From: Sphingomonadales bacterium Ga0077557
GTDB taxonomy: Bacteria; Pseudomonadota; Alphaproteobacteria; Sphingomonadales; Sphingomonadaceae
Direction: 5' to 3'
Length of the DNA stretch: 64,000 bases
Assembly: GCA_001464615.1 (NCBI GenBank)
Contig: LNFI01000032.1
Span: forward strand, 186,001 to 250,000
Below are positions 1-64,000 of the stretch, one piece after another; the stretch's first letter is position 1, and each line of letters opens with the position of its first letter. Made by a program: the position numbers and the translations under genes. Below the pieces are notes generated by a model. It was not told where the DNA came from and did no database searches. It saw only the letters and a program-made list of their open reading frames with translations.

Positions 1-537
1 GGCCGACCCCAGGAACAAGGCATTGGCCATCGCCACCGCGCCCTTGCCGCCCATCCGCATACCAATGCCAAAGCCGATTAGCGCGAACGGGACGGTCGAT
101 GCCAAGTGCACAATCACCAGCGCCACCCACTGCGCCGCAGAGAGCTGCGCGCCGCCAATGATGCCCAGCGCATAGATCATCGCGATGGCCGCCGCCGTCG
201 CTGCAATCGCGGCGGTCAGCTTGGCGGCGACATAGGCCCCGGCGGGCATGGGCGAGACGCGCTTGAGTTCGATCAGGCCCTGTTCGCGCTCCATCGCCAC
301 GCCCGCGCCAAAGCCGAACAAGGCCGGGCCAATCGCCGCGAAGACGCCGTAGCCGGCAAGGCTCGCCGCCACTGCCTCCGGTGTTGGCGATTTGGCGATG
401 GCCAGCGTGAACAGCCCGTAAAAGGCGGCCGGGGTGACGACCGACGGCAAGATGAACTGCGGCAGCCGCCAGGATCGTTTGAGTTCAGCGACACATTCGC
501 GCCGCCAAACGCCAGCGGGGATAAGCGCGGCGGTCAT
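1..537 (-). CDS. ABC-2 type transporter permease, C-terminus cut by window edge
   Basis: This is the membrane subunit of an ABC exporter; its ATPase partner lies directly upstream. The reading frame begins at an ATG that overlaps the ATPase stop in an ATGA arrangement (bases 534-537) and stays open for 179 codons to the window edge. The translation starts MTAALIPAGVWRRE, then has hydrophobic spans near residues 30-55, 62-80 and 105-125, with the short MEREQGLIELKR cytoplasmic stretch (around residues 85-97) typical of ABC-2 permeases, which couples to the ATPase. The coupling by overlap and the pairing are seen directly; the family is known; the substrate cannot be told. The C-terminal part lies outside the window. 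Confidence 0.8.
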   Translation of the reverse strand, partial: MTAALIPAGVWRRECVAELKRSWRLPQFILPSVVTPAAFYGLFTLAIAKSPTPEAVAASLAGYGVFAAIGPALFGFGAGVAMEREQGLIELKRVSPMPAGAYVAAKLTAAIAATAAAIAMIYALGIIGGAQLSAAQWVALVIVHLASTVPFALIGFGIGMRMGGKGAVAMANALFLGSA

Positions 538-1442
538 GCGGCGATCCTTTCGTCTGATGTCAGCAAAGCAGCGATGGCATCTTCCAGCGCCGCATCGGCA
601 ACGCGCAGATCGGCGAGCCCGGCATCGGCATCACATAGCGCGCGCACCGTGGCGACGGCGTCCGTCGTCACCACCCGTAGCTCAGCCCCGTCAGCCGCGA
701 CATCGCGCACCCCCGGCAGCATCCTGACCCGAATAGGCGGCAGCGACGTCCGGCAGCGCACCACCGATCCGCCAGCGCGGGCGCGGAGCGCGGCCGGGGT
801 GTCATCAGCGACGATCCGCCCGGCCTCCATCACCATCACCCGATCCGCCAGCGCATCAGCCTCGGCCAGATCATGGCTGGTCAGCAGCACGGCCGCGCCA
901 TCAGCCGCCGCATCGCGCACCGTTGCCCACAGCCCGCGCGCGGCGGCGCGATCCATCCCCGCGGTTGGCTCATCAAGCACCAGCAGGTCAGGCCGCCCGC
1001 AAATCGCCATCGCATAATGCACCCGCCGCGCCTGCCCGCCCGACAGCGCGCCACAGCGCCGCGCCGCCAGATCAGCAATGTCAGCAATCGCCAGCGTCTC
1101 AGCCACGGCACGCGGATCGCGATAATAGCCCGATTGGAGCCTGACCATCTCGGCCACCGTCATCACATCGGGCAAGCCCGCCGCCTGCAGCATCACCCCC
1201 ATCCGCGCGCGTGCGGCGGGCCGTGTGGGGTTAAGCCCAAACAACCGCGCCTTGCCCGCATCGGGCCGCAAGCGCCCGGTCAACAGGCTGATGCTCGTCG
1301 TCTTGCCCGCGCCATTCGCCCCGAGCAGCGCGGTGACCTCGCCTGCGCGGATCGCAAGGTCGAGCCCGTCAAGAACGCGCACCCGCCCCAGCCTTTTCGA
1401 TACGGCACTAAGCGTCGCCACTGCTGATAAATCCTGCACCAC
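534..1442 (-). CDS. ABC transporter ATP-binding protein
   Basis: Cytoplasmic ATPase that powers the adjacent ABC-2 permease. All nucleotide-binding motifs are present in order: Walker A GANGAGKT (about residues 41-48), Q-loop MLQ (about 84), signature LSGGQ (about 133) and Walker B LLVLDEPTAGMD (about 152-163), followed by the H-loop TSHDLAEAD. After residue 220 there is a C-terminal extension of about 80 residues, as in drug or polysaccharide exporter ATPases. The start is a GTG with GGAGAT about 8 bases upstream; an ATG slightly further upstream is out of frame. The gene overlaps the permease by four bases, so the two are translationally coupled. The transported substrate is unknown. Confidence 0.92.
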   Translation of the reverse strand: MVQDLSAVATLSAVSKRLGRVRVLDGLDLAIRAGEVTALLGANGAGKTTSISLLTGRLRPDAGKARLFGLNPTRPAARARMGVMLQAAGLPDVMTVAEMVRLQSGYYRDPRAVAETLAIADIADLAARRCGALSGGQARRVHYAMAICGRPDLLVLDEPTAGMDRAAARGLWATVRDAAADGAAVLLTSHDLAEADALADRVMVMEAGRIVADDTPAALRARAGGSVVRCRTSLPPIRVRMLPGVRDVAADGAELRVVTTDAVATVRALCDADAGLADLRVADAALEDAIAALLTSDERIAA

Positions 1443-1640
1443 TTGCCCATCTCCTTCGATCCGGGGTGTGCGGGATTAGCGTGATGCTGGGTATTGCCGG
1501 ATGTCAGGCGATGGGGGTGACGTTTGTCATGGCTAGGGAGGAGTGGGGCTGTTGTTGTGCGGAGTTCGGAGCCGTCGACACAATCAACACACCGAATTGG
1601 GTTGTAGACTTATGAATTGGCCATTCTGCTTTCGCCCCAA

Positions 1641-1897
1641 ATGCTATGCTTCTCAAACCCGACCTTCGCGCAACCTGACGCACATGAGATCGAGCTGCAA
1701 ATCGAAACTCGACAGAGATCGTTTTAGACAGCGAAAGCCGCTATAAACAAATACTGGAACGAAACCGTTTATTTATTGATGGCTACTTTCCACTTACTCC
1801 TCGGCAATATAGTGATTTCGGCATAGATGATCCTGCAAGGCCCTCATGGCTAAAGAGGGAAAGGACGCGCCGAGTCGCTAAATTCGAGGAGGATAGG
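1641..1897 (+). pseudogene. possible decayed coding remnant upstream of the OLD nuclease
   Basis: The 455-base gap between the ABC ATPase and the OLD gene is not featureless. One frame reads FAQPDAHEIELQIETRQ (about 1665-1715) and stops at 1725. The next frame is open from 1688 straight into the OLD gene and reads like natural protein (for example RYKQILERNRLFIDGYF, then PARPSWLKRERTRRVAKFEE). That second stretch has no ATG, GTG or TTG. Joined by one frameshift near 1716 the two would make one peptide. Codons are AT-richer than in neighbouring genes. I infer the tail of a lost gene; no family is recognised. Alternatives are an unusual upstream start for the OLD protein, or chance. The rest of the gap (1443-1640) holds nothing I can support. 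Confidence 0.3.
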
Positions 1898-4381
1898 ATG
1901 AGGCTTTCGACCGTATATGCGCGCTTTTATAAGTCGTTTAACTTTGATCGCATACGCGCGGCTAAGCCCGGCGCAAAGCCGCGAGGCGATTGGGAGAATT
2001 TCCGGGGCCAGTGGTTCCCCTACATCGAGATCAGGATCGATGAGCGATTGACAACGGTCGTCGGTGCGAACGAGTCAGGAAAAAGTCATCTGCTCAGCGC
2101 AATCGAGAAGGCGGTATCCGGCGAAGGATTCACCCGGCGGGATCTCTGTCGTTACTGTGAATTCTTCGGCGTCACAGCGGAGCAGGCGTGCTGGCCGCAT
2201 TTGGGCGTAACGTGGTCCAATGTGACGTCGGGGGAGTGGGATGCGATTCAGAATACTATTGGCGCCACCGGACCGACCGCTACCGAGTTCATGATGTTCC
2301 GTGAGGGGCCAGAGGCACTGACTGTCTGGACGCCACTCGGGGAAGGGGGATGGGAGCCACACCTCCTCGATCGGCCAACTGCAGATCGGTTTACCGCCCT
2401 GTTACCCAGTACCTACCGAATCCATTCCGACGTCGCGCTTCCAGATAGCGTGCCGTTCAGTTGGATCGTTTCAGGTAATCCAGCCGACAAACGCCGCCTG
2501 CGCGACTCACTGCTCGACAAATTATCGTCCCTCGAGGGAATGGTCGGTCACGATGCATCCACGGTCGCAAACAACGCGCCGAGTATCTTCGGGGTGTTGC
2601 GGCCTCTGATGGATGAGCTCGCCCAGCCCGACCGGACGAGCGAAGACAATCGCGCGCTAGATCTCGCGCGCAGCCTGCTAGTCGATCTAGCGCAGATTGA
2701 TCCGCCGGCGATCGCCGAGCTCGCCGACGCAATCGCGGACGGGGAGGACGGCTATGCCAACGCTCTGGTCGAGCGCATCAACTACCAGATCGAGCAGGCT
2801 CTAAACTTTCGGCGCTGGTGGGTGCAGGATCGCGACTTCTCGCTGCGCGTCGACACCCGAGAGCACGATCTGTTTTTCACTATCCGTGATCGCACGGGAA
2901 GCGAGTACACGTTCGCCGAACGCAGTAGCGGGCTCAAGTACTTCCTCTCCTACCTTATCCAGTCCCAGGCGCACCGGCCGGGGACACGCGAACGCATCCT
3001 GCTCATGGACGAGCCCGACACCTATTTGTCGGCGGAGGCACAGCAAGACCTCATGCGTATCCTGCGCGACCTTGCCGAGGATCAGCCCGAGCGTCCTGCG
3101 GTGCAAGTTGTCTACGTCACCCATTCGCCCTTCCTAATCGACAAAAACCACGCGGAGCGGATCCGGGTACTCGAGAAGGGATGGGGGCGGGACGGAACCT
3201 TGGTCGTCGATAACGCTGCGCAGAACCACTACGAGCCGCTCCGCTCTGCTTTCGGCGCGTTCGTTGGCGAAACCGCGTTCGTCGGCTCGGCAAATCTCCT
3301 TGTTGAAGGGATCACGGAGCAGGTGTTGCTCGCCGGTGCCGCGCGCTCAATCCGCAAGGCTGGCCGTCCAGAGAACGAGTCCCTCGACCTCAACGGTATG
3401 GTCATCGTGCCGTGTGGATCCGCGAGCCATGTCCCCTACATGGTCCACCTCGTGCGCGGTCGAGACGCTGAGAAGCCGCCCGTCATCGTGCTGCTCGACT
3501 CCGACACCGCTGGCGATGACGCGGTGAAGCTGCTCAAGAAAAAGCCGTTGAGCGGCCTTTTTCCGGGGGATTTGGTCCTGCAACTCGGCAAGGTGGGTCA
3601 GGACGTTGAGGACATAGCTGAGATCGAGGACCTGCTACCTCCGAACCTCGCCGCGGCAGCGGTGAACCTTTGCCTGAACGAACTCTCCATGTATCGCGCG
3701 GCGAGCTCCGCTTCGGTGATCGGTGCCGAGCTCGACGCGCGGCCAGACGGCACTGGCATGTTCGACTCCATTGAGGCGGTGCTCAGCAGCAAGAATGTTA
3801 GGATTGAGAAGCTGCCGTTTGCCCGCGCAGTGATTAGGCTGTGCGAGGACCGGCCCGAAGAGTTGGCGGCGGACGTCCAGCTTTACCTCGAACGAATGGG
3901 CAGGTTGTTCGCCGAACTGAACAGGCTCCGACGCAAGGCCGAGGCCGAGGCCGGACGCGATCGACTTAGCCATCTCGTTGACCGCGAGCAGCAGTTGTTC
4001 GTTCGCGATCATAACAGGACGGCCACTAGGGAGGACGTCGCCAATCTCATGGAGAAGATCGAGAACATGTTGGACAGTTCGGTCGAAGCGGAGTCGATCC
4101 GACGATCGACCCAGCGGATCCGTCGGGAGCACCGGTTAGAGGAAAACCCGTTGGAGTCCATCGCCGAAATGTCGGCGTTGAGAGTCTCGCTCGCCGCGCT
4201 GAAAGATTCTCTGAAGGTTGAACGTCGAGCCGAGGCGAAGCCTGCCACGCCTGTGACGTCGGCCGGGTCGATCTCGGGCACAGGCGTAGAGGCCGATTCG
4301 GCGCTAGAACTTGAAATTGAAGGCGCGCTCGTAGAGACCGCCGGGAACGAAGTGCAGGGAGATGGGCAGCCTGTCGTTTAG
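1898..4381 (+). CDS. OLD-family ATP-dependent endonuclease (ABC-type ATPase plus TOPRIM)
   Basis: An 827-residue protein with an SMC/ABC-type ATPase split by a long insert, then a TOPRIM nuclease domain. Visible are Walker A GANESGKS (residues 56-63), a signature-like ERSSGLKYFLSYL (about 342), Walker B ILLMDEPDTYLS (about 366-377), an H-loop VTHSPF (about 407), the TOPRIM glutamate in LLVEGITE (about 468) and the acidic DSD of LLDSDTAG (about 534). A charged helical region of about 200 residues follows, which is long for the family. The ATG has a good ribosome site (GAGGAGGATAGG). OLD proteins cut DNA and several act in phage defence; here no GajB-type helicase or reverse transcriptase neighbour is seen, so it looks like a stand-alone class-1 OLD. 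A defence role is inference. Composition is AT-richer than the flanks, consistent with transfer. Confidence 0.88.
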   Translation: MRLSTVYARFYKSFNFDRIRAAKPGAKPRGDWENFRGQWFPYIEIRIDERLTTVVGANESGKSHLLSAIEKAVSGEGFTRRDLCRYCEFFGVTAEQACWPHLGVTWSNVTSGEWDAIQNTIGATGPTATEFMMFREGPEALTVWTPLGEGGWEPHLLDRPTADRFTALLPSTYRIHSDVALPDSVPFSWIVSGNPADKRRLRDSLLDKLSSLEGMVGHDASTVANNAPSIFGVLRPLMDELAQPDRTSEDNRALDLARSLLVDLAQIDPPAIAELADAIADGEDGYANALVERINYQIEQALNFRRWWVQDRDFSLRVDTREHDLFFTIRDRTGSEYTFAERSSGLKYFLSYLIQSQAHRPGTRERILLMDEPDTYLSAEAQQDLMRILRDLAEDQPERPAVQVVYVTHSPFLIDKNHAERIRVLEKGWGRDGTLVVDNAAQNHYEPLRSAFGAFVGETAFVGSANLLVEGITEQVLLAGAARSIRKAGRPENESLDLNGMVIVPCGSASHVPYMVHLVRGRDAEKPPVIVLLDSDTAGDDAVKLLKKKPLSGLFPGDLVLQLGKVGQDVEDIAEIEDLLPPNLAAAAVNLCLNELSMYRAASSASVIGAELDARPDGTGMFDSIEAVLSSKNVRIEKLPFARAVIRLCEDRPEELAADVQLYLERMGRLFAELNRLRRKAEAEAGRDRLSHLVDREQQLFVRDHNRTATREDVANLMEKIENMLDSSVEAESIRRSTQRIRREHRLEENPLESIAEMSALRVSLAALKDSLKVERRAEAKPATPVTSAGSISGTGVEADSALELEIEGALVETAGNEVQGDGQPVV

Positions 4382-4676
4382 CCGAAGGTCCGCTTCCCGG
4401 GTGTTTGCAATCGAGACCTGCCAGTCGGCAATCGGCCCAATATCGGCCTGCGGCGCTACAAAAAGGCACCGTCGTCTTCCCACCCAATTTTTGCCGTTCA
4501 GCTTACGCTTCGACGGTGGTGCCCTTATGGGTTCACGGCTCAGCTTATCCCAAGGGCAAGCTGACAAAGAGGGCGGACCCCTAAGGCTAGGGGCACAAAA
4601 AGCCGTGCGCCAGCGGCGCCTCCGTCCACTGCTCGGCCATCCCCATCGGATCGATATTGGGCAACCGACAGCGCTG
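4382..4676. other. intergenic stretch without a supported gene
   Basis: About 295 bases between the OLD gene and the small secreted protein gene. Overlapping frames here do not resemble any protein I know. The one structure noticed is an imperfect inverted repeat with arms GGCACCGTCG (4465-4474) and CGACGGTGGTGCC (4511-4523) around an AT-richer centre; it has no T-run and its function is unknown. Confidence 0.4.
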
Positions 4677-4934
4677 CTAGGGCCGCTTGAAACCCAGCCG
4701 CTCATTCACCGGCATCGGCTTGTTGCAGCCGTCAATCACGCGCACCACCGCCAATAATGGCCGGGCACCGGGTTCTTGGCTGAGCGGGCGGATGCCGGCG
4801 GCTTTGTCTTTGTCGGCGGCCATGATGCTATGGTCTTCGCAGGCGGGCTTGCCTGGGGTGGCGGGGGGCGATTGGGGGGCGGCGGCGGCCATGGCGGCGG
4901 GCATCATCAGCGCAAAGATAAGATAGGCGCGCAT
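4677..4934 (-). CDS. small secreted protein of unknown function
   Basis: An 85-residue product with a clear Sec signal peptide (MRAYLIFALMMPAAMAAAA, cleavage expected near residue 18-20). The mature part is about 65 residues, proline- and alanine-rich at its start, with two cysteines (in ACEDHS and DGCNKP) that could form a disulfide in the periplasm. The sense frame is preferred because the opposite strand gives only glycine-rich low-complexity peptides. It stands alone, facing the OLD gene across a gap. I do not recognise a family; a conserved hypothetical periplasmic protein of sphingomonads would fit. About 215 bases upstream (4935-5149) hold no other supported feature. Confidence 0.55.
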   Translation of the reverse strand: MRAYLIFALMMPAAMAAAAPQSPPATPGKPACEDHSIMAADKDKAAGIRPLSQEPGARPLLAVVRVIDGCNKPMPVNERLGFKRP

Positions 4935-5149
4935 TCCGGTCTCCTGCTGAACTTTGTCGATGCTAGCAGGAATAGCGAGAGATACCAGTCGCTTCCTTGC
5001 CTAGCGCGGCGACGGGCGATGGCGCGGGATGAACGCCGCGCGGGGTTTGAGTGGGGCAGTCCTGTGTTGATCGGGCACGGTTATCTGCCGGGGGGTCGTG
5101 CCGCAGGGGACTGCCTTAAACGCAACATCAATAACCGCCTGACGCGCGG

Positions 5150-5833
5150 TTAAATTTCGTCGCGCACCGCCAGCGCGCGGGCAAATACCGCGTCGAACAT
5201 CTCGGGCGTCAGCCGTCCGGTATTCTGGTTGTAGCGCGAACAATGATAGCTATCGATCAGCACCGCGCCGCTTGGCAGGCGGTGCTCCGCCAGATGCCCG
5301 AAGCGCGCCTTGGGCAGCCGCCCGCCCAGCACCTTCACTGCGGATTGATGCGCGATCTGGCCCAGCGCGATGAATACCCGCGCTTTGGGCAGGGCGCGAA
5401 CCTGGCGGTCGAGAAAGGGGCGGCAGGCGTGGATTTCAGCCGGGGTCGGCTTGTTGGCGGGGGGCAGGCATTTGACGGCGTTGATGATAATCGCGCCGCG
5501 CAAACTGAGCCCGTCATCGGGCGCGCCGGCATAGTCACCCGCGCTCAGCCCGAATTTGGCGAGTGTTGCGAACAGCAAGTCACCAGCGGCATCGCCGGTA
5601 AAGGGGCGGCCCGTGCGATTGGCGCCGTGCTTGCCGGGGGCCAGGCCGATAATGCCCAGCCAGGCATCGGCATCACCAAAGGCGTTGACTGGCGCATTCC
5701 ACCAATCGGGGAATTCGATCCTGAGCGCCTGGCGAAAATCGGCCAGCCGGGGGCAGTCCGGGCAATCATGCGGCGGTTCGGTATCGGGAAGTGGGCTTGG
5801 CGCAAACATCGTGCCGCGATAGGCCGTGGCCAT
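5150..5833 (-). CDS. uracil-DNA glycosylase, family 5 (UdgB-like)
   Basis: Removes uracil, and probably other deaminated bases, from DNA as the first step of base excision repair. The family-5 signature is visible: motif 1 GLAPGKHGANRTGRPFTGD (about residues 64-82), an INAVKCLPPANKP segment (about 117), and the C-terminal motif SYHCSRYNQNTGRL (about 195-208). Cysteines in CPDCPRL near the N-terminus, the KC motif and YHC can ligand the iron-sulfur cluster of this family. Length (227 residues, or 219 from the second ATG at 5809) is normal. The start is uncertain: the 5833 ATG overlaps the divergent folK start region, whereas 5809 leaves a short gap between the genes. No strong ribosome site is seen for either. 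Confidence 0.88.
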   Translation of the reverse strand: MATAYRGTMFAPSPLPDTEPPHDCPDCPRLADFRQALRIEFPDWWNAPVNAFGDADAWLGIIGLAPGKHGANRTGRPFTGDAAGDLLFATLAKFGLSAGDYAGAPDDGLSLRGAIIINAVKCLPPANKPTPAEIHACRPFLDRQVRALPKARVFIALGQIAHQSAVKVLGGRLPKARFGHLAEHRLPSGAVLIDSYHCSRYNQNTGRLTPEMFDAVFARALAVRDEI

Positions 5834-6329
5834 GGAGATGCCAAGCGATGTGCCACGCTATGTAATCGCGCTGGGATCGAACCGGCCGGGCCGGCATGGC
5901 GGGCCGGGTGCTGAACTGGCCGCGGCGCTGGGGGCGATTGGCGGGGTGCGCGCTGCGTCGCGCGTTATGACCTCGGCACCGATTGGACCGTCGATCCGCC
6001 GCTTTGCCAATCAGGTGGCGATTATCGAGAGCGATGAGCGGCCACTTGATCTGCTCGCCCGCTTAAAGGCGATTGAAGCCGCGTTCGGGCGTCGTCCAGG
6101 GCAGCGCTGGGGCAGCCGGGTGATCGATCTCGACATCCTCTTGTGGAGCAAGGGGGTTTGGGCGGATCGCGGGTTGACGGTGCCGCATGTCGCGTTCCGG
6201 GATCGCCGCTTCGTGCTCGATCCGCTGCGCATGATCGCGCCCGATTGGCGTGATCCGGTGACTGGCCTGACGATCCGCCAGTTACATTATCGGGCCTGCG
6301 CGGTTGACCGGATGGCCCGGCCCTCCTAA
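5832..6329 (+). CDS. folK: 2-amino-4-hydroxy-6-hydroxymethyldihydropteridine diphosphokinase
   Basis: HPPK transfers pyrophosphate from ATP to 6-hydroxymethyl-dihydropterin in folate synthesis. The family pattern is clear: YVIALGSNRPG at the N-terminus (pterin site), IESDERPLDLLARLKAIE, then the signature GRRPGQRWGSRVIDLDILLW (about residues 85-104), which carries the magnesium-binding D-x-D, and VPHVAFRDRRFVLDPL. Length of about 165 is normal. Three in-frame starts lie close together (GTG 5826, ATG 5832, ATG 5838); 5832 is chosen because AGG at 5821 lies at a usable distance. The gene is divergent from the UDG gene, with starts overlapping or nearly so, and is followed by tRNA-Lys. Confidence 0.92.
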   Translation: MEMPSDVPRYVIALGSNRPGRHGGPGAELAAALGAIGGVRAASRVMTSAPIGPSIRRFANQVAIIESDERPLDLLARLKAIEAAFGRRPGQRWGSRVIDLDILLWSKGVWADRGLTVPHVAFRDRRFVLDPLRMIAPDWRDPVTGLTIRQLHYRACAVDRMARPS

Positions 6330-6361
6330 CGGCACGGCACGCGCAAGTCCGGTGACGGTCG

Positions 6362-6437
6362 GGGCCCGTAGCTCAGTCGGTAGAGCAACGGACTTTTAAT
6401 CTGTAGGTCTCGGGTTCGAATCCCGACGGGCCCACCA
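6362..6437 (+). tRNA. tRNA-Lys (anticodon TTT)
   Basis: A complete 76-base cloverleaf with encoded CCA. The acceptor stem GGGCCCG (6362-6368) pairs with CGGGCCC (6427-6433) and is followed by ACCA. The D-arm has GCTC..GAGC, the anticodon stem ACGGA/TCTGT encloses loop CTTTTAA with anticodon TTT, and the T-arm is TCGGG-TTCGAAT-CCCGA. All canonical positions (T8, TTCGA in the T-loop, T33) are present. The PAP2 gene starts only 13 bases past the CCA end. Confidence 0.97.
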
Positions 6438-6450
6438 GCCGGATCATGCC

Positions 6451-7170
6451 ATGCCGCCAGCAGAAACCGCCATTGACGAGGTCCGGCACCCGCCCTGGCT
6501 TTATTACGCCGCCGGGGCGCTGGCGCTGGCGGTGCTGACGATCACGCTGTTCGGCGCGACGATTGCGCGGGGGCATCAGTTTGCGTTTGATCGTGCGATC
6601 ATGCTGGCGATGCGCGAGCCGGAAAATAGGCGCGTACCCGAAGGGCCGGTCTGGCTGAAGCAAGTGATGGTCGATGTCACCGCGCTGGGCGGCAGCACGG
6701 TGTTGACGATGATCGTGATCGTCACCGCAGGTTACCTGGCGTTGCGGCGGCATTGGCTGACCTTCTGGCTGGTGCTGGGGGGGACGATCAGCGGGTCCTG
6801 GGCGGTTGGGCTGATCAAGACGATCGTCGCGCGCCCGCGCCCGGTGCTGATCGATCACCTGGTAGAGGTCTGGTCGGCCAGTTTCCCGAGCGGCCATGCC
6901 GCCAATAGCGCGATCATCTATCTAACCGTGACGCTGTTGCTGATGCAGATCGTCGAGAGCCGGACGGCGCGCTGGTATATGATCGCGGTCGCCGCGACGC
7001 TGGTGACGATGATTGGGGTTAGCCGCGTCTATCTGGGCGTGCATTGGCCAAGCGATGTCCTGGCCGGGTGGAGTTTTGGGACGTTATGGGCGCTGGCCTG
7101 GTGGTCCCTGGGCGGGTGGTTGCGGCTAAGAAGGCTTGAGATGCGAAGGCTGGCAATCAGGCCCGCGTAA
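6451..7170 (+). CDS. PAP2-family membrane phosphatase
   Basis: An integral membrane phosphatase of the type-2 phosphatidic acid phosphatase superfamily, which dephosphorylates lipid phosphates such as undecaprenyl diphosphate or phosphatidic acid on the outer face of the inner membrane. The three catalytic motifs are seen in order: KTIVARPRP (about residues 124-132), PSGHA (about 147-151) and SRVYLGVHWPSD (about 191-202) with the catalytic histidine and aspartate. Five to six hydrophobic helices surround them. Length of 239 is typical. It directly follows tRNA-Lys, and its 3' end overlaps the convergent lyase gene by 14 bases. The exact lipid substrate cannot be determined. Confidence 0.9.
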   Translation: MPPAETAIDEVRHPPWLYYAAGALALAVLTITLFGATIARGHQFAFDRAIMLAMREPENRRVPEGPVWLKQVMVDVTALGGSTVLTMIVIVTAGYLALRRHWLTFWLVLGGTISGSWAVGLIKTIVARPRPVLIDHLVEVWSASFPSGHAANSAIIYLTVTLLLMQIVESRTARWYMIAVAATLVTMIGVSRVYLGVHWPSDVLAGWSFGTLWALAWWSLGGWLRLRRLEMRRLAIRPA

Positions 7171-8017
7171 TCAGCGCCTGGGCAGCCTTAAGGTGCGGCG
7201 CGTCGATCATCTTGCCATCAAGGCTGAGCGCGCCTGCACCGGGGTTTGCGGCGAATAAATCGATAATCGCGCGGGCATGGGCGATTTCCGTGTCGCTGGG
7301 GGAAAAGGCAGCGTTGATCACCGCGACCTGGGCAGGGTGGATCGCCATCATGCCTGTAAAGCCATCGCGGCGACCGCGCGCTGCATAAGCGGCCAGCCCG
7401 TCGAGATCGCGAAAATCGGGATAGACCGTCTCGATTGCGGGCACGCCCGCAGCATGGGCACCGAACAGGGTGAGCGAGCGGGCGAGCTGATAGGGCGCGG
7501 TATAGCTGCCATCGGCCTCGCGCGAGGTGGATGCGCCGATCGCGGCGGGGAGGTCCTCAGCGCCCCAGGTCAGCCCGCAGAGCCGCTCGCTGACGCCCCC
7601 ATAGCTGCCCATGCCGAAAATCGCTGCCGGTGTTTCGGTGGCGATCGGCAGGATCAGCGTGTCGCCGGTCAGCCGCGCCGCCAGCGTGGCAAGCGACGCC
7701 CCGCCCTCTGCCTTGGGCAGCATGATGCCATCGGGGGCGGCGGGCAGGATAGCGGCGAGATCATCGTCGATCAGCCCCGAATCGAGCGGATTGACGCGCA
7801 CGAACAGCAACTGTCGACGCGGTTCGGCGAGAAAAGCAGCGATAGCGGCGCGCGCGGCGGGCTTGGCCGACAGCGCGACTGCATCTTCAAGATCAAGGAT
7901 CAGCGCATCGGCATCAAGCATCGCCGCCTTGGCCATCCGATCGGGCCGGTCGCCCGGCACAAACAGCAGGGAGCGAAGCCGGAGGGGGGCGGGTGGCGGG
8001 GTCGGAACAGGCATCAT
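7157..8017 (-). CDS. HpcH/HpaI aldolase/citrate lyase family protein (CitE-like)
   Basis: A 286-residue (beta/alpha)8 barrel enzyme related to citrate lyase beta subunit and malyl/citramalyl-CoA lyases. Diagnostic stretches are RSLLFVPGDRPDRMAKA (about residues 13-29), the metal-site LDLEDAVA (about 41-48), FVRVNPLDSG with the substrate-binding arginine (about 72-81), GIMLPKAEG (about 95-103) and a central glutamate-rich TWGAEDL (about 149). No other citrate lyase subunits are near, so it is likely a stand-alone CoA-ester or 3-hydroxyacid lyase acting in the cytoplasm. The start is the first of two ATGs, with GGAG a few bases upstream. The exact substrate is unknown. Confidence 0.88.
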   Translation of the reverse strand: MMPVPTPPPAPLRLRSLLFVPGDRPDRMAKAAMLDADALILDLEDAVALSAKPAARAAIAAFLAEPRRQLLFVRVNPLDSGLIDDDLAAILPAAPDGIMLPKAEGGASLATLAARLTGDTLILPIATETPAAIFGMGSYGGVSERLCGLTWGAEDLPAAIGASTSREADGSYTAPYQLARSLTLFGAHAAGVPAIETVYPDFRDLDGLAAYAARGRRDGFTGMMAIHPAQVAVINAAFSPSDTEIAHARAIIDLFAANPGAGALSLDGKMIDAPHLKAAQALITRA

Positions 8018-8082
8018 CGCACTCCAGGGCTTTTGTCCGCGGCTAGCATAGCCAAAGCGTTGCGAGAATGCGGCGAAAGCAT

Positions 8083-8110
8083 TTGATACTTTATACCATC
8101 ACATTATACG
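8083..8110 (+). promoter_or_regulatory. candidate sigma70-type promoter of the TonB receptor gene
   Basis: An AT-rich patch before the receptor has TTGATA (8083-8088), a 16-base spacer and TATACG (8105-8110), about 30 bases before the ATG. It is the only good -35/-10 pair in the gap. No clear Zur or Fur dyad was found here. Confidence 0.35.
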
Positions 8111-8142
8111 CGGCGCCATTGAGTCCAATTCCGGGGTAGAAA

Positions 8143-10326
8143 ATGATTCGTACAACGATGCTGGCTGGTGTTGCGCTGATGGCGCTGGTCCCCGTTCACG
8201 CCGTGGCGGCCCCAGCCGCTCGCGCCGGAGCGGCACCCGCGCCTGTCGCACCGCCCTTGGCCGCGGCGCCCATCGATGCGCAGGAAGCGTCGCGCGAAGA
8301 TATCATCATCACTGCCCCGGTTCAGCGGCGCGAGGACGAAGTGTTGCAGGGGACATCGGTCCTGAAGGGGGACGCGTTGACGCGCAGTCTGCGCCCGACG
8401 ATCGGCGAAACACTGGCGCAGTTGCCTGGCGTGTCAGCAACATCGTTCGGCCCCAATTCGTCCCGCCCGGTGCTGCGCGGTCTGCAGGGGGAGCGCATTC
8501 GCGTGCTGACCGATGGGATTGGATCGATCGATGTGTCGAACACCTCGGTCGATCATGCGGTAGCGATAAACCCGTTGCTGGCTGACCGAATCGAAGTCTT
8601 GCGCGGGCCGAGCGCGCTGCTGTTTGGGTCGTCGGCCCTTGGCGGTGTCGTCAACGTCATCGATTCGCGCATCCCGCGCGCCATTCCGGAAAATGGCTTC
8701 CGCCTGAGCGGCATCGGCACCTATGGCAGTGCTGCCGATGAGCGGACGGGCCAGCTCGCCGGTGATGTCGCGCTTGGCCGGTTGGTGTTGCATGCCGATG
8801 GGTCCTACACCGCCACCAGCGATCTGCGGATCGGCGGCTTTGCGCTGACCCCGGCTCGCCGCGCCGAGGCACTGGCATCGAGCCTTGTTCCACCCGATCC
8901 GGCCGATCCCGAACCGATCGATTTCGCCGCCAATGCCGCGATCCGCAACCGGTTGCCCAATACAGCGAGCGAAACATGGACGGCTGGCTTTGGTGCCTCT
9001 TATATCGGCGATACCGGCATGATCGGCATCTCCTATGGCCATTATGACAGCCTCTACGGCGTGCCTGTCCGCTATGCGACGCAGCTTGGCGAAGGGCAGG
9101 AAGCACCCCGGATCGATATCGTCCAGAACCGTGTCGATCTGCGTGCCGAGGTCGAGACGGGCGGCGAGATTCTGGAGCGGATCAAATTCCGCGCTGGCCA
9201 CGCCACCTATCGCCATTTCGAACTGGAGCCCGATGGCGAGATTGCCACGCGCTTCTTCAATAACGGCCTCGAAGGAAGGCTTGAAATCATCCAGGCCAAG
9301 CGCGGGGTCTGGTCTGGTGCGTCGGGGGTTCAATTTTTCAACCGCCAGTTCAACGTTGACGGCGAAGAGGCCTTCCTGCCCCGCAGCGAGACCAATCAGA
9401 CCGGCCTGTTCACGCTTCAGCAGCTCGATTTCGGTCGCTTCAAGGCCGAAGCGGGTGCGCGTTATGAGTTCACTGATCTCTCGGCACGTACCCCCGACGG
9501 CGATCTGCGTTTTTTCGACGGCAGGCGTGATTTTGGGGCGTTCTCGGGGTCAATTGGCGGGTCCTATGGCCTTACGGACACTGTCCGTGCAGGCCTGAAC
9601 TTCTCTTACACCGAACGCGCGCCATCAGCCGAGGAATTGTTCGCCAATGGCGGGCACCCCGCCACCCAGGCCTATGAACTGGGCAATCCCACTTTCCGGC
9701 TCGAACGGTCAGTCGGCATCGAAGCCACGCTTCACGCGCATGGTGACGGATATAGTTTCGACCTTGCCGCCTATTACAATGATTTCAGTAACTTCATCTC
9801 CGAAAACCAGGTTGATCAGGCAATATGCGAAGCTGCCGCATCCCCCAGTGGGCGCGACGTCGATTTGCCATGCTTCCAGTTCCTGCAGGGCGATGCGCGC
9901 TATTACGGTGTCGAGGCCAAGGGGTCGCTCACGCTCGGCCAGATCGCCGATTTCAAGATCAATGCCGATCTGCTCGGCGATTATGTGCGGGCTGATCTCG
10001 ACAATCTGGGCCCTGCCCCGCGCATCCCGCCCGCACGCGTCCTGGGCGGGTTGGAGGCGCAATCCGATCGCATCAACGGTCGGGTTGAGGTTGAGCATGT
10101 CTTTGTGCAAAATCGCCTGGCAGGCTTCGAAACGCGGACCGCCGACTACACAATGGTCAATGCTTCGATCGCATTCAGCCCGTTCGGGCGTGACAGCGGC
10201 ACGACGTTGCTGGTCAGCGCGAACAACCTGTTCGATGTCGATGCCCGCCGCCATGCGAGCTTCCTCAAGGATTTCGCGCCGCTCGCCGGGCGCGACATCC
10301 GGGTAACCGCGCGGTTTGGGTTTTAG
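8143..10326 (+). CDS. TonB-dependent outer-membrane receptor (ZnuD-like subfamily suspected)
   Basis: A 727-residue outer-membrane beta-barrel receptor that imports a scarce ligand using TonB-ExbB-ExbD energy. A Sec signal peptide opens the protein (MIRTTMLAGVALMALVPVHA). A plug domain follows at about residues 60-180, with LAQLPGVSATSFGPNSSRPV, LRGLQGERIRVL, and IEVLRGPSALLFGSSALGG, a segment I associate with ZnuD-type zinc receptors. The rest is a barrel rich in alternating aromatic residues that ends in the expected terminal phenylalanine (VTARFGF). A probable TonB box lies near EDIIITAP (about residue 51). No transporter partner genes adjoin it; the ligand (zinc or another metal complex) is inference from subfamily resemblance only. 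A repeat hairpin follows the stop codon. Confidence 0.92.
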   Translation: MIRTTMLAGVALMALVPVHAVAAPAARAGAAPAPVAPPLAAAPIDAQEASREDIIITAPVQRREDEVLQGTSVLKGDALTRSLRPTIGETLAQLPGVSATSFGPNSSRPVLRGLQGERIRVLTDGIGSIDVSNTSVDHAVAINPLLADRIEVLRGPSALLFGSSALGGVVNVIDSRIPRAIPENGFRLSGIGTYGSAADERTGQLAGDVALGRLVLHADGSYTATSDLRIGGFALTPARRAEALASSLVPPDPADPEPIDFAANAAIRNRLPNTASETWTAGFGASYIGDTGMIGISYGHYDSLYGVPVRYATQLGEGQEAPRIDIVQNRVDLRAEVETGGEILERIKFRAGHATYRHFELEPDGEIATRFFNNGLEGRLEIIQAKRGVWSGASGVQFFNRQFNVDGEEAFLPRSETNQTGLFTLQQLDFGRFKAEAGARYEFTDLSARTPDGDLRFFDGRRDFGAFSGSIGGSYGLTDTVRAGLNFSYTERAPSAEELFANGGHPATQAYELGNPTFRLERSVGIEATLHAHGDGYSFDLAAYYNDFSNFISENQVDQAICEAAASPSGRDVDLPCFQFLQGDARYYGVEAKGSLTLGQIADFKINADLLGDYVRADLDNLGPAPRIPPARVLGGLEAQSDRINGRVEVEHVFVQNRLAGFETRTADYTMVNASIAFSPFGRDSGTTLLVSANNLFDVDARRHASFLKDFAPLAGRDIRVTARFGF

Positions 10327-10356
10327 GGTCACGCAGAGGCTGCATCTGTCAAACCC

Positions 10357-10425
10357 CCGTTCGGGCTGAGCGAAGTCGAAGCCCAGGGACTGCGCATGCC
10401 CTTCGACTTCGCTCAGGGCGAACGG
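10357..10425. repeat. REP-like inverted repeat, copy 1
   Basis: A 69-base imperfect hairpin between the convergent TonB receptor and galE genes. Its 28-base arms (10357-10384 and 10398-10425) share the core GAGCGAAGTCGAAG and its complement, start and end with CCGTTCG/CGAACGG, and differ at about four positions around a 13-base loop. The right arm recurs unchanged at 60296-60323. It probably forms mRNA 3' hairpins for both flanking genes and acts as a bidirectional terminator or mRNA end stabiliser (inference). Confidence 0.85.
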
Positions 10426-10435
10426 CTGTGGTGAT

Positions 10436-11449
10436 TTAGGATTGGCGCTGTGGTTCGGCCTGCTCCGCCAGCTTGCGCTCCCACGCCAGCGCGTGGGTGA
10501 CGATCGTGTCGAGATCGTCGAGCGCGGGCTGCCAGGGGAGCGTTGCGAGGATTTTGCAATTATCGGCGATGAGCGCATCGGGATCGCCCGCGCGCCTGCC
10601 CTGATAGCGGCGATCGATCGTCCGGTTGGTCACCCGATCAACCGCGTCGAGCACATCGTTGACTGAATAGCCCCGGCCATAGCCCGCGTTCATGATGTGG
10701 CTGTCGCCTGGCCGGGCGATTAAGAGATCGAGCGCATCGACATGGGCAGCGGCAAGATCGCTGACATGGATGTAATCACGTACCCCGGTGCCGTCGGGGG
10801 TCGCGAAGTCCGTCCCGAAAATGCCGACATGGTCGCGCTTGCCGGTCGCTGCTTCGACCGCAACCTTGATCAGATGCGTCGCCCCCGCTGTCGATTGGCC
10901 CGACCGCCCGAGCGGATCGGCACCCGCCACGTTGAAGTATCGCAGCGCACAGAAATTCATCGGATGGGCGGCGGCGACGTCCTTCAGCATCGCCTCGGTC
11001 ATCAGCTTGGACATGCCATAGGGGTTGATCGGCCGCGTCGGGCTGTCTTCGCTGACCGGCACCTGATCAGGAATGCCATAGGTCGCCGCCGTCGACGAGA
11101 AGATGAAATGCGGGACACCGCACGCAACCGCGCTTTCGATCAGCGCGCGGCTGGCGACGGTGTTGTTGCGATAATATTTGAGCGGATCGCTGACCGATTC
11201 AGGCACAACTACCGATCCAGCGAAATGCATCACCGCACAAACATCGTGCGCGCGCATCGCCGCGCGGACGGCGGCATCATCCTCGATATTGGCCTGGATC
11301 AGCGTCGCGCGCGGATCAACCGCCCAGGCGAAACCTGTGACGAGATTGTCGACCACGACGACCGGCCAGCCGGCATCAAGCAGCGCGAGCACCGCATGGC
11401 TGCCGATATAGCCAGCCCCACCGGTGACCAGAACCGAACCCTTTTGCAT
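10436..11449 (-). CDS. galE: UDP-glucose 4-epimerase
   Basis: Interconverts UDP-glucose and UDP-galactose, feeding surface polysaccharide synthesis. It is an extended short-chain dehydrogenase: the NAD-binding glycine motif TGGAGYIGSHAVL lies near the N-terminus, followed by VVVDNLVTG, the catalytic serine/threonine region FSSTAATYG, the YGMSK catalytic pair (tyrosine and lysine, about residue 147) and ALRYFNVAGADP. Length of about 337 matches GalE. The start is the ATG at 11449, with GGAG about 8 bases before; a GTG two codons upstream is possible. The gene is divergent from msrA and convergent with the TonB receptor across a repeat. Confidence 0.93.
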   Translation of the reverse strand: MQKGSVLVTGGAGYIGSHAVLALLDAGWPVVVVDNLVTGFAWAVDPRATLIQANIEDDAAVRAAMRAHDVCAVMHFAGSVVVPESVSDPLKYYRNNTVASRALIESAVACGVPHFIFSSTAATYGIPDQVPVSEDSPTRPINPYGMSKLMTEAMLKDVAAAHPMNFCALRYFNVAGADPLGRSGQSTAGATHLIKVAVEAATGKRDHVGIFGTDFATPDGTGVRDYIHVSDLAAAHVDALDLLIARPGDSHIMNAGYGRGYSVNDVLDAVDRVTNRTIDRRYQGRRAGDPDALIADNCKILATLPWQPALDDLDTIVTHALAWERKLAEQAEPQRQS

Positions 11450-11546
11450 CGCCACCGCTCCCGATTTGTAACCTTTGCCCTAGCAACAGCGATTGTCTGA
11501 GGCGAGCCCGTGCCTATCTAGGCGGGATGTTATTGAGGAGCGCATA

Positions 11547-12095
11547 ATGACGACCGAAGTCGCAACCTTTGCCGGTGGATGTTTCTGGTGCACCGAAGCG
11601 GTGTTCAACGATGTGATCGGCGTGGAAAAGGTTGAGAGCGGGTATATCGGCGGTTCGGTGCCCGACCCGACCTATCGCCAGGTGTGCGGTGGCGATACCG
11701 GCCATGCCGAAGCGATCCGGATCACTTTTGATGCCGATCAGCTCACCTATGGCGACTTGCTCGACATGTTTTTTGCAACGCATGATCCAACGACGCTCAA
11801 TCGCCAGGGCAATGATGTCGGCACGCAATATCGCTCCGCCATCTTCCCGCATTCTGACGACCAGCGCGACGAAGCGATTGCCGCGATCAAGCGCGCGTCG
11901 GCTGATTGGCCCGCACCGATCGTCACCACGATCGAGCCGCTCAGCACCTGGTATATCGCTGAAGATTATCACCAGGAATATTGGGGCGGCGACGGCCAGC
12001 GTAACCCCTATTGCCTGGCCGTGATCCCGCCCAAGCTCAACAAGCTGCGCAAGAGCTTTGCAGCACGGTCGAAATCAGCGCAGGCGGTTGCCTGA
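11547..12095 (+). CDS. msrA: peptide-methionine (S)-S-oxide reductase
   Basis: Repairs oxidised methionine (S form) in proteins. The family signature [11 protein letters not shown] carries the catalytic cysteine at about residue 11, followed by [25 protein letters not shown] and [18 protein letters not shown], all canonical. A distal cysteine in RNPYC may resolve the disulfide. The product is 182 residues, usual for short MsrA. An upstream in-frame start is open, but the ATG at 11547 is chosen because GAGGAG ends 6 bases before it and the conserved N-terminus begins right there. The 3' end faces tsaC with a three-base gap. Confidence 0.95.
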
Positions 12096-12098
12096 TCT

Positions 12099-13049
12099 TT
12101 AGCGCGTTGCTGCCCGCGTCAACCGGTCGTTGATCGCCACGCCCAGTCCTTCATTCGGCACGGGCGCAATCGCGATGCGCGATTTGGCCGACGCATCGGC
12201 GCGGTGCAGCGCGGCGAACAATTGCGTGGCGGCTTCGATCAGGTCGCCGGCGGGGGACAGGCTGTCATCGCCGCCGACTGCATCGAAGCCGATCAGCCAT
12301 TCGTCCTTGGCAGCGGAGACCGCATTGAGCCTGAGCGGCTTGGCGGGCGCGTAATGGCTGGCCAGCTGGCCGGGGGCGATGATGGTGTCACCCGCGCTGG
12401 CGAGCGGCTGGCCAAGCAGCGCCTCAATCGCAGCGGCCTCGATCGGTCCGGGCCGCAACAGACGCGGCGGGTCGCCGGGCAGGATGATCGTCGATTCCAG
12501 CCCCGCCGGAGTCGCGCCGTCATTGATGATCAGCGCAATCCGCCCGCCCAGGCTGGCCAGCACATGCGCGGCGCGGGTCGGGCTGATCGCGCCGCTGGCA
12601 TTGGCGGATGGCGCGGCGAGCGGCTTGCCGGTCGCGGTGAGCAACGCCTGCATCGCGCGGTGGGCCGGTACGCGGATCGCGACGGTGGTGAGCCCGGCGG
12701 TGACAAGCCCGGCAATCGGGCTATCGGGGCGCAGCGGCAGCACCAAGGTTAGCGGGCCGGGCCAGAAGGCAGCCGCCAGTGCGCGGGCCGCTGAGTCGAA
12801 TATTGCCAGGGTCTCGGCGGTGGCTAGATCAGGCACATGGACGATCAGCGGGTTGAAACTTGGCCGTCCCTTGGCGGCATAAATACGCGCAACGGCGGCC
12901 GAGTCGGTCGCATCAGCGGCGAGCCCATAGACCGTCTCGGTCGGGACCGCGACGGGCTCGCCCGCCAAAATCAGCCTTGCCGCCTCGGCAATCGCAGCAC
13001 TGCCGTAAGGTAAGGTACGGGTCTCAATTGGGGTATTTGGCGCGTCCAC
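12099..13049 (-). CDS. L-threonylcarbamoyladenylate synthase (Sua5 type)
   Basis: Makes threonylcarbamoyl-AMP for the universal t6A37 modification of ANN-decoding tRNAs. The YrdC fold is obvious: GEPVAVPTETVYGLAADA (about residues 30-47), IYAAKGRPSFNPLIVHV (about 57-73), FWPGPLTLVL and the KPLAAPSANASGAISPT loop. At 316 residues it has the extra C-terminal Sua5 domain (from about 215, beginning near PGQLASHYAPAKPL), so it is Sua5-like rather than short TsaC. The only fitting start is a GTG. The gene is divergent from the acyl-CoA dehydrogenase with 48 bases between starts. Confidence 0.93.
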   Translation of the reverse strand: MDAPNTPIETRTLPYGSAAIAEAARLILAGEPVAVPTETVYGLAADATDSAAVARIYAAKGRPSFNPLIVHVPDLATAETLAIFDSAARALAAAFWPGPLTLVLPLRPDSPIAGLVTAGLTTVAIRVPAHRAMQALLTATGKPLAAPSANASGAISPTRAAHVLASLGGRIALIINDGATPAGLESTIILPGDPPRLLRPGPIEAAAIEALLGQPLASAGDTIIAPGQLASHYAPAKPLRLNAVSAAKDEWLIGFDAVGGDDSLSPAGDLIEAATQLFAALHRADASAKSRIAIAPVPNEGLGVAINDRLTRAATR

Positions 13050-13097
13050 CCAGTGGCGCTATAGCGCCGGAGACTTGAGAACAAGAGAGGTTGCCCT

Positions 13098-14816
13098 GTG
13101 TTTACCCCCGCCGTTACCGAACAACGTTTCGTGCTCGATCATATCGTCAAGTTCGACGAGCTTGCCGCCAGCGACCGCTTCGCTTCCGCATCGAGCGATG
13201 TGGTCGATGCCGTGCTGGAGGGCGTCGGGGCGCTGGCCGAGGGGGAATGGGCGCCACTGAGCCGGGTCGGCGACACCAATGGCCCGAAATGGACGCCCGA
13301 TGGCGTGAAGATGCCCGCCGGGTTTGCTGATGCCTATCAGGCCTATGTTGAGGGCGGCTGGGGCACGATTGGCGTCGCCGAAGCCTTTGGTGGGCAGGGC
13401 ATGCCGTTCGTTATTCAGACGGCGGTGCTGGATACATTGGGCGGTGCCAATCTGGGCTTTGCGCTCGCGCCGACGCTCACCGTTGGCGCGATCGAGGCGC
13501 TGTCGCATCATGGCAGTCCTGAACAGCAGGCGCTGTATCTTCCCCATCTCGCGACGGGTGCCTGGACGGGCACGATGAATCTGACCGAGCCGCAGGCGGG
13601 TTCCGATGTCGGCGCGGTCCGTGCCAAGGCGGAGCCGCTGGGCGGTGGCAAATGGTCGATTAGCGGCACCAAAATCTATATTTCGTTCGGGGATCACGAT
13701 ATGGCCGAGAACATCGTCCATCTCGTTCTGGCGCGCACGCCCGATGCGCCGCCGGGGACCAAGGGGCTGTCGCTGTTTCTGGTGCCCAAATATCGGCTCG
13801 ATGCCGATGGCAAGCCGGGTGACTTCAACGATGTCCGCGTCGTGTCGATCGAGCACAAGCTGGGCCTGCATGCCTCGCCGACCTGCGTGCTGAGCTTTGG
13901 CGACAATGGCGATTGCGTGGGCGAGCTGATTGGCGCGGAACTGGGCGGGATGCGCGGGATGTTCACGATGATGAACAATGCGCGGTTGAATGTGGGGTTG
14001 CAGGGTGTGCAGGTGTCTGAACGTGCGACCCAGACGGCGGTCGCCTATGCCCGTGATCGCGTGCAATCGGCGCGCGCCGGGGCGGGGCGTGATCCGGTGG
14101 CGATCATCGAGCATCCTGATGTTCGCCGCATGTTGATGCGGATGAAGGCACAAACTCAGGCGGCTCGCGCCCTGGTTTATCTGGCCGCGAGCCAGGTTGA
14201 TCGCGCGACGCTGGGGGAGGCGGGGGCGCAGGCGCGGCTTGATCTGCTCACCCCGCTGGCCAAGGCGCATGGCACCGATATTGGCTGTGAAGTCAGCTCG
14301 CTCGCCATCCAGGTGCATGGCGGGATGGGCTATATCGAAGAGACGGGCGTGGCGCAGGGGTTTCGCGATGCCCGCATCACGCCGATTTATGAAGGCACGA
14401 ACGGGATTCAGGCGGCCGATCTGGTCGGGCGCAAGCTCAGTATGGACAATGGCGGTGTGCTGAATGCGCTGATCGCTGACATGCGCGCCGAGGCCGAGGA
14501 TGCCGGGCTGCGCGGGTTGATCGACGCGTGCGAGGAAGTCGCGCGGCGTTTGCTGGGCGTTGATGTCGATGATCGGCTGGCGGCGAGCTATCCGTTTTTG
14601 ACGATGCTTTCCACGGCTGTGTGCGGCTGGCTGATGGAGCGGCAGGGGCGCATTGCGCGAACCGCTGAAGGCGATCCAGCGTTCCTGAAGATGAAACGCG
14701 CTGTCGCCGATTTCTATGTGGCGCAGATCGTGCCCGAGGCGATGGGCCTGAAGGCGGCGGCGATGGCGCCGGCCGCGATCCTGTATGCGCTTGAACCGGC
14801 CGCCTTTGCGGCCTGA
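13098..14816 (+). CDS. acyl-CoA dehydrogenase, long DmdC-like form
   Basis: A flavoprotein that oxidises an acyl-CoA to the 2-enoyl-CoA and passes electrons to ETF. At 572 residues it belongs to the long family typified by DmdC (3-methylmercaptopropionyl-CoA dehydrogenase) rather than the short 380-residue type. Seen are the FAD/substrate loop NLTEPQAGSDVGAV (about 159-172), ISGTKIYISFGDHD, the C-terminal helical domain with QVHGGMGYIEETG (about 407), and ITPIYEGTNGIQ (about 427) with the catalytic glutamate region. The start is GTG with GAGAGG about 7 bases upstream. It stands alone with no beta-oxidation neighbours, so the substrate is unknown. A 617-codon frame on the opposite strand is a shadow. 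Confidence 0.9.
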   Translation: MFTPAVTEQRFVLDHIVKFDELAASDRFASASSDVVDAVLEGVGALAEGEWAPLSRVGDTNGPKWTPDGVKMPAGFADAYQAYVEGGWGTIGVAEAFGGQGMPFVIQTAVLDTLGGANLGFALAPTLTVGAIEALSHHGSPEQQALYLPHLATGAWTGTMNLTEPQAGSDVGAVRAKAEPLGGGKWSISGTKIYISFGDHDMAENIVHLVLARTPDAPPGTKGLSLFLVPKYRLDADGKPGDFNDVRVVSIEHKLGLHASPTCVLSFGDNGDCVGELIGAELGGMRGMFTMMNNARLNVGLQGVQVSERATQTAVAYARDRVQSARAGAGRDPVAIIEHPDVRRMLMRMKAQTQAARALVYLAASQVDRATLGEAGAQARLDLLTPLAKAHGTDIGCEVSSLAIQVHGGMGYIEETGVAQGFRDARITPIYEGTNGIQAADLVGRKLSMDNGGVLNALIADMRAEAEDAGLRGLIDACEEVARRLLGVDVDDRLAASYPFLTMLSTAVCGWLMERQGRIARTAEGDPAFLKMKRAVADFYVAQIVPEAMGLKAAAMAPAAILYALEPAAFAA

Positions 14817-14835
14817 CCTTTGGCGCTGAAATGAA

Positions 14836-14867
14836 GAAAAACCCCGGTGACTTTCGCCACCGGGGTC
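14836..14867 (-). terminator. rho-independent terminator of fliC
   Basis: A perfect 9-bp stem ACCCCGGTG (14841-14849) / CACCGGGGT (14858-14866) with an 8-base loop. Read on the minus strand it is followed directly by a T-run (GGGGTTTTTCTTC), as in a classic intrinsic terminator. It lies about 80 bases after the fliC stop and would also stop transcription from the minus strand into the acyl-CoA dehydrogenase. Confidence 0.85.
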
Positions 14868-14901
14868 ATCTGCACTCCTTTGGAAGCAAGGAGGGCCGGG
14901 C

Positions 14902-14938
14902 GGCTCCGACACCCTTGAAGGGGGGCGGTGCCGGAGCC
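14902..14938. repeat. second hairpin in the fliC 3' region
   Basis: Inverted repeat GGCTCCGACACC (14902-14913) / GGTGCCGGAGCC (14927-14938), 12 bp with one mismatch and a 13-base loop, lying between the fliC stop and the T-tailed terminator. It has no T-run itself; it probably shields the 3' end of the abundant flagellin mRNA (inference). Confidence 0.6.
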
Positions 14939-14948
14939 GATCCTTTGC

Positions 14949-15758
14949 TTAGCGGAGCAGCTGGAGCACGCCCTGCTGCGACTGGTTCGCCTGGCTGATC
15001 AGCGCAGTCGATGCCTGGCTGAGGATCTGTGCACGGGCCAGTTCGGTCGTTTCGGTCGAGAAGTCGACGTCTTCGATGCGGCTGCGTGCGTCCGTCAGGT
15101 TAGCAACGCTGTTGGTCAGGTTGTTGATCACCGAGTTCAGGCGGCTTTGGCCTGCACCCAGCGTTGCCCGCGTCGTATTGGTTGCGGTCAATGCGGCGTC
15201 GATCGCGGTCAGCGCGGTGTTTGCGCCAGCAACGGTCGAAACGTCAGCCGCAATCGCGCCGGTCAGCGTGAGGCCACCAACGTTCAGCGTCACCGTGTCA
15301 CCATTTGCCGAGCCGGTCTGGATGGCGACGGTTGCAGCGGCCGTCCCAATCAGGGCGACGCCGTTGAAGTTGGTGTCTGCCTGAAGGTCGGTCAGCTGAG
15401 CGGTAAGCTGCGTCACTTCGGCCTGCAGGTTGGTGCGATCGCCTGCCGAATAGGTGCCCGAAGCCGACTGAACGGCAACTTCACGCAGACGCTGCAGAAT
15501 GTTGGTCACTTCGCCCAGCGCGCCGTCAGCGGTCTGCGACAGTGCGATACCGTCGTTTGCGTTGCGGATTGCCTGGTTGGTGCCGCGGATCTGCGACGTG
15601 AACGAGGATGCAATGGCGAGGCCGGCGGCGTCGTCCTTTGCCGAGTTGATGCGCTTGCCGGTCGACAGGCGTTCAATGCTGTTGGTCAGCGCCGTGCTGG
15701 CGCGGTTGTTTGCGTTGCTGGCTTTCAGCGCGGCGACATTGGTTCCGATAACAGTCAT
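14949..15758 (-). CDS. fliC: flagellin
   Basis: The filament subunit, exported by the flagellar type III apparatus. At 269 residues it is a short flagellin with both conserved ends and almost no variable middle domain. The N-terminal D0/D1 reads [14 protein letters not shown], then [20 protein letters not shown] and [19 protein letters not shown]; the C-terminal D0/D1 reads [20 protein letters not shown] and ends [11 protein letters not shown]. The start at 15758 is chosen over an upstream in-frame ATG because GGAGAT sits 7 bases before it and the family N-terminus begins here. It has a candidate sigma28 promoter upstream and a strong terminator downstream, so it is monocistronic. FliS (31597) is its likely chaperone. 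Confidence 0.97.
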
Positions 15759-15825
15759 GGTCGTATCTCCATTTGCCTGACGCTCTTTGTCGCCCCCCAT
15801 CGGAAGAGCCGAGCCGTCAGCAAGG

Positions 15826-15852
15826 TAAACGACCGCTCGGCGTGGACATTAA
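15826..15852 (-). promoter_or_regulatory. candidate sigma28 (FliA) promoter of fliC
   Basis: On the minus strand TTAATGTC (15852-15845), 11 bases, then GTCGTTTA (15833-15826), about 68 bases before the fliC ATG. The same arrangement, with the block CGGTCG-TT at identical distance from a CT-AA element, precedes flgM and fliD. The -35 half is the weakest of the three. Confidence 0.5.
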
Positions 15853-16032
15853 GGGATTTCGAGAACCAATTCTGCACCCGCGCCAAATTATAGGCGCGCC
15901 CTTGCCGCTCTGCTGCCGATTCCGGCGGTCTTACGCCCCACCAAGGCGGAAAATAATTGCCGGGCGGCGGCCATGGTTAACTGTTGATTTACCAGAATTG
16001 CCGCATGTCATGTGCATCCAAGGGGGAATTTA

Positions 16033-17316
16033 ATGCGTTCCATCTATCCATCGGCAGCAGTGCTTCGGCAGAAATATGCGCTGATCTCCTCGCTCCGCAG
16101 CCAGGGCTTTGCGATCGGCACTGACGATAGCAAGCCGCAGCCGGGCGATTTGTTCGTGATCGCAGAAGGTGAAGCGCCGCCCGCGCCCGCGCGGACGGTG
16201 ATCATCGGCGATGCCGGCCGTTATGTGGTGCCGTCGCGCGACGGCCATCCGGCCCGCATCGCCTATCCGCCTGAAGATGCCGCCGTTGGCGACGGATTTG
16301 CCCGCGCGCTTGTCGCTGGCACTGACATGCCAACGGCCGCCGATCCTGAAAGCCTGGCACTCTATGCGCTGGCAGAACGCGTTGCGGCGGCGGACATTAC
16401 GGTCCTGATCAATGGCCCGACCGGCACGGGCAAGGAAGTGCTCGCCCGCGCGATCCACAATGGATCGCAGCGCAAAGATGGCCCGTTTGTCGCCATCAAC
16501 TGCGCGGCATTGCCCGAAACGATGTTGGAGGCATTGTTGTTCGGCCATCAGAAGGGCTCGTTTACCGGCGCGTCATCGGGTGGCGAGGGATTTTTCCGCG
16601 CGGCCAATGGCGGCACCTTGCTGCTTGACGAAATTGCCGAAATGCCGATCCAGCTACAGGCGAAGTTGCTCCGTGCCTTGCAGGAGCGCGAGGTGGTGCC
16701 GCTCGGCGCGTCAGTGCCAGAGCCGATTGACGTGCGCGTCATTGCTTGCGCCAACCGCGATTTGCAGATCGAGGTCGCCGAAGGGCGGTTCCGCGCCGAT
16801 CTTTATTACCGGCTGAGCGTTTTTCCGCTTTCCACCAAGCCGCTGGCCGAGCGCCGCCTTGATATTGCGGCGCTTACCGCGACGATGGTGCTGCGCCATG
16901 CGGTTGGCCGCGCAACGATTCCCTGGCCCGACGCCTCGGCAATCGATGTGCTCGTCCAGCATGACTGGCCGGGCAATGTCCGCGAGCTTGAAAATGTGAT
17001 CCAGCGCGCCCTGCTCTTTGCGGCCGGCGATACGATCAGCGCTGCCCATATCCTGTTCGATCGCCCGGCCCAGGCGGCAATGCCCGCACCCGTGCGGGAT
17101 GCGACGCCAGCGACCTTGGGCAACATCGTCCAGATGTCGGAATTTCAGGCCATTCGCGAAACATTGATGGCGTGCGGCGGCAGCCGGATCGAAACCGCGC
17201 GGCGGCTGGGCATTTCGGAACGCACCTTGCGCTACCGGTTGGCCAAGGCCCGCGAACAAGGTGAGGACATCGCCCCAGCCTATGGCAACGGGTATAGCAA
17301 GGTGGCATCGGCATGA
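16033..17316 (+). CDS. flbD: sigma54-dependent flagellar transcription activator, FlbD-like
   Basis: An AAA+ bacterial enhancer-binding protein that opens sigma54 promoters and heads the large fli operon. The 427 residues comprise a non-receiver N-terminal region of about 105 residues with no recognisable phospho-acceptor site, then the AAA+ domain with Walker A GPTGTGKE (about 128), the sigma54-contact loop GSFTGA (about 175-180, normally GAFTGA), Walker B GGTLLLDEIAE (about 195-205) and the arginine-finger region FRADLYYRLSVFPL. A Fis-type helix-turn-helix ends the protein (RIETARRLGISERTLRYRL). The ATG at 16033 has AGGGGG upstream. It overlaps fliE by ATGA. The context and missing receiver match Caulobacter FlbD; FleQ or FlrC are the alternatives. 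Confidence 0.88.
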   Translation: MRSIYPSAAVLRQKYALISSLRSQGFAIGTDDSKPQPGDLFVIAEGEAPPAPARTVIIGDAGRYVVPSRDGHPARIAYPPEDAAVGDGFARALVAGTDMPTAADPESLALYALAERVAAADITVLINGPTGTGKEVLARAIHNGSQRKDGPFVAINCAALPETMLEALLFGHQKGSFTGASSGGEGFFRAANGGTLLLDEIAEMPIQLQAKLLRALQEREVVPLGASVPEPIDVRVIACANRDLQIEVAEGRFRADLYYRLSVFPLSTKPLAERRLDIAALTATMVLRHAVGRATIPWPDASAIDVLVQHDWPGNVRELENVIQRALLFAAGDTISAAHILFDRPAQAAMPAPVRDATPATLGNIVQMSEFQAIRETLMACGGSRIETARRLGISERTLRYRLAKAREQGEDIAPAYGNGYSKVASA

Positions 17317-17675
17317 GCAGTATCGGTGGTGTCGGCGGCCCAATGGGGGTCGATCGGGTGCTCGCGTTGCGGGCGCAGATCCTTGAGAAAAATCAGGCGC
17401 TGCAACGCGCCACTGCCGGCGCGGCGACTCCAGTCGGCCAGCCTGCCAGTGAAACGACCAGCTTTGGCGCGACGCTCCAGGGCGTCCTGGATGGCGTCAA
17501 CGGCGCGCAAAACAAAGCGAGCACGCTGAGTAGTGCTTATGAGCGCGGTGAGAATGTCGACATCGCCAAGGTGATGTTGGCGCGCCAGGAAGCCTCGATC
17601 GGCTTTGAAGCGACGCTGCAGGTCAGGAACAAGCTTCTGTCCGCTTACAAGGACATCATGAGCATGCCGGTTTAA
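17313..17675 (+). CDS. fliE: flagellar hook-basal body complex protein FliE
   Basis: The small adaptor that joins the MS ring to the proximal rod; it is exported early. The 120 residues have a variable N-terminus and the conserved C-terminal half: FGATLQGVLDGVNGAQNKA, then AKVMLARQEASIGFEATLQV and RNKLLSAYKDIMSMPV, which match FliE almost residue for residue. The ATG overlaps the flbD stop (ATGA) and fliF follows after three bases, so translation is coupled through the operon. There is no signal peptide, as expected for a type III substrate. Confidence 0.95.
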   Translation: MSSIGGVGGPMGVDRVLALRAQILEKNQALQRATAGAATPVGQPASETTSFGATLQGVLDGVNGAQNKASTLSSAYERGENVDIAKVMLARQEASIGFEATLQVRNKLLSAYKDIMSMPV

Positions 17676-17678
17676 TCG

Positions 17679-19388
17679 ATGAGCAACCAACTCACCCCCG
17701 CCACGCCCGTAATGCCGGAGCGTTTTGCCAACCCGATCCGCCAGATCGGATCAATTTTGCAGCAGCCAGCCGTTCGGCGCAGCTTGCCGATGATCATGCT
17801 GGTCAGCCTGGTCGCGGCCGCAGCGCTTGCCTGGATGACGCTGGCGACCCCGCAGCAGAAAACATTGTTTTCTGGGCTGCCTGACAGCGACAAGGCGGCA
17901 GTGACAGCGGCGCTGCAACAGGCCAACATCACGGCCCGCATTGATGAAGGCAGTGGCGCGCTCACCGTTAACGAGGATGATTATTCGCGGGCCCGTATCT
18001 TGCTCGCCGGCCAGGGCCTGCCCAAGGCGGCGCCGGGCGGCTACCAGATTTTGGACAGTCTGCCGATGGGCGTGTCGCGCGCGGTCGAAGGCGAGCGGTT
18101 GCGCCAGGCGCGCGAGACCGAACTTGCCCGATCGATCCAGGAAATTGATTCGGTGGCGGAAGCGCGCGTGCATCTGGCCATGCCGGAGACAAGCGTGTTC
18201 GTGCGCGATAATGCCGCACCGTCCGCCTCGGTCATCCTGAAGCTCCAGCCCGGTCGCAGCCTTTCAGAAGCGCAGGTCAGCTCGATCATCAATCTGGTTG
18301 CCTCGTCCGTGCCCGGCATGAAGACCGATGCGGTTACCGTCGTCGATCAGATGGGCGCGCTGCTCACGCATGTGAAGGGTCAGGATTCAACCACCTTGGC
18401 CGGTGATGCGCGGATCGATTTTCAACGCCGGATTGAGGACAAATATCGCGCCCAGTTGCTGCAATTGCTGACGCCGCTTTTTGGTCCGGGCAATTTCTCG
18501 GCCGAAATCCAGGCTGAAGTTGATCTCGACGAAACCCAGGCGACGCGCGAAAGCTATGACAAGCAGGGTGCGCTCCGCGCTGAACAGGGCAATTGGACTG
18601 GCGTCGGCGCTGCTGGCGCAGACCAGGCGCCAGGCGGCATTCCCGGTGCGCTGTCCAATTCCGCGACCCCGGCATCGACCGTCACCAACGCCAGCAAAAC
18701 GCCTGCCGCAGCGGCAACCCCGGCGGCTGGTGCGACGCCAACGCCCCCACCCGCAACCGATAGCCCGGCGAAACAGGCGGAAAACTACGCTCGCGCTTAT
18801 GATCTGGGCAAGGAAATCTCGGTCACCCGCGCCATGCCCGGCACGGTCAAGCGGCTGTCGGTCGCTGTATTGCTGCGCGATCCCGAAGGGAGCAAGCCGC
18901 GCAGCCCGGTGGAGATTCAGCAGATTACGGCGCTGGTTCGGGCGGCGGTGGGCTATGATGCCGCGCGCAATGATCAGGTCACCGTGATCGCTCGCAAATT
19001 TGCGCCATCAGTGACGCTTGATGAAAAGCCCGCCTGGTATGATGCCGCCTGGCTGCCCATCGTTGCCCGCAATGTAACGGCAATCCTGATTGCGGTGATG
19101 GTGCTGTTCCTGGGGATCCGCCCGCTTGCTAAGGCCGTGTTGAAAAAGCGCGATGAGGCACCAGCGCCGTCGCGCAACGCGGTTGGCGTGGCGCTATCAG
19201 GCGGGCACATGGCCGGCACGGCGGCACCGCAGATGCAGGATGGCGTTCCCATCCCGGTGAGCATCGAGATGATCGATAATGCGCGGAATTTTGACGATCG
19301 CATCGGCATTGTCCGCGGCTTTACCCGGGACAATCCCTCCCGCGCGGCGCTTGCCGTGCGCGACATGATCAAGGCGGATGCAAGCTGA
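17679..19388 (+). CDS. fliF: flagellar MS-ring protein
   Basis: Builds the MS ring in the inner membrane, the platform for rod, C ring and export gate. At 569 residues it has the expected order: a first transmembrane helix (about residues 32-52), the ring-building motifs with PDSDKAAVTAALQQANI, GQGLPKAAPGGYQILD and ETELARSIQEIDSVAEARVHL, a low-complexity alanine/proline stretch (about 330-365), YDLGKEISVTRAMPGTVKRLSVAV, and a second helix (about 462-482). The C-terminal tail contains IEMIDNARNFDDRIGIVRGF, which binds FliG. Its last base is shared with the first base of the fliG ATG. Confidence 0.96.
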   Translation: MSNQLTPATPVMPERFANPIRQIGSILQQPAVRRSLPMIMLVSLVAAAALAWMTLATPQQKTLFSGLPDSDKAAVTAALQQANITARIDEGSGALTVNEDDYSRARILLAGQGLPKAAPGGYQILDSLPMGVSRAVEGERLRQARETELARSIQEIDSVAEARVHLAMPETSVFVRDNAAPSASVILKLQPGRSLSEAQVSSIINLVASSVPGMKTDAVTVVDQMGALLTHVKGQDSTTLAGDARIDFQRRIEDKYRAQLLQLLTPLFGPGNFSAEIQAEVDLDETQATRESYDKQGALRAEQGNWTGVGAAGADQAPGGIPGALSNSATPASTVTNASKTPAAAATPAAGATPTPPPATDSPAKQAENYARAYDLGKEISVTRAMPGTVKRLSVAVLLRDPEGSKPRSPVEIQQITALVRAAVGYDAARNDQVTVIARKFAPSVTLDEKPAWYDAAWLPIVARNVTAILIAVMVLFLGIRPLAKAVLKKRDEAPAPSRNAVGVALSGGHMAGTAAPQMQDGVPIPVSIEMIDNARNFDDRIGIVRGFTRDNPSRAALAVRDMIKADAS

Positions 19389-20395
19389 TGGAACAGCCGA
19401 TCAAGAGCTACACCGGCGTCGAACGGGCAGCCGTGCTGATGATGCTGGTCGGCGACGACGAAGCCGCAGCGATCCTGCAAAAGCTCGATCCAGAAGAGGT
19501 TCGCCAGCTTGGCAAGGCGATGTTTGCGGTCGCCGATGTCAGCGAGATTGAGGTTGAAACCGTGCTCGACGATTTCGTCGGCAAGGCGCGCGCGCGTACC
19601 GGGGTTGGCTTTGATCCACGCCCGCGCATCGAATCGATGATGAACCGCGCGCTTGGCCAGGAAAAGGCAGACAGCGTGCTGGCCCGGATCACCCCGCCCG
19701 CCGATGCGTGCCAGATTGACCTGCTCGACTGGCTCGATGCGAGCGAGATCGCCGGGTTGATCGAAAAGGAACATCCGCAAATTGCAGCGGTGCTGATCGC
19801 CAATCTCGATCCCGCGATCGGCGCGCAAGTGCTCGAACTGCTGCCCGATGGGGTGCAGCCCGATGTGCTTCACCGCATTGCCCGGCTGGGTCCGATCACG
19901 CCTGAGGCGGTCGAGACGCTGAAAACCATGCTGTCGGGCCGGATCACGGCGAGCCAGCAATCAAATGGTGTGCTGCTTGGCGGCACCCGCGAGGCGGCGA
20001 AGATCATGTCGAGCGCGCGCAAGACGACCGAAGCGCGCGTGATGCCGAAATTGTTCAAGATCGATCGCGAAACCGCCAAGGCGATCGAAGAGGCCATGTT
20101 CGTCTTCGACAATCTGCTCGAACTGGACGACAAGAATCTCGGCACTCTTATCCGCAATATCGATGGCGATATTCTGGTGCGCGCGCTCAAGGGGGTCGAC
20201 GAATCGATGCGCGGCCGTTTCCTGGCCTGCATGTCGAGCCGTGCCGCAGACGGTATTCGCGACGAGCTGGAATCGCGCGGGCCAATGCGTCTGTCCGAAG
20301 TGCTCGAGGCGCAGAAATCGATGATTCAGATCGCGCGGACCCTGGCCAAGGAAGGCACAATCATGATGGGCGGAGGCGACGACGACTATGTCTAA
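19388..20395 (+). CDS. fliG: flagellar motor switch protein FliG
   Basis: The C-ring protein that contacts the stator and generates torque. At 335 residues it is full length: an N-terminal FliF-binding domain (GVERAAVLMMLVGDDEAAAIL), the middle domain with the EHPQIAAVLIANLD helix (about residues 128-141), and the C-terminal torque domain. The stator-facing charged helix is preserved as KNLGTLIRNIDGDILVRALKG, with acidic and basic residues at the usual places, followed by GRFLACMSSRAADGIRDELE. It starts on the last base of fliF and overlaps fliH by 8 bases. Confidence 0.97.
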   Translation: MEQPIKSYTGVERAAVLMMLVGDDEAAAILQKLDPEEVRQLGKAMFAVADVSEIEVETVLDDFVGKARARTGVGFDPRPRIESMMNRALGQEKADSVLARITPPADACQIDLLDWLDASEIAGLIEKEHPQIAAVLIANLDPAIGAQVLELLPDGVQPDVLHRIARLGPITPEAVETLKTMLSGRITASQQSNGVLLGGTREAAKIMSSARKTTEARVMPKLFKIDRETAKAIEEAMFVFDNLLELDDKNLGTLIRNIDGDILVRALKGVDESMRGRFLACMSSRAADGIRDELESRGPMRLSEVLEAQKSMIQIARTLAKEGTIMMGGGDDDYV

Positions 20396-21122
20396 TTTTG
20401 CCGCCGGATTTTCGGCGCGTCACGATGCCGCTGCCCAGGCGTTGCACCGTGCCATTGATGACGAACCACAGGGATTTGCCCCTGCGGATCTGAAGGCGCG
20501 GGCGGTTGGCCGGGGGCGCCCCAAATCCTTTGCACCGCAGGAATCAAGCCCCAAGAGCTTCAGTCCCGCCGATCCCGCGAATGACCCAACCCAGGGCTGG
20601 GACCCGCTTAATCCGCAGACCGAGCCGACCGGCTTTGTCGATCCGATTGAGACGGCCCGCGCGAACGGCTTTGCCGAGGGCGTGGCGCATGGTCGCGATC
20701 TGGAACGTCAAACCTATGAACGTGATGTGGCCTTGCTGCAGGCGCTGGCGCATGCGCTGAAGACCAGCGATCGGTTCGATCGCGACCAGCTTGCCCGTCA
20801 GTTGCGTGAATCGGTCTTGGTGCTGCTGACCAAATTGGTGGGCGAAGTGGGCATTTCCGCCGATCTGCTTGCCAGCCGCGTGGCCGCTGCCGCCGACATG
20901 CTCGCCGATAGTGCTGAATCAGCAACGCTGCGGGTTCATCCTGACGATAGCGCGTTGCTTGCCGACAAACTGCCCGCGACGATCACGCTGGTGGGCGATG
21001 CGGCCATTGATCGCGGCAGCTTCCTGCTCGAATCGGCATCGACCATTGTTGAGGATGGGCCGGAATTATGGCTCGAACAGCTTGCCCAAGCGATTGATCG
21101 CGTCGCTGTGCCTTCATGCTGA
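20388..21122 (+). CDS. fliH: flagellar assembly protein FliH
   Basis: The negative regulator and carrier of the export ATPase FliI, linking it to the C ring. The 244 residues show a long, poorly conserved proline-rich N-terminal half (to about residue 85), then the helical ARANGFAEGVAHGRDLERQTYER segment with the GxxxG-like spacing seen in FliH, and a C-terminal domain with LLVKLVGEVG-type helix (here VLLTKLVGEVGIS) and LRVHPDDSALLADKL. Recognition rests on this C-terminus and on position between fliG and fliI. It overlaps both neighbours by 7-8 bases. Confidence 0.85.
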   Translation: MSNFAAGFSARHDAAAQALHRAIDDEPQGFAPADLKARAVGRGRPKSFAPQESSPKSFSPADPANDPTQGWDPLNPQTEPTGFVDPIETARANGFAEGVAHGRDLERQTYERDVALLQALAHALKTSDRFDRDQLARQLRESVLVLLTKLVGEVGISADLLASRVAAAADMLADSAESATLRVHPDDSALLADKLPATITLVGDAAIDRGSFLLESASTIVEDGPELWLEQLAQAIDRVAVPSC

Positions 21123-22444
21123 ACCGTTTTACCGCCGATTATCTCGATGGTATCGCTGCCGCTGACTTCGCGCCGCGACCGCGCGTTTCCGGGCGGCTTG
21201 CTTCGTTTGACGGGTTGCTGATGGAGGCGACGGGCTTGTCGCTACCGGTCGGCACAATTTGTTCGATTGGCACGGGCAAGGGCCGGGTTGAAGGCGAAGT
21301 GATCGGTTTTCGCGGTGGCCGCACCTTGCTGATGAATCTCGGCGGGCCAGCACCATTGTTGCCGCAAGCCCCGGTTCGCCCGCTTGGTGCGCCCGGCGAA
21401 GCGGAGGTGGGGGCCGCTTTGCTTGGCCGCGTGGTCGATGGCGCGGGCAAGCCAATCGATGGGCTGGGCCCGATCCGAGGCGCGGGCCATTGGCCGATTG
21501 CCGGCAAACTGCAAAACCCGCTCGATCGCGGGCGCGTGCTGACGCCGATGGATGTCGGCGTCCGCGCGATCAATGGCTTGCTCACGATTGGGCAGGGCCA
21601 GCGGATCGGCATCATGGCGGGGTCGGGCGTCGGGAAATCAGTGCTGCTCGGCATGATCGTGCGCGCCGCTGCCGCTGATGTGATCGTGATCGGCCTGATC
21701 GGTGAACGCAGCCGTGAGGTCGCTGATTTTCTGGAGACCAAGGTGGCGGGCGAGGCGCGGCAACGCGCGGTGATTGTCGCGGTGCCGGCCAATCATTCGC
21801 CGGTGCTGCGCATTCGCGGTGCGCTGCGGGCGACGGCGATTGCCGAGGCGTTTCGCGCCGAGGGCAAGAATGTGCTGCTGATCATGGATTCGCTGACGCG
21901 TGTCGCGCATGCCGGACGTGAGATTGGGCTGGCGCTTGGCGAACCCGCCAGCGCCCGCGGCTATCCGCCTTCTGCCATCGCGATGCTGCCCAATTTGATC
22001 GAGCGGGCCGGTACCTGCGTTTCGTCGGGCGGGTCGATCACGGCAATCTACACCGTGCTTGCCGACGGCGATGACGGCAATGATCCGGTCGTCGACAGTG
22101 CGCGGTCGATCCTGGACGGGCATATCGTGCTGTCGCGTCAGCTCGCCGAACGCGGCATCTATCCCGCGATCGATATTGGCCCCTCGGTCAGCCGGGTGAT
22201 GACCGATATTACCACCAAACCGCACCAGCGCGCCGCCCGCGTGCTGCGCGGGCATCTGGCCACCTATGAGGAAAACCGCGACCTTGTGCTGATGGGCGCC
22301 TATCGCGCCGGTGCCGACGCCGCGATTGATCAGGCCATCGCCAGCCATGGCGCGATCACGGAATATATCCGCCAGGGTTCAGATGACGTCGTCTCGCTGG
22401 ATGATGCCGTGGCCGAGCTGACCGGCGTCTTCGGTGATGGCTAA
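21116..22444 (+). CDS. fliI: flagellum-specific export ATPase FliI
   Basis: The F1-beta-like hexameric ATPase of the flagellar type III export apparatus. In 442 residues it has the beta-barrel N-domain, GRVVDGAGKPIDGLGPI, Walker A GSGVGKS (about residues 169-175), the LIGERSREVADFLE segment, Walker B NVLLIMDSLTRVAHA (about 252-266) and ALGEPASARGYPPSAIAMLPNLIERAG, all typical of FliI. It overlaps fliH upstream and the fliJ start downstream. Length is normal and all catalytic motifs are intact. Confidence 0.97.
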   Translation: MLNRFTADYLDGIAAADFAPRPRVSGRLASFDGLLMEATGLSLPVGTICSIGTGKGRVEGEVIGFRGGRTLLMNLGGPAPLLPQAPVRPLGAPGEAEVGAALLGRVVDGAGKPIDGLGPIRGAGHWPIAGKLQNPLDRGRVLTPMDVGVRAINGLLTIGQGQRIGIMAGSGVGKSVLLGMIVRAAAADVIVIGLIGERSREVADFLETKVAGEARQRAVIVAVPANHSPVLRIRGALRATAIAEAFRAEGKNVLLIMDSLTRVAHAGREIGLALGEPASARGYPPSAIAMLPNLIERAGTCVSSGGSITAIYTVLADGDDGNDPVVDSARSILDGHIVLSRQLAERGIYPAIDIGPSVSRVMTDITTKPHQRAARVLRGHLATYEENRDLVLMGAYRAGADAAIDQAIASHGAITEYIRQGSDDVVSLDDAVAELTGVFGDG

Positions 22445-22859
22445 GCGCGGGGTTTCGCTCGATCGGATCCTGCGGGTGCGGACGCTGCAATTGGGGCTGG
22501 TCCGCGCGGCCGAGGAGCAGGCGCGGGAAAAGGTCGCCAGCGAGGATGCGTTGCGCCACCGCATCGCTCAGCTCGCCCAGAATGTTGCCCCCGAACCAAG
22601 CGCGGCCGAAGCCTTTTCGTTCATCGCCGCCGCCCATTTTCGGGACCGCCTTCATCAGTCCGCTGTTGCCGCCGAATCGCGACTCCAGGCCGCAACGCGC
22701 AGCCTCGAACGCGCCAATGAGGCGACTCGGGAAGCGCGCCGCGATCAAAATGCGATCGAAAAGCTGATCGCGCGTGATGATCAGGCCGCCGTGATCAAGG
22801 CGATGCGCGCGCTGGAAGAGGCACCGGCGATCCGCAAAAATCGGCACGATCCTTGCTAA
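22437..22859 (+). CDS. fliJ: flagellar export protein FliJ
   Basis: The coiled-coil stalk that connects the FliI ATPase ring to FlhA and helps cycle chaperones. The 140 residues are almost wholly helical, rich in alanine, arginine and glutamate with heptad spacing (for example AAEEQAREKVASEDALRHRI and SLERANEATREARRDQNAIE). Sequence identity across the family is low, so the assignment depends on coiled-coil character and position between fliI and fliK. The ATG at 22437 lies inside the end of fliI; a GTG one codon earlier is also possible. Confidence 0.82.
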   Translation: MAKRGVSLDRILRVRTLQLGLVRAAEEQAREKVASEDALRHRIAQLAQNVAPEPSAAEAFSFIAAAHFRDRLHQSAVAAESRLQAATRSLERANEATREARRDQNAIEKLIARDDQAAVIKAMRALEEAPAIRKNRHDPC

Positions 22860-22895
22860 TCAGCTGATGGGCGATTGCGCCCATTGGGTTTTTGC

Positions 22896-24794
22896 ATGTT
22901 CGAACTGTCACCATCGCCTGCCATTGCCAGCCCGTTTTTGCCGATAGCGGCCCCGTCTTCGGGCGCGTCGGGCGATTTCGCGCAGGCGCTGGCGACATTG
23001 GTCTCTCCGCACCATACCGATCCGTCTGTTATCCCGGTGGCTGGATCGCCGCTGGTGGCGCCCCCGATTCAGACTGGGTTACCGACGGGGTTGCCGATTG
23101 GGCGGCAAACGCTTGCCGACATCGGCAAGACGCTGCCAGCGTCGCCGCCGGTTGCCGGTCCGCCATCGCCGGGCGTACTTACGCCGCTGGTCGCGACTGC
23201 CGACCCGGCATTGACCGTTGCCGGTGATGATGCGGTGCCACTGGCGGATGGCGATCTTGCGGCGCCACCAGCGCGCACCGCCTTCCAGCCCAAAGCGGCC
23301 CGCTTCACCGCCCGTTCGGAGACGCTGCCGATCGATCAGCAGATCGTAAAACCGGCATCTGCTTTGGGCGAAACTTCCCGCGCCAAGCGCAGCGCTGGCG
23401 ATCCGACGACCGATGCTCAATACAATCGGGGCGAGCCCGCGTCCTCGCCGGTGGTTTCATCGATCACGCCTGATCGCGAAGCGACGATCGCGACTGCGGC
23501 GCTTCGTGGCTCGCCCGACCGGTCGCCAGTCCTCGGCGGAATTCCGAGTGCTAAGCGCGATGAAGCCGATCAGGCTAATGATGCGCCGGTCAGTGAGCGC
23601 GCGGCCGCGTCGTTATTGGTGTTTTCCCTGCCGTCGCCAAACCCGCTCCCCGTGACTGCTGCTTCGGCGATCACGCCCGAACGCGAATCGACGATCCTGC
23701 CTGCAGCGTCCAGCGCCATGCCTGCCCGGTCGTCAGTCCCCGGCGGCATTCCAGTCGCTCGGCGCAATGCAGCCGATCCGGTGATCGATGCACAAGCCGA
23801 CCAGAGCATAGCCACCCCATTGCCATTCTTCGCCGCGCCCTCGCCAACGCCACTGCCGGTGCCCGCTGCTTCGGCGCCCACGACTGATCCCGAATCGACG
23901 ATCCTTGCCACTGCGCCTGGTGCTTCGCTCGCCCGGCCGCCTGTGACGGTTGCGCGGCTGAACATTTCGGCTGAACCGTTGCCATTCGTGTCGCAAGGGG
24001 CAGGGAGCAGCCAAGCGCCATCGTTTGAGCTCCTCACCGCCCCGGCGCTGCCTTCCAGCGTGACCTCCAATGGTCAGCGCGCGTCGGCCTTGATCCCGGT
24101 CAGCCAGCCAATTTCACTCCAGCCCGATATTAAGCCGGAGCCAACAGCGCGGCTGATCCCACCTTCGCCTTCACCGCTGCCGACACCCTTGATTGGATTG
24201 GTTGTGCCAGCGGCGCGCGCTTTTGCGGCGGGAATCGCAGCAAGCGCAGTCCGCCCGTTGCGCGTAAAAAGCGATGATGCAGCTCCGGCCTCGTTGGGTG
24301 CACCGGCCCCTGCTGCCGTGTTTCCGTCAGCGCCGGCAGAACAGACCGATACGCAAAGCGCGCCGATCGATATGCGCCGCGAGGATTGGGCGCGGGCGCT
24401 GATCGATCGTATTGATGCCAGCCAGGATGTCGCCAATGCCCGCGATACGCGGATCCGGCTGGTGCCCGATGCGCTCGGCAAGATTGATGTCGCGCTGCAC
24501 CGGCAGGGCGATACGCTGCATGTCCATTTCACCGCCGATGTCCCGGCAACCCGTGCTTTGCTGGTTGAAGCGCAGCCTAGCCTGGCCGCGCTTGCCGATG
24601 CGCGCGGGCTGCGGCTGGGCGATGCCAGCGTCGATGGCAGCGCGCTGGCAACCAGCCAGGGCCAGAATCAGGGCCAGTCATTGGGCCAGGGCGCGGATCA
24701 GCGCCGCGCTCAGCCCGTGCCCGCAGCGCCGCCAAGCGCCACCCGAAACAATAGCGCCGATGAATTGGCGGCTTCCGATCACCGTATTGCTTAG
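22896..24794 (+). CDS. fliK: flagellar hook-length control protein FliK
   Basis: The secreted ruler that sets hook length and switches export specificity. The product is about 632 residues. The N-terminal 480 residues are low-complexity, rich in proline, alanine, serine and threonine, as in other FliK proteins, and contain three copies of a 69-residue repeat (see 23400-24020). The conserved C-terminal domain is clear at about 495-590: ALIDRIDASQDVANARDTRI, RLVPDALGKIDVALHRQGD, VHFTADVPATRALL and SLAALADARGLRLGDASVDG. The ATG at 22896 is preferred over TTG codons further upstream. It lies in the fli operon after a 36-base gap. Confidence 0.88.
   Translation: MFELSPSPAIASPFLPIAAPSSGASGDFAQALATLVSPHHTDPSVIPVAGSPLVAPPIQTGLPTGLPIGRQTLADIGKTLPASPPVAGPPSPGVLTPLVATADPALTVAGDDAVPLADGDLAAPPARTAFQPKAARFTARSETLPIDQQIVKPASALGETSRAKRSAGDPTTDAQYNRGEPASSPVVSSITPDREATIATAALRGSPDRSPVLGGIPSAKRDEADQANDAPVSERAAASLLVFSLPSPNPLPVTAASAITPERESTILPAASSAMPARSSVPGGIPVARRNAADPVIDAQADQSIATPLPFFAAPSPTPLPVPAASAPTTDPESTILATAPGASLARPPVTVARLNISAEPLPFVSQGAGSSQAPSFELLTAPALPSSVTSNGQRASALIPVSQPISLQPDIKPEPTARLIPPSPSPLPTPLIGLVVPAARAFAAGIAASAVRPLRVKSDDAAPASLGAPAPAAVFPSAPAEQTDTQSAPIDMRREDWARALIDRIDASQDVANARDTRIRLVPDALGKIDVALHRQGDTLHVHFTADVPATRALLVEAQPSLAALADARGLRLGDASVDGSALATSQGQNQGQSLGQGADQRRAQPVPAAPPSATRNNSADELAASDHRIA
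23400..24020 (+). repeat. three degenerate 207-bp tandem repeats inside fliK
   Basis: The landmark ACGATC following a TxxRE or TxPE-type motif recurs at about 23484, 23691 and 23898, exactly 207 bases (69 codons) apart. The translated units share TPDREATI / TPERESTI / TTDPESTI, then a serine/alanine run, an ARS- or DRS-like VPGGIP or VLGGIP block, and LPVTAAS or LPVPAAS. Repeats 2 and 3 are the most alike. Confidence 0.8.
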
Positions 24795-24811
24795 ACCGAA
24801 GGGGAAACATC

Positions 24812-25429
24812 ATGGCCAAATCTGAAGACAAGGACGTCGACGCTGCACCCAAGAAAAAGGGTGGCGCAAAAAAGTGGATCATCATCCTGGTGCTGCTGCT
24901 GGTTGTCATTGGTGGTGGGGTCGGCGGCGGCCTTTATGCGATGCAAGCCGGGTTGATCGGCGGTGGCGGCGAATCGCATGCGGCAGAACACGTCAACATG
25001 CCGCGCCTCGTCCCCAAAAGTGAACAAGTCCGCGGCGGCAATAAGGAAGATGGTCATGGCGGCGGCGGCGACAGCGGCGGCCATGAACCGATGGGCAAGG
25101 GCGGCGATAAATATGCCTCAACCTATTATGCGATGGAAAAGGAGTTCACCTCGAACCTGCGCGAAAGCGTCCATTTCATGCAGGTCGGCATCGCGGTGTC
25201 GACGCCTTATGACGAGCGGATCATCGAAAATCTGAAGACGCACGAGATCGCTGTCCGCTCGGCCATCCTGCTCGCGTTGGGCGATGCGACTGAGGAACAG
25301 GTGTTCGCCGTTGAAGGCAAACGTCAGCTCCAAATCCATCTCGTCCACGCCATTAACAAAGTTTTGAAGCAAAAAGAGGGATTCGGCGGCGTTGGTAACG
25401 TCTACTTTACCAATTTCGTTGTTCAGTGA
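24812..25429 (+). CDS. fliL: flagellar basal body-associated protein FliL
   Basis: An inner-membrane protein at the basal body that supports stator function. It has a lysine-rich cytoplasmic N-terminus, one transmembrane helix (about residues 27-46, WIIILVLLLVVIGGGVGGGL), then an unusually glycine- and histidine-rich linker (about 75-100) and the conserved periplasmic domain: YYAMEKEFTSNLRESVHFMQ, VGIAVSTPYDERII, HEIAVRSAILLALGD and the C-terminal VYFTNFVVQ. At 205 residues it is longer than enteric FliL because of the linker. It is followed after three bases by fliM. Confidence 0.93.
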   Translation: MAKSEDKDVDAAPKKKGGAKKWIIILVLLLVVIGGGVGGGLYAMQAGLIGGGGESHAAEHVNMPRLVPKSEQVRGGNKEDGHGGGGDSGGHEPMGKGGDKYASTYYAMEKEFTSNLRESVHFMQVGIAVSTPYDERIIENLKTHEIAVRSAILLALGDATEEQVFAVEGKRQLQIHLVHAINKVLKQKEGFGGVGNVYFTNFVVQ

Positions 25430-25432
25430 GGC

Positions 25433-26389
25433 ATGGTTAACGAGCCTTCAGAAACGGTGGCAGGCGAGCGGCGCGAGCAGGGGCGGTCGCGCCCCGCTGC
25501 GTCGCATGCTGCCGTGCTGGGGGTGGCCAACCTCAATCCCTTTGGCGATCTGCACACGCTGCAGCATTTGTCTGCGCTGTTTGCCCGGTCGCTGCGGGGG
25601 GTGTTTGAACCCTTGTTGCGCCGCGAAGCGCGCATCTGGGCAGAGCCGCTGGTCGTCCAGCGCTTTGCCGATTACCGCGCCGAGCGTCCTGATGGCCTGA
25701 CCGCCTGGTTGCCAATGGCGATGAGCCCATCGCCGGGCACCGCATTGATCCTGTTCGATGGCAAGTTCGTGCTTGAATTGCTCGATCAGTTTTTCGGCGG
25801 TTCGGGCGAAGCGCCGCATGCGTTGCCAGCGGAATTTTCGCCCGCTGCCGAAGCGATGGTCGGTCGCCTCGGCACAATCCTGGCCGGGCCGCTCAAAAAT
25901 GCCTGGGAACCCCTGGCGCGGATTGAATTTCGCCCGGGCCATATGGAAACCAGCCCGGCGCTGCTTGCCGATTTCGATTCTGACGATGCCGTGGTCATCA
26001 CGCGTTTCGGCATCGCTGCGGGCACCGCCAAACCGACCTTTATCGACATTGTCTATCCGGTCACCGCGCTGAAGCCCCATGCACCGTCGTTGACCGGCAA
26101 GGTGCATGCCCGGGCCGCCGCGCCCGATCCGGCCTGGCGCAACGGCCTGACGCGTGCGGTCATGGGGGTAAAATTCCCCGTCCGCTCCGTGTTGGCCGAA
26201 CCGATGATTTCGCTCGTCAAGTTGATGGAGCTGAAAGCCGGCGATGTCATTCCAATCAGCTTTGGCAACGATGTGCCGGTGATGGTCGGCGGCGACCGGC
26301 TCGGCACGGGTACGGTTGGCACGTCTAACGGCAAGGCGGCGATCCGCCTGACGATGATCGAACGCATAGATGAAGAGGATTATCGATGA
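25433..26389 (+). CDS. fliM: flagellar motor switch protein FliM
   Basis: The C-ring protein between FliG and FliN. In 318 residues the middle domain (LSALFARSLRGVFEPLLRRE, FDGKFVLELLDQFFGG, AEAMVGRLGTILAGPLKNAW) and a C-terminal SpoA domain (AVMGVKFPVRSVLAEPMISL, LMELKAGDVIPISFGNDVPV, LTMIERID) are visible. The usual extreme N-terminal CheY-binding motif of the EIDALL type is not seen: the protein starts MVNEPSETVAGERREQG. No other in-frame start upstream would add it. It is placed between fliL and fliN, overlapping fliN by ATGA. Function as FliM is secure by position and domain; how it receives switching signals is open. Confidence 0.9.
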   Translation: MVNEPSETVAGERREQGRSRPAASHAAVLGVANLNPFGDLHTLQHLSALFARSLRGVFEPLLRREARIWAEPLVVQRFADYRAERPDGLTAWLPMAMSPSPGTALILFDGKFVLELLDQFFGGSGEAPHALPAEFSPAAEAMVGRLGTILAGPLKNAWEPLARIEFRPGHMETSPALLADFDSDDAVVITRFGIAAGTAKPTFIDIVYPVTALKPHAPSLTGKVHARAAAPDPAWRNGLTRAVMGVKFPVRSVLAEPMISLVKLMELKAGDVIPISFGNDVPVMVGGDRLGTGTVGTSNGKAAIRLTMIERIDEEDYR

Positions 26390-26682
26390 ACGACATGACT
26401 GGGGGATTCCCCGTCGATGGGGCAGTGGCGGCCAATTTCAGGCTGCTTCAGGACGTCGATGTCAAGCTGACCGTCGAGATTGGATCAACCTCACTCACCT
26501 TGCGCGAATTGCTGGCGCTGGGGGAGGCGAGCGTGATCGAACTGGATCGCGCGGCCAATGAATTGCTCGATGTGTTCGTCAACGGCACGCTGATCGGGCG
26601 CGGCGAAGTCGTTACCGTCGGGGATCGCTTCGGCGTGCGGATGACCGAACTGGTTTCGCCTGAAAAGCGGGCCAGCCGGTAA
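26386..26682 (+). CDS. fliN: flagellar motor switch protein FliN
   Basis: The bottom C-ring subunit, also a docking site for FliH-FliI. It is a 98-residue single SpoA domain: LLQDVDVKLTVEIGSTSLTL, RELLALGEASVIELDRAANE, LLDVFVNGTLIGRGEVVTVG and DRFGVRMTELVSP, all close to the FliN consensus. Length is normal for short FliN. The ATG overlaps the fliM stop, and the last base is the first base of the fliO ATG. Confidence 0.96.
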   Translation: MNDMTGGFPVDGAVAANFRLLQDVDVKLTVEIGSTSLTLRELLALGEASVIELDRAANELLDVFVNGTLIGRGEVVTVGDRFGVRMTELVSPEKRASR

Positions 26683-26951
26683 TGATGTGGGAATATATCC
26701 TCAAGATCGCGGTGCTGCTGCCCCTGGTCTGCGGCCTGATGATTGGCTGCCTCTATCTGTGGCGCAGGCTTGAACAACGGCTGCCCGGTCAACAGGCCGA
26801 TCGGATGCTGAGCGTCAAGGAAACGATGATGATCTCGCCCGGGCTGAAGCTCGCCGTGCTGGAATTTGAGGGCCGCAAATTGCTCGTCTCGGTTGGCCGG
26901 GGCGGCGTCACCCTGATCGATCGGGGCGGACAAGATCGGATTGGGCAATGA
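26682..26951 (+). CDS. fliO: flagellar biosynthetic protein FliO
   Basis: A small membrane protein that aids FliP assembly in the export gate. The 89 residues have one N-terminal transmembrane helix (about 6-27, ILKIAVLLPLVCGLMIGCLY) and the short cytoplasmic domain with the FliO-like SVKETMMISPGLKLAVLEFE and RKLLVSVGRGGVTLID. Identity with distant FliO proteins is low, but position between fliN and fliP supports the call. It overlaps fliP by ATGA. Confidence 0.85.
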   Translation: MMWEYILKIAVLLPLVCGLMIGCLYLWRRLEQRLPGQQADRMLSVKETMMISPGLKLAVLEFEGRKLLVSVGRGGVTLIDRGGQDRIGQ

Positions 26952-27823
26952 GCGCGCCGGTTGTGCGCCGCCTTGGCGCGGGTCGCCAGAGCTTGTTCAA
27001 GACCGCGCCGGCGCCAGCCGCACGCGGCTGGGCAGGCCGGATTGCGCTGACCGTGCTGGCGCTGGTGTTTTGCCTGATCATCGCGGTACCCGCCTTTGCG
27101 CAAGCGGCGCCGGCTGCCCCGGTCGCGCCATCGGTGCCCGGTGCAGGCGACGCGATCGATCGCGCGCTGGGCGACCTTGGCGGGGGCAATGCGCCATTGT
27201 CGCTGTCGCTCCAGGTCCTTATCATCATGGGCCTGTTGTCGGTTTTGCCAGGCATTTTGCTGATGATGACCAGCTTCACACGGATCATCATCGTCCTGTC
27301 GATCCTGCGCCAGTCGCTTGGCCTGCAACAGACACCGCCCAATCAGGTGCTCGTTGGCCTGTCGCTGTTCCTGAGCTTTTTCATCATGGCGCCAGTGCTG
27401 AACGACATGAATGCCAATGCGATCCAGCCCTATGCTGCGGGCAAGATCGGCGCGACGGAGATGATCTCCACCGCTGGCAAGCCGCTCCACGCCTTCATGT
27501 TGAAGCAAACGCGGATGAAGGACATCACGATGTTCGCGCAGATCGCCAAGAGCGGTCCTTATGCCAAGCCGGCCGATGTGCCCTATTCGGTGCTGCTGCC
27601 GTCCTATGTCACCAGTGAGCTGAAAACCGCCTTCCAGATCGGGTTTCTGATCTTCCTGCCCTTCATTGTGATCGATCTGATCGTCGCCTCGGTGCTGATG
27701 TCACTGGGCATGATGATGGTCTCACCGACGATTATTTCTTTACCCTTCAAGCTGTTGTTGTTCGTGCTGGTCGATGGCTGGGCGCTGACAATGGGGTCGC
27801 TTGCCAATAGTTTTGTGAGGTAG
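26948..27823 (+). CDS. fliP: flagellar biosynthetic protein FliP
   Basis: A core subunit of the FliP5-FliQ4-FliR1 export gate in the MS-ring centre. It carries a long N-terminal extension (about 35 residues) before its signal-like hydrophobic segment ending AVPAFAQ. The mature protein has the diagnostic SLQVLIIMGLLSVLPGILLM, MTSFTRIIIVLSILRQSLGL, QTPPNQVLVGLSLFLSFFIM and the C-terminal LPSYVTSELKTAFQIGFLIF, then FIVIDLIVASVLMSLGMMMV. Length of 291 is slightly above usual because of the N-terminal extension; a shorter start is possible. fliQ follows after seven bases. Confidence 0.96.
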   Translation: MSAPVVRRLGAGRQSLFKTAPAPAARGWAGRIALTVLALVFCLIIAVPAFAQAAPAAPVAPSVPGAGDAIDRALGDLGGGNAPLSLSLQVLIIMGLLSVLPGILLMMTSFTRIIIVLSILRQSLGLQQTPPNQVLVGLSLFLSFFIMAPVLNDMNANAIQPYAAGKIGATEMISTAGKPLHAFMLKQTRMKDITMFAQIAKSGPYAKPADVPYSVLLPSYVTSELKTAFQIGFLIFLPFIVIDLIVASVLMSLGMMMVSPTIISLPFKLLLFVLVDGWALTMGSLANSFVR

Positions 27824-27830
27824 CGCGGCT

Positions 27831-28100
27831 GTGGACACGCAATATTTCCTGACCGTTGCCAACCAGGCGCTGTGGGTACTGGCGCTCGCTTCCGCCCCGA
27901 TCCTGATCCCGGCGTTGTTGTCGGGCCTGATCCTTGGCATGGTCCAAGCGGCCACCTCGATCAACGAACAGACGTTGACCTTCGTGCCAAAGCTAGTCGT
28001 GGTCGCGGTGTCGCTGGTGATCTTCGGCAGCCTGATCCTGGGCTTGCTCAGCGATTTCACGATTTCGATCTTCGAGCGCATTCCCGATCTGGTGAAATAA
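27831..28100 (+). CDS. fliQ: flagellar biosynthetic protein FliQ
   Basis: A small export-gate subunit of 89 residues with two transmembrane helices (about 14-37 and 51-73). Typical segments are ANQALWVLALASAPILIPAL, LGMVQAATSINEQTLTFVPK and IFGSLILGLLSDF. It starts with GTG, the only start that gives the family N-terminus. The gap to fliR is unusually long for this operon (118 bases) and contains hairpins. Confidence 0.95.
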   Translation: MDTQYFLTVANQALWVLALASAPILIPALLSGLILGMVQAATSINEQTLTFVPKLVVVAVSLVIFGSLILGLLSDFTISIFERIPDLVK

Positions 28101-28218
28101 TCATGGGCACGCGCAAGCACGCCGTCACGGCAAAGCCGCGACGTCGGTCGGGGCTATGGCCCCGCCGGCCGGGCTTGCCCATGTGGGGCGCGACACGCGC
28201 GCGCTCATCGGTCGCGCC
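28101..28218 (+). other. structured spacer between fliQ and fliR
   Basis: In an operon of overlapping genes this 118-base gap stands out. It holds the short hairpin GGGGC-TATG-GCCCC and longer complementary pieces (ATGGGCA near 28103, TGCCCAT near 28177). One frame gives a 40-codon basic peptide (28103-28224) ending across the fliR ATG, without a ribosome site. An RNA structure affecting fliR translation is possible but unproven. Confidence 0.35.
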
Positions 28219-28992
28219 ATGCTAGGCTTTGGCCTCTCGATTGAGCCTCAGCTCTGGACGCTGCTGTTCGTGATGATCCGCGTCAGCGCCACCTTTATCG
28301 CAGCGCCGGTGTTCGGGGCGGTTGGCGTGCCGTTGCAGGTGCGGATCGCCCTGGCCGGGGCGATCGGGGTACTGGTGCTCGCCGCACATCCGATTGCCGC
28401 ACCGGCGCAAGTCTTTGCCGCTGCCACATTTCTAGCGGTGGCAGCAGAGGCGCTGGTCGGGTTGGCAATCGGCTTTGTCCTTCAAATCGCCTTTGCCGCG
28501 CCGCTGGTGGCGGGCGAACTGATCGGCACGTCGATGGGGATCGGCTTTGCGTCGGCGATCGATCCGCAAAATGGCCGGTCGAGCACCGCGCTTGGCCAGT
28601 TCATGATGACGTTGCTCACCTTGCTGTTCCTGTCGGTCAACGGTCATCTGATGCTGGTGGAGATGGTGGTGCGCAGTTATGCCGTGTTGCCGCCCGGTGC
28701 GCCGTGGATTGCGGTCGAACGGCTGCGCGATATCGCGATTTTCGGTGGCTATGCCTTTTCGGCTGGCTTTCTGCTGGCACTGCCGGTCGGCTTTTTGTTG
28801 CTGTGCCTCAACCTCGTGGTCGGGATGCTCTCGCGCTCGGCCCCGGCGCTCAACTTGTTTGCCGTTGGCCTGCCGATGAGCCTTGCAGTCGGCGTTGTCG
28901 CGCTCGCCATCGCCTTCCCGGCGATGGGCGATTACATGATCGTCATCATCCAGGAAGGCCTTGCCGCCGCTGAGCATCTGGTGCTTGGCTGA
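28219..28992 (+). CDS. fliR: flagellar biosynthetic protein FliR
   Basis: The single-copy subunit of the export gate. The 257 residues contain the family blocks IEPQLWTLLFVMIRVSATFI, APVFGAVGVPLQVRIALAGA, LVAGELIGTSMGIGFASAID, QNGRSSTALGQFMMTLLTLL and SAPALNLFAVGLPMSLAVGV, with about six hydrophobic helices. The ATG at 28219 starts the conserved N-terminus; the frame is open further upstream to 28156 but that adds a non-family stretch. It overlaps flhB by one base. Confidence 0.95.
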   Translation: MLGFGLSIEPQLWTLLFVMIRVSATFIAAPVFGAVGVPLQVRIALAGAIGVLVLAAHPIAAPAQVFAAATFLAVAAEALVGLAIGFVLQIAFAAPLVAGELIGTSMGIGFASAIDPQNGRSSTALGQFMMTLLTLLFLSVNGHLMLVEMVVRSYAVLPPGAPWIAVERLRDIAIFGGYAFSAGFLLALPVGFLLLCLNLVVGMLSRSAPALNLFAVGLPMSLAVGVVALAIAFPAMGDYMIVIIQEGLAAAEHLVLG

Positions 28993-30128
28993 TGGCAGAC
29001 GAATTTGGCGAAAAGACAGAAGGCCCAACACCCAAGCGCAAGCAAAAGGCGTTTGATGACGGCCAAGTCCTGCGATCGCGCGAATTTGCGACCGCACTGG
29101 TGGTGTTGGCCGGTTGTGGCTGGTTGGCACTGTTTGGCCCGGCGCTGATGGCGGCGTGCAAGGGGCTGATGATCACTAGCTTCTCGTTCGGGTCGGGCGA
29201 CATTGATGACTTTCAGCCGATGCGGTCGCTGGCGATTGCCGGCTGGCAGATTGCGCCGCCGATGATCGCGATGTTTGCGATTGCCGTTCTCGCCGCGATC
29301 TTCAGCCAGGTCGGGCTCGGCGCGCTGACCTTTAACGGCAAGCTGATGGCGCCCAAGGCCAGCCGGATCAATCCTGCCTCTGGCCTGAAGCGAATTTTCG
29401 GGCCGCAGGGCTGGGTGGAGCTTGGCAAGTCATTGCTCAAGGTGATCCTGCTCGGATCGATCGGCTATTATATGCTGATTCATGTCGCCACCCAGTCGAT
29501 CGGGCTGGCGACCTCAGACTTGCAGACCAGCGTTGCGTCGCTGGGATCAATGCTGATCGGCACCTTGTTTGCGATGGCCGCCGGGTTAGTCGTGATCGCG
29601 GGCATCGATGTGCCGATCCAGATTATCCAGCTGTTGCGCAAATTGCGGATGAGCAAGCAGGAGATCAAGGACGAGCACAAGGAAAGCGAAGGCAATCCTG
29701 AAAACAAACAGGCACAGCGCCAGCGCCGCCATGACCTCGCCAAGCGCAATATGCGCAAAGCGGTCAGCGAAGCGCATGTCATCCTCACCAACCCGACCCA
29801 TTTCGCGGTGGCGCTGCGTTATGATCGCGGACGGGATCAGGTGCCGGTGGTGGTTGCCAAGGGGCGTGGCGTCACCGCGCAGGCGATCCGCGAACTGGCG
29901 CAGGAATCGCGGATCACGACGCTTGAATATCCGATGCTCGCCCGCGCCATTTATTACACCAGCCGCGAAGGGCAGGAGGTTCGCGACGATCTCTATTTGG
30001 CCATCGCAACGGTGCTCGCCTTTGTCTTTGGCCTCAACGCGAAAGCCGGTGGCACCCCGCCGCCAATCACCGTGCCGGAAACCGCGCGGTTCGACGAAAA
30101 CGGCGTGAAAATCACGGGCAGCCCCTAA
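28992..30128 (+). CDS. flhB: flagellar export switch protein FlhB
   Basis: The export gate component that changes substrate class from rod/hook to filament after self-cleavage. At 378 residues it begins with the family signature EKTEGPTPKRKQKAFDDGQV, has four transmembrane helices (about residues 30-215), and the cytoplasmic domain with KQEIKDEHKESEGNPENKQA. The autocleavage site NPTH is present (N267-P268), in VILTNPTHFAVALRYDR. It ends ARAIYYTSREGQEVRDDLYL and a short tail. It closes the flbD-fliE operon; its stop codon overlaps the -35 element of the fliD promoter. Confidence 0.97.
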   Translation: MADEFGEKTEGPTPKRKQKAFDDGQVLRSREFATALVVLAGCGWLALFGPALMAACKGLMITSFSFGSGDIDDFQPMRSLAIAGWQIAPPMIAMFAIAVLAAIFSQVGLGALTFNGKLMAPKASRINPASGLKRIFGPQGWVELGKSLLKVILLGSIGYYMLIHVATQSIGLATSDLQTSVASLGSMLIGTLFAMAAGLVVIAGIDVPIQIIQLLRKLRMSKQEIKDEHKESEGNPENKQAQRQRRHDLAKRNMRKAVSEAHVILTNPTHFAVALRYDRGRDQVPVVVAKGRGVTAQAIRELAQESRITTLEYPMLARAIYYTSREGQEVRDDLYLAIATVLAFVFGLNAKAGGTPPPITVPETARFDENGVKITGSP

Positions 30129-30152
30129 AGATTTGCACGAACCGGTCGCTTT
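30126..30152 (+). promoter_or_regulatory. candidate sigma28 (FliA) promoter of fliD
   Basis: TAAAGATT (30126-30133), 11 bases, GTCGCTTT (30145-30152), 26 bases before the fliD ATG. The -35 element TAAAG and the spacing fit the general sigma28 pattern, and the block CGGTCG-TT lies at the same distance from CTAAAG as in the flgM promoter. The -35 includes the flhB stop codon. Confidence 0.65.
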
Positions 30153-30178
30153 ATGGGGTGGGGCAATAGGAACGCATC

Positions 30179-31597
30179 ATGGTCGATTCGGTCGTCAATA
30201 CGCTGGGCGCAGGCTCCGGAATCGACATCACCTCGCTGGTCAATCAGCTGGTCGATGCGCAATTCTCAGCCAAAACCAGAGCGATCAATACCCAGAACCA
30301 GAAAGTTTCGGCCCAGATTTCTGGTGTGTCGCAGCTCAAAAGCAGCATCACCGATTTCGCCGCCGGCCTGAAATCGCTCGCGACAGGCGGCTTGCTGACC
30401 ACAGCGCCGACCACCTCAAACCCCGCAATCGTCAAGGCGACCGCGTTGCCCGCCGCCAAGCTGACGGGCCTTGCCACCACGATTGAGGTCCAGCAGCTCG
30501 CCCAGGCGCAATCCGTCGCTAGCGCCGCCGCTGCCAGCCGCAGCGCCGTCAATGGCACGGGCACCTTGACGTTGACCTTTGGCAGCGGATCAGTTGGCGG
30601 TGGCAGCTTCGTCGCTGGCAGTGCGACGCCGATCGATATCGCCATCACCGCTGGCAATGACAGCCTTGATCAGATTGCCGCGACAATCAACGCCGCCAAT
30701 GCCGGGGTTACCGCCAGCGTCATTACCGATTCATCGGGGGCACGGCTTGCGCTCAAGAGCAAAACCGGCGCTGATCAGGCCTTTACGCTGACCGCGACCG
30801 AGGATGTCGGTAATCCTGGCCTTGCCGCGCTTGAAATTGTTCAGGGCAAGGCGGGCGCCGTGTTCGGGACGGTGGCGCAGGATGCGATCGTGGCGGTCGA
30901 TGGGATTCCCGTTACCCGCAACAGCAATTCAATCAGCGATCTGGTCGATGGCGTGAAGCTTGATCTGGTCGCCGCTGCCCCTGGCACCCGGGTGGCGCTA
31001 GGCAGCACGGCACCGACCGATCAACTGCGGACATCGGTCAATGATCTGGTGGCCGCGTTCAACAGCTTGCAGAATGTCGTTAAGTCGCAGACCAATGCCA
31101 CCACCGGCCCCCTCGCCAATGATCCGACCGCGCGCGCTTTGCAGCAGTCGCTGCGTCGCTTCACGCTCACCGAGCTTGCAACGCCGACCGCGGTGGGTGC
31201 CCCCAGTTCGCTCGCTGAAATCGGCGTGTCGACCAATCGGGACGGCACGCTCAGCGTCAATGCCGATCAGCTCACCGCCGCACTCACCAATTTTCCCGAC
31301 GCAGTCGAGGCGTTGTTTTTCAACGGTTCGGGCGCGACCGGTGGCGGGATCGCCGCAGCGTTTCAGGCCATCGCCGATGCAGCGACCAACACCAGCTTTG
31401 GGTTGGGCGCGAACGAAAGCCGCTACAGCAAACAGCAAACCACGTTGAGCGACGCGCTGGACAAGGCCAATAGCGATAAGGAAGTGGTGCGCGCCCGGCT
31501 GACCAAGCAGTTTTCAGGATCTGATGCGCGGGTGACGGCCTATAAATCGACGCAATCCTTGCTCACCAGCTTCTTCGCACCGAAAACGAGCAATTAA
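30179..31597 (+). CDS. fliD: flagellar filament cap protein
   Basis: The secreted cap (HAP2) under which flagellin monomers fold at the filament tip. The 472 residues show the N-terminal FliD domain (VNTLGAGSGIDITSLVNQLV, AINTQNQKVSAQISGVSQLK, ATALPAAKLTGLATTIEVQQ) and the C-terminal domain (SLAEIGVSTNRDGTLSVNAD, then a terminal helix with RYSKQQTTLSDALDKA). The middle resembles other FliD proteins in ITAGNDSLDQIAATINAANA. No signal peptide is present, as expected. Its stop shares a base with the fliS start, and it has its own candidate FliA promoter. Confidence 0.95.
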   Translation: MVDSVVNTLGAGSGIDITSLVNQLVDAQFSAKTRAINTQNQKVSAQISGVSQLKSSITDFAAGLKSLATGGLLTTAPTTSNPAIVKATALPAAKLTGLATTIEVQQLAQAQSVASAAAASRSAVNGTGTLTLTFGSGSVGGGSFVAGSATPIDIAITAGNDSLDQIAATINAANAGVTASVITDSSGARLALKSKTGADQAFTLTATEDVGNPGLAALEIVQGKAGAVFGTVAQDAIVAVDGIPVTRNSNSISDLVDGVKLDLVAAAPGTRVALGSTAPTDQLRTSVNDLVAAFNSLQNVVKSQTNATTGPLANDPTARALQQSLRRFTLTELATPTAVGAPSSLAEIGVSTNRDGTLSVNADQLTAALTNFPDAVEALFFNGSGATGGGIAAAFQAIADAATNTSFGLGANESRYSKQQTTLSDALDKANSDKEVVRARLTKQFSGSDARVTAYKSTQSLLTSFFAPKTSN

Positions 31598-31998
31598 TGG
31601 CGCATTATGCCACCACGCTCGGGCGCAATCCCGATGCGACTTATCGCCAGATCGATATTGTCGGTCGCACCGGCGAAGCCAACCCGCATCAATTGGTGGC
31701 ATTGCTCTATGAAGAGCTTGGTCGCGCGTTGAGGGGCGTGGTCGCCGCCATCACCAGCGGCAACCGGGCGGTGAAAAGCGAAAAGGCGACCCGCGCGGTG
31801 TCAATCCTGTTCGCGCTGGAAGCCGGGCTGGATTTTGAACGCGGGGGCAGCTTGTCGAAGACGCTGGCCGGGCTGTATCGGGGTGCCCGCGCCAAGCTGA
31901 TCGACGCCAGCCTGGGCGATGATCCGGCACCCTTTACCGATGTTGCAACCAGCATGGCGCAGATCGCCGACGCGTGGGCGAGTGTCGGCAAACGCTGA
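31597..31998 (+). CDS. fliS: flagellar export chaperone FliS
   Basis: Binds the flagellin C-terminus in the cytoplasm and prevents early polymerisation. The 133 residues include the family core GEANPHQLVALLYEELGRAL (about residues 26-45) and a helical C-terminal part, ILFALEAGLDFERGGSLSKTL, followed by the LYRGARAKLIDASL helix. Length and position directly after fliD are as expected. It overlaps fliD by one base (TAATG). Confidence 0.92.
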   Translation: MAHYATTLGRNPDATYRQIDIVGRTGEANPHQLVALLYEELGRALRGVVAAITSGNRAVKSEKATRAVSILFALEAGLDFERGGSLSKTLAGLYRGARAKLIDASLGDDPAPFTDVATSMAQIADAWASVGKR

Positions 31999-32090
31999 AT
32001 CTTACGCCGCCGTGTAATGATGTCGCGCGCGTTAACCATTTGCTGACTAGCCCGGCCCTAGGGTGAAGCCCGGAATTGGGGGCTGACATC

Positions 32091-32699
32091 ATGGAATTAT
32101 TCACGCGCGACGATCTTACGGCTGGTGCCGCCCGGCGCGGGTCGACCCGCACGATCCTTGCCGTGGACGACAGCCGCACCAATTTGAACGTGCTCGGTCG
32201 GCGGCTGGCGCATCTCGGCTATCTCGTCGTGCTGAGTGACAATGGCCATGAAGCGCTGGATCTGATCGCAGCGCGCGGTTTTGATATGGTGCTGCTCGAT
32301 ATGGTGATGCCGGGCATGTCGGGCCTGCATGTGCTGAACGAAATTCGCGGCAATCGAGAGACCGCAGATCTGCCGGTGATCATGGTCACTGGCCGGAGTG
32401 ACGCCGGCGCGGCGATTGAGGCGTTGGCCGCTGGTGCTGATGATCATGTCGCCAAGCCGTTTGATTTTCAGGTGCTCGCCGCGCGGATTGATCGCGTGAT
32501 AGATCGCGCCCGCCGCTTTGCTGAGCTGAAACGATCCAATGCAACGCTTGATGCCCGCATCGCGTCGCGCGCGATGGAACTGGGCGAAACCCGAGTCGAG
32601 CTTGCTGAAACCCGCGCCGATCGGCTGCGGTTGATCGCGTCGTTGCAGATGCTCAACGATCGCTTCGAACGGCTTAGCGGAACCAGCGACGCCGGATGA
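32091..32699 (+). CDS. CheY-like response regulator with helical C-terminal extension
   Basis: The 202-residue cytoplasmic protein has a receiver domain at about residues 22-140: acidic pocket VDDSRT (about 26), phospho-acceptor aspartate D70 in MVLLDMVMPGMSG, a switch threonine in IMVTGRSD (about 101) and the lysine of VAKPFDF (about 123). After it comes a charged helical segment of about 55 residues, probably a coiled coil, with no DNA-binding or enzymatic domain. The ATG at 32091 gives the family N-terminus. It lies 92 bases after fliS, and its 3' end overlaps the convergent zntB-like gene by 26 bases. It may act on the motor or as a phosphorelay shuttle; the cognate kinase is not in the window. 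Confidence 0.85.
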   Translation: MELFTRDDLTAGAARRGSTRTILAVDDSRTNLNVLGRRLAHLGYLVVLSDNGHEALDLIAARGFDMVLLDMVMPGMSGLHVLNEIRGNRETADLPVIMVTGRSDAGAAIEALAAGADDHVAKPFDFQVLAARIDRVIDRARRFAELKRSNATLDARIASRAMELGETRVELAETRADRLRLIASLQMLNDRFERLSGTSDAG

Positions 32700-33624
32700 A
32701 ATAGAGCGAGATCGCAAAGCCGATCACCACGCAGACCCAGACCACGCCATCAAATGCCCAGGGCTGTTCGGCGTAAGGGATACCCTTCACATTCATGCCG
32801 AGCAGGCCAGTCAGGAAGGTCAGCGGCAGGAAAATCATCGCGACCACGGAAATGATCAGCGATCGTTGGTCAATCTGTTCGGCGCGCAGATCGGTAAGCG
32901 CTTCGTGCATCAGCGCTGATCGCTCCCGGATCGATTCAAGCTCTTCAGCCATGCGGGCAGCGCGGTCAGCGGCGGCGTTCAGATGGACGCGGTCATCCTC
33001 CTGCAACCACCCAATCGGCAATGCCGCCAGCTTTTCGATCGCGGCGCGCTGCGGAAACAGGAAACGGCGATAGCCAATCGCCTTGACGCGCACCTTGGTG
33101 ACTTCGCGACGGAGCTGGAAAATGCGATCGGCATCAAGATCCGCCTCGCAATCGTCCAGCGCATCGCCGAGATCGGCGACTTCGGGATCAAGATCGGCGG
33201 TGATGGCGGCGGCGAATTCAGCGATCAGATCGCCTGGATCGCGGATCAAGCCAGTCTCGACGCTGGCGACCACGATATCCAGCGCGGTGAGTGGTCGCCG
33301 CGTCACCGAAAAGACTCGCCCGGCCACTGCCCAGATCCGCACCGAAGCGAGCGGATCGGACATCGACATTTCCTCGCTCGATCGACCGCGCAGATTGAGG
33401 AAAGCGCCGTCGGCAATCTGGTCGCAGCGCGGGCGGGTTTCAGTCGCGGTCAGTGATTCGACGATATAGTCGGGGAGCTTGGCCGCCTCGGTCAGCCATT
33501 GTTTGGCCTCGTCGTCATTGCTGTGCAGGTGCACCCAGACGAGCTGATCGCTGCCTGTCAACGCGTCTTCGGGAGTGGTTCGGGTGATCATGTCCCCGGT
33601 CAGGCGATAGGCAAAGCCGCTCAT
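32674..33624 (-). CDS. CorA-family metal transporter, ZntB-like
   Basis: A pentameric inner-membrane divalent cation transporter; ZntB members move zinc. The 316 residues have a large cytoplasmic N-terminal domain, a long helix (about 165-255) and two C-terminal transmembrane helices. The first ends in the selectivity loop GMNVKGIPY (the GMN motif about residue 275), and the second is VVWVCVVIGFAISLYFI, followed by a positively charged tail RRRWFR. The N-terminus (LVWVHLHSNDDEAKQWL) is ZntB-like. Overlaps with siroheme dehydrogenase (4 bases) suggest a two-gene unit. The exact metal is inferred from subfamily resemblance. Confidence 0.87.
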   Translation of the reverse strand: MSGFAYRLTGDMITRTTPEDALTGSDQLVWVHLHSNDDEAKQWLTEAAKLPDYIVESLTATETRPRCDQIADGAFLNLRGRSSEEMSMSDPLASVRIWAVAGRVFSVTRRPLTALDIVVASVETGLIRDPGDLIAEFAAAITADLDPEVADLGDALDDCEADLDADRIFQLRREVTKVRVKAIGYRRFLFPQRAAIEKLAALPIGWLQEDDRVHLNAAADRAARMAEELESIRERSALMHEALTDLRAEQIDQRSLIISVVAMIFLPLTFLTGLLGMNVKGIPYAEQPWAFDGVVWVCVVIGFAISLYFIRRRWFR

Positions 33625-34388
33625 CGGGGCATCTCCAGTTGGACGGAAAGGCCCGGCGGCAGATCCGCCGGGGCGGTGCCGATGATCCGGTCAGCATCGG
33701 CGCGGGCGCGATCCAGGATCGCTGGCGGTGCATCGGCGGGGTGATAGAGACGGTCGGCCTGCGCCAGTGCGCGCGCGTCGCGCAACGTTAGATCGTCGGG
33801 ATCAGCCGAGCGCAGCCGGACCATCAACAGTTCATGGGTCGGCGCATCGGCCCCGTCATCGAGCCAGAACCCGATATCGGGATCGACGCCAAACGGGTCG
33901 ATCGGCCCGCCTGCTGCCAATCCGGCCGCCAGCGCCCGTCGGCGTTCAGCGCCATCGGGCCAGCGTGCGCGCATCGCGCCGCGCGCCGCAAATAGCGCGG
34001 TCGCCAGCTGGCCAAGCTGGCTGGGGAACATCGCCTCCAGTCGTTGTCGCAGCGCCGCCGCCAGCCCCGCTGATGCACCGCCCGTGCCGATCGCGACCAG
34101 CACCGGATCACGGTCAATGATCGCTGGCAGGGTAAAGTCGCACAAGGCCGGGCGATCGACTGCGTTGACCAGCAGCCCGCGCGCCTTCAGTCGGGCCACC
34201 GCTGCCAGGGCGTCTGGCTCGTCTTCGATGGCGACGATGGCGAGCGATGCTGTCGCCTCCTCGCCGACGATCATCGCCCCGGCCCGTTCCAGCAAGCGCC
34301 GCTTGGCGTCCGCCGCTTCGCCTGTGCCCAGCAGGATCACCGCGCGCCCCGCCAGCCGAACGAAGATCGGCAGGCTGTGCAGGGTCAT
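33621..34388 (-). CDS. precorrin-2 dehydrogenase / sirohydrochlorin ferrochelatase-type protein (CysG N-terminal like)
   Basis: Resembles the Met8/CysG-A module that oxidises precorrin-2 with NAD and may insert iron to make siroheme. The Rossmann start is visible as LPIFVRLAGRAVILLGTGEA with following lysine and arginines, then LLVNAVDRPALCDFTLPAII, DRDPVLVAIGTGGASAGLAA and LRQRLEAMFPSQLGQLATAL, all typical. The C-terminal half (from about residue 150) is less conserved. There is no SAM methyltransferase domain, so this is not full CysG. The start is taken at 34388, where the family N-terminus MTLHSLP begins; it overlaps lysA by ATGA. Confidence 0.83.
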   Translation of the reverse strand: MTLHSLPIFVRLAGRAVILLGTGEAADAKRRLLERAGAMIVGEEATASLAIVAIEDEPDALAAVARLKARGLLVNAVDRPALCDFTLPAIIDRDPVLVAIGTGGASAGLAAALRQRLEAMFPSQLGQLATALFAARGAMRARWPDGAERRRALAAGLAAGGPIDPFGVDPDIGFWLDDGADAPTHELLMVRLRSADPDDLTLRDARALAQADRLYHPADAPPAILDRARADADRIIGTAPADLPPGLSVQLEMPR

Positions 34389-35647
34389 GGGGTCAGCCAA
34401 TCGGGCAGACGTTCCGCCGCCAGGATCGTTTCGGCGGCGATCCGGTCGGCCACCACGGCATGTTTGTCGCCATGCACCAGCACTTCAGGCACCAGCGCGC
34501 GGCTGTTATAGGTGCTCGCCATCGTTGCGCCATACGCCCCCGCCGTGCGGAAGACCGCCAGATCGCCCGAGACGACCCGGTCGATATCGCGGCCCATCGC
34601 AAAGGTATCGCCGCTTTCACAGACCGGGCCAGCGATATTGGCGATCATCCGTTCACCCGTTGGCCGTACTGCGACAAAATCATGATAAGCGTCATAGAGT
34701 GCGGGCCGAGCAAGGTCGTTCATTGCGGCATCGACGATGACATAGGGGTGAGTCACCCCCGGCTTCACCCAGATTACCCTGGTGAGCAACACGCCAGCAT
34801 TGCCGGCAATGACGCGGCCCGGTTCAAACATCAGTTCAACATCCCAGCCCCTGGTGACGCGAGCGACCATGGCGCCGAATTCGGCCGGGCTCGGCGTTAC
34901 CTCGCCGGGGCGATAGGGCACGCCAAGCCCGCCGCCGAGATCGACCCGGTCGATCGGGTGGCCGGCGGCGCGCAGATCGGCGACGAGCTGGCCGATCCGC
35001 GTAAACGCTGCTTCAAGCGGCGCGAGCGTGCTGAGCTGGCTGCCGATATGGATCGCCACGCCGCGCAAATTGATGCCGGGCCGGGCGGCTAGCCGGGCGA
35101 AGATCGCCGGGGCCTGATCAATCGGCACGCCGAACTTGTTCTCTGCCTTGCCCGTGGAGATTTTGGCGTGGGTGCCGGCGTCGACATCGGGGTTCACCCG
35201 CAGGGTCGCTTGCGCGGTCAAGCCCTGGGCATGGGCAATGGCGGCGAGCACTTCGCCCTCTTCCTCAAGCTCCAGGTTGAACTGGCCAATGCCGACCGAC
35301 AGCGCCTGGGTCAGCTCGCCGCGCGTCTTGCCGACCCCCGAAAACACGATATCGGCCGGTGCCATCCCCGCAGACAGCGCGCGCGACAATTCGCCGCCCG
35401 AAACCACATCGGCACCATAGCCCTGATTGGCAAGCAGGCGCAGCACCGCGCGGTTGGGATTGGCCTTGATCGCATAGGCCAGATGAATGCGGCCGCAGTC
35501 CTTCAGCCCGTCGCGAAACACCTGGGCATGGCGTTCAAACGTCGCACTGGAATAGACATAGACCGGGGAGCCAACCTCAGCGGCGATTGTTTCGAGCGAC
35601 ACGCCTTCGCAAAAAAGCGCGCCGTCCCTTAGGGCGAAATGATCCAT
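34385..35647 (-). CDS. lysA: diaminopimelate decarboxylase
   Basis: The PLP enzyme of the last step of lysine synthesis, converting meso-diaminopimelate to lysine. At 420 residues it shows the alanine-racemase-like barrel with the PLP lysine in HLAYAIKANPNRAVLRLLA (about residue 62), GYGADVVSGGELSRAL, DIVFSGVGKTRGEL, the HIGSQL motif (about 195), the glycine-rich phosphate site DLGGGLGVPY and the C-terminal active-site CESGDTFA. It lies in a tight minus-strand run argH, lptM-like, lysA, siroheme dehydrogenase, zntB-like, with overlaps or gaps of a few bases. Confidence 0.96.
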   Translation of the reverse strand: MDHFALRDGALFCEGVSLETIAAEVGSPVYVYSSATFERHAQVFRDGLKDCGRIHLAYAIKANPNRAVLRLLANQGYGADVVSGGELSRALSAGMAPADIVFSGVGKTRGELTQALSVGIGQFNLELEEEGEVLAAIAHAQGLTAQATLRVNPDVDAGTHAKISTGKAENKFGVPIDQAPAIFARLAARPGINLRGVAIHIGSQLSTLAPLEAAFTRIGQLVADLRAAGHPIDRVDLGGGLGVPYRPGEVTPSPAEFGAMVARVTRGWDVELMFEPGRVIAGNAGVLLTRVIWVKPGVTHPYVIVDAAMNDLARPALYDAYHDFVAVRPTGERMIANIAGPVCESGDTFAMGRDIDRVVSGDLAVFRTAGAYGATMASTYNSRALVPEVLVHGDKHAVVADRIAAETILAAERLPDWLTP

Positions 35648-35650
35648 GGC

Positions 35651-35887
35651 TCAGTCCGTCGGCGGCAGGTCGAACTGGTCGCCGCGGCGCTGATCGGACG
35701 ATCGCAGCAATTCATCGCTGCGCTCGGGCCGCGCCTGGCTGTTCGGGGTGATTAGCTGGACAGGCGTCGGCGTTTCAGTCGCGCCATAGGCTTTGGGCGG
35801 CAGTGTCGCTGTGCCGATGGGTTTCAATCCATTGGCCGATCCACAGCTTGCCAGCGCCAGTGCCGCGATGATGATCAACCTTCTCAC
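35651..35887 (-). CDS. small lipoprotein, LptM-like, between argH and lysA
   Basis: A 78-residue lipoprotein: a short signal peptide ending in the lipobox LASC (cysteine at residue 15, [15 protein letters not shown]), followed by [16 protein letters not shown] and a hydrophilic tail rich in proline and arginine. Position between argH and lysA and the short lipoprotein form match the LptM (YifL) family, which assists assembly of the LPS translocon LptD-LptE. The family call is inferred from context and the CGxxGLKP-like N-terminus. It overlaps argH by ATGA; lysA begins three bases past its stop. Confidence 0.75.
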
Positions 35888-37263
35888 GCGCCTTCTCCTT
35901 CACGCCGCCGTCTTGCTTCGGCAATGGCCGCGCGCACCTGCACAGGGGCGGTGCCGCCCAGGCTGGTGCGGCTCGCCACCGATGCGTCGACGCTGAGCAT
36001 CTTATACACGCTGTCGTCGATCCGCGAGTCGATCGCGCGCAGCGCGTCGATCGGTACTTGATCAAGCGCTGTGCCGCGTTCTTCCGCCAGCTTCACGACT
36101 CGCCCAGTGACATGATGCGCCTCGCGAAACGGCAACCCGGCGTCGCGGACCAGCCAATCGGCAAGATCGGTGGCGGTGGAAAAGCCTGCCTCGGCGGCAG
36201 CGCGCATCCGTTCGGTGCGGAAGGTTGCGCTGGCAACCATTCCGGTCATCGCCGCGATGGACAGGGCGAGCAGATCGTGCGCCTCGAACACTGGCGGCTT
36301 GTCGTCCTGCATATCCTTTGAATAGGCCAGCGGCAGGCCCTTCATCGTCATGACCAGCGCCGTCATGCACCCGGCGATCCGGCCCGAATGGCCGCGTACC
36401 AGCTCAGCGGCATCGGGGTTGCGTTTTTGCGGCATGATCGAACTGCCGGTTGACCATTGATCGCTCAGCGAGACAAAGCCAAAGGGCTGCGAGGCCCAAA
36501 GAATAAATTCTTCGGCCAGCCGCGACAGATGCAGCGCACACTGGGTTGCCGCCATCAGATAATCGAGCGCGAAGTCGCGGTCCGACACGGCATCGAGCGA
36601 ATTGCGCGTCGGCGCGTCAAAGCCAAGCGCGGCGGCGGTCATCGACCGGTCGATCGGGAAACCCGTACCGGCCAGGGCGGCGCTGCCCAGCGGGCACTGA
36701 TTGCCGCGCGCGCGGGCGCTCGCAAATCGGTCACGATCGCGCGCGATCATTTCGTGATAGGCCATCAGATGGTGGCCGAGCGTGACGGGTTGCGCGCTTT
36801 GTAAATGTGTGAAGCCGGGCATCACACTGTCGGCATGGTCTTCGGCGCGCGCGATCAGTGCGTCCTGAAACCCGCCCAGGGCCGCATCGACCTGATCGAT
36901 CGCATCGCGCACCCACAGCCGGAAATCAGTCGCGACCTGATCATTGCGGGATCGCGCGGTGTGGAGCCGACCGGCGACCGGGCCGATCTTCTCGGCCAGC
37001 CGCGCCTCGGTCTGCATATGAATGTCTTCCAGCGCCATATCCTCAGCGACGCCGTTCGCTTCATAATCGGCAGCGACGGCTGCCAGCCCGGTGCTGATCG
37101 CGGCGGCATCCTCGGTGGTGACGATGCCCTGCTGGCCCAGCATCGCGACATGCGCGAGCGAAGCGGCCACATCCTGCCGCCACAGCCGCTTGTCGAACGG
37201 TATCGACGCGTTTATCTCGCGCATCACCGCCGCAGGCCCTTCAGCGAAGCGCCCGCCCCACAT
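35884..37263 (-). CDS. argH: argininosuccinate lyase
   Basis: Cleaves argininosuccinate to arginine and fumarate. It is a full-length 459-residue member of the fumarase/aspartase superfamily: the opening [59 protein letters not shown] (substrate site), [20 protein letters not shown] and the mobile signature loop [20 protein letters not shown] (about residues 275-294) with the catalytic serine are all intact. The start faces the TlpA-like gene divergently: its ATG partly overlaps an alternative ATG of that gene. Confidence 0.97.
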
Positions 37264-37285
37264 GGCATTGGAGCTTTCCCCCGTT

Positions 37286-37903
37286 ATGGTGCTGCGCCCG
37301 CTGATCTTATGTCTCCTGATGGTCCTGCTCGTCGCCGGCGGTTGCGATAGGCAATCGAGCGCCCCGGAGCAAGCAAACGCCCCTAAGCAAGTAAAAACCG
37401 GCGCAGCGATGCCCGATGAAGTCAGCGCGCCAAGCGGTGCAGCGACGGGCGGGGCGAAGGCAATGGGGGTGCTTGATCGCCAGCATCAGGGGGAGGCGGC
37501 ATCGACGCTGCAATTCATTGATCCGGCCGGGAAGCCGGTTAGGCTTGCCGACTTTGCTGGCAAACCGGTGTTGCTCAACCTCTGGGCGACCTGGTGCGCG
37601 CCGTGTGTCGCTGAAATGCCGACGCTTGATGCGCTTGCCGCGCGGCTGGATGGCAAGGTCACCGTGCTCGCGGTCAGCCAGGATCTGGAGGGCGCGGCCA
37701 AGGTCGATCCCTTCTTCAAAAACGCGCAGTTCCGGGCGCTAAAGCCTTATCGCGATCCGCAAGCGGCGCTCAGCATCACTTATCAGGCCAATCTGCCGAC
37801 CACGATCCTCTATGATGCATCGGGGCAGGAAGTGTGGCGGATGCTAGGCGGCATGGATTGGGCCGGGCCGCAGGCGGCGGTTTTGGTTGCCGAGGCGAAA
37901 TAG
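37286..37903 (+). CDS. TlpA-like thioredoxin-fold lipoprotein
   Basis: A periplasmic, membrane-anchored thiol-disulfide reductase of the TlpA/ResA type, usually active in cytochrome c maturation or disulfide reduction. An N-terminal hydrophobic stretch ends in a probable lipobox cysteine (LLVAGGC, residue about 20), then comes a low-complexity linker, and the thioredoxin domain with [18 protein letters not shown] (CxxC about residue 115), [26 protein letters not shown] and the cis-proline segment [10 protein letters not shown]. The ATG at 37286 is chosen because it puts the hydrophobic segment at the start; an ATG at 37262 overlapping argH is possible. Confidence 0.87.
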
Positions 37904-37913
37904 GCACGCCACT

Positions 37914-37929
37914 TGCCAAAAGCTTGGCA
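37914..37929. repeat. short inverted repeat downstream of the TlpA-like gene
   Basis: TGCCAA (37914-37919), loop AAGC, TTGGCA (37924-37929), 11 bases past the stop codon of the TlpA-like gene and about 55 before the hydrolase start. There is no T-run, so an intrinsic terminator is unlikely; an operator or weak 3' hairpin is possible. Confidence 0.3.
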
Positions 37930-37983
37930 TTGCCGTTAGCGTAAAGCCGTTGGTGCCGGTTGTGGCACCATGCGGAGATTTTC

Positions 37984-38901
37984 ATGCCCAAGCTGTCCGT
38001 CAATGGTGTCGATCTGCATTATGAGGAAAGCGGTGATCGTACCGCGCCTGCCATCTTGCTGATCATGGGCCTGGGCACTCAGCATATCGCCTGGCCCGAA
38101 CCCTTTGTCGCCGGGCTTGTCGATGCGGGTTACCGCGTCATCCAATATGATAATCGCGACATCGGCGAATCGACCTATCTTCATGGCGCATCGGCCATCA
38201 GCCCAGTGATGGCCGTCATCGCCACACGGCTGGGGCTGCGTTTTCCGCTTGCCTATTCGATCGCCGATATGGCGGCGGACGCGGTTGGGCTGCTCGATGC
38301 GCTTGATATTCAGGCGGCGCATATTGTTGGCGTGTCGATGGGCGGCATGATCGCGCAGCGGGTCGCGATCGCCGCGCCGAACCGTGTCCTCAGTCTGACA
38401 TCGATCATGTCGTCGAGCGGCGCGCACGGCTTGCCCGGCCCCTCGGCGGAGATACGCAAGCGACTAATGGCTAAGCGGCCCGCTAATCCTGACCGCAATT
38501 GGGCGATTGAGGCAGGCGCCGAGTTGCTGGCGTTGATCGGTCACCCCGATCCCACCCGCCCGGCGGATGCCTATCGCGGGCTTGCTGCGGCGGCGTTTGA
38601 TCGCGGATATAACCCGCTTGGCGTGCGGCGGCAGATGCTGGCGATTATCGCTGACCGAACCCGAGCAGTGGCCTTGCCGCGCGTGACTGCGCCGACTTTG
38701 GTGATCCACGGTGCCGCTGATCCGCTCGTGCCGATGGCGTGTAGTGAGGATATTGCGCGCCGCATTCCCAATGCCCGGCTCGTGATCATCCCGGAAATGG
38801 CGCATGATCTGCCGCCGTCAAAGGTCGATCAGATGGTCGCGCTGATTGCTGATCATGCCGGGGGTGCCACCGAACAGCCCGCTGAAACGATCGCCGCCTG
38901 A
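37984..38901 (+). CDS. alpha/beta-fold hydrolase
   Basis: A 305-residue cytoplasmic serine hydrolase. The fold is clear: an oxyanion-region LLIMGLGTQHIAWPEPF, the strand VIQYDNRDIGESTY, the nucleophile elbow VGVSMGGMIAQRVA (serine about residue 120), a late catalytic aspartate in LVIHGAADPLVP and a histidine in EMAHDLPPSK. It resembles the broad group of non-haem peroxidase- and esterase-like hydrolases, for which substrate cannot be read from sequence. The ATG at 37984 is chosen for the family N-terminus (MPKLSVNGVDLHYEESG). No regulatory or pathway neighbour gives more information. Confidence 0.88.
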   Translation: MPKLSVNGVDLHYEESGDRTAPAILLIMGLGTQHIAWPEPFVAGLVDAGYRVIQYDNRDIGESTYLHGASAISPVMAVIATRLGLRFPLAYSIADMAADAVGLLDALDIQAAHIVGVSMGGMIAQRVAIAAPNRVLSLTSIMSSSGAHGLPGPSAEIRKRLMAKRPANPDRNWAIEAGAELLALIGHPDPTRPADAYRGLAAAAFDRGYNPLGVRRQMLAIIADRTRAVALPRVTAPTLVIHGAADPLVPMACSEDIARRIPNARLVIIPEMAHDLPPSKVDQMVALIADHAGGATEQPAETIAA

Positions 38902-38990
38902 TCGCTCGCTTGGCCGGTTGCGCTGCAGCAATCCCCGGTTATTCTGCCGGATGCGGCGATTGATCGGTACCGCGCTGCCACAGGGGATAG

Positions 38991-40331
38991 ATGAAGATCG
39001 ACAGTAGCCGCACGCCGGAACCGTCGCCTGCCCGCGCGTGGTGGCAGCATCTCTATGTCCAGGTGTTGGCTGCCATCGTCCTGGGCGCGCTGATTGGGCA
39101 TGTGTGGCCAAGCAACGGCGAAGCGCTCAAGCCGCTTGGCGATGCGTTCATCAAGCTCGTCAAAATGGTGATTGCCCCGGTGATCTTCCTGTCGGTGGTC
39201 AGCGGGATTGCTGGCATGCGCGATATCGCCGGTGTCGGCCAGGTCGCGGCCAAGGCGCTTGGCTATTTTCTGGTGGTGTCGAGCGGCGCGTTGTTTTTCG
39301 GTATGGCCATCGCCAATCTGGTCCAGCCGGGCCGGGGACTGAACATCGATCCGGCAACGCTCGATCCCGCCGCGGTCGCTGATTATGTCCATAAGGCGCA
39401 TGACACCTCCGTGATCGGTTTCCTGACCGACATCATCCCGACAACGCTCGCCTCGGCGCTCACGGATGGATCGATCCTGCAGACGCTGTTTGTCGCGATA
39501 TTGTTCGGGATCGCGCTGTCGCTGGTCGGTAAACCTGCCGCCCCGGTGCTGGATCTGGTCGAGCGGCTGGGGCTGGTTATCTTTCGGCTGGTGGCGATGC
39601 TGATGCGGCTCGCCCCGATCGGCGCGTTTGGTGCGATTGCCTTCACGATCGGCAAGTTCGGGATCGGGACGCTTGCCACTCTGGGCGGGCTGGTCGCGAC
39701 CTTCTATCTGACCTCGCTCTTCTTTGTGCTGGTGGTGCTGGGCGGCATCGCCTGGGCGCATGGCTTTTCGGTGATCCGACTGATCGTCTATCTGCGCGCC
39801 GAGCTGCTGCTGGTGCTCGGTACGTCGTCGTCCGAAGCCGCCTTGCCCAGCCTGATCGGCAAGCTGGAGGCGGCGGGCTGCGACCGCAGCATTGTCGGGC
39901 TGGTCGTGCCGACCGGCTATTCGTTCAATCTTGATGGCACCAATATCTATATGACGCTGGCGGCATTGTTCATCGCCCAGGCGACCAATGTCTCGCTCAG
40001 CTTTGATCAGCAGCTCGCGCTGCTCGGCGTCGCGATGCTGAGTTCAAAAGGGGCGGCTGGGGTGACAGGGGCGGGGTTCATCACGCTGGCGGCCACGCTG
40101 TCGATTGTGCCGACGGTGCCGGTCGCGGGCATGGCGCTGATCCTGGGCATTGATCGCTTCATGTCCGAATGCCGCAGCCTGACGAACTTCATGGGCAATG
40201 CCGTGGCAACGATCGTCGTCGCGCGCTGGGAAGGCGGGCTCGATCGTGATCGGCTGGCGGCGGTGCTGGCGTCGGGACAAGCGATACCGCTGGAGTCGAT
40301 CGGCAACGTGATAGGGGAGGTGAAGCAATGA
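38991..40331 (+). CDS. dicarboxylate/amino acid:cation symporter
   Basis: A DAACS-family (GltP/DctA/glutamate transporter) secondary carrier of the inner membrane that takes up C4-dicarboxylates or acidic amino acids with protons or sodium. At 446 residues it has about eight hydrophobic helices and the hairpin motifs: [20 protein letters not shown] (serine-rich HP1), [20 protein letters not shown] (the NMDGT-type motif, here NLDGT), [20 protein letters not shown] (HP2) and [19 protein letters not shown] (substrate-binding arginine and asparagine). It overlaps the following gene by four bases. The substrate is not determined. Confidence 0.93.
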
Positions 40332-41293
40332 CGGCACGGGTCCTGATGATCGTATTGGCGCTTGCGCTTGTGGCGACACCGGCAGCGGCGCAAAAGACCG
40401 CCGCCAGTCCGCCCGCCGCCCCGCCCGTCGCCCCCTTAAAGGCTGGGCCAACAGCCGGGCCAGCAACTGGGCCCGGCCCGGCACGATCGATCCTGTTCGT
40501 CGGCAACAGCTTCACTTTCGGGGCCTTGTCGCCGGTTCGTCGGTATCGCGCCGATACGGTCACCGATCTCAACAAAAACGGCATTGGCGGCGTGCCCGCG
40601 CTGTTCAAGCGCTTCACCGATCAAGCGGGGCTTTCCTATGCCGTCAGCCTGGAAGCGGTCAGCGGCATGGGGCTGGATTATCATTTTACCCAAAAACGGG
40701 CGCTGATCGACAAAGCCTGGGATGTCGTGATCCTTCAGGATTTCAGTACGCTTGACCGCGCCAAACCCGGTGATCCTGGCCTCCACCGTCGCTATGCGGC
40801 GCAGCTGGCAAAGATGTTCGCCGTGCGTAACTCAGGTGCCGATATCGAGCTGAGCGCGACCTGGTCGCGTGCCGATCTAACCTACAAACCCGGCAGTCCC
40901 TGGTCGGGCCAGACGATCGATCGGATGGCGATCGACCTGCGCCGGGCGGCCGATCAGGCGCGCGCTGGAGCGCCACAAATACGCGGCGTTATTCCGATCG
41001 GCGAGGCCTGGAACCGCGCCATTGCCGCCGGTTTGGCCGATCCCAATCCCTATGACGGCACCAGCTTTGGCCAAATCGACCTGTGGACCTATGATCAATA
41101 TCACGCCAGCGCCTATGGCTATTATCTAGAGGCGCTATTGATCTTTGGCCGTGTGACCGGGCTCGATCCGCGCAGTCTGGGCGTAGGGGAACTTGCGGCC
41201 GACGATCTTGGGCTGGCGCCGGGAGTGACGCTCGCGCTGCAGCGGCTTGCCTATGAACAGCTCGCCAGCGAAGCCGCCCGCCCGCGCCGATAA
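40328..41293 (+). CDS. secreted SGNH-hydrolase-like protein
   Basis: A 321-residue periplasmic protein with a signal peptide ([21 protein letters not shown]) and a proline/alanine-rich linker to about residue 50. The folded part begins with the SGNH block [14 protein letters not shown] (serine about residue 60), has [16 protein letters not shown] in the middle, and the block V-like [20 protein letters not shown] with an aspartate and histidine. Conserved block III asparagine is not obvious, so enzymatic activity (esterase or carbohydrate deacetylase) is inference. It is co-transcribed with the symporter through an ATGA overlap and ends facing fliA. Confidence 0.7.
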
Positions 41294-41312
41294 GCGGCGG
41301 GCGCGCGGCTGC

Positions 41313-42065
41313 TTACATCAGGCGCACCAGCGCCTTTTTCAGCCGATCATGCGCGGATTTCTTGATCTGGCAGATTCGCGCCGGGCCCACCCCCAGCACC
41401 TGGCCGATTTCTTCGAGATTAAGTTCCTCGACATAATAAAGCTGGATCACCTGCGCTTCGCGTTCCGGCAAGGCGGCAATGGCAGCGACCAATGTGTCGC
41501 GCGTGCCTGCTTCCGCAAGCTGATCAAAGGCATTGGGCTCGTCGCTGGCGAACCAGGGCAAGTCGTCGGCATAGACATCGTCGATCGTCTCGAACCGTAC
41601 CGGTTCGGCGGCGGCATAATCGATCCGCAGCTTGTCGGGGCTCACACCCAGCCGATCGGCGACGGCTGCTTCGTCGGGGCGTTTACCTGTCTCGTTGGTC
41701 AGCGCCGTAACCGCTTCCTGATAGGCACGCCTGCGCCGCATTGCGCCGCGGGTCAGCGTCGCCTGGCGGCGCAGCTCGTCGATCATCGCGCCGCGCACCC
41801 GCGTCATCAGATATTGCTCAAAGCTCACCTGGCCGCGATCTTCAAAGGCATTGGCAGCCTCAAGCAAGGCGACCAGCCCGATCTGGATCAGATCCTCGAC
41901 ATCGACCGCGCTGCTCATGCTGCCATGAATGTGCCAGGCGACCCGGCGGACCAGCGGCAGATGTTTGCGCGCAAGCGTAGCGGTATCCGGGGCGGCACGG
42001 CCATAGACCAGCGGCGGCGCGGCAATTGCGGCTGCAAAGGCGGCGGGGTTGGGCTGCGCGCTCAT
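41313..42065 (-). CDS. fliA: flagellar sigma factor FliA (sigma28)
   Basis: The alternative sigma factor for late flagellar genes. In 250 residues it has region 2 (LVRRVAWHIHGSMSSAVDVE, DLIQIGLVALLEAANAFEDR, QYLMTRVRGAMIDELRRQ), region 3 (TGKRPDEAAVADRLGVSPDK) and region 4 with the -35-reading helix-turn-helix (LPEREAQVIQLYYVEELNLE, EIGQVLGVGPARICQIKKSA), all FliA/WhiG-like. It is the last gene of the minus-strand set and overlaps flhA by ATGA. FlgM, its anti-sigma factor, is encoded at 45407. Candidate target promoters lie before fliC, fliD and flgM. Confidence 0.95.
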   Translation of the reverse strand: MSAQPNPAAFAAAIAAPPLVYGRAAPDTATLARKHLPLVRRVAWHIHGSMSSAVDVEDLIQIGLVALLEAANAFEDRGQVSFEQYLMTRVRGAMIDELRRQATLTRGAMRRRRAYQEAVTALTNETGKRPDEAAVADRLGVSPDKLRIDYAAAEPVRFETIDDVYADDLPWFASDEPNAFDQLAEAGTRDTLVAAIAALPEREAQVIQLYYVEELNLEEIGQVLGVGPARICQIKKSAHDRLKKALVRLM

Positions 42066-44146
42066 GCTGGCAGCGCGCCCGCTGCGCCGATCACGGCGAC
42101 CACCTCGACCGATTTGTCTTCGGGTACTTCGAAGAAGCTCATCACAGGCGTATCGGGCATACAGGTCTTCACCAATTTGCGGATCGCAAGGCGGATCGCG
42201 GGTTGAACGACGAGCGCAAAGGGCTTGGCCTCGGCGACGAGCGGTTGGGCGGCGCGTTGCAGCGCCTCGACAATGCGGCGGCCAAGATCGGGTTCGATCG
42301 TGTGGCGCCGCGACGGATCGGAACGGACGGCCTGGCCAAGCAGCCCTTCGAGCTGACCCTCCAGCGTCATCACGCGCAGCGGTTCACGCACGCCGCACAG
42401 CTTCTGGATGATCAGCGGCCCAAGATCGGGGCGGATCAGTTCGATGATTTCCTCGGCATCGAGCGTCTTTTGCGCGGCAACCGCGATGGCGGCGGCGATG
42501 CGGCGGAATTCCTTGAGCGCAATCCCTTCGGCCAGCAGCCCGCGCAGCACCTGAGTCAGCGTGGTGAGCGGCACTGGTGTCGGGCTGAGCGCAGCGACCA
42601 GATTGGCGGCGCGTTCCTTGAGCTGGTCGAGCAGGCTCTGTACTTCGTCCGGCCCCAGCAGTTCGGCAGCATTGGTGCCGAGCAAATGGTTGAGATGGGT
42701 GGCGACCACGGTACCGGGATCGACCACCAGATAACCGGCACCGGTTGCCGAATCGGCATCGCCAGGGGCGATCCAGGTGGCGTCTAGCCCAAAGGTCGGG
42801 TCCTTGACCGGCTTGCCGTGCAGCCCGCCGACCGCCTGGCCGGTATCGAGCGCCAGCATTTCGTCAGGCGAAACCGTGTCTTCACCGATCACGACACCGC
42901 CCACGACGATGCGGTAGGTATAAGGCGACAAGTTGATATCGTCGCGTACCCGCACCTGCGGCACGACAAAGCCCAGTTCCTTGGACAATTGCCGCCGCAC
43001 GCCGGTGATCCGCCCCATTAGCGGGCTGCCGCGCCGTTCATCGACCAGCGGTACCAGGCCATAACCGATATCCAGATTGATCTGGATCGCATCGGCAACC
43101 TCTTCCCAGCTGATCCGGGACAGGTCGACAGGTTCGGCAGCAATGGGCTCGGCAACCACGGGACGGAGTGCTGCCTGGCGCATTTTCCAAGCGGCAAAAC
43201 CAGCGGCAGCAGCGGCCGGCAGGATGATGAGATGCGGCATGCCGGGCATCACGCCCAGCAACGCCAAAATGGCCGCAACCGGCGTCCAGGTCTTGGACGA
43301 GCCAAATTGGCTGCCAATCTGGCCGGCAAGATCCATGCTGGAGGTAACACGCGTCACGATCGTTGCCGCAGCAATTGACAGCATCAGCGACGGGATTTGT
43401 GCAACCAGCGCATCGCCGATCGCCAGCAGCACATAGGTGTGCGCGGCATCGCCGATCGTCATGCCATGGCTCACCGGCCCCAGGATCAGGCCGCCGATGA
43501 TATTGGCGGCAAGAATTAGCAGGCCGGCAACCGCGTCGCCCTTCACGAACTTGGACGAACCGTCCATCGAGCCATAAAAATCGGCCTCTGTGGCCACTTC
43601 CACGCGCCGGGCCTTGGCTTCTTCGGGGGTCAGCAGACCGGCATTGAGATCGGCATCAATTGCCATTTGCTTGCCGGGCAGGGCGTCCAACGTGAAGCGC
43701 GCTGACACTTCAGACACGCGGCCAGCACCCTTGGTGACCACGATCATGTTGATGATCACCAGAATCGCAAAGACGAACAGGCCGACGACATAATCGCCGC
43801 CGATCAGGAAGGTACCGAACGCCTCAATCACCTTGCCGGCCGCAGCTTCGCCCTCATGCCCATGGACGAGCACCACGCGGGTCGACGCGACGTTCAGACT
43901 CAGGCGAAACAGCGTGGCGAACAGCAGCACGCTTGGGAAAGCGGAGAAATCGAGCGGCTTTTGCGCATTTAGCGCCACCATCAGCACGGCAAGGCTGATC
44001 GTGATGTTCATGATGAAAAAGATGTCGAGCAACGATGACGGGATCGGCACGACCATCAGCAGCACGAGCAGCAGGATGGCAACCGGCAGCGCGGCGCCGC
44101 GAATAAGACCGCCGAGATCGCGGCGGGGCGAGGTCAGTGCGGCCAT
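42062..44146 (-). CDS. flhA: flagellar export gate protein FlhA
   Basis: The ion-coupled platform of the flagellar type III export gate. At 694 residues it has the N-terminal membrane part (about 8 helices to residue 330), with the signature loop RVSEVSARFTLDALPGKQMA, IDADLNAGLLTPEEAKARR and EADFYGSMDGSSKFVKGDA, and the large cytoplasmic domain with DTGQAVGGLHGKPVKDPTFG, LGPDEVQSLLDQLKERAANL and LRGLLAEGIALKEFRRIAAA. All are highly conserved. It lies three bases after the lytic transglycosylase stop and overlaps fliA, so the three form one unit under a sigma54 promoter at 45043. Confidence 0.97.
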   Translation of the reverse strand: MAALTSPRRDLGGLIRGAALPVAILLLVLLMVVPIPSSLLDIFFIMNITISLAVLMVALNAQKPLDFSAFPSVLLFATLFRLSLNVASTRVVLVHGHEGEAAAGKVIEAFGTFLIGGDYVVGLFVFAILVIINMIVVTKGAGRVSEVSARFTLDALPGKQMAIDADLNAGLLTPEEAKARRVEVATEADFYGSMDGSSKFVKGDAVAGLLILAANIIGGLILGPVSHGMTIGDAAHTYVLLAIGDALVAQIPSLMLSIAAATIVTRVTSSMDLAGQIGSQFGSSKTWTPVAAILALLGVMPGMPHLIILPAAAAAGFAAWKMRQAALRPVVAEPIAAEPVDLSRISWEEVADAIQINLDIGYGLVPLVDERRGSPLMGRITGVRRQLSKELGFVVPQVRVRDDINLSPYTYRIVVGGVVIGEDTVSPDEMLALDTGQAVGGLHGKPVKDPTFGLDATWIAPGDADSATGAGYLVVDPGTVVATHLNHLLGTNAAELLGPDEVQSLLDQLKERAANLVAALSPTPVPLTTLTQVLRGLLAEGIALKEFRRIAAAIAVAAQKTLDAEEIIELIRPDLGPLIIQKLCGVREPLRVMTLEGQLEGLLGQAVRSDPSRRHTIEPDLGRRIVEALQRAAQPLVAEAKPFALVVQPAIRLAIRKLVKTCMPDTPVMSFFEVPEDKSVEVVAVIGAAGALPA

Positions 44147-44149
44147 CGG

Positions 44150-45007
44150 TTAACCGCCCAGCCGCGCGAGCAACAGATAGGCCAAGCGGGCGGTGTCAGG
44201 CGTTGGCCGCAGCAGCGATTCCGCGCGGTTGACGCCCCCCTGCAACTGATCGAGCGTTGCCTGGGCCCAGCGGGTTGCGCCGCTTTTGCTTTCGCCATTG
44301 CCGGGAATAATTTCTGCGCCGCCGCCGTCACTGGGGCTCAGACCACCAGAGGCAAGCCCGGTCGCCCCGACGGCAGCGGCACCGCGATCAAGCTTGGCAG
44401 AGAAGCGGTCGTAAATGTCGCTGAGCGAGCGTGGCTGGCCACCCTCGCTGTAGAAAATGTTGCGATTGGCGCGTGCGGCGGCGGGAAACAGCGCCGCCCC
44501 GGCCTGATCGGGATTGGCCTGCAGGTTCTTCAGGAAGCTGCGCGCGCCGCCCAGGCCCAGGAAGTGCGCCATATAGAGATCGGTGCCCGTTGCGGTTCTG
44601 CCAAGGCTGTCTTCGATCGAAACCTTATTGTCCGCTGCATGTTCCGCGGCCATCAATGACGCGGCATTAGGGTCATTGCGCAACGCCAGGATCGCGCGGC
44701 GGGTGCCGGGATCATTCACGGTCAGCCGACCATTGGCCCCCTGGGTGATGTTTTCGGCGGCCCAACCCAGGCCATGTTCGGCGCCATGTTTCTTGACGAC
44801 CGACAGCCAGCTTTGTTCGATGAATTGATAGAGCCCGGAGGCGCTTGAGGTGCCGGCCTTGGCGTCGGGCCGCAGGCCGCTTTCAACTTGCGCCTGGCCG
44901 AGCAGATAATTGAAATCCACGCCCGTTCTGGCCGATGCCAGCGCGATCGCTGACTGGATCGTGCCGCGGACCGCGCCGTTCGCCTTGTCGATTGGAATAA
45001 CGCTCAT
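44150..45007 (-). CDS. flagellar lytic transglycosylase (SLT domain)
   Basis: A peptidoglycan-cleaving enzyme, 285 residues, probably opening the wall for the rod. The SLT fold shows DFNYLLGQAQVESGLRPDAK (catalytic glutamate in VES, about residue 43), SSASGLYQFIEQSWLSVVKK, the DPGTRRAILALRND helix and TDLYMAHFLGLGGARSFLKN. No signal peptide is visible, so it is probably exported by the flagellar system or needs FlgJ for targeting. FlgJ of this cluster (53930) lacks a muramidase domain, so this enzyme likely supplies that activity. Upstream is a near-perfect sigma54 promoter; flhA and fliA follow. Confidence 0.88.
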   Translation of the reverse strand: MSVIPIDKANGAVRGTIQSAIALASARTGVDFNYLLGQAQVESGLRPDAKAGTSSASGLYQFIEQSWLSVVKKHGAEHGLGWAAENITQGANGRLTVNDPGTRRAILALRNDPNAASLMAAEHAADNKVSIEDSLGRTATGTDLYMAHFLGLGGARSFLKNLQANPDQAGAALFPAAARANRNIFYSEGGQPRSLSDIYDRFSAKLDRGAAAVGATGLASGGLSPSDGGGAEIIPGNGESKSGATRWAQATLDQLQGGVNRAESLLRPTPDTARLAYLLLARLGG

Positions 45008-45042
45008 CGACTGTCCATGTCCCCTGTTGCAAGGGACTACAC

Positions 45043-45058
45043 AGCAAGGAGCGTGCCA
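45043..45058 (-). promoter_or_regulatory. sigma54 promoter of the lytic transglycosylase-flhA-fliA unit
   Basis: On the minus strand TGGCAC (45058-45053), GCTCC, TTGCT (45047-45043): the consensus -24/-12 elements with the exact GG to GC spacing. Predicted start about 45032, 25 bases before the ATG at 45007. FlbD (16033) is the likely activator. The palindrome at 45074-45089 and TTGCCGGCA-like bases further upstream are possible activator sites. Confidence 0.85.
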
Positions 45059-45073
45059 GTTCTCTGGGTGTTA

Positions 45074-45089
45074 CGGGCAAAAATGCCCG
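45074..45089. promoter_or_regulatory. palindrome CGGGCA-AAAA-TGCCCG between flgN and the sigma54 promoter
   Basis: Perfect 6-base arms around AAAA, just past the flgN stop and about 40-55 bases upstream of the predicted sigma54 start. It could be a weak terminator for flgMN (no T-run beyond the loop) or a protein-binding site for the promoter; the sequence does not decide. Confidence 0.45.
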
Positions 45090-45092
45090 AAG

Positions 45093-45410
45093 TCAGGCAA
45101 AGCTGCCGGCAAGCGCCGCGCCGCGATAGCCCGTCGCGCCGTCGCCCGTCAGCTGCTGAAGTCGGCGGCGGACATTGGCGCTCATCAAATTGACATAGAT
45201 GCGGCAGGTTTCGTTCAGTCGGTGCGCTTCTTCGGCAAGGGCCCGGATATCCGGGGTTGGCGCGCCGTCTCTAGCCGCAGCGATTGTGTCGATCGCCACC
45301 AATTTGGTGCGGGTGGCGCGTTCCAGCCCGGCGACGTCATTTGCTTTCAGGGCGGCGATCTCGGCATGCAGCGCGTCGATCACACGGACCAGGGCATCGC
45401 GGCGGGTCAT
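45093..45410 (-). CDS. flgN: FlgN-like flagellar export chaperone
   Basis: A 105-residue cytoplasmic, mostly helical protein that should bind hook-filament junction proteins FlgK and FlgL. Typical features are a N-terminal helix pair (RRDALVRVIDALHAEIAALK, ATRTKLVAIDTIAAARDG) and the C-terminal amphipathic helix LNETCRIYVNLMSANVRRRL, where substrate binding is known in FlgN. Sequence identity in this family is low, so the call depends on the helical pattern and the position directly after flgM, with an ATGA overlap. The N-terminal start is set by that overlap. Confidence 0.72.
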   Translation of the reverse strand: MTRRDALVRVIDALHAEIAALKANDVAGLERATRTKLVAIDTIAAARDGAPTPDIRALAEEAHRLNETCRIYVNLMSANVRRRLQQLTGDGATGYRGAALAGSFA

Positions 45411-45694
45411 TCCGGTTTCCAGTTCAGTCGGATCGCGATCAGCCGATCGGCGACAGTTTCGGGCAGGATGGGATAGCTGTTATTGGCGATAGCATGCCGG
45501 ATTCGCGCGACCCGTTCGGCATCGACGGGCGGTTTTGCTGCAAATTCGGCGACCAAACCAGCAAGCCGACCGCTTGGTGCCGCCTCTGCCTCATTCTGCA
45601 CGACCGACCGTGAACGGTCGATCGGCGCCGTTTTCGCCACTGCGGCGAGCGACCTATCTTGTGCTACCGGCTTTGCACCGATCGGATCCACCAT
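45407..45694 (-). CDS. flgM: negative regulator of flagellin synthesis, anti-sigma28 FlgM
   Basis: The exported anti-sigma factor that holds FliA inactive until the hook is complete. The 95 residues are mostly disordered in the N-terminal half (rich in alanine and proline) and have the conserved FliA-binding C-terminus: PPVDAERVARIRHAIANNSY, PILPETVADRLIAIRLNWKPE, close to the FlgM consensus (the VARIRxAIxxGxY motif). ATG at 45694 follows a candidate sigma28 promoter by about 50 bases, as expected for a class-3 gene under feedback. It overlaps flgN. Confidence 0.92.
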   Translation of the reverse strand: MVDPIGAKPVAQDRSLAAVAKTAPIDRSRSVVQNEAEAAPSGRLAGLVAEFAAKPPVDAERVARIRHAIANNSYPILPETVADRLIAIRLNWKPE

Positions 45695-45742
45695 GATTCC
45701 AGCCCCGTGTTTTTGCCAACTGCGTTCTTGCCTCTATGCAGA

Positions 45743-45769
45743 AAAACGACCGGGGGCGGCAAAGCTTTA
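45743..45769 (-). promoter_or_regulatory. candidate sigma28 (FliA) promoter of flgM
   Basis: On the minus strand TAAAGCTT (45769-45762), 11 bases, GTCGTTTT (45750-45743). The -35 element is nearly consensus (TAAAG-TT). It lies in the only sizeable gap of the flgA-flgM region, about 50 bases before the flgM ATG, and matches the fliD and fliC elements in internal spacing. Confidence 0.65.
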
Positions 45770-45776
45770 GAGAAAA

Positions 45777-46301
45777 TTACAGATTGAAGCCGGGCACGGC
45801 GGCATGGCCTGGTTCGAGAGCAATCGCCTGGATTGGTTTCTTGACCCCGTCGACATCGACCAGCAATCGACCGCCTGCCACCGCATCGGTCATCGCAACG
45901 CCGTCGCGCGTGATCGAAAAGCCTGGCGCGCCGGCTTCGACCATGACTGGGTCACCCCGTTTGATCACGACCTGCGGCTTTGCCGGGGCTGGCGCCGCTG
46001 CCGCCGCGGGGGCGGAAATCGGCGTTGGGGCAAGGATTACCGGTACATAGACGCGCCATTCAGGGTCGGTGCAGCTGACCACCACTGAATCGTGATTGGC
46101 TGCCCGCCATGACATCGACACCATCGCGCAGGACGCCAGTTTCAACCGCGCATCAACCGGCGCACGTGCGCCGCCTTCGCTGCCAATCGGCTTGCCGGTG
46201 AAATTTGCCACCCCGCGATCGATCACGCTGGTATCCTGGAACCCCGTCTGCGCCGCGGCTGGGCTGGCGATCAGGGCGGTGCAAAGCAGTAAGCGGTACA
46301 T
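45777..46301 (-). CDS. flgA: flagellar P-ring assembly chaperone FlgA
   Basis: A periplasmic chaperone for FlgI polymerisation. The 174 residues have a signal peptide (MYRLLLCTALIASPAAA), cysteines in LASCAM and VVSCTDPEWR that fit the FlgA disulfide, and the C-terminal SAF-type domain: VIKRGDPVMVEAGAPGFSIT and the ending RDGVAMTDAVAGGRLLVDV with PIQAIALEPGHAAV. An alanine/proline hinge separates the two parts. The ATG at 46301 is preferred over an upstream in-frame ATG because AAGGAG precedes it and the signal peptide begins there. It follows the motB-like gene after a 56-base gap. Confidence 0.9.
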   Translation of the reverse strand: MYRLLLCTALIASPAAAQTGFQDTSVIDRGVANFTGKPIGSEGGARAPVDARLKLASCAMVSMSWRAANHDSVVVSCTDPEWRVYVPVILAPTPISAPAAAAAPAPAKPQVVIKRGDPVMVEAGAPGFSITRDGVAMTDAVAGGRLLVDVDGVKKPIQAIALEPGHAAVPGFNL

Positions 46302-46357
46302 GATTTTCTCCTTGGAAAATTGCCGCAGGCGGCAAAGCGGCATTGCCGGGCGGCAGA

Positions 46358-46876
46358 TCATGGCCGCTTCCCGTCAAAGCCAATCGTTAGCGTGACGGCA
46401 CGGCGGCCAGGCACTGGATCAGTGGTGATTGTCAGGCGATCGGCCGAGATCGCGCCGGCAGCGACAAGCGCGACGGCAACGGCGCGGGCGCGATCAGCGG
46501 CGAGGATGGTCCCGCTGCCCGTTTCTGGCTCGACATCGGCGGCCGTGCCATCGACCGCGCCCGACAGGCGCAAGCGCACGCGCGGATCGCTGGCCGCACT
46601 GCGCGCCCATTGGCTGATTGCTGCTGCTGATTGGGGCAAAATGCTAGACCCAGGGGCAAAGTCGCCCATCGCGGCCACCGCCACGGGCATTGGATCAGCA
46701 ACCCGCTCTGTAATCCCGAACCCTTCGCGCAAGCCAGTGGCCAGCGCCTCTTTGTCGAGCCGCTGATTGGCCTGGAGCAGCACGAAAAAGCCGACCAGCA
46801 ACAAGGCGAGATCGGCAAGCGTGACCAGCCAGATCGGTCGTCCGGGCGGAACGACGGGGAAGAAATCGTCGCTCAT
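46358..46876 (-). CDS. MotB/PomB-like stator subunit, degenerate OmpA domain
   Basis: A 172-residue membrane-anchored stator partner, paired with the motA-like gene just upstream (overlap ATGA). The N-terminus has one transmembrane helix with the ion-binding aspartate: PIWLVTLADLALLLVGFFVL (residues about 14-33), of PomB-type pattern. The periplasmic part resembles an OmpA/MotB domain in its last half (LAADRARAVAVALVAAGAIS), but the canonical peptidoglycan motif NGHTD is replaced by LSGAVDG, and the domain is shorter than in the second MotB (57535). Whether it binds the wall is uncertain. It lies directly upstream of flgA in the same direction. Confidence 0.75.
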   Translation of the reverse strand: MSDDFFPVVPPGRPIWLVTLADLALLLVGFFVLLQANQRLDKEALATGLREGFGITERVADPMPVAVAAMGDFAPGSSILPQSAAAISQWARSAASDPRVRLRLSGAVDGTAADVEPETGSGTILAADRARAVAVALVAAGAISADRLTITTDPVPGRRAVTLTIGFDGKRP

Positions 46877-47550
46877 GCAGCACTCCGCTCGCGCAGCGGC
46901 GGCTGGTCGCGGTGGCGGGGCAGCTCGCGCAGGGCGATCGCCGCTAATGGTGTCTCGATCCTTAGCCGCTCAAAGGCTTCGATCCGCGCCTGGCGGCGGA
47001 GCCGGGCGGCAATCGGCATGGCGATCAGACTGGCGATCAGCGCGCCATAGAGCGTCGCGAGCAGCGCTACCGCCATCGCCGCGCCAATCGCGCTGGGGTC
47101 ATTCATCGATACGAACATCTTGACCAGACCGATCAGCGTACCGACCATCCCCATTGCCGGGGCAACTTCGGCGGCCGACGCCCATACTTCGGCGGCGGCA
47201 AGATGGCGTTCGATCCGTGCCTGGCGTGCCTGACGAACGATCGCGTGGACCGCCTCGGCATCGGCGCCATCGACAATGGCGGCAATCGCCACCGACACAT
47301 CGGCATCGGCAATTACAGATCGATCAAGCGTCATCACGCCGTGGCGCGCGGCAATTCGCCCCAGGGCGGCAATTTGGTCAAGCAGGGGATCGGCCCGAAA
47401 CGGGCGGCGAAGCAACACCGGTAACGCGGTGACCGCGCGGCCCAGATCACCCAGCTGCGTGCGCAGCACGGTGGCGATCAGCGTACCGCCACCGACAATG
47501 CCAATCGCGGCAGGATCAAGATAGGGCGCGAGTGCGTGGGCAAAGGTCAT
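46873..47550 (-). CDS. MotA/PomA-like stator subunit
   Basis: An inner-membrane stator channel subunit of about 225 residues. It shows the PomA-type core EVAPAMGMVGTLIGLVKMFV (third helix), the NDPSAIGAAMAVALLATLYG segment and ALIASLIAMPIAARLRRQ, with a first helix near residues 15-30 and the cytoplasmic loop between. This subfamily differs from the MotA at 56668. The ATG at 47550 has a GGGGGAG about 9 bases upstream; the frame extends further but without family sequence. It heads the motB-like, flgA minus-strand set and diverges from flgB. ExbB/TolQ-like roles are a weaker alternative. Confidence 0.8.
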   Translation of the reverse strand: MTFAHALAPYLDPAAIGIVGGGTLIATVLRTQLGDLGRAVTALPVLLRRPFRADPLLDQIAALGRIAARHGVMTLDRSVIADADVSVAIAAIVDGADAEAVHAIVRQARQARIERHLAAAEVWASAAEVAPAMGMVGTLIGLVKMFVSMNDPSAIGAAMAVALLATLYGALIASLIAMPIAARLRRQARIEAFERLRIETPLAAIALRELPRHRDQPPLRERSAA

Positions 47551-47570
47551 GCTCATCATCTCCCCCGCGT

Positions 47571-47586
47571 AGCAAGGGCCGCGCCA
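47571..47586 (-). promoter_or_regulatory. possible sigma54 promoter of the motA-like gene
   Basis: On the minus strand TGGCGC (47586-47581), GGCCC, TTGCT (47575-47571): one base off consensus with exact spacing. The predicted start (about 47560) is only ten bases before the ATG, leaving the ribosome site outside or at the very 5' end of the mRNA. That geometry counts against it, so confidence is moderate. Confidence 0.4.
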
Positions 47587-47661
47587 GTTTGGCCTGTATG
47601 CGGGCCGTGCCGGTGCTGACGGCAAGTGGCGGCAGACCGGCGACAGTCGCTTGCCGCCGAC

Positions 47662-47677
47662 CGGCAACATCTTGCCG
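47662..47677. promoter_or_regulatory. dyad CGGCAA-N4-TTGCCG, candidate FlbD enhancer site
   Basis: A perfect 6-base-arm dyad in the 230-base region between the divergent motA-like and flgB starts. It lies about 90 bases upstream of the flgB predicted start. A further half site TTGCCG is at 47651-47656. The GC-rich CGGCAA/TTGCCG pattern resembles the ftr elements bound by Caulobacter FlbD, as I recall them. Confidence 0.5.
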
Positions 47678-47730
47678 CCGTGCCCCGTCCATCGTGCGCC
47701 GCTGCGTTTTTTCCGGCCACTCCCCAAAAC

Positions 47731-47746
47731 TGGCACGGTGATTGCT
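47731..47746 (+). promoter_or_regulatory. sigma54 promoter of the flgB operon
   Basis: TGGCAC (47731-47736), GGTGA, TTGCT (47742-47746): consensus -24/-12 elements with the correct spacing. The predicted start is near 47757, 22 bases before the flgB ATG, leaving room for GGAG. It is the only promoter-like motif upstream of flgBCDEFGHIJKL. Confidence 0.88.
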
Positions 47747-47778
47747 TGGTGGCTCACGCAAGATTTTATGCGGAGTCC

Positions 47779-48138
47779 ATGAACGTGGCAGACGACCTTC
47801 TTTTCGGTGTGCATGCAGCAGCGCTAGAGCTGCGCTCGCGGCGCATGGGGATGATTGCGTCGAACATCGCCAACGCGTCGACGCCCGGCTTCAAAGCCAA
47901 GGACATTGATTTCAAGGCGGCGCTTGCCCAGGCCAATGGGCCGCAGGGGCTCACCGATGCATCAGTTGCCAGCGCCACGAAATTTCGCGTGCCGCTCCAG
48001 GCCTCGCTCGACGGCAATACGGTTGAGTTGGCGAGCGAGCAGACCGCCTTTGCTGAAAATGCCGTCGCCTACCAGACGACCTTGTCTTTCCTGAATGGCC
48101 GGATTGGCCAGATCACCCGCGCATTGAGAGGCGAATAA
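47779..48138 (+). CDS. flgB: flagellar basal-body rod protein FlgB
   Basis: A proximal rod protein exported by the flagellar system. The 119 residues have the rod-protein N-terminus with the anchor SRRMGMIASNIANASTPGFK (about residues 23-42), then DIDFKAALAQANG and the C-terminal ENAVAYQTTLSFLNGRIGQI. The ATG at 47779 is chosen over upstream in-frame starts because it gives the family N-terminus and lies after the sigma54 promoter with GGAG close by. It is first in the flg operon; flgC follows after two bases. Confidence 0.95.
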   Translation: MNVADDLLFGVHAAALELRSRRMGMIASNIANASTPGFKAKDIDFKAALAQANGPQGLTDASVASATKFRVPLQASLDGNTVELASEQTAFAENAVAYQTTLSFLNGRIGQITRALRGE

Positions 48139-48140
48139 TC

Positions 48141-48551
48141 ATGGCCGATCAACCGCTCACCATTTTCCAGGTCGCCGGTCGCGCCATGTCGGCGCAGCTC
48201 GTGCGGCTGAACACCACGGCATCGAACCTTGCCAATGCAGGTGTCGTCTCAAGCTCAGCTGACGCTGCGTACAAGACGATGAAGCCGGTGTTTCGCACCC
48301 AGTTCGACAAGGCGTCGGGGCTGTCGACCGTCAATGTCGAACGCATCGTTGAAGCCGGTAACGCCCCAACGCGTCGCTATGATCCAAGCAATCCGCTGGC
48401 CGACAAAGACGGCAATGTCTTTGAAGCAGCGGTCGATGAAACCCGCGAGCTCGTCGACATGATGGAGACCGCGCGAAATTATCAAAACAATGTCGAAGTG
48501 ATGCAGACTGCCAAGTCGCTGATCATCGATACCCTCAAATTGGGACGCTGA
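48141..48551 (+). CDS. flgC: flagellar basal-body rod protein FlgC
   Basis: A proximal rod protein of 136 residues. It shows FQVAGRAMSAQLVRLNTTAS with the rod motif NLANAGVV (about residues 32-39), a middle region PVFRTQFDKASGLSTVNVER, and the C-terminal TRELVDMMETARNYQNNVEV, MQTAKSLIIDTLKLG, which is diagnostic for FlgC. Small gaps (2 bases) on both sides indicate translation coupling in the operon. Confidence 0.96.
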   Translation: MADQPLTIFQVAGRAMSAQLVRLNTTASNLANAGVVSSSADAAYKTMKPVFRTQFDKASGLSTVNVERIVEAGNAPTRRYDPSNPLADKDGNVFEAAVDETRELVDMMETARNYQNNVEVMQTAKSLIIDTLKLGR

Positions 48552-48553
48552 TT

Positions 48554-49237
48554 ATGGCAACTTCTTTCGATAGCACGCTTTCAAGCCTTGGCATTGGCCG
48601 CACCACCACAAGTGCGCAGGTCAAGACGGCGGCGCAGGCCGATCAGCTGACGCAGAATGACTTTCTGAAATTGCTGACCGCGCAGCTCAAAAATCAGGAT
48701 CCGACCGATCCGGTCGATGCCACCCAGCAGCTTTCGCAGCTGGCGCAATTCTCAAGCGTCGCCGGGATCAGCGAGATCAACACCACGTTGAAAGCCATTC
48801 AGGACAAATTGAGCGGCGGCAGCACCAGCGATGCGCTTAGCTATGTCGGGCACAATGTCTTGACGCCCGGCACCACTGCTTATCCGCGCACCGATGGCGG
48901 CTTGTCCGGCGCGGTCGAGCTTGCCGGGGATGCCAGCGACGTCAAGGTTTCGATCACGGGTCCGAACGGCGCGGTACTCAAAACGCTGTCGCTCGGCGCG
49001 CAGGCAAAGGGCAGCGTGACCTTTGATTGGGACGGCAGCACCAAAAATGGCGAACCCGCCGGTGCCGGTCCGTTCAAAGTCAGCGCCGTCGCCAATAATA
49101 ATGGCGCCAGCGTCGGCACCACCCCGCTCGTCTGGGCACCGGTTAGCTCGGTGTCGATCCCGGCGAAGGGCGCACCGATCCTTACTCTGCCCGGTATCGG
49201 CCAAGTTCCCACCACCCAGGTCCGCCAGATCGGCTGA
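48554..49237 (+). CDS. flgD: flagellar hook assembly (cap) protein FlgD
   Basis: The hook scaffold cap under which FlgE assembles. The 227 residues have the conserved N-terminal FlgD part: LTQNDFLKLLTAQLKNQDPT, DPVDATQQLSQLAQFSSVAG, and the Ig-like C-terminal part LSLGAQAKGSVTFDWDGSTK, NGEPAGAGPFKVSAVANNNG, with the family's terminal tail. Length is typical. flgE follows after 39 bases, with an AAGGAG ribosome site. Confidence 0.95.
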   Translation: MATSFDSTLSSLGIGRTTTSAQVKTAAQADQLTQNDFLKLLTAQLKNQDPTDPVDATQQLSQLAQFSSVAGISEINTTLKAIQDKLSGGSTSDALSYVGHNVLTPGTTAYPRTDGGLSGAVELAGDASDVKVSITGPNGAVLKTLSLGAQAKGSVTFDWDGSTKNGEPAGAGPFKVSAVANNNGASVGTTPLVWAPVSSVSIPAKGAPILTLPGIGQVPTTQVRQIG

Positions 49238-49276
49238 TCCGCTTCAATTATATGGTTTTGCTAAGGAGATAAACGC

Positions 49277-50542
49277 ATGTCCTTCTACACTTCGCTCAGC
49301 GGCCTCAAGGCAGCCCAGACTGATCTCGCAACGATTTCTCACAACCTTGCCAATGTCGGCACCAACGGATTCAAGAAGAGCCGTTCGGAATTCGCCGACG
49401 TGATCGCATCGAGCGTTGGCGTGAACCCTACCCAGGTCATCGGATCGGGTACCGTCGTGAAGGCGAACCGCCAGCAGTTCAGCCAGGGTAATCTGGTGCA
49501 AACATCGTCGGCGCTCGATATCGCGATTTCGGGCGACGGTTTTTTCGCGGTCAAACCGCAGCTTGATGGCGGCCCGGTCAACTTCACCCGCAACGGATCG
49601 TTTCTGGTGAATGCCGATCGCTATGTTGTTGATGGCCAGGGCGCGCATTTGCAGGCCTATCCGGTTGACGGCAGCGGTGCCGTCGTCGCATCGGGCCTGG
49701 CGTCGGCAGTCAATGTTCGCCTGCCTGCTACCAGCGGCACGCCGGTGCCAACCGCCAATGTCGCCTTATCCGTCAATCTGCCTGCTGGTGGTGCCATTCC
49801 GGCGACGGCCACCTTCGATCGGTTTGACCCAACCAGCTATAATGAATCGACCCAGGCCACGATCTTCGATGCCGAGGGCAATGCCCAGGTGTTGACGACC
49901 TATTTCAAGCGCGAAACCGTGCCGACCGGCGGTACACCGACCAGCACTTGGTCTGCCTACAGCTTTGTTGGTGATCAGGCGTTGACGGTGGCCGGCACTG
50001 CCCCAATCACGCTGACCTTCGATGCCGCCGGCACGCTCACGTCGCCGACCACAGCGAACACCTTTGACGCCTTCACCCCGGCGAGCAGCCCGAACCCGCA
50101 AGTGCTGGCGCTGAACTTCGGCACCGCGACGACCCAACTCGGCTCGCCCTTTGATGTCGCATCGAGCAGCCAGGACGGTGTTGCCGTCGGCCAGCTGCAG
50201 GGCGTCACGGTCGATTCCGAAGGCATGATCAAGGCAAGCTTTTCGAACGGCGAAGCCCGGACGCTCGGCAAGGTATTGCTGGCCAATTTCGCCAATCCAT
50301 CGGGCCTTCGCCAGCTTGGTAGCAGCAGCTGGGCACCAACGGGTCTGTCGGGCACGCCGATCGTCGGTGAACCGGGCAGCAATGGTTTTGGTGGTCTTCT
50401 GTCGGGCACGATCGAACGGTCCAACGTCGATCAGACCGAGGAACTTGTCGGCTTGATCGCCGCGCAGCGGAACTTCCAGGCCAATGCCAAAGCGCTCGAG
50501 ACCGATAACCAGATCTCGCAGACCATCTTCAACATCCAATAA
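49277..50542 (+). CDS. flgE: flagellar hook protein FlgE
   Basis: The hook subunit, 421 residues. N-terminal rod/hook motif: MSFYTSLSGLKAAQTDLATI, SHNLANVGTNGFKKSRSEFA, followed by QGNLVQTSSALDIAISGDGF; a variable middle domain (about 120-330) and C-terminal SNVDQTEELVGLIAAQRNFQ, ANAKALETDNQISQTIFNIQ, the canonical FlgE end. The strong AAGGAGATAAACGC ribosome site fits high expression. FliK controls how much of this protein is exported. Confidence 0.96.
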   Translation: MSFYTSLSGLKAAQTDLATISHNLANVGTNGFKKSRSEFADVIASSVGVNPTQVIGSGTVVKANRQQFSQGNLVQTSSALDIAISGDGFFAVKPQLDGGPVNFTRNGSFLVNADRYVVDGQGAHLQAYPVDGSGAVVASGLASAVNVRLPATSGTPVPTANVALSVNLPAGGAIPATATFDRFDPTSYNESTQATIFDAEGNAQVLTTYFKRETVPTGGTPTSTWSAYSFVGDQALTVAGTAPITLTFDAAGTLTSPTTANTFDAFTPASSPNPQVLALNFGTATTQLGSPFDVASSSQDGVAVGQLQGVTVDSEGMIKASFSNGEARTLGKVLLANFANPSGLRQLGSSSWAPTGLSGTPIVGEPGSNGFGGLLSGTIERSNVDQTEELVGLIAAQRNFQANAKALETDNQISQTIFNIQ

Positions 50543-50565
50543 CATGCGTGATCGGGGTCAAGTGA

Positions 50566-51312
50566 ATGGATAAGCTGATCTACACTGCTGCGTCGGGCCT
50601 GAAGGGGCATCTGGCGGCGCAGGCGGCGATCGCCAATAACATGGCGAACGCCTCCACGATCGGCTTTCGTGCTGATCGGGTGGTGTTCGATCAGCTCAAC
50701 GTTAGCGGCCCCGGCCTGCTCGCGCGCCAGCCGGCATCGGAGGAAGTTACCGATGCCGATCGGCGCCCGGGCGCCATCATGTCAACCGGCAAGCCGCTCG
50801 ATGTGGCGGTGGGTGGTGATGCCTGGATTGCAGTCCAGGCCAGCGATGGCAGCGAAGCCTATACCCGGCGCGGCGATCTTTCGGTCGCTGCGTCGGGCGT
50901 GCTGGAAACCGGTGACGGTTTCCCGGTGATCGGATCGGGGGGTCCGATCACCGTGCCGCCCGCGCAAAAGGTAACCATCGGCCCCGATGGCAGTGTCAAC
51001 ATCATCCCCTTTGGCGCCGAACCCGGCGCCGCGCCGGTGGTGGTCGATCGCATCAAACTGGCGAGCCTGAAGGGATCGGACACGGTCAAGGGCCTCGACA
51101 ATCTGTTGCACGTCCGCGGTGGCGGTGCGCTGCCCGGTGATCCGACCGCGACGCTGGTGTCGGGATCGCTTGAGGGATCCAATGTCAATCTAACCGAGGC
51201 GCTGGTCGACATGATCGAAAACCAGCGCAGCTACGAAGTACAGGCCAATTTGATCAAATCGGCCAAGGAACTCGATGAAAGCAGCGCATCGTTGATGCGG
51301 CTGCCGACTTAA
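50566..51312 (+). CDS. flgF: flagellar basal-body rod protein FlgF
   Basis: A rod protein of 248 residues between the proximal and distal rod. N-terminal YTAASGLKGHLAAQAAIANN, MANASTIGFRADRV, the middle DRRPGAIMSTGKPLDVAVGG and the C-terminal EALVDMIENQRSYEVQANLI are clear. The short length and the DRRPG segment fit FlgF rather than FlgG. It lies 23 bases after flgE and 12 before flgG. Confidence 0.92.
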   Translation: MDKLIYTAASGLKGHLAAQAAIANNMANASTIGFRADRVVFDQLNVSGPGLLARQPASEEVTDADRRPGAIMSTGKPLDVAVGGDAWIAVQASDGSEAYTRRGDLSVAASGVLETGDGFPVIGSGGPITVPPAQKVTIGPDGSVNIIPFGAEPGAAPVVVDRIKLASLKGSDTVKGLDNLLHVRGGGALPGDPTATLVSGSLEGSNVNLTEALVDMIENQRSYEVQANLIKSAKELDESSASLMRLPT

Positions 51313-51324
51313 GGGGAATAGGGT

Positions 51325-52113
51325 ATGGGCAGCGCAGCAATGCATATCGCGCGGACTGGGCTTGATGCTCAGGACATGCGCATGCGGGTCATTTCGAACA
51401 ACCTCGCAAACGTTAATACGACGGGTTACAAGCGCGATCGCGCGGCCTTTGAGACGCTTGCCTATCAGACGGTGACGGCGCCAGGCGCGCCGAGCACGTC
51501 GGAAACCAAATATGCGACCGGGCTCAATCTCGGTACCGGCGTACGCATTCAGGGCACTTCGCGGATCGATACGCAGGGAACGCTGGCGACGACGGGCAAT
51601 TCGCTTGATCTCGCGCTTGATGGCGATGGCTATTTTCAGGTGACGCTGCCTGGCGGTACGCTTGGCTATACCCGTGCTGGCAATTTCTCGCGATCGGCCG
51701 AGGGCCAGCTGGTCACAGCGGAGGGCTATGCGGTGCAGCCCGGCATCACCGTGCCCACGGGCGCGACATCAATCACGATTGGCACCGATGGCACCGTATC
51801 GGCGACGATCGCCGGCCAGACCGAGCCGAGCGAGATCGGTCAGGTCCAGATCGCGACCTTCCCCAACGCTGCCGGCCTGCAGGCCAAGGGCGACAATTAT
51901 CTGACTGAATCGGCCGCCAGTGGTGCCGCCAATCTGGGCATCGCCGGCCAGGAAGGTCGCGGCAATATCCGCCAGGGCATGCTGGAGGGGTCCAACGTCA
52001 ATGTCGTCGAAGAACTGGTTAACATGATCGAAACCCAGCGGGCTTACGAAGTGAATTCGAAGATGATCACCGCCAGTGACGAGATGCTGAAATATGTCAA
52101 TCAGAACATCTGA
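51325..52113 (+). CDS. flgG: flagellar distal rod protein FlgG
   Basis: The distal rod subunit, 262 residues, close to consensus: AMHIARTGLDAQDMRMRVIS, NNLANVNTTGYKRDRAAFET, LGTGVRIQGTSRIDTQGTLA, and the C-terminal GSNVNVVEELVNMIETQRAY, EVNSKMITASDEMLKYVNQN. It is the most conserved rod protein and leaves no doubt. Its end overlaps the flgH ATG by 20 bases. Confidence 0.97.
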   Translation: MGSAAMHIARTGLDAQDMRMRVISNNLANVNTTGYKRDRAAFETLAYQTVTAPGAPSTSETKYATGLNLGTGVRIQGTSRIDTQGTLATTGNSLDLALDGDGYFQVTLPGGTLGYTRAGNFSRSAEGQLVTAEGYAVQPGITVPTGATSITIGTDGTVSATIAGQTEPSEIGQVQIATFPNAAGLQAKGDNYLTESAASGAANLGIAGQEGRGNIRQGMLEGSNVNVVEELVNMIETQRAYEVNSKMITASDEMLKYVNQNI

Positions 52114-52825
52114 TCCCAGCGCGACCCGCCATGACGCGCTGGTGAAATTTGCCGCCGGCATCGTCTGTGGGGCGATGCTGGTGGCTGCGTTTGCCCCAGC
52201 GCCAGCCTCAGCCAGCTTGTTCGGCAAGAAACAACCCAAGACCGATTTCTCGATGACCCTGCCGCCGCCGCCGCCGCCGCCTCCACCAGCGGATGGCGCG
52301 ATCTTCAAGGCGTCCGCCGGTTATGCGCCGCTCTACGAAGGGTGGCGCGCGCGTCGCGTTGGCGATCCGCTGACGATCGTGCTGGTCGAACGCACCCTGG
52401 CGAGCAAATCGGCGAGCTCAAAGCTCGACAGCAAGGGCAATGTCGGAATCAACCCGCCGGCCGTGGGGCCGTTGTCGTTTGTACCGCCCAATGCGCTGCA
52501 GGCCGATGGCGGGCGCGGTTTTAACGGCACGGGTTCGGCTGATCAGTCAAACTCGCTGTCGGGCGAAGTCAGCGTGACGGTGTCTGAGGTTTTCCCCAAT
52601 GGCACGATGATGGTGCAGGGCGGCAAGCGCGTGACGCTCAACCGCGGCGACGAATATGTCCAGATCAAGGGTCTGGTGCGCTGGGCCGATGTCGATGCCG
52701 ATAACCGGGTGCTCAGCACGCGCGTTGCCGATGCGCAGATCGCTTATACCGGCAAGGGTGATGTCGCCCGCGCCAGCCGCCAGGGGTGGTTCAACCGCTT
52801 CTTCGCCGCCCTCAGCCCGTTTTGA
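52094..52825 (+). CDS. flgH: flagellar L-ring protein FlgH (no lipobox visible)
   Basis: The outer-membrane bushing of the rod, normally a lipoprotein. The 243 residues have the conserved barrel part: GDPLTIVLVERTLASKSASS, SLSGEVSVTVSEVFPNGTMM, VQGGKRVTLNRGDEYVQIKG and VRWADVDADNRVLSTRVADA, QIAYTGKGDVARA. The N-terminus reads as an ordinary Sec signal ending near ASAS with no lipobox cysteine (only one cysteine, in GIVCGA, with valine before it). A run of nine prolines follows at about residue 55. The start is uncertain: ATG 52094 inside flgG or GTG 52142; the latter shortens the n-region. Confidence 0.9.
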   Translation: MSIRTSDPSATRHDALVKFAAGIVCGAMLVAAFAPAPASASLFGKKQPKTDFSMTLPPPPPPPPPADGAIFKASAGYAPLYEGWRARRVGDPLTIVLVERTLASKSASSKLDSKGNVGINPPAVGPLSFVPPNALQADGGRGFNGTGSADQSNSLSGEVSVTVSEVFPNGTMMVQGGKRVTLNRGDEYVQIKGLVRWADVDADNRVLSTRVADAQIAYTGKGDVARASRQGWFNRFFAALSPF

Positions 52826-52829
52826 TCGG

Positions 52830-53933
52830 ATGACGACCATGGTCCGTTTTTTCCTCGCCTGTCTGATGGCCCTGCTGGCGGCAACGCCGGCCTGGGCTGA
52901 TCGCGTCAAGGATCTGGGCACCTTTCAGGGCATCCGCAGCAACCAGCTGACGGGATATGGGATTGTTGTCGGCCTGCCCGGTACCGGCGACGATAATCTG
53001 GAATATACCGTGCAGTCGCTGAAGAGCGTTGCCTCGCGCTTTGGCTTGCAATTACCAGCGGGGGTCAATCCTGGGCTAAAGAATTCTGCGGCCGTGCTGA
53101 TCACGGCGGAACTTCCCGCTTTTGCAAAGCCCGGCCAGCGTATCGACATCACTGTCGCTGCACTTGGTAAGGCCAAATCGCTGCGCGGCGGCAGCCTGAT
53201 CCTCACCCCGCTGATCGGTGCCGATGGCCAGGTCTATGCGATGGCGCAGGGCAATCTTGCAGTTGGCGGGCTCGGCGCGGAAGGCGCGGATGGGTCCAAG
53301 ATCGTCGTCAATGTGCCGTCCACCGGGCGCATCCCTGATGGGGCCACGGTTGAACGGGCGGTCGATACCGGTTTTGCCAGCTCCCCGGTCGTGACGTTCA
53401 ATCTGTCGCGGGCCGATTTCACGACGGCGCAGAGCATCGCCGCCGCCATCAACGCCCGGCTTGGACCAGGGCGCGCCAATGCGATCGACAGCGTGTCGAT
53501 TGCGATCGCGGCGCCTGAGGGCGCTGATTCCCGAGCGACGCTGATGAGCCAAGTCGAAAATCTGGTGGTGACGGTGGCAGAGCCTGCCGCGCGCGTGATC
53601 GTCAATGCGCGTACGGGCACGGTCGTGATCAATTCCGCCGTTCGGGTGAGTGCGGCGGCCGTTACCCAGGGCAAGCTGACGGTGCGGGTCGATGAATCGC
53701 AGCGCGTCGTCCAGCCCGCGCCATTCAGCAACGGCGAAACAACGGTCGAACAGAAAAGCGGCGTCGGTATTGCCGAAGAGGTCAAGCCGATTTTCCTGCT
53801 CGAACCCGGCCCGCGGCTGGCTGATATCGTCAAGGCGATGAACGCGATCGGCGCTTCGCCAGCCGATCTTGTCGCGATCCTGGAAGCCCTGAAAGAAGCC
53901 GGCGCCCTGAAGGCCGACTTGATCATCCTATGA
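52830..53933 (+). CDS. flgI: flagellar P-ring protein FlgI
   Basis: The periplasmic ring around the rod, needing FlgA for assembly. The product is about 367 residues (or 364 from the ATG at 52839). A Sec signal peptide (VRFFLACLMALLAATPAWA) is followed by the conserved DRVKDLGTFQGIRSNQLTGY, GIVVGLPGTGDDNLEYTVQS, KNSAAVLITAELPAFAKPGQ and RIDITVAALGKAKSLRGGSL. The C-terminus ADIVKAMNAIGASPADLVAI, LEALKEAGALKADLIIL is diagnostic. It overlaps flgJ by ATGA. Confidence 0.96.
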   Translation: MTTMVRFFLACLMALLAATPAWADRVKDLGTFQGIRSNQLTGYGIVVGLPGTGDDNLEYTVQSLKSVASRFGLQLPAGVNPGLKNSAAVLITAELPAFAKPGQRIDITVAALGKAKSLRGGSLILTPLIGADGQVYAMAQGNLAVGGLGAEGADGSKIVVNVPSTGRIPDGATVERAVDTGFASSPVVTFNLSRADFTTAQSIAAAINARLGPGRANAIDSVSIAIAAPEGADSRATLMSQVENLVVTVAEPAARVIVNARTGTVVINSAVRVSAAAVTQGKLTVRVDESQRVVQPAPFSNGETTVEQKSGVGIAEEVKPIFLLEPGPRLADIVKAMNAIGASPADLVAILEALKEAGALKADLIIL

Positions 53934-54292
53934 GCGATATCACCGGCCTGCCCGCCCTGCCGACCACCGGCATCGATGTCCCCAACGTCTCGAGCGATAC
54001 GAGCCGGCTGGCGTCGCGTGCCAATCTGGAAAAGGCGGGCAAGCAGTTCGAAGCGGTGTTCACGCAGATGATGCTGAAATCGATGCGGGCGACGCACCTG
54101 GCCCAGGACATTTTCGGCAGCAAGGCGCAGGATACTTTCCGCGACATGCAGGATCAAAAACTGTCCGTGGTGATGGCTGATGCCAAGCCGCTCGGCATTG
54201 GCAAGGCGATGGTCGATTTCCTGGCCAAGAACCAGGCCGCGCTTCAGGCCGAAGCCGCCCCGGCAGCAGCTGATGGGAGCGCGACGCCATGA
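53930..54292 (+). CDS. flgJ: rod-binding protein FlgJ, cap domain only
   Basis: A 120-residue version of FlgJ that keeps only the rod-cap domain: LEKAGKQFEAVFTQMMLKSM, RATHLAQDIFGSKAQDTFRD and MQDQKLSVVMADAKPLGIGK, as in the N-terminal half of enteric FlgJ. The muramidase domain of two-domain FlgJ is missing, and the reading frame ends with an alanine-rich tail. The separate SLT enzyme at 44150 probably provides wall cleavage. This split is common in alphaproteobacteria. It overlaps flgI and flgK by four bases each. Confidence 0.92.
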   Translation: MSDITGLPALPTTGIDVPNVSSDTSRLASRANLEKAGKQFEAVFTQMMLKSMRATHLAQDIFGSKAQDTFRDMQDQKLSVVMADAKPLGIGKAMVDFLAKNQAALQAEAAPAAADGSATP

Positions 54293-55638
54293 GCGATCTG
54301 CTCTCGGTCGGTGCCAGCGGGGTGCGCGCCTATCAATCGGCGTTGACGACCACATCCGACAATATCGCCAATGCCGCAACGCCGGGCTATGCGCGCCGCA
54401 CCACGACACTGCGCGAGGTATCGGCGGCGAGCGGCCGTGTAAGCCAGAGCGTATCGGCGACGGGCAATGGCGTTACGGTGTTTGGCATCAACCGCGCCGC
54501 CGATGCGCAGCGTGACGGTGCCGTGCGGAGCGCCGGTGCTGATCTGTCGCGCACCGAAACCAGCATCACCTGGCTGCAGGGCATCGAAACCGCGCTGACC
54601 GGCGCGCAGTTGGGCGATCGCCTGACGAGCTTTTTCAACGCCGCCAAATCGGTAGCGGCTGATCCCACCGCAAGCACGCCCCGCGCTGCCCTGCTTGAAT
54701 CGAGCGCCAGCGTGGCAAGCGCCTTTGGCAGCACAGCGCGCGCGCTTGACCAGATTGCAGCGGATCTTGATACCACGGCCGAAAGTGCTGCCACCTCGCT
54801 TGAAACGCTTGGGGCTTCGCTTGCCCGGATAAACAAGGGGCTCGGCAGCGCGCAGCCCAATTCAAGCGCCCAGGCCCAGTTGCTTGATCAGCGCGACCAG
54901 ATCCTCGACCAGTTGAGCGCGCTAAGCGATATTGCCGTCACTACCGATGCATCGGGCCGCACCAGCGTCAATCTTGGTGGGGCAGCCGGGCCTGCTTTTG
55001 TCACCGCTGGCGGTGACGTCGGCTATGTCACCTATGTCCGCGCGCCAAGTGGCACGGTTTCGTTCGCTGTTCACCTCAACGGCAACGCCTCCAGCCTAAA
55101 TCCGGGGGGCGGGGCGCTGGCCGGCATCGCCGATGGCGCTCAGCGGATTGGCGCCGCGCGCACCGAACTGAACCGCATCGCCACTGACTTTGTTGACGGC
55201 GTCAATGCCGTGCAGGCAACGGGCCGCGATCTGGATGGCAATCCTGGCGCGCCGTTATTTGCCGTCGGTGCTGTGGCGACGGATATCTCAGTCGCGCTCG
55301 CCAGCGGACGTGGCATTGCGGCGGCGGTTGTCGGTGGCGGTGCGCGCAATAATGGCAACCTCGCCAATCTGGAAGCGTTGCGGACGAGTGGCGGGTTTGA
55401 AGCGGATACCAGCACTCTGGTGGCGACCAATGCCACCGCGCTCGATCAGCGCAAGACCGTCGCCGACGCGCAAAACGCCATCCATGACGGCGCGATTAGC
55501 GCGCGCGATCAGCTGGTGGGGGTCAATCTCGATAGCGAAGCTGTTGATCTGCTGCGCTTTCAACAGGCCTATCAGGCATCGAGCCGAGTGATCCAGGTCG
55601 CCCGCGAAACATTCCAGACCATCCTCGATATCCGCTGA
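54289..55638 (+). CDS. flgK: flagellar hook-associated protein 1, FlgK
   Basis: The first hook-filament junction protein, 449 residues. N-terminal SVGASGVRAYQSALTTTSDN, IANAATPGYARRTTTLREVS, then IKWLQGIETALT-type region (here TSITWLQGIETALTGAQLGD), the middle TQLLDQRDQILDQLSALSDI-like AQLLDQRDQILDQLSALSDI, and the C-terminal GVNLDSEAVDLLRFQQAYQA, SSRVIQVARETFQTILDIR. All match FlgK. Length is on the short side for the family. flgL follows after 8 bases; FlgN is the probable chaperone. Confidence 0.95.
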   Translation: MSDLLSVGASGVRAYQSALTTTSDNIANAATPGYARRTTTLREVSAASGRVSQSVSATGNGVTVFGINRAADAQRDGAVRSAGADLSRTETSITWLQGIETALTGAQLGDRLTSFFNAAKSVAADPTASTPRAALLESSASVASAFGSTARALDQIAADLDTTAESAATSLETLGASLARINKGLGSAQPNSSAQAQLLDQRDQILDQLSALSDIAVTTDASGRTSVNLGGAAGPAFVTAGGDVGYVTYVRAPSGTVSFAVHLNGNASSLNPGGGALAGIADGAQRIGAARTELNRIATDFVDGVNAVQATGRDLDGNPGAPLFAVGAVATDISVALASGRGIAAAVVGGGARNNGNLANLEALRTSGGFEADTSTLVATNATALDQRKTVADAQNAIHDGAISARDQLVGVNLDSEAVDLLRFQQAYQASSRVIQVARETFQTILDIR

Positions 55639-55646
55639 GACAAACC

Positions 55647-56561
55647 ATGACGATCACCAGCACCAGCTTGTTCTTCGATCGCGCGGCCAGCCGGCTGAAT
55701 ACGCTGTCGGGCCGGACGCAGACGATTCAGGATCAGATCTCATCGGGCAAGAAGCTGACTGCGCCATCGGACGATGCGGTTGGCTATCAGCGGCTGCAAA
55801 GCATTGCGCGCGGCACCGCCGATGATGTCGCCTGGGGCAAGAACATCACGCTCGCGCGCACGGTGCTCGATCAGGCCGATACCACGCTCGATTCGGTCAC
55901 GAACCAGCTGCAAAAAGCGCAGGAGCTCGTGATTCAGGCGAGCAGCGGTACGCTTTCTGACGGCAACCGGGCAGTGATCGCCACGCAGTTGCGCGGGATC
56001 GTCGATGACCTGGTGTCGCTTGCCAACAGCAAGGATTCGCGCGGCGGCCCGCTGTTCGGCGCGGCCAGTGGCGATACGGCGGTCACGCGCGATGCGTTGG
56101 GTGTCGTCAGCTTTACCGGCACTGGCGATCCGGTCAGCATCCCGGTGGGCGAGGGCATTGCCATCCAGCCCAGCGAATCGGCGGAACGGCTTTTTGGCGG
56201 CTTGGCGAGCGGCGGCGGCACCACGGATGTCTTTGCCCTGCTCAGCACGCTCGCCACCGCGCTGGCGGCTGGCGGCAGCCCAGGAGCGGCGGCTGGTGAC
56301 GCGTTGAACGGCGTAAAGGCATCGCTTGATCAGGTCAGCAATGCTCGCGGGTCGATTGGTGCGCGCGGTGCACGGCTTGATCTGGAATCGGCGCGGCTCG
56401 ATGCAACCGCGCTCACGCGTGAAGCCGAGCGCTCGTCGATTGAGGATACCAATTTGGCGACGGCAATCGTCGAGCTGCAGAAAACCTCGACTATCTTGCA
56501 AGCCACCCAATCGAGCCTCGCCAAGCTCAGTTCGCTCTCGCTGTTCGATTATCTTCGCTGA
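55647..56561 (+). CDS. flgL: flagellar hook-associated protein 3, FlgL
   Basis: The second hook-filament junction protein, 304 residues, flagellin-like at both ends. N-terminus: DRAASRLNTLSGRTQTIQDQ, ISSGKKLTAPSDDAVGYQRL; middle: LARTVLDQADTTLDSVTNQL, QKAQELVIQASSGTLSDGNR; C-terminus: ERSSIEDTNLATAIVELQKT, STILQATQSSLAKLSSLSLF. It ends the flgB operon; motA follows after 106 bases. The stop region overlaps a GAAAG-like stretch that might be part of a weak promoter for motA. Confidence 0.94.
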   Translation: MTITSTSLFFDRAASRLNTLSGRTQTIQDQISSGKKLTAPSDDAVGYQRLQSIARGTADDVAWGKNITLARTVLDQADTTLDSVTNQLQKAQELVIQASSGTLSDGNRAVIATQLRGIVDDLVSLANSKDSRGGPLFGAASGDTAVTRDALGVVSFTGTGDPVSIPVGEGIAIQPSESAERLFGGLASGGGTTDVFALLSTLATALAAGGSPGAAAGDALNGVKASLDQVSNARGSIGARGARLDLESARLDATALTREAERSSIEDTNLATAIVELQKTSTILQATQSSLAKLSSLSLFDYLR

Positions 56562-56667
56562 AAGTTGCTTTGGTTAACCGATTGGCGACGAAATTAGGTG
56601 AATAAGGGGTTTCATGGCCGCGAACCCGATTCCGGGGCGGCCCAAGCGTCGGGAGGCGGCTGAGTAA

Positions 56668-57531
56668 ATGTTTCCGATTATCGGCTTTGTCATCCTGATC
56701 GTCATGGTGTTTGGCGGCTTCGCCATCACCGGCGGCGCGCTTGAACCCGTGATGGAAGCCATTCCGCACGAAATGCTCATCATTGGCGGCGCCGCGGTCG
56801 GCGCGCTTGTCATCGGCAATTCGATGAAGGAGCTGAAGGCGGTTGGCGGCGGCTTGGTGAAGGTTTTCAAGGGCCCGCGCTACAAGAAGCAGGATTATCT
56901 CGACACGATTTTCCTGGTGTCCAAGCTGATGAAGATGCTGCGCACCGAAGGGCCAATCGCGCTTGAGCCGCATGTCGAGGATCCGACATCCAGCGCCATC
57001 TTCAGCGAATATCCCCGCCTGCTCGCCGATCATACATTGATCGCGCTGATCGCCGATACGCTCCGCCTGGTCGTCGTTTCATCGGGTACGCTTGATGTTC
57101 ACGCCGTCGAAGAGGTGATGGATAATACAATCAAAACCCATCATCACGAGGTGCAGGGCCCGCAGACCACGCTGCAGACGCTGGCCGATGCGCTGCCCGC
57201 GCTGGGCATTGTCGCGGCCGTGCTCGGCGTGGTCAAAACCATGGGCTCGATCGATAAACCGCCCGCCGTCCTGGGCGCGATGATCGGTTCGGCGCTGGTT
57301 GGCACCTTCATGGGCGTGTTGCTGGCGTACGGCCTTGTCGCGCCGCTGGCGGGCCGGTTGCAGCAGATCATCGATGCCGATGCCGCGATCTATCACACAG
57401 TCAAGCAGATCATCATCGCCTCGCTCCACGGCCATCCGCAGCCGCTGGTCATTGAGGCGGCTCGCTCGGGCATTGCCCATAGCAACCAGCCCGGTTTTGC
57501 CGAGGTATTTGACGGCTTGCGCGGGCGCTAA
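56668..57531 (+). CDS. motA: flagellar motor stator protein MotA
   Basis: The proton-channel stator subunit, 287 residues. It opens MFPIIGFVILIVMVFGGFAI and has four transmembrane helices (two N-terminal, two near residues 175-225), the cytoplasmic loop with LVSKLMKMLRTEGPIALEPH (the functional arginine and glutamate), and the C-terminal ALGIVAAVLGVVKTMGSIDK, MIGSALVGTFMGVLLAYGLV. It is the classic long MotA type, different in subfamily from the motA-like gene at 46873. motB follows after three bases, so the two are a unit. Confidence 0.96.
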   Translation: MFPIIGFVILIVMVFGGFAITGGALEPVMEAIPHEMLIIGGAAVGALVIGNSMKELKAVGGGLVKVFKGPRYKKQDYLDTIFLVSKLMKMLRTEGPIALEPHVEDPTSSAIFSEYPRLLADHTLIALIADTLRLVVVSSGTLDVHAVEEVMDNTIKTHHHEVQGPQTTLQTLADALPALGIVAAVLGVVKTMGSIDKPPAVLGAMIGSALVGTFMGVLLAYGLVAPLAGRLQQIIDADAAIYHTVKQIIIASLHGHPQPLVIEAARSGIAHSNQPGFAEVFDGLRGR

Positions 57532-57534
57532 ACT

Positions 57535-58440
57535 ATGGCCGCCCGCGCCCCCCACGGCACCAACCAGCCCCCCAAGGTCATCGTCAAGAAGATCTATATT
57601 GAAGGGCATGGCGGCCACCATGGTGGCGCCTGGAAGGTGGCCTATGCCGATTTCGTGACCGCCATGATGGCCTTCTTCCTGCTGATGTGGCTGCTCGGCG
57701 CGACGACGGAAAAGCAGCGCAAGGGCATTGCCGATTATTTCGCGCCGACAATCATCGATTCGCGATCAGAAGGCATTGGCGGCAGCGGCCTGTTTGGCGG
57801 CGATGTCATCAGCAGTTCATCACGCGTCGGCAAGGACGCCGGCACGTCCAGCACGCTCAGCCTCGTCCAGCCGCAAATGTCCGACGCAGGGGGCCCAAGG
57901 ATCGGCACCGGCGACCGCGGATCGCTGCGCAACCGCGAGTTCGAGATTCAGGATCGCAAGAACTTCGATCGCATCAAAGCGAGCGTATCGAAGCAGATGA
58001 CCGCCAGCCCCAAATTGCAAAAACTGGCCACGCATGTGAAGTTTGTACGGACCATTGAGGGCATGCGAATCGATTTGGTCGATAATGCCGATTATTCGAT
58101 GTTCGGCCTGGGGACGACGCTGCTCGAACCCGAAGCCGACAAACTGATCGGGCTGATCGCTGAATCGGTCAAGACACTCGATAACGCGATCATGATCCGC
58201 GGCCATACCGATAGCCTTGGCTTCAAGAATGCGGCCGGGATCAACAATTGGCTGCTTTCCAGCAGCCGCGCCGAGGCGACCCGGCGTCGCCTTGCCCAGG
58301 ATGGCTTGCCCGATAGCCGGTTCGAACGGATCGAAGGCGTTGCTGACCGCGAGCCGATGATCAAGTCTAACCCAGCCGATCCGCGCAATCGCCGGGTGTC
58401 GATCACGATGCTGTACCGCAAGAGCATATTCGGCCGATAA
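57535..58440 (+). CDS. motB: flagellar motor stator protein MotB
   Basis: The peptidoglycan-anchored stator subunit, 301 residues. A basic N-terminus with a histidine-glycine run is followed by the transmembrane helix AYADFVTAMMAFFLLMWLLG with the proton-binding aspartate (about residue 40), a linker, and a periplasmic OmpA-like domain: LGTTLLEPEADKLIGLIAES, IMIRGHTDSLGFKNAAGINN (GHTD present), and SSSRAEATRRRLAQDGLPDS, FERIEGVADREPMIKSNPAD, PRNRRVSITML. All family features are intact. Confidence 0.96.
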   Translation: MAARAPHGTNQPPKVIVKKIYIEGHGGHHGGAWKVAYADFVTAMMAFFLLMWLLGATTEKQRKGIADYFAPTIIDSRSEGIGGSGLFGGDVISSSSRVGKDAGTSSTLSLVQPQMSDAGGPRIGTGDRGSLRNREFEIQDRKNFDRIKASVSKQMTASPKLQKLATHVKFVRTIEGMRIDLVDNADYSMFGLGTTLLEPEADKLIGLIAESVKTLDNAIMIRGHTDSLGFKNAAGINNWLLSSSRAEATRRRLAQDGLPDSRFERIEGVADREPMIKSNPADPRNRRVSITMLYRKSIFGR

Positions 58441-58507
58441 GCCAGTGGCGCGCCCGGCGTTCGAACGCTACCGCTGGCGGGTGACCCCTGCAGCCGGAGC
58501 ATGCCCG

Positions 58508-58957
58508 ATGACCCCCCGAACAATGCGCCAGCTTCGCCAGTTTCATTTGTGGTTCGGGATGATCTTTGCGCCGGCCATTTTGTTTTTTGCGTTTAGCGGG
58601 GCCCTGCAAACCTTCGATTTTCAGGAAACGGTGGACGGCGTCGCCCCGCCGAAATGGATTGCCGTCATCGCCGCGATTCACAAGAAACAGGATTTCCCAA
58701 AGCCGCGCAAACCCAGGCCCGACGGGGCAGCGCCCGCTTCCGCCGCCACCCCGGCTGAAAAATCCGCGCCCGCCCGCCCGGCACCGGCGCACTCGCCCTG
58801 GCCGCTCAAGGTGTTTGTCGGCTTGATGTCGATCGGGCTGATGGCGTCTACGCTGCTGGGCATCACCATCGCCTTGAGCAATCGCACCAGCCGCCGACGC
58901 TCCTTGCTCCTGCTGACTCTGGGGACCGTGCTGCCAATCTCGATGCTGTTCGTCTGA
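58508..58957 (+). CDS. membrane protein of unknown function with PepSY-like first helix
   Basis: A 149-residue protein with two or three transmembrane segments: FHLWFGMIFAPAILFFAFSG (about residues 12-31), VFVGLMSIGLMASTLLGITI (about 98-117) and LLLLTLGTVLPISMLFV at the end, with a proline/alanine-rich periplasmic loop between. The opening HLWFG, a histidine-tryptophan helix followed by a short FSG loop, is like that of PepSY-associated (iron reductase-like) membrane proteins, which is the only hint of family. Frame is open upstream to 58445 but the ATG at 58508 starts the membrane helix sensibly. The next gene begins 22 bases later. Confidence 0.6.
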   Translation: MTPRTMRQLRQFHLWFGMIFAPAILFFAFSGALQTFDFQETVDGVAPPKWIAVIAAIHKKQDFPKPRKPRPDGAAPASAATPAEKSAPARPAPAHSPWPLKVFVGLMSIGLMASTLLGITIALSNRTSRRRSLLLLTLGTVLPISMLFV

Positions 58958-58979
58958 CAGCCTATCCGGACAGACGCGC

Positions 58980-60206
58980 GTGACGGGTTATTTTGACAGC
59001 CCCTGGCCAGGCGAAGATGGCACGCCCGATCGCCGCCAGGCCCCGCGCCGTCCTGACGACGGTCCTGGCCTGCCGCTGCGCCACACATCGCGCGCCGCAT
59101 TAATGTCGACGATGACGGTGCTTGGTGGTCCGGGTGAGGTCTATCTGCTGACTCATTCGGTGTTGCGCGCCAATCTTGGCCTGCCAACGACTGCCCAGGT
59201 CGAACGGATTGACCCGCTGACACTGGCGACGATTGATCGTTCGCCGCGCCTGCCGGGCGGGCCAATGTGGCCGGGCGGGATGGCGGTGCATGCCAATGGC
59301 GATCTCTATACCGTCTATGGCCGCTGGGCGCACCGGCTTGACCGCGCGTGTCGCGTCAGGGCGGCGCTGCGGCTGCCGATCAACCAGCCCTATAACTCCT
59401 TCGTGATCCTCGATTGCGGGCTGATCGTCACCAAGAACCTGTCGGACACGATGCCCGCCCAGCTAACGGTGATTGATCCGGAAAAGATGGACATTATCGC
59501 CACGCTCGACTGTCCCGAAGCCTCGATTGCCCGGCTGAGTGCGGTAGGTAACACCGTCTATGTTGTTGGGGTGCGGTCGATCTTTCGCTGCGATTGGACT
59601 GGGGACGCGCTGCACCGTGATCCCGACTGGCGGCATGATTATGTCGGCGCGACCCGCCAAAGCTATGGTTGGGATGTGGTGCTGGCGCTCGGCCAGGCCT
59701 GGTTCATGGACAATGGCCGCCACCGCTATCGCACCAGCATGATCGGGCGCGGCGTCTCCCCAACTGCCAATCGCCTGATCCGCGTGGCGCTGGACGATGC
59801 CCGCGATCATGCCGCGATCGAGATCAGCGGCCGGGCGGGGGGCAGCATTACCAACCCGCCGCTGGTTGATGCGGCGCGGGGGATCGTCATCGGCTTTGAT
59901 TCGGCCAATCGCTTCATGCGGGCATGGCGGTTCGATCCCGGCACCCGCGCGCTTTCACCCATGTGGCACCGTGCCGATTTCGGCTGCGCCAGCCATATGG
60001 TGCTGCTGCCGGCCAGCGGGCAGATCGTCACCAATGATTATCGCCGCGGCGGGGAAGAGGTGGTGCTGCTCGATATCGAAACGGGTGCCGAGCAAGGCCG
60101 CACGCGGATTGGCGGGATGACACAGGGCGTGGTGTTTCCGAGCATCGGCTGGTCGAACGATGTCTATTGGTGTTCGATGCGGCGCGTCGCGCGGGTGTTT
60201 GGCTAG
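58980..60206 (+). CDS. beta-propeller-like protein of unknown function
   Basis: A 408-residue protein, starting with GTG, without a signal peptide or membrane span. It contains repeating strand-rich segments of the kind seen in propeller proteins: TTAQVERIDPLTLATIDRSP, GGMAVHANGDLYTVYGRWAH, PAQLTVIDPEKMDIIATLDC, GGSITNPPLVDAARGIVIGF and GEEVVLLDIETGAEQGRTRI. Such folds include lactonases, NHL-like and PQQ-type proteins, but no catalytic signature is recognised. It may form a unit with the preceding membrane protein. The stop is followed by a REP-like repeat. Confidence 0.65.
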   Translation: MTGYFDSPWPGEDGTPDRRQAPRRPDDGPGLPLRHTSRAALMSTMTVLGGPGEVYLLTHSVLRANLGLPTTAQVERIDPLTLATIDRSPRLPGGPMWPGGMAVHANGDLYTVYGRWAHRLDRACRVRAALRLPINQPYNSFVILDCGLIVTKNLSDTMPAQLTVIDPEKMDIIATLDCPEASIARLSAVGNTVYVVGVRSIFRCDWTGDALHRDPDWRHDYVGATRQSYGWDVVLALGQAWFMDNGRHRYRTSMIGRGVSPTANRLIRVALDDARDHAAIEISGRAGGSITNPPLVDAARGIVIGFDSANRFMRAWRFDPGTRALSPMWHRADFGCASHMVLLPASGQIVTNDYRRGGEEVVLLDIETGAEQGRTRIGGMTQGVVFPSIGWSNDVYWCSMRRVARVFG

Positions 60207-60242
60207 AGAGCGTGATGACGTTAGGTCGCTTCAACCTCACAC

Positions 60243-60323
60243 CCGTTCGGCCCCGGATCAGGTCCGGGGGAAGTCGAAGCCCAGGCGCTCCGCATGCCCT
60301 TCGACTTCGCTCAGGGCGAACGG
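60243..60323. repeat. REP-like inverted repeat, copy 2 with inserted palindrome
   Basis: The right arm (60296-60323) is identical in sequence to that of copy 1 at 10398-10425. The left arm is split: its outer CCGTTCGG (60243-60250) and inner AAGTCGAAGCCC (60271-60282) remain, but the middle is replaced by CCCCGGATCAGGTCCGGGG, itself a near-palindrome. As in copy 1 it lies between convergent genes. Confidence 0.82.
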
Positions 60324-60357
60324 GCTATGGGTTGGTCCAATCCAAAGTCATCACATT

Positions 60358-61002
60358 CTAGATCGGATTGCTCGCCAGTACCGATTCAAGCAACCGATGG
60401 ATCACCGCCCGGGCATCGTCGATCACCAGCCCCTGATCATGGCGCAGGCGCCGCCAGCACTGGAAGCTGATCGTCACCTCAATCGCACTGGCCAGGGAGG
60501 GGTCGTCGATCACCGCCTGTGGCAGGATCGCGTGCAACGATGTGCGTTCCAGCTGCAATTGCTTGTGATAGCCTTGCATCAGGAATTCGGACTGGAAGCG
60601 CTTGATGCTGGACGAGATGCGATACGGCATGATCGTTTCGTAAATGCCAATCCGGCGATCGGCCATTTCGCGCACCCGGTCTTGCCAGCCGGTCGCCTCA
60701 AACGGCTTCAGCATGATTGGCATGACCTGCGCTTCGATCACTTCGGCCATTTCGCGGTACAGCGATTCCATCTCGTCGAAATGGCGGAACACCGTGCGCA
60801 GGCCAACGCCTGCTACCTCCGCCACTTGGGCCGCGCCGGGGGCGACGTCGCCGTCGCGCACCAGCGTCAACAGCGCGTCAACAATTTTGGCGCGGGTCGC
60901 GCGACTGCGCAAATGGCGACCGTCCAGCCCCTGATCCGGTTGAGGTTGGCGGCGAACGCGTTCGGGAGGGGATGGCTGCGATTTCATGATGGTCGTACCC
61001 AT
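60358..61002 (-). CDS. TetR-family transcription regulator
   Basis: A DNA-binding repressor of about 214 residues. The N-terminal helix-turn-helix is visible: RATRAKIVDALLTLVRDGDV, APGAAQVAEVAGVGLRTVFR, HFDEMESLYREM, with the TetR recognition core GLRTVFRHF. The C-terminal ligand domain (helical, about residues 100-214) has no recognisable specificity. Several starts are possible; ATG at 61002 or 60987 give a normal length, whereas the upstream in-frame ATG runs through the promoter. It is divergent from the DsbA-like gene with a 165-base gap carrying an inverted repeat, so it probably controls itself and that operon. Confidence 0.88.
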   Translation of the reverse strand: MGTTIMKSQPSPPERVRRQPQPDQGLDGRHLRSRATRAKIVDALLTLVRDGDVAPGAAQVAEVAGVGLRTVFRHFDEMESLYREMAEVIEAQVMPIMLKPFEATGWQDRVREMADRRIGIYETIMPYRISSSIKRFQSEFLMQGYHKQLQLERTSLHAILPQAVIDDPSLASAIEVTISFQCWRRLRHDQGLVIDDARAVIHRLLESVLASNPI

Positions 61003-61052
61003 GGCATAAGCAATCGGGGGCGCAGCGTCCAGCGATCCACGCTTTTGATGAT

Positions 61053-61073
61053 ATTGGCATATATAACGCCAAT
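61053..61073. promoter_or_regulatory. inverted repeat ATTGGC-N9-GCCAAT, candidate TetR operator
   Basis: Perfect 6-base arms (61053-61058 and 61068-61073) around an AT-rich centre ATATATAAC that looks like a -10 region. It lies between the divergent TetR gene and the DsbA-like gene. A further TATAAT-like stretch is at 61150-61155, close to the start of the DsbA-like gene. Confidence 0.55.
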
Positions 61074-61166
61074 TAGCAGCGATCAAATTTCCGTCTGTGT
61101 TCAGCCTAGAAGGTAATGTGTGAAACTTCTTTTGTCCTTGGCCATGCTATAATATAGGAACCGCGC

Positions 61167-62483
61167 ATGAGTGCCATTCGCCGCCTGGTGACCACCATTT
61201 TGACCAGCGCGGGGCTGCGGGACCTTCGTCGCGCGCGGCATCGGATTGCGCGACGCATTGGGGGCAAGGCGATGACGGCGGACTTCTTCTTCCAGGTCGA
61301 CGATCCCTATGGGCCGGTCGCGTTGCCGTATGTGGCGGCGCTGACGGCGCGTTATGGCCTGGCCCTGCGGCTGCATCTCGTCCCCGCGCCAGAGGCAGCG
61401 GCGGCCCCCGAACTGGCTCGGCTGGAGGATTATGGCCGTCGCGATGCGCAAATGCTTGCCGCCGCGCTCAAGCTTGAGCCGATCGGTGATGGTCGGCCCA
61501 GCGTAGCGCAGATTGCTCGGGCGCAAGCGATTGCGGCTGCGGCCCTGGATAACGACCGGCCGATTGAGGCGATGATCGCGATTGGCCGCGCCTGCCAATC
61601 CAGCGCGCCCGATGCCGCGCTTGACCAGGTGGCAGAACGCTATGGTCGTCTTGATGATGCATCGACCGCCGTGCTGCTAGCGCAAGGGCAGGCGACGCGG
61701 AAGCAGCTCGGCCATTATCTCAGTTCAACAACCCATTTTGAGGGTGAATTTTACTGGGGCGTCGATCGGCTGCACTATCTTGAGGCGCGGCTGCGGGGTG
61801 ATGATGCGGGCGCACCGATCTGTCCGGTGCTCGATTTCGGGGTCCTGCCGACTTCTCCGCCAGCGCCAGTCGCGCGACCCCGCATCGATTTTTACCTGTC
61901 GTTTCGATCGCCATATACGCTCGTGGCTGCTGAACGGATCGGGGCACTGGCGACGGCCTATGGAGCCGATCTGCGCCTGAAATTCGTGTTGCCGATGGTG
62001 ATGCGCGGCCTGCCGGTGCCCGGCGCGAAACGGATGTACATCACGCTTGATACCAAGCGCGAAGCCACGCGCCATGGCATCCCCTTTGGGACGATCCACG
62101 ATCCAGTCGGGCTTGGCGTGGAGCGCGGCCTTGCGGTGCTGCATCACGCGATTCCGCAAGGCTTCGGCCTCGATTTCGCCCGCTCCTTTCTGCGCGCCGC
62201 TTTTGCCGAGGGGATCGACATGACGACGGACCCGGGGCTGCTAAATGCCGCTGCGCGCGCCGGGATCAATGCCGAGACGGTCGCTGCCGCGCTCGCGGAC
62301 CCATCCTGGCAAGACGTCGCGGAGGCCAATCGCACCGATTTGTTCGCGCTTGGGTTATGGGGCGTTCCCTCCTTCCAGGTCGATGATCGGCCCGGTTGGT
62401 GGGGGCAGGATCGGTTGTGGCGGGTCGAGGATGATCTGCGCGATGCGCTTGGGTTAACGGCGATAGACAGGACACAAACATGA
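61167..62483 (+). CDS. tandem DsbA-fold (HCCA isomerase-like) protein
   Basis: A 438-residue cytoplasmic protein with two related thioredoxin-fold halves. The second (about residues 235-425) is clear: RIDFYLSFRSPYTLVAAERI with the active-site serine position FRSPYT, KFVLPMVMRGLPVPGAKRMY, FLRAAFAEGIDMTTDPGLLN and LFALGLWGVPSFQVDDRPGW. It matches 2-hydroxychromene-2-carboxylate isomerase/kappa-GST proteins. The first (about 35-215) has the parallel DFFFQVDDPYGPVALPYVAA and QGQATRKQLGHYLSSTTHFE elements and is more diverged. Family members isomerise aromatic intermediates or conjugate glutathione. It is first in a two-gene unit with the MBL hydrolase and divergent from a TetR regulator. Confidence 0.82.
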   Translation: MSAIRRLVTTILTSAGLRDLRRARHRIARRIGGKAMTADFFFQVDDPYGPVALPYVAALTARYGLALRLHLVPAPEAAAAPELARLEDYGRRDAQMLAAALKLEPIGDGRPSVAQIARAQAIAAAALDNDRPIEAMIAIGRACQSSAPDAALDQVAERYGRLDDASTAVLLAQGQATRKQLGHYLSSTTHFEGEFYWGVDRLHYLEARLRGDDAGAPICPVLDFGVLPTSPPAPVARPRIDFYLSFRSPYTLVAAERIGALATAYGADLRLKFVLPMVMRGLPVPGAKRMYITLDTKREATRHGIPFGTIHDPVGLGVERGLAVLHHAIPQGFGLDFARSFLRAAFAEGIDMTTDPGLLNAAARAGINAETVAAALADPSWQDVAEANRTDLFALGLWGVPSFQVDDRPGWWGQDRLWRVEDDLRDALGLTAIDRTQT

Positions 62484-63553
62484 AGCGTTTCATCGGGATC
62501 GCGGCGGTGTTGCTCGGGCTGATCGCTGCCGGGCTTTGGCTGATGCGGGATCGGCTTGCGGTGGCGTTGTTTGAGCGCGGCATCGAGCAAGCGATTACTG
62601 GTGATCCCTTTGCCGGGCGGCCCGATGGGCTTGGGGTGGCGCTGTGCGGCGCCGGATCGCCGATGCCTTCGCCCGATCGGGCTGGGCCCTGCACCGTGAT
62701 TACGGCGGGGCGCCACGTCTATCTGGTCGATATCGGTGAGGGCGGGGTGCGCAATCTCGGGCGGATGGGCTATGGCGCGGGCCGCGTTGAGGCGGTGTTC
62801 CTGACGCATTTTCACTCCGACCATATCGATTCACTCGGCGCGCTGATGCTGCAGCATTGGGGGACGAGCGGTTCGCCGGCGCCACTGCCGGTCTATGGGC
62901 CGCTTGGCGTCGATACCGTGGTAGCCGGTTTCAACACCGCCTATGGCCTCGATCGCGGCTATCGGATCGCGCATCACGGGCCCCAGGTGATGCAGCCCGC
63001 CGCGTTCGGCATGGTGGCGCTGCCGCAGGATGTGCCGGCCAATGGCGACCAGAAACTGATCCTGGCCAAGGATGGGTTGGAGGTCTTCGCCTTCCGCGTC
63101 GATCATCGGCCGGTCGATCCGGCTTATGGCTATGTCTTTGCCTATAAGGGCCGACGGATCGTGGTCAGCGGCGATACCAAACCCGCCAAGTCAGTCGAGC
63201 GTGCCGCGATAAGGGCGGATATTCTGGTGCACGAAGCGCTGGCGACCAATATGGTCGGCATGATGCAGGCGGCCGCCAAGAAGACCGGTCGCACCAACCT
63301 GGAACATATCTTCCACGATATTCCGACCTATCATACCACCCCGCAACAGGCCGCCGATATTGCCGAGCGCGCGGGCGCGCGGATGCTGCTGTTGACGCAT
63401 ATCGTGCCGCCCTTGCCCTATTCGATCCTGGAGGGGCCGTTTCTGGGTGATGCCCGGTCGCGTTATCATGGTCGGCTGGAAATCGGCCATGATGGCGAGG
63501 AAGTGCTGCTTCCCGCCCAAAGCGATGCCATCGAGGTCCGCCGCCGGTTTTAA
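62480..63553 (+). CDS. MBL-fold metallo-hydrolase with N-terminal membrane anchor
   Basis: A 357-residue protein: a basic N-terminus with one hydrophobic helix (residues about 4-23, IGIAAVLLGLIAAGLWLM), then the metallo-beta-lactamase fold. Metal ligands are visible as THFHSDHIDSLG (about residues 112-123), a later histidine region DHRPVDPAYGYVF, the aspartate in VVSGDTKPAKSVERAA and LLLTHIVPP at the end, which is RNase Z/arylsulfatase-like. Substrate is unknown; the location next to a sulfatase-like fragment may suggest aryl-ester or sulfate-ester chemistry (inference). It overlaps the DsbA-like gene by ATGA. Confidence 0.88.
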   Translation: MKRFIGIAAVLLGLIAAGLWLMRDRLAVALFERGIEQAITGDPFAGRPDGLGVALCGAGSPMPSPDRAGPCTVITAGRHVYLVDIGEGGVRNLGRMGYGAGRVEAVFLTHFHSDHIDSLGALMLQHWGTSGSPAPLPVYGPLGVDTVVAGFNTAYGLDRGYRIAHHGPQVMQPAAFGMVALPQDVPANGDQKLILAKDGLEVFAFRVDHRPVDPAYGYVFAYKGRRIVVSGDTKPAKSVERAAIRADILVHEALATNMVGMMQAAAKKTGRTNLEHIFHDIPTYHTTPQQAADIAERAGARMLLLTHIVPPLPYSILEGPFLGDARSRYHGRLEIGHDGEEVLLPAQSDAIEVRRRF

Positions 63554-63569
63554 AGCGGCGGCACGCAGC

Positions 63570-64000
63570 TCACACCTTAATCTGCATCGCCTTGATAAAG
63601 CTGCGGATTTCTTGCAGCGTGGGTGGGCGGCTATCGACCTTGATCGTCACGCGCTCGATCGTGCCCGCAAAGGGGTTGGCACCGCTATAGGCGGTGGAGA
63701 CGGGCGCGCCGAAATCGCGACCGATCGACATGCCGTCATAGCTGGGTGAGGCGATGATCTTGTCGAACTTGTGCGTCGCGCGCTGTTCGCCATTGACGAA
63801 TAATGTGCCGCCGCCGTCGAACGGGCGGACCGTCATCTTCTGGACATAACGGATGACGGATTTGCCGACCGGCACTGGCCCACCGGCGATCCGTTCGGTC
63901 CAGGGGATCAGGCTGCTGTCATAGAAAAGCTGGCCGCCCTTCAGATAGATCACATAGCCCGCTGGAGCCGATCCATGCGCGACCAGCACCCCGTCCATCA
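63570..64000 (-). CDS. arylsulfatase, C-terminal end (gene continues past the window)
   Basis: An open reading frame of 143 codons with its stop at 63570; the N-terminal part is outside the window. The visible sequence, with GVLVAHGSAPAGYVIYLKGG, FYDSSLIPWTERIAG, RPFDGGGTLFVNGEQRATHK, IASPSYDGMSIGRDFGAPVS and GTIERVTIKVDSRPPT, resembles the beta-sandwich C-terminal domain of type I sulfatases. No catalytic residues are in view, since the formylglycine motif CxPSR lies far upstream. The ATG near 63998 is an internal codon. It faces the MBL-fold gene with convergent ends. Confidence 0.75.
   Translation of the reverse strand, partial: MDGVLVAHGSAPAGYVIYLKGGQLFYDSSLIPWTERIAGGPVPVGKSVIRYVQKMTVRPFDGGGTLFVNGEQRATHKFDKIIASPSYDGMSIGRDFGAPVSTAYSGANPFAGTIERVTIKVDSRPPTLQEIRSFIKAMQIKV

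Follow-up and report, generated by a model that had tools for sequence, protein, structure and literature searches.

The window, by which we mean the whole 64,000-nucleotide stretch of DNA that was analysed, carries at the head of its flgA operon two overlapping minus-strand genes, here called A and B. Gene A (46873..47559(-), 228 aa) encodes a PomA-type channel subunit without the transmembrane helix TM1, as judged from frames, profiles, structure search, tree and model, and gene B (46358..46876(-), 172 aa) encodes a short partner of PomB/MotB type, as judged from frames, profiles and model. The two genes overlap by 4 nt, as do B and flgA (45777..46361(-)). An flgM-like gene (45407..45694(-)) and an flgN-like gene (45093..45410(-)) follow, giving the operon order A-B-flgA-flgM-flgN, while flgB (47779..48138(+)), the first of the divergent rod and hook genes, lies on the opposite strand and diverges from A. 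The name flgA comes from the first-pass annotation, gene order and presumed family features, and flgM, flgN and flgB are likewise named from gene order and presumed family features. Between A and flgB lie two putative sigma54-type -24/-12 sites, scored against what we assume to be the consensus: TGGCGCGGCCCTTGCT (47571..47586(-)), separated by 11 nt from A's first ATG, and TGGCACGGTGATTGCT (47731..47746(+)), which belongs to the divergent flgB operon. A further site of this type, TGGCACGCTCCTTGCT (45043-45058(-)), with 12 of the 12 consensus letters, stands between the flgN-like gene and a FlgJ-type muramidase gene (44150-45007(-)) and suggests a putative second promoter within the flgA operon. 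The cluster also holds a classic four-TM motA (56668..57531(+); TIGR03818, 345.1 bits) and a classic motB with a full OmpA domain (57535..58440(+), from Pfam profiles), used here as comparison genes. The first-pass annotation had described a MotA-like and a short MotB-like gene as a unit beside flgA, and frames and Pfam profiles confirm both genes; its start for A, at 47550, proved to be the third in-frame ATG, the first giving 47559.

This arrangement recurs well beyond the window. We annotated 78 family loci, of which 35 belong to the same genus and 43 to other genera. In all 78, flgB lies upstream of A and diverges from it; flgA is downstream in 76 (the other two being contig ends), and a partner ORF adjoins A in 77, the 78th stopping at a contig end. 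Purifying selection on both genes is clear, with dN/dS of 0.05-0.23 for A and 0.06-0.32 for B (12 pairs each). Because gene order is kept in the 78 family loci and dN/dS stays within 0.05-0.32, A and B are a genuine conserved gene pair and not chance ORFs. The closest named relatives, among the matches listed, are Sphingomonas species, the best being 72% identical (Sphingomonas sp. ERG5), so the DNA very probably belongs to Sphingomonas or to a genus close to it.

Gene A belongs to the MotA_ExbB family of Pfam (84.9 bits), and its best NCBIfam model is PomA, with 144.7 bits against 17.8 for ExbB and 16.8 for TolQ; this score is below the curated cut-off of the PomA equivalog NF006527 (341 bits), and the match runs from residues 2-209 of A to positions 18-226 of the model only. 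PomA is also the best PDB match (E 6.4e-31), in an alignment that begins at PomA residue 16-18. The AlphaFold2 model of A, built on a 34-row alignment with a mean pLDDT of 92.9, has a helix at 6-13 in the place of the PomA periplasmic interface (PI) helix, another at 16-33 equivalent to TM2, cytoplasmic helices between TM2 and TM3, and two long helices (101-150 and 155-211) that contain TM3 and TM4. It has no helix before PI/TM2, that is, no counterpart of TM1, and the four-helix square fold is absent. The best solved match of this model in Foldseek is PomA 8brd (TMq 0.81), and ExbB/TolQ structures among the 50 rows listed reach a TMq of at most 0.55, with a best E of 2.3e-3.

A TM1 overlooked through a wrong start was ruled out by the position of the sigma54-type site, by short open frames and by low upstream hydropathy. 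The site stands immediately before A, so that there is no room for a TM1. The open frame before the conserved Asp15 is shorter than 30 aa in 19 of 76 A loci, and in divergent genera many open frames start just 7-23 aa before this residue. Where the open frame is long enough, which is so in 59 of the 76 A loci (17 had too little for the measurement), the in-frame 19-residue mean hydropathy upstream of Asp15 is at most 1.62, against at least 2.08 for the TM1 of 19 out of 19 PomA proteins from other families of the order. Gene A is a PomA-type channel protein that has lost TM1; its initial description as MotA-like was right about the family and had overlooked the absence of this helix.

To place A by descent we used a quick maximum-likelihood tree (75 rows, 193 columns, TM1 columns excluded; SH-aLRT without bootstrap), in which the 31 TM1-less rows, drawn from 76 available A rows, form one clade (SH-aLRT 99) inside the PomA group (support 93), with several long branches and with the nearest PomA group not separated. 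The PomA group with A stands apart from MotA (97) and from the genome's own ExbB/TolQ. Beyond the order, the comparison for TM1-less forms covered 16 PomA rows from other groups. Trees and residue counts exclude L021 and L048, which are broken or reach the end of a contig, and L075, in which no start was found, was dropped. The MotA_ExbB family has four matches in the genome: besides A and MotA, there is a TolQ-like gene with TolR- and TolA-like genes after it, and an ExbB-like gene adjoining two ExbD-like genes and one TonB-like gene (these neighbours named by eye). The channel-core strings from which the PomA subfamily had first been proposed stand as quoted, and profile scores, PDB matches, fold search and tree support that placement. 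The contrary outcome named beforehand, a placement with ExbB/TolQ, was looked for in the tree, the profiles and the fold and did not appear; descent from ExbB/TolQ is ruled out by the placement with PomA in all three.

Gene B matches MotB_plug of Pfam at 24.8 bits (cut-off 24) and OmpA at 20.9 bits, under the cut-off of 27.2. Its model (44 rows, mean pLDDT 90.3) has a membrane helix at 15-36 with Asp22, a plug-like helix at 42-52, in a stretch that aligns to the plug place of PomB, and an OmpA-like fold at about 63-167; the best solved matches are OmpA-like domains (3td3) and the MotB of H. pylori. The model thus gives B an OmpA-like fold, and peptidoglycan binding is predicted. Only some 26 residues separate the TM from the OmpA fold, whose first strand is at 63, the long MotB/PomB linker is missing, and the model has no helix of the MotB alpha1 kind. 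According to passages of PMC9093738, Salmonella MotB without residues 51-100 still works, and the periplasmic part must extend the alpha1 helix to the wall. An Asp lies in or beside the most hydrophobic stretch in all 77 partner ORFs, which were picked without requiring it; in the 68 B genes read, which were recognised partly by their Asp motif, its invariance is therefore no test. This is the aspartate (D22 in the window) already noticed in the partner helix. An alignment of 44 rows from these 68 genes, with most of the divergent B genes left out, has D109 in 33 rows and R129 in 43, at places where OmpA-like domains presumably carry the Asp and Arg that bind peptidoglycan. The periplasmic domain had been called shortened and devoid of the GHTD motif: the literal motif is indeed absent and its histidine is missing in the window, but the Asp and Arg places and the OmpA fold are kept.

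Conservation along the presumed path of the ions was counted in 76 A rows (34 from the genus, 31 from other members of the family and 11 from a divergent clade) and in 16 + 19 PomA rows for comparison. T141 (PomA T158), P134 and P182 are kept in all 76 A rows, Asp15 (at the place of PomA D31) in 75, and T169 (PomA T186) is Thr in 73 and Ser in 3. The place of PomA T185 holds Ala in the window and in 30 of the 34 genus rows, and Thr in 25 of the 31 other-family rows; at the T158 place the genome's own MotA carries Ala. Passages of PMC10374538 identify PomA T158/T185/T186 as the sodium site, and describe TM1 as lining the ion entry and as proposed to relay plug release. The first-pass idea that the two stator types use different ions is no more than suggested by the kept T158 and T186 places and by the Ala of the genome's own MotA at the former, given the Ala at the T185 place in most of the genus.

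The residues that would face the rotor are less uniform. The place of MotA E98 is acidic in 69 of the 76 A rows (34/34 in the genus, 31/31 in the other-family rows and 4/11 in the divergent clade), with Asp (D79) in the window. The place of MotA R90/PomA R88, which is Arg in all 35 canonical PomA rows, is Arg in 15/34 genus, 2/31 other-family and 6/11 divergent-clade rows of A; Lys adds 11 in the genus, for a total of 26/34 with Arg or Lys, and one of these two also occupies the following position throughout the genus (34/34). In the window this place holds Ala, followed by Arg. Conservation of the rotor-facing loop versus the pore is 0.68 versus 0.75 in the genus, 0.33 versus 0.65 in other genera and 0.38 versus 0.50 in the divergent clade; in PomA it is 0.54 versus 0.77 for other groups and 0.43 versus 0.81 for the order's four-TM proteins. 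Since the contrast between loop and pore is similar in the latter, divergence of the loop does not decide the function of A. On our reading, the ion-driven core of A-B is intact and under selection, and the changes lie around it: in the outer helix, in the rotor-facing charge pattern and in the reach of B.

The promoter region sets the pair apart from motAB. Each of 30 same-genus loci (L005-L034) has a -24/-12 site that matches 9-11 of the 12 consensus letters and whose end lies 11-14 nt upstream of the chosen start of A; the chosen start being the first ATG after the site, this spacing is not a fully independent measure. Measured independently of start choice in 46 named loci, a site with at least 10 of 12 letters precedes A in 43 and flgB in all 46, and no such site was found before motA (0/43), flgA (0/31) or flgM (0/43); the background, in random 160-nt windows, is 152/9200. 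These loci span 4-21 kb around A, and motA could be located in 43 of the 46. Outside the genus, a site reaching that threshold stands before A in 8/8 loci of the nearest relatives (L040-L046, L048), and in 0/15 (L047, L049-L062) and 1/20 (L083-L102) of further loci; beyond Sphingomonas and its nearest relatives the site is thus mostly absent, and the start of A was there set solely from frame length and hydropathy. Some genomes of L006-L034 occur again among loci L103-L148. The genetic setting ties A-B to the building of rod, hook and P ring rather than to motAB.

Across genomes A-B tracks the flagellum, although many flagellate genomes lack it. An A orthologue (56-68% identity) occurs in 31 of 36 same-genus relatives; of the five genomes without it, G018 has no FliG match, and G002, G023, G007 and G020 have FliG, with G007 and G020 being 84% and 79% complete. 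The G002 locus (L203), where motA, motB, flgI and a fliG of weak similarity stand among chemotaxis-like genes, seems to represent another flagellar system. Among 298 family genomes that are at least 90% complete, strong A is present in 141 and FliG in 194, with both in 138, A only in 3 and FliG only in 56, or A in 138/194 genomes with FliG versus 3/104 without, as counted by hand from two tables and uncorrected for relatedness. Strong A means a best E below 1e-10, a threshold of our own with no values between 3e-11 and 2e-9 and at most 9 candidates scored per genome. The three A-only genomes (G195, G300 and G301) are 90, 92 and 99% complete. A profile search of the 56 FliG-positive genomes without strong A recovered a fragmented A from G135 and a short one from G076, and found no A in the other 54, whose remaining matches were assigned, by their partial coverage and the length of their frames, to classic MotA or to other members of the family; A-B is therefore dispensable. 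The co-occurrence with flagellar genes for which the first-pass annotation proposed to look is borne out, A strongly tracking FliG and A-B being flanked by flgB and flgA.

Several individual loci illustrate what the flgB-flgA interval can hold. In one flagellate genome (G065, L208 9600-10900) flgB lies directly beside an flgA-like gene and A-B is cleanly absent; in another without A-B (G249, L211 11437-12905) two genes, FlgP- and FlgT-like by eye, lie between flgB and flgA. Of the 298 family genomes, 5, which belong to two genera, have a FlgT-like protein, and strong A was seen in none of these. In G076 (L184 1381-2166) a reduced A-like gene lies between flgB and flgA, with no recognised B.

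Set beside known systems, A-B shows a mixture of likenesses and differences: (i) with the sodium-driven PomA/PomB stator of Vibrio (8brd, 8bri) it shares the alignment of A to PomA 18-232, the T158 and T186 places, the prolines, and in B the Asp helix and plug-like stretch. In contrast, A lacks TM1, has Ala for T185 in the window and does not keep PomA R88, E97 and E99, and B, without linker, is 172 aa long where the PDB chains have 315-321. (ii) The four-TM PomA proteins found in other families of the order (L063-L082) are 31-38% identical to A over the matched part and, unlike A, have TM1 in 19 of 19 rows measured. Their genes are followed by an FlbD-like gene in 20/20 loci and by flhA in 19/20, with no adjacent pomB in L063 and L073, the two loci with all neighbours readable; MotB_plug genes lie elsewhere in the 11 order genomes with four-TM PomA that were searched. 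In L063 and L073 the gene is preceded by fliF-, fliG-, fliH- and fliN-like genes (by eye), and some genomes of the order have two neighbouring MotB_plug matches away from it (for example, G043 C1 at about 581 kb). (iii) The classic MotA/MotB of the same cluster belong to the same ion-channel superfamily and have MotB_plug and OmpA domains, but this MotA is of the MotA1 type with a MotA_N domain, has Ala at the T158 place, occupies a separate tree branch and has no sigma54-type site found upstream of its gene. (iv) ExbB/ExbD and TolQ/TolR also combine a three-helix A-type subunit with a short periplasmic partner, whereas A scores 16.8-17.8 bits against their profiles, has a TMq of at most 0.55 to them among the 50 rows listed and falls on a separate branch, and B, unlike ExbD/TolR, has an OmpA fold.

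As given in part of PMC12505986, flagellar stators are marked by a square fold of four helices, an interface that generates torque, a plug and linker and an expanded OmpA-type domain; the FIT/TGI4 (PomA) class also has four short helices in that interface and the contact charges R90 and E98 (MotA numbering). Measured against that portion, A-B has PomA descent and the OmpA fold, and has neither the square fold nor the long linker; for the torque interface the picture is mixed, with the acid at the E98 place mostly kept and the R90 place variable. The main text of that article contains neither 'sphingomon' nor 'tm1'. For Zymomonas ZM4, the relevant portion of PMC9797736 gives motB1-motA1 as ZMO0602-0603 and flgB as ZMO0614, and does not show an A-B pair. 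In the open-access literature, a scope that leaves most subscription journals outside, none of the matches listed describes a TM1-less stator or an A-B pair.

Our tentative reading, to which we give a probability of about 0.45, is that A-B would be a miniaturised, PomAB-derived and ion-driven unit of the flagellum, an accessory stator beside MotAB. Presumably five A subunits would surround two of B; ions (Na+ or H+) would bind Asp22 of B and pass the A ring at T141/T169, turning A around B. The cytoplasmic loop of A would then push the rotor through the conserved acid D79, at the place of MotA E98, and nearby Arg, Lys or His residues, with B anchored near the basal body instead of making the usual long reach to peptidoglycan. 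A promoter site of the rod and hook type stands before A, and motA showed no such site; the unit is therefore probably produced while the basal body is being built, and it could serve early, low-torque or sodium-supported rotation. In favour of a stator are the PomA placement, the ion-path residues, the E98-type acid in the genus and the other-family rows, the plug-like helix, the flagellar co-occurrence and gene order, the sigma54-type site and purifying selection. Against it are the variable R90 place, the E98 acid in 4/11 rows of the divergent clade and a rotor-facing loop that diverges outside the genus, as well as the absence of TM1, a B without alpha1 or linker and the dispensability of the pair.

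Because A has no TM1, the R90 place is not strictly kept and B has no linker, a non-motor role for A-B stays a serious rival. Its form, and the main rival to the stator reading though less likely than it, is a repurposed energiser, in which A-B, in the manner of TolQR/ExbBD, would move B by ion flow and drive, not the rotor, but a periplasmic step in flagellum building, for example the passage of the P ring or rod through the wall with FlgA, FlgI or a FlgJ-type muramidase. A three-helix A with a short B converges on the ExbB/ExbD layout, the operon and promoter type are common to flgA and flgB and not to motA, and neither a strict R90 equivalent nor a reach linker has been preserved; on the other hand, the plug-like helix and the OmpA fold are preserved, and so, except in one clade, is the E98-type acid. 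Moreover, the flagellate genomes of L208 and L211 still have flgA and flgB without the pair, so A-B is not needed for assembly there. A slightly more doubtful extension is that a stator was rebuilt as a three-helix, ExbB/TolQ-like energiser of a periplasmic assembly step, and had in this way gone back to the presumed ancestral architecture of stators.

In an improbable reading A-B is no motor in its own right: A, B or both would enter MotAB units or compete against them, and so adjust stator number, leak or switching. The presence of motAB in the same cluster, with motA located in most of the named loci around A (43/46), would suit such a modulator, but A and the genome's own MotA sit on separate, deep branches, and A has an adjacent partner in 77/78 loci and its own ion-path residues, which a mere modulator would not need. 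Very improbable is an ancestral PomAB degenerating toward loss: broken or reduced copies do occur (A in two frames in L048, A in two pieces in L183, a short A without recognised B in L184) and A is undetected in other genomes, yet dN/dS is 0.05-0.32 in 24 comparisons, the ion-path residues are conserved, and so are the promoter site and the overlap within the genus; we reject the degenerating relic on purifying selection. Finally, an ExbB/TolQ-family pair unrelated to the motor and beside flgA by chance would account for the three-helix topology and short partner, but is scarcely credible given the tree, profile and fold placement with PomA, the genome's own tolQ- and exbB-type genes elsewhere and the flagellar co-occurrence.

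Taken together, A-B descends from PomAB and stays with the flagellum in and beyond the genus, yet it has lost the square fold and the linker. The pair represents a natural test of which stator parts are needed for ion-driven rotation, of the role of TM1, and of the conversion of a stator to another ion-driven machine.
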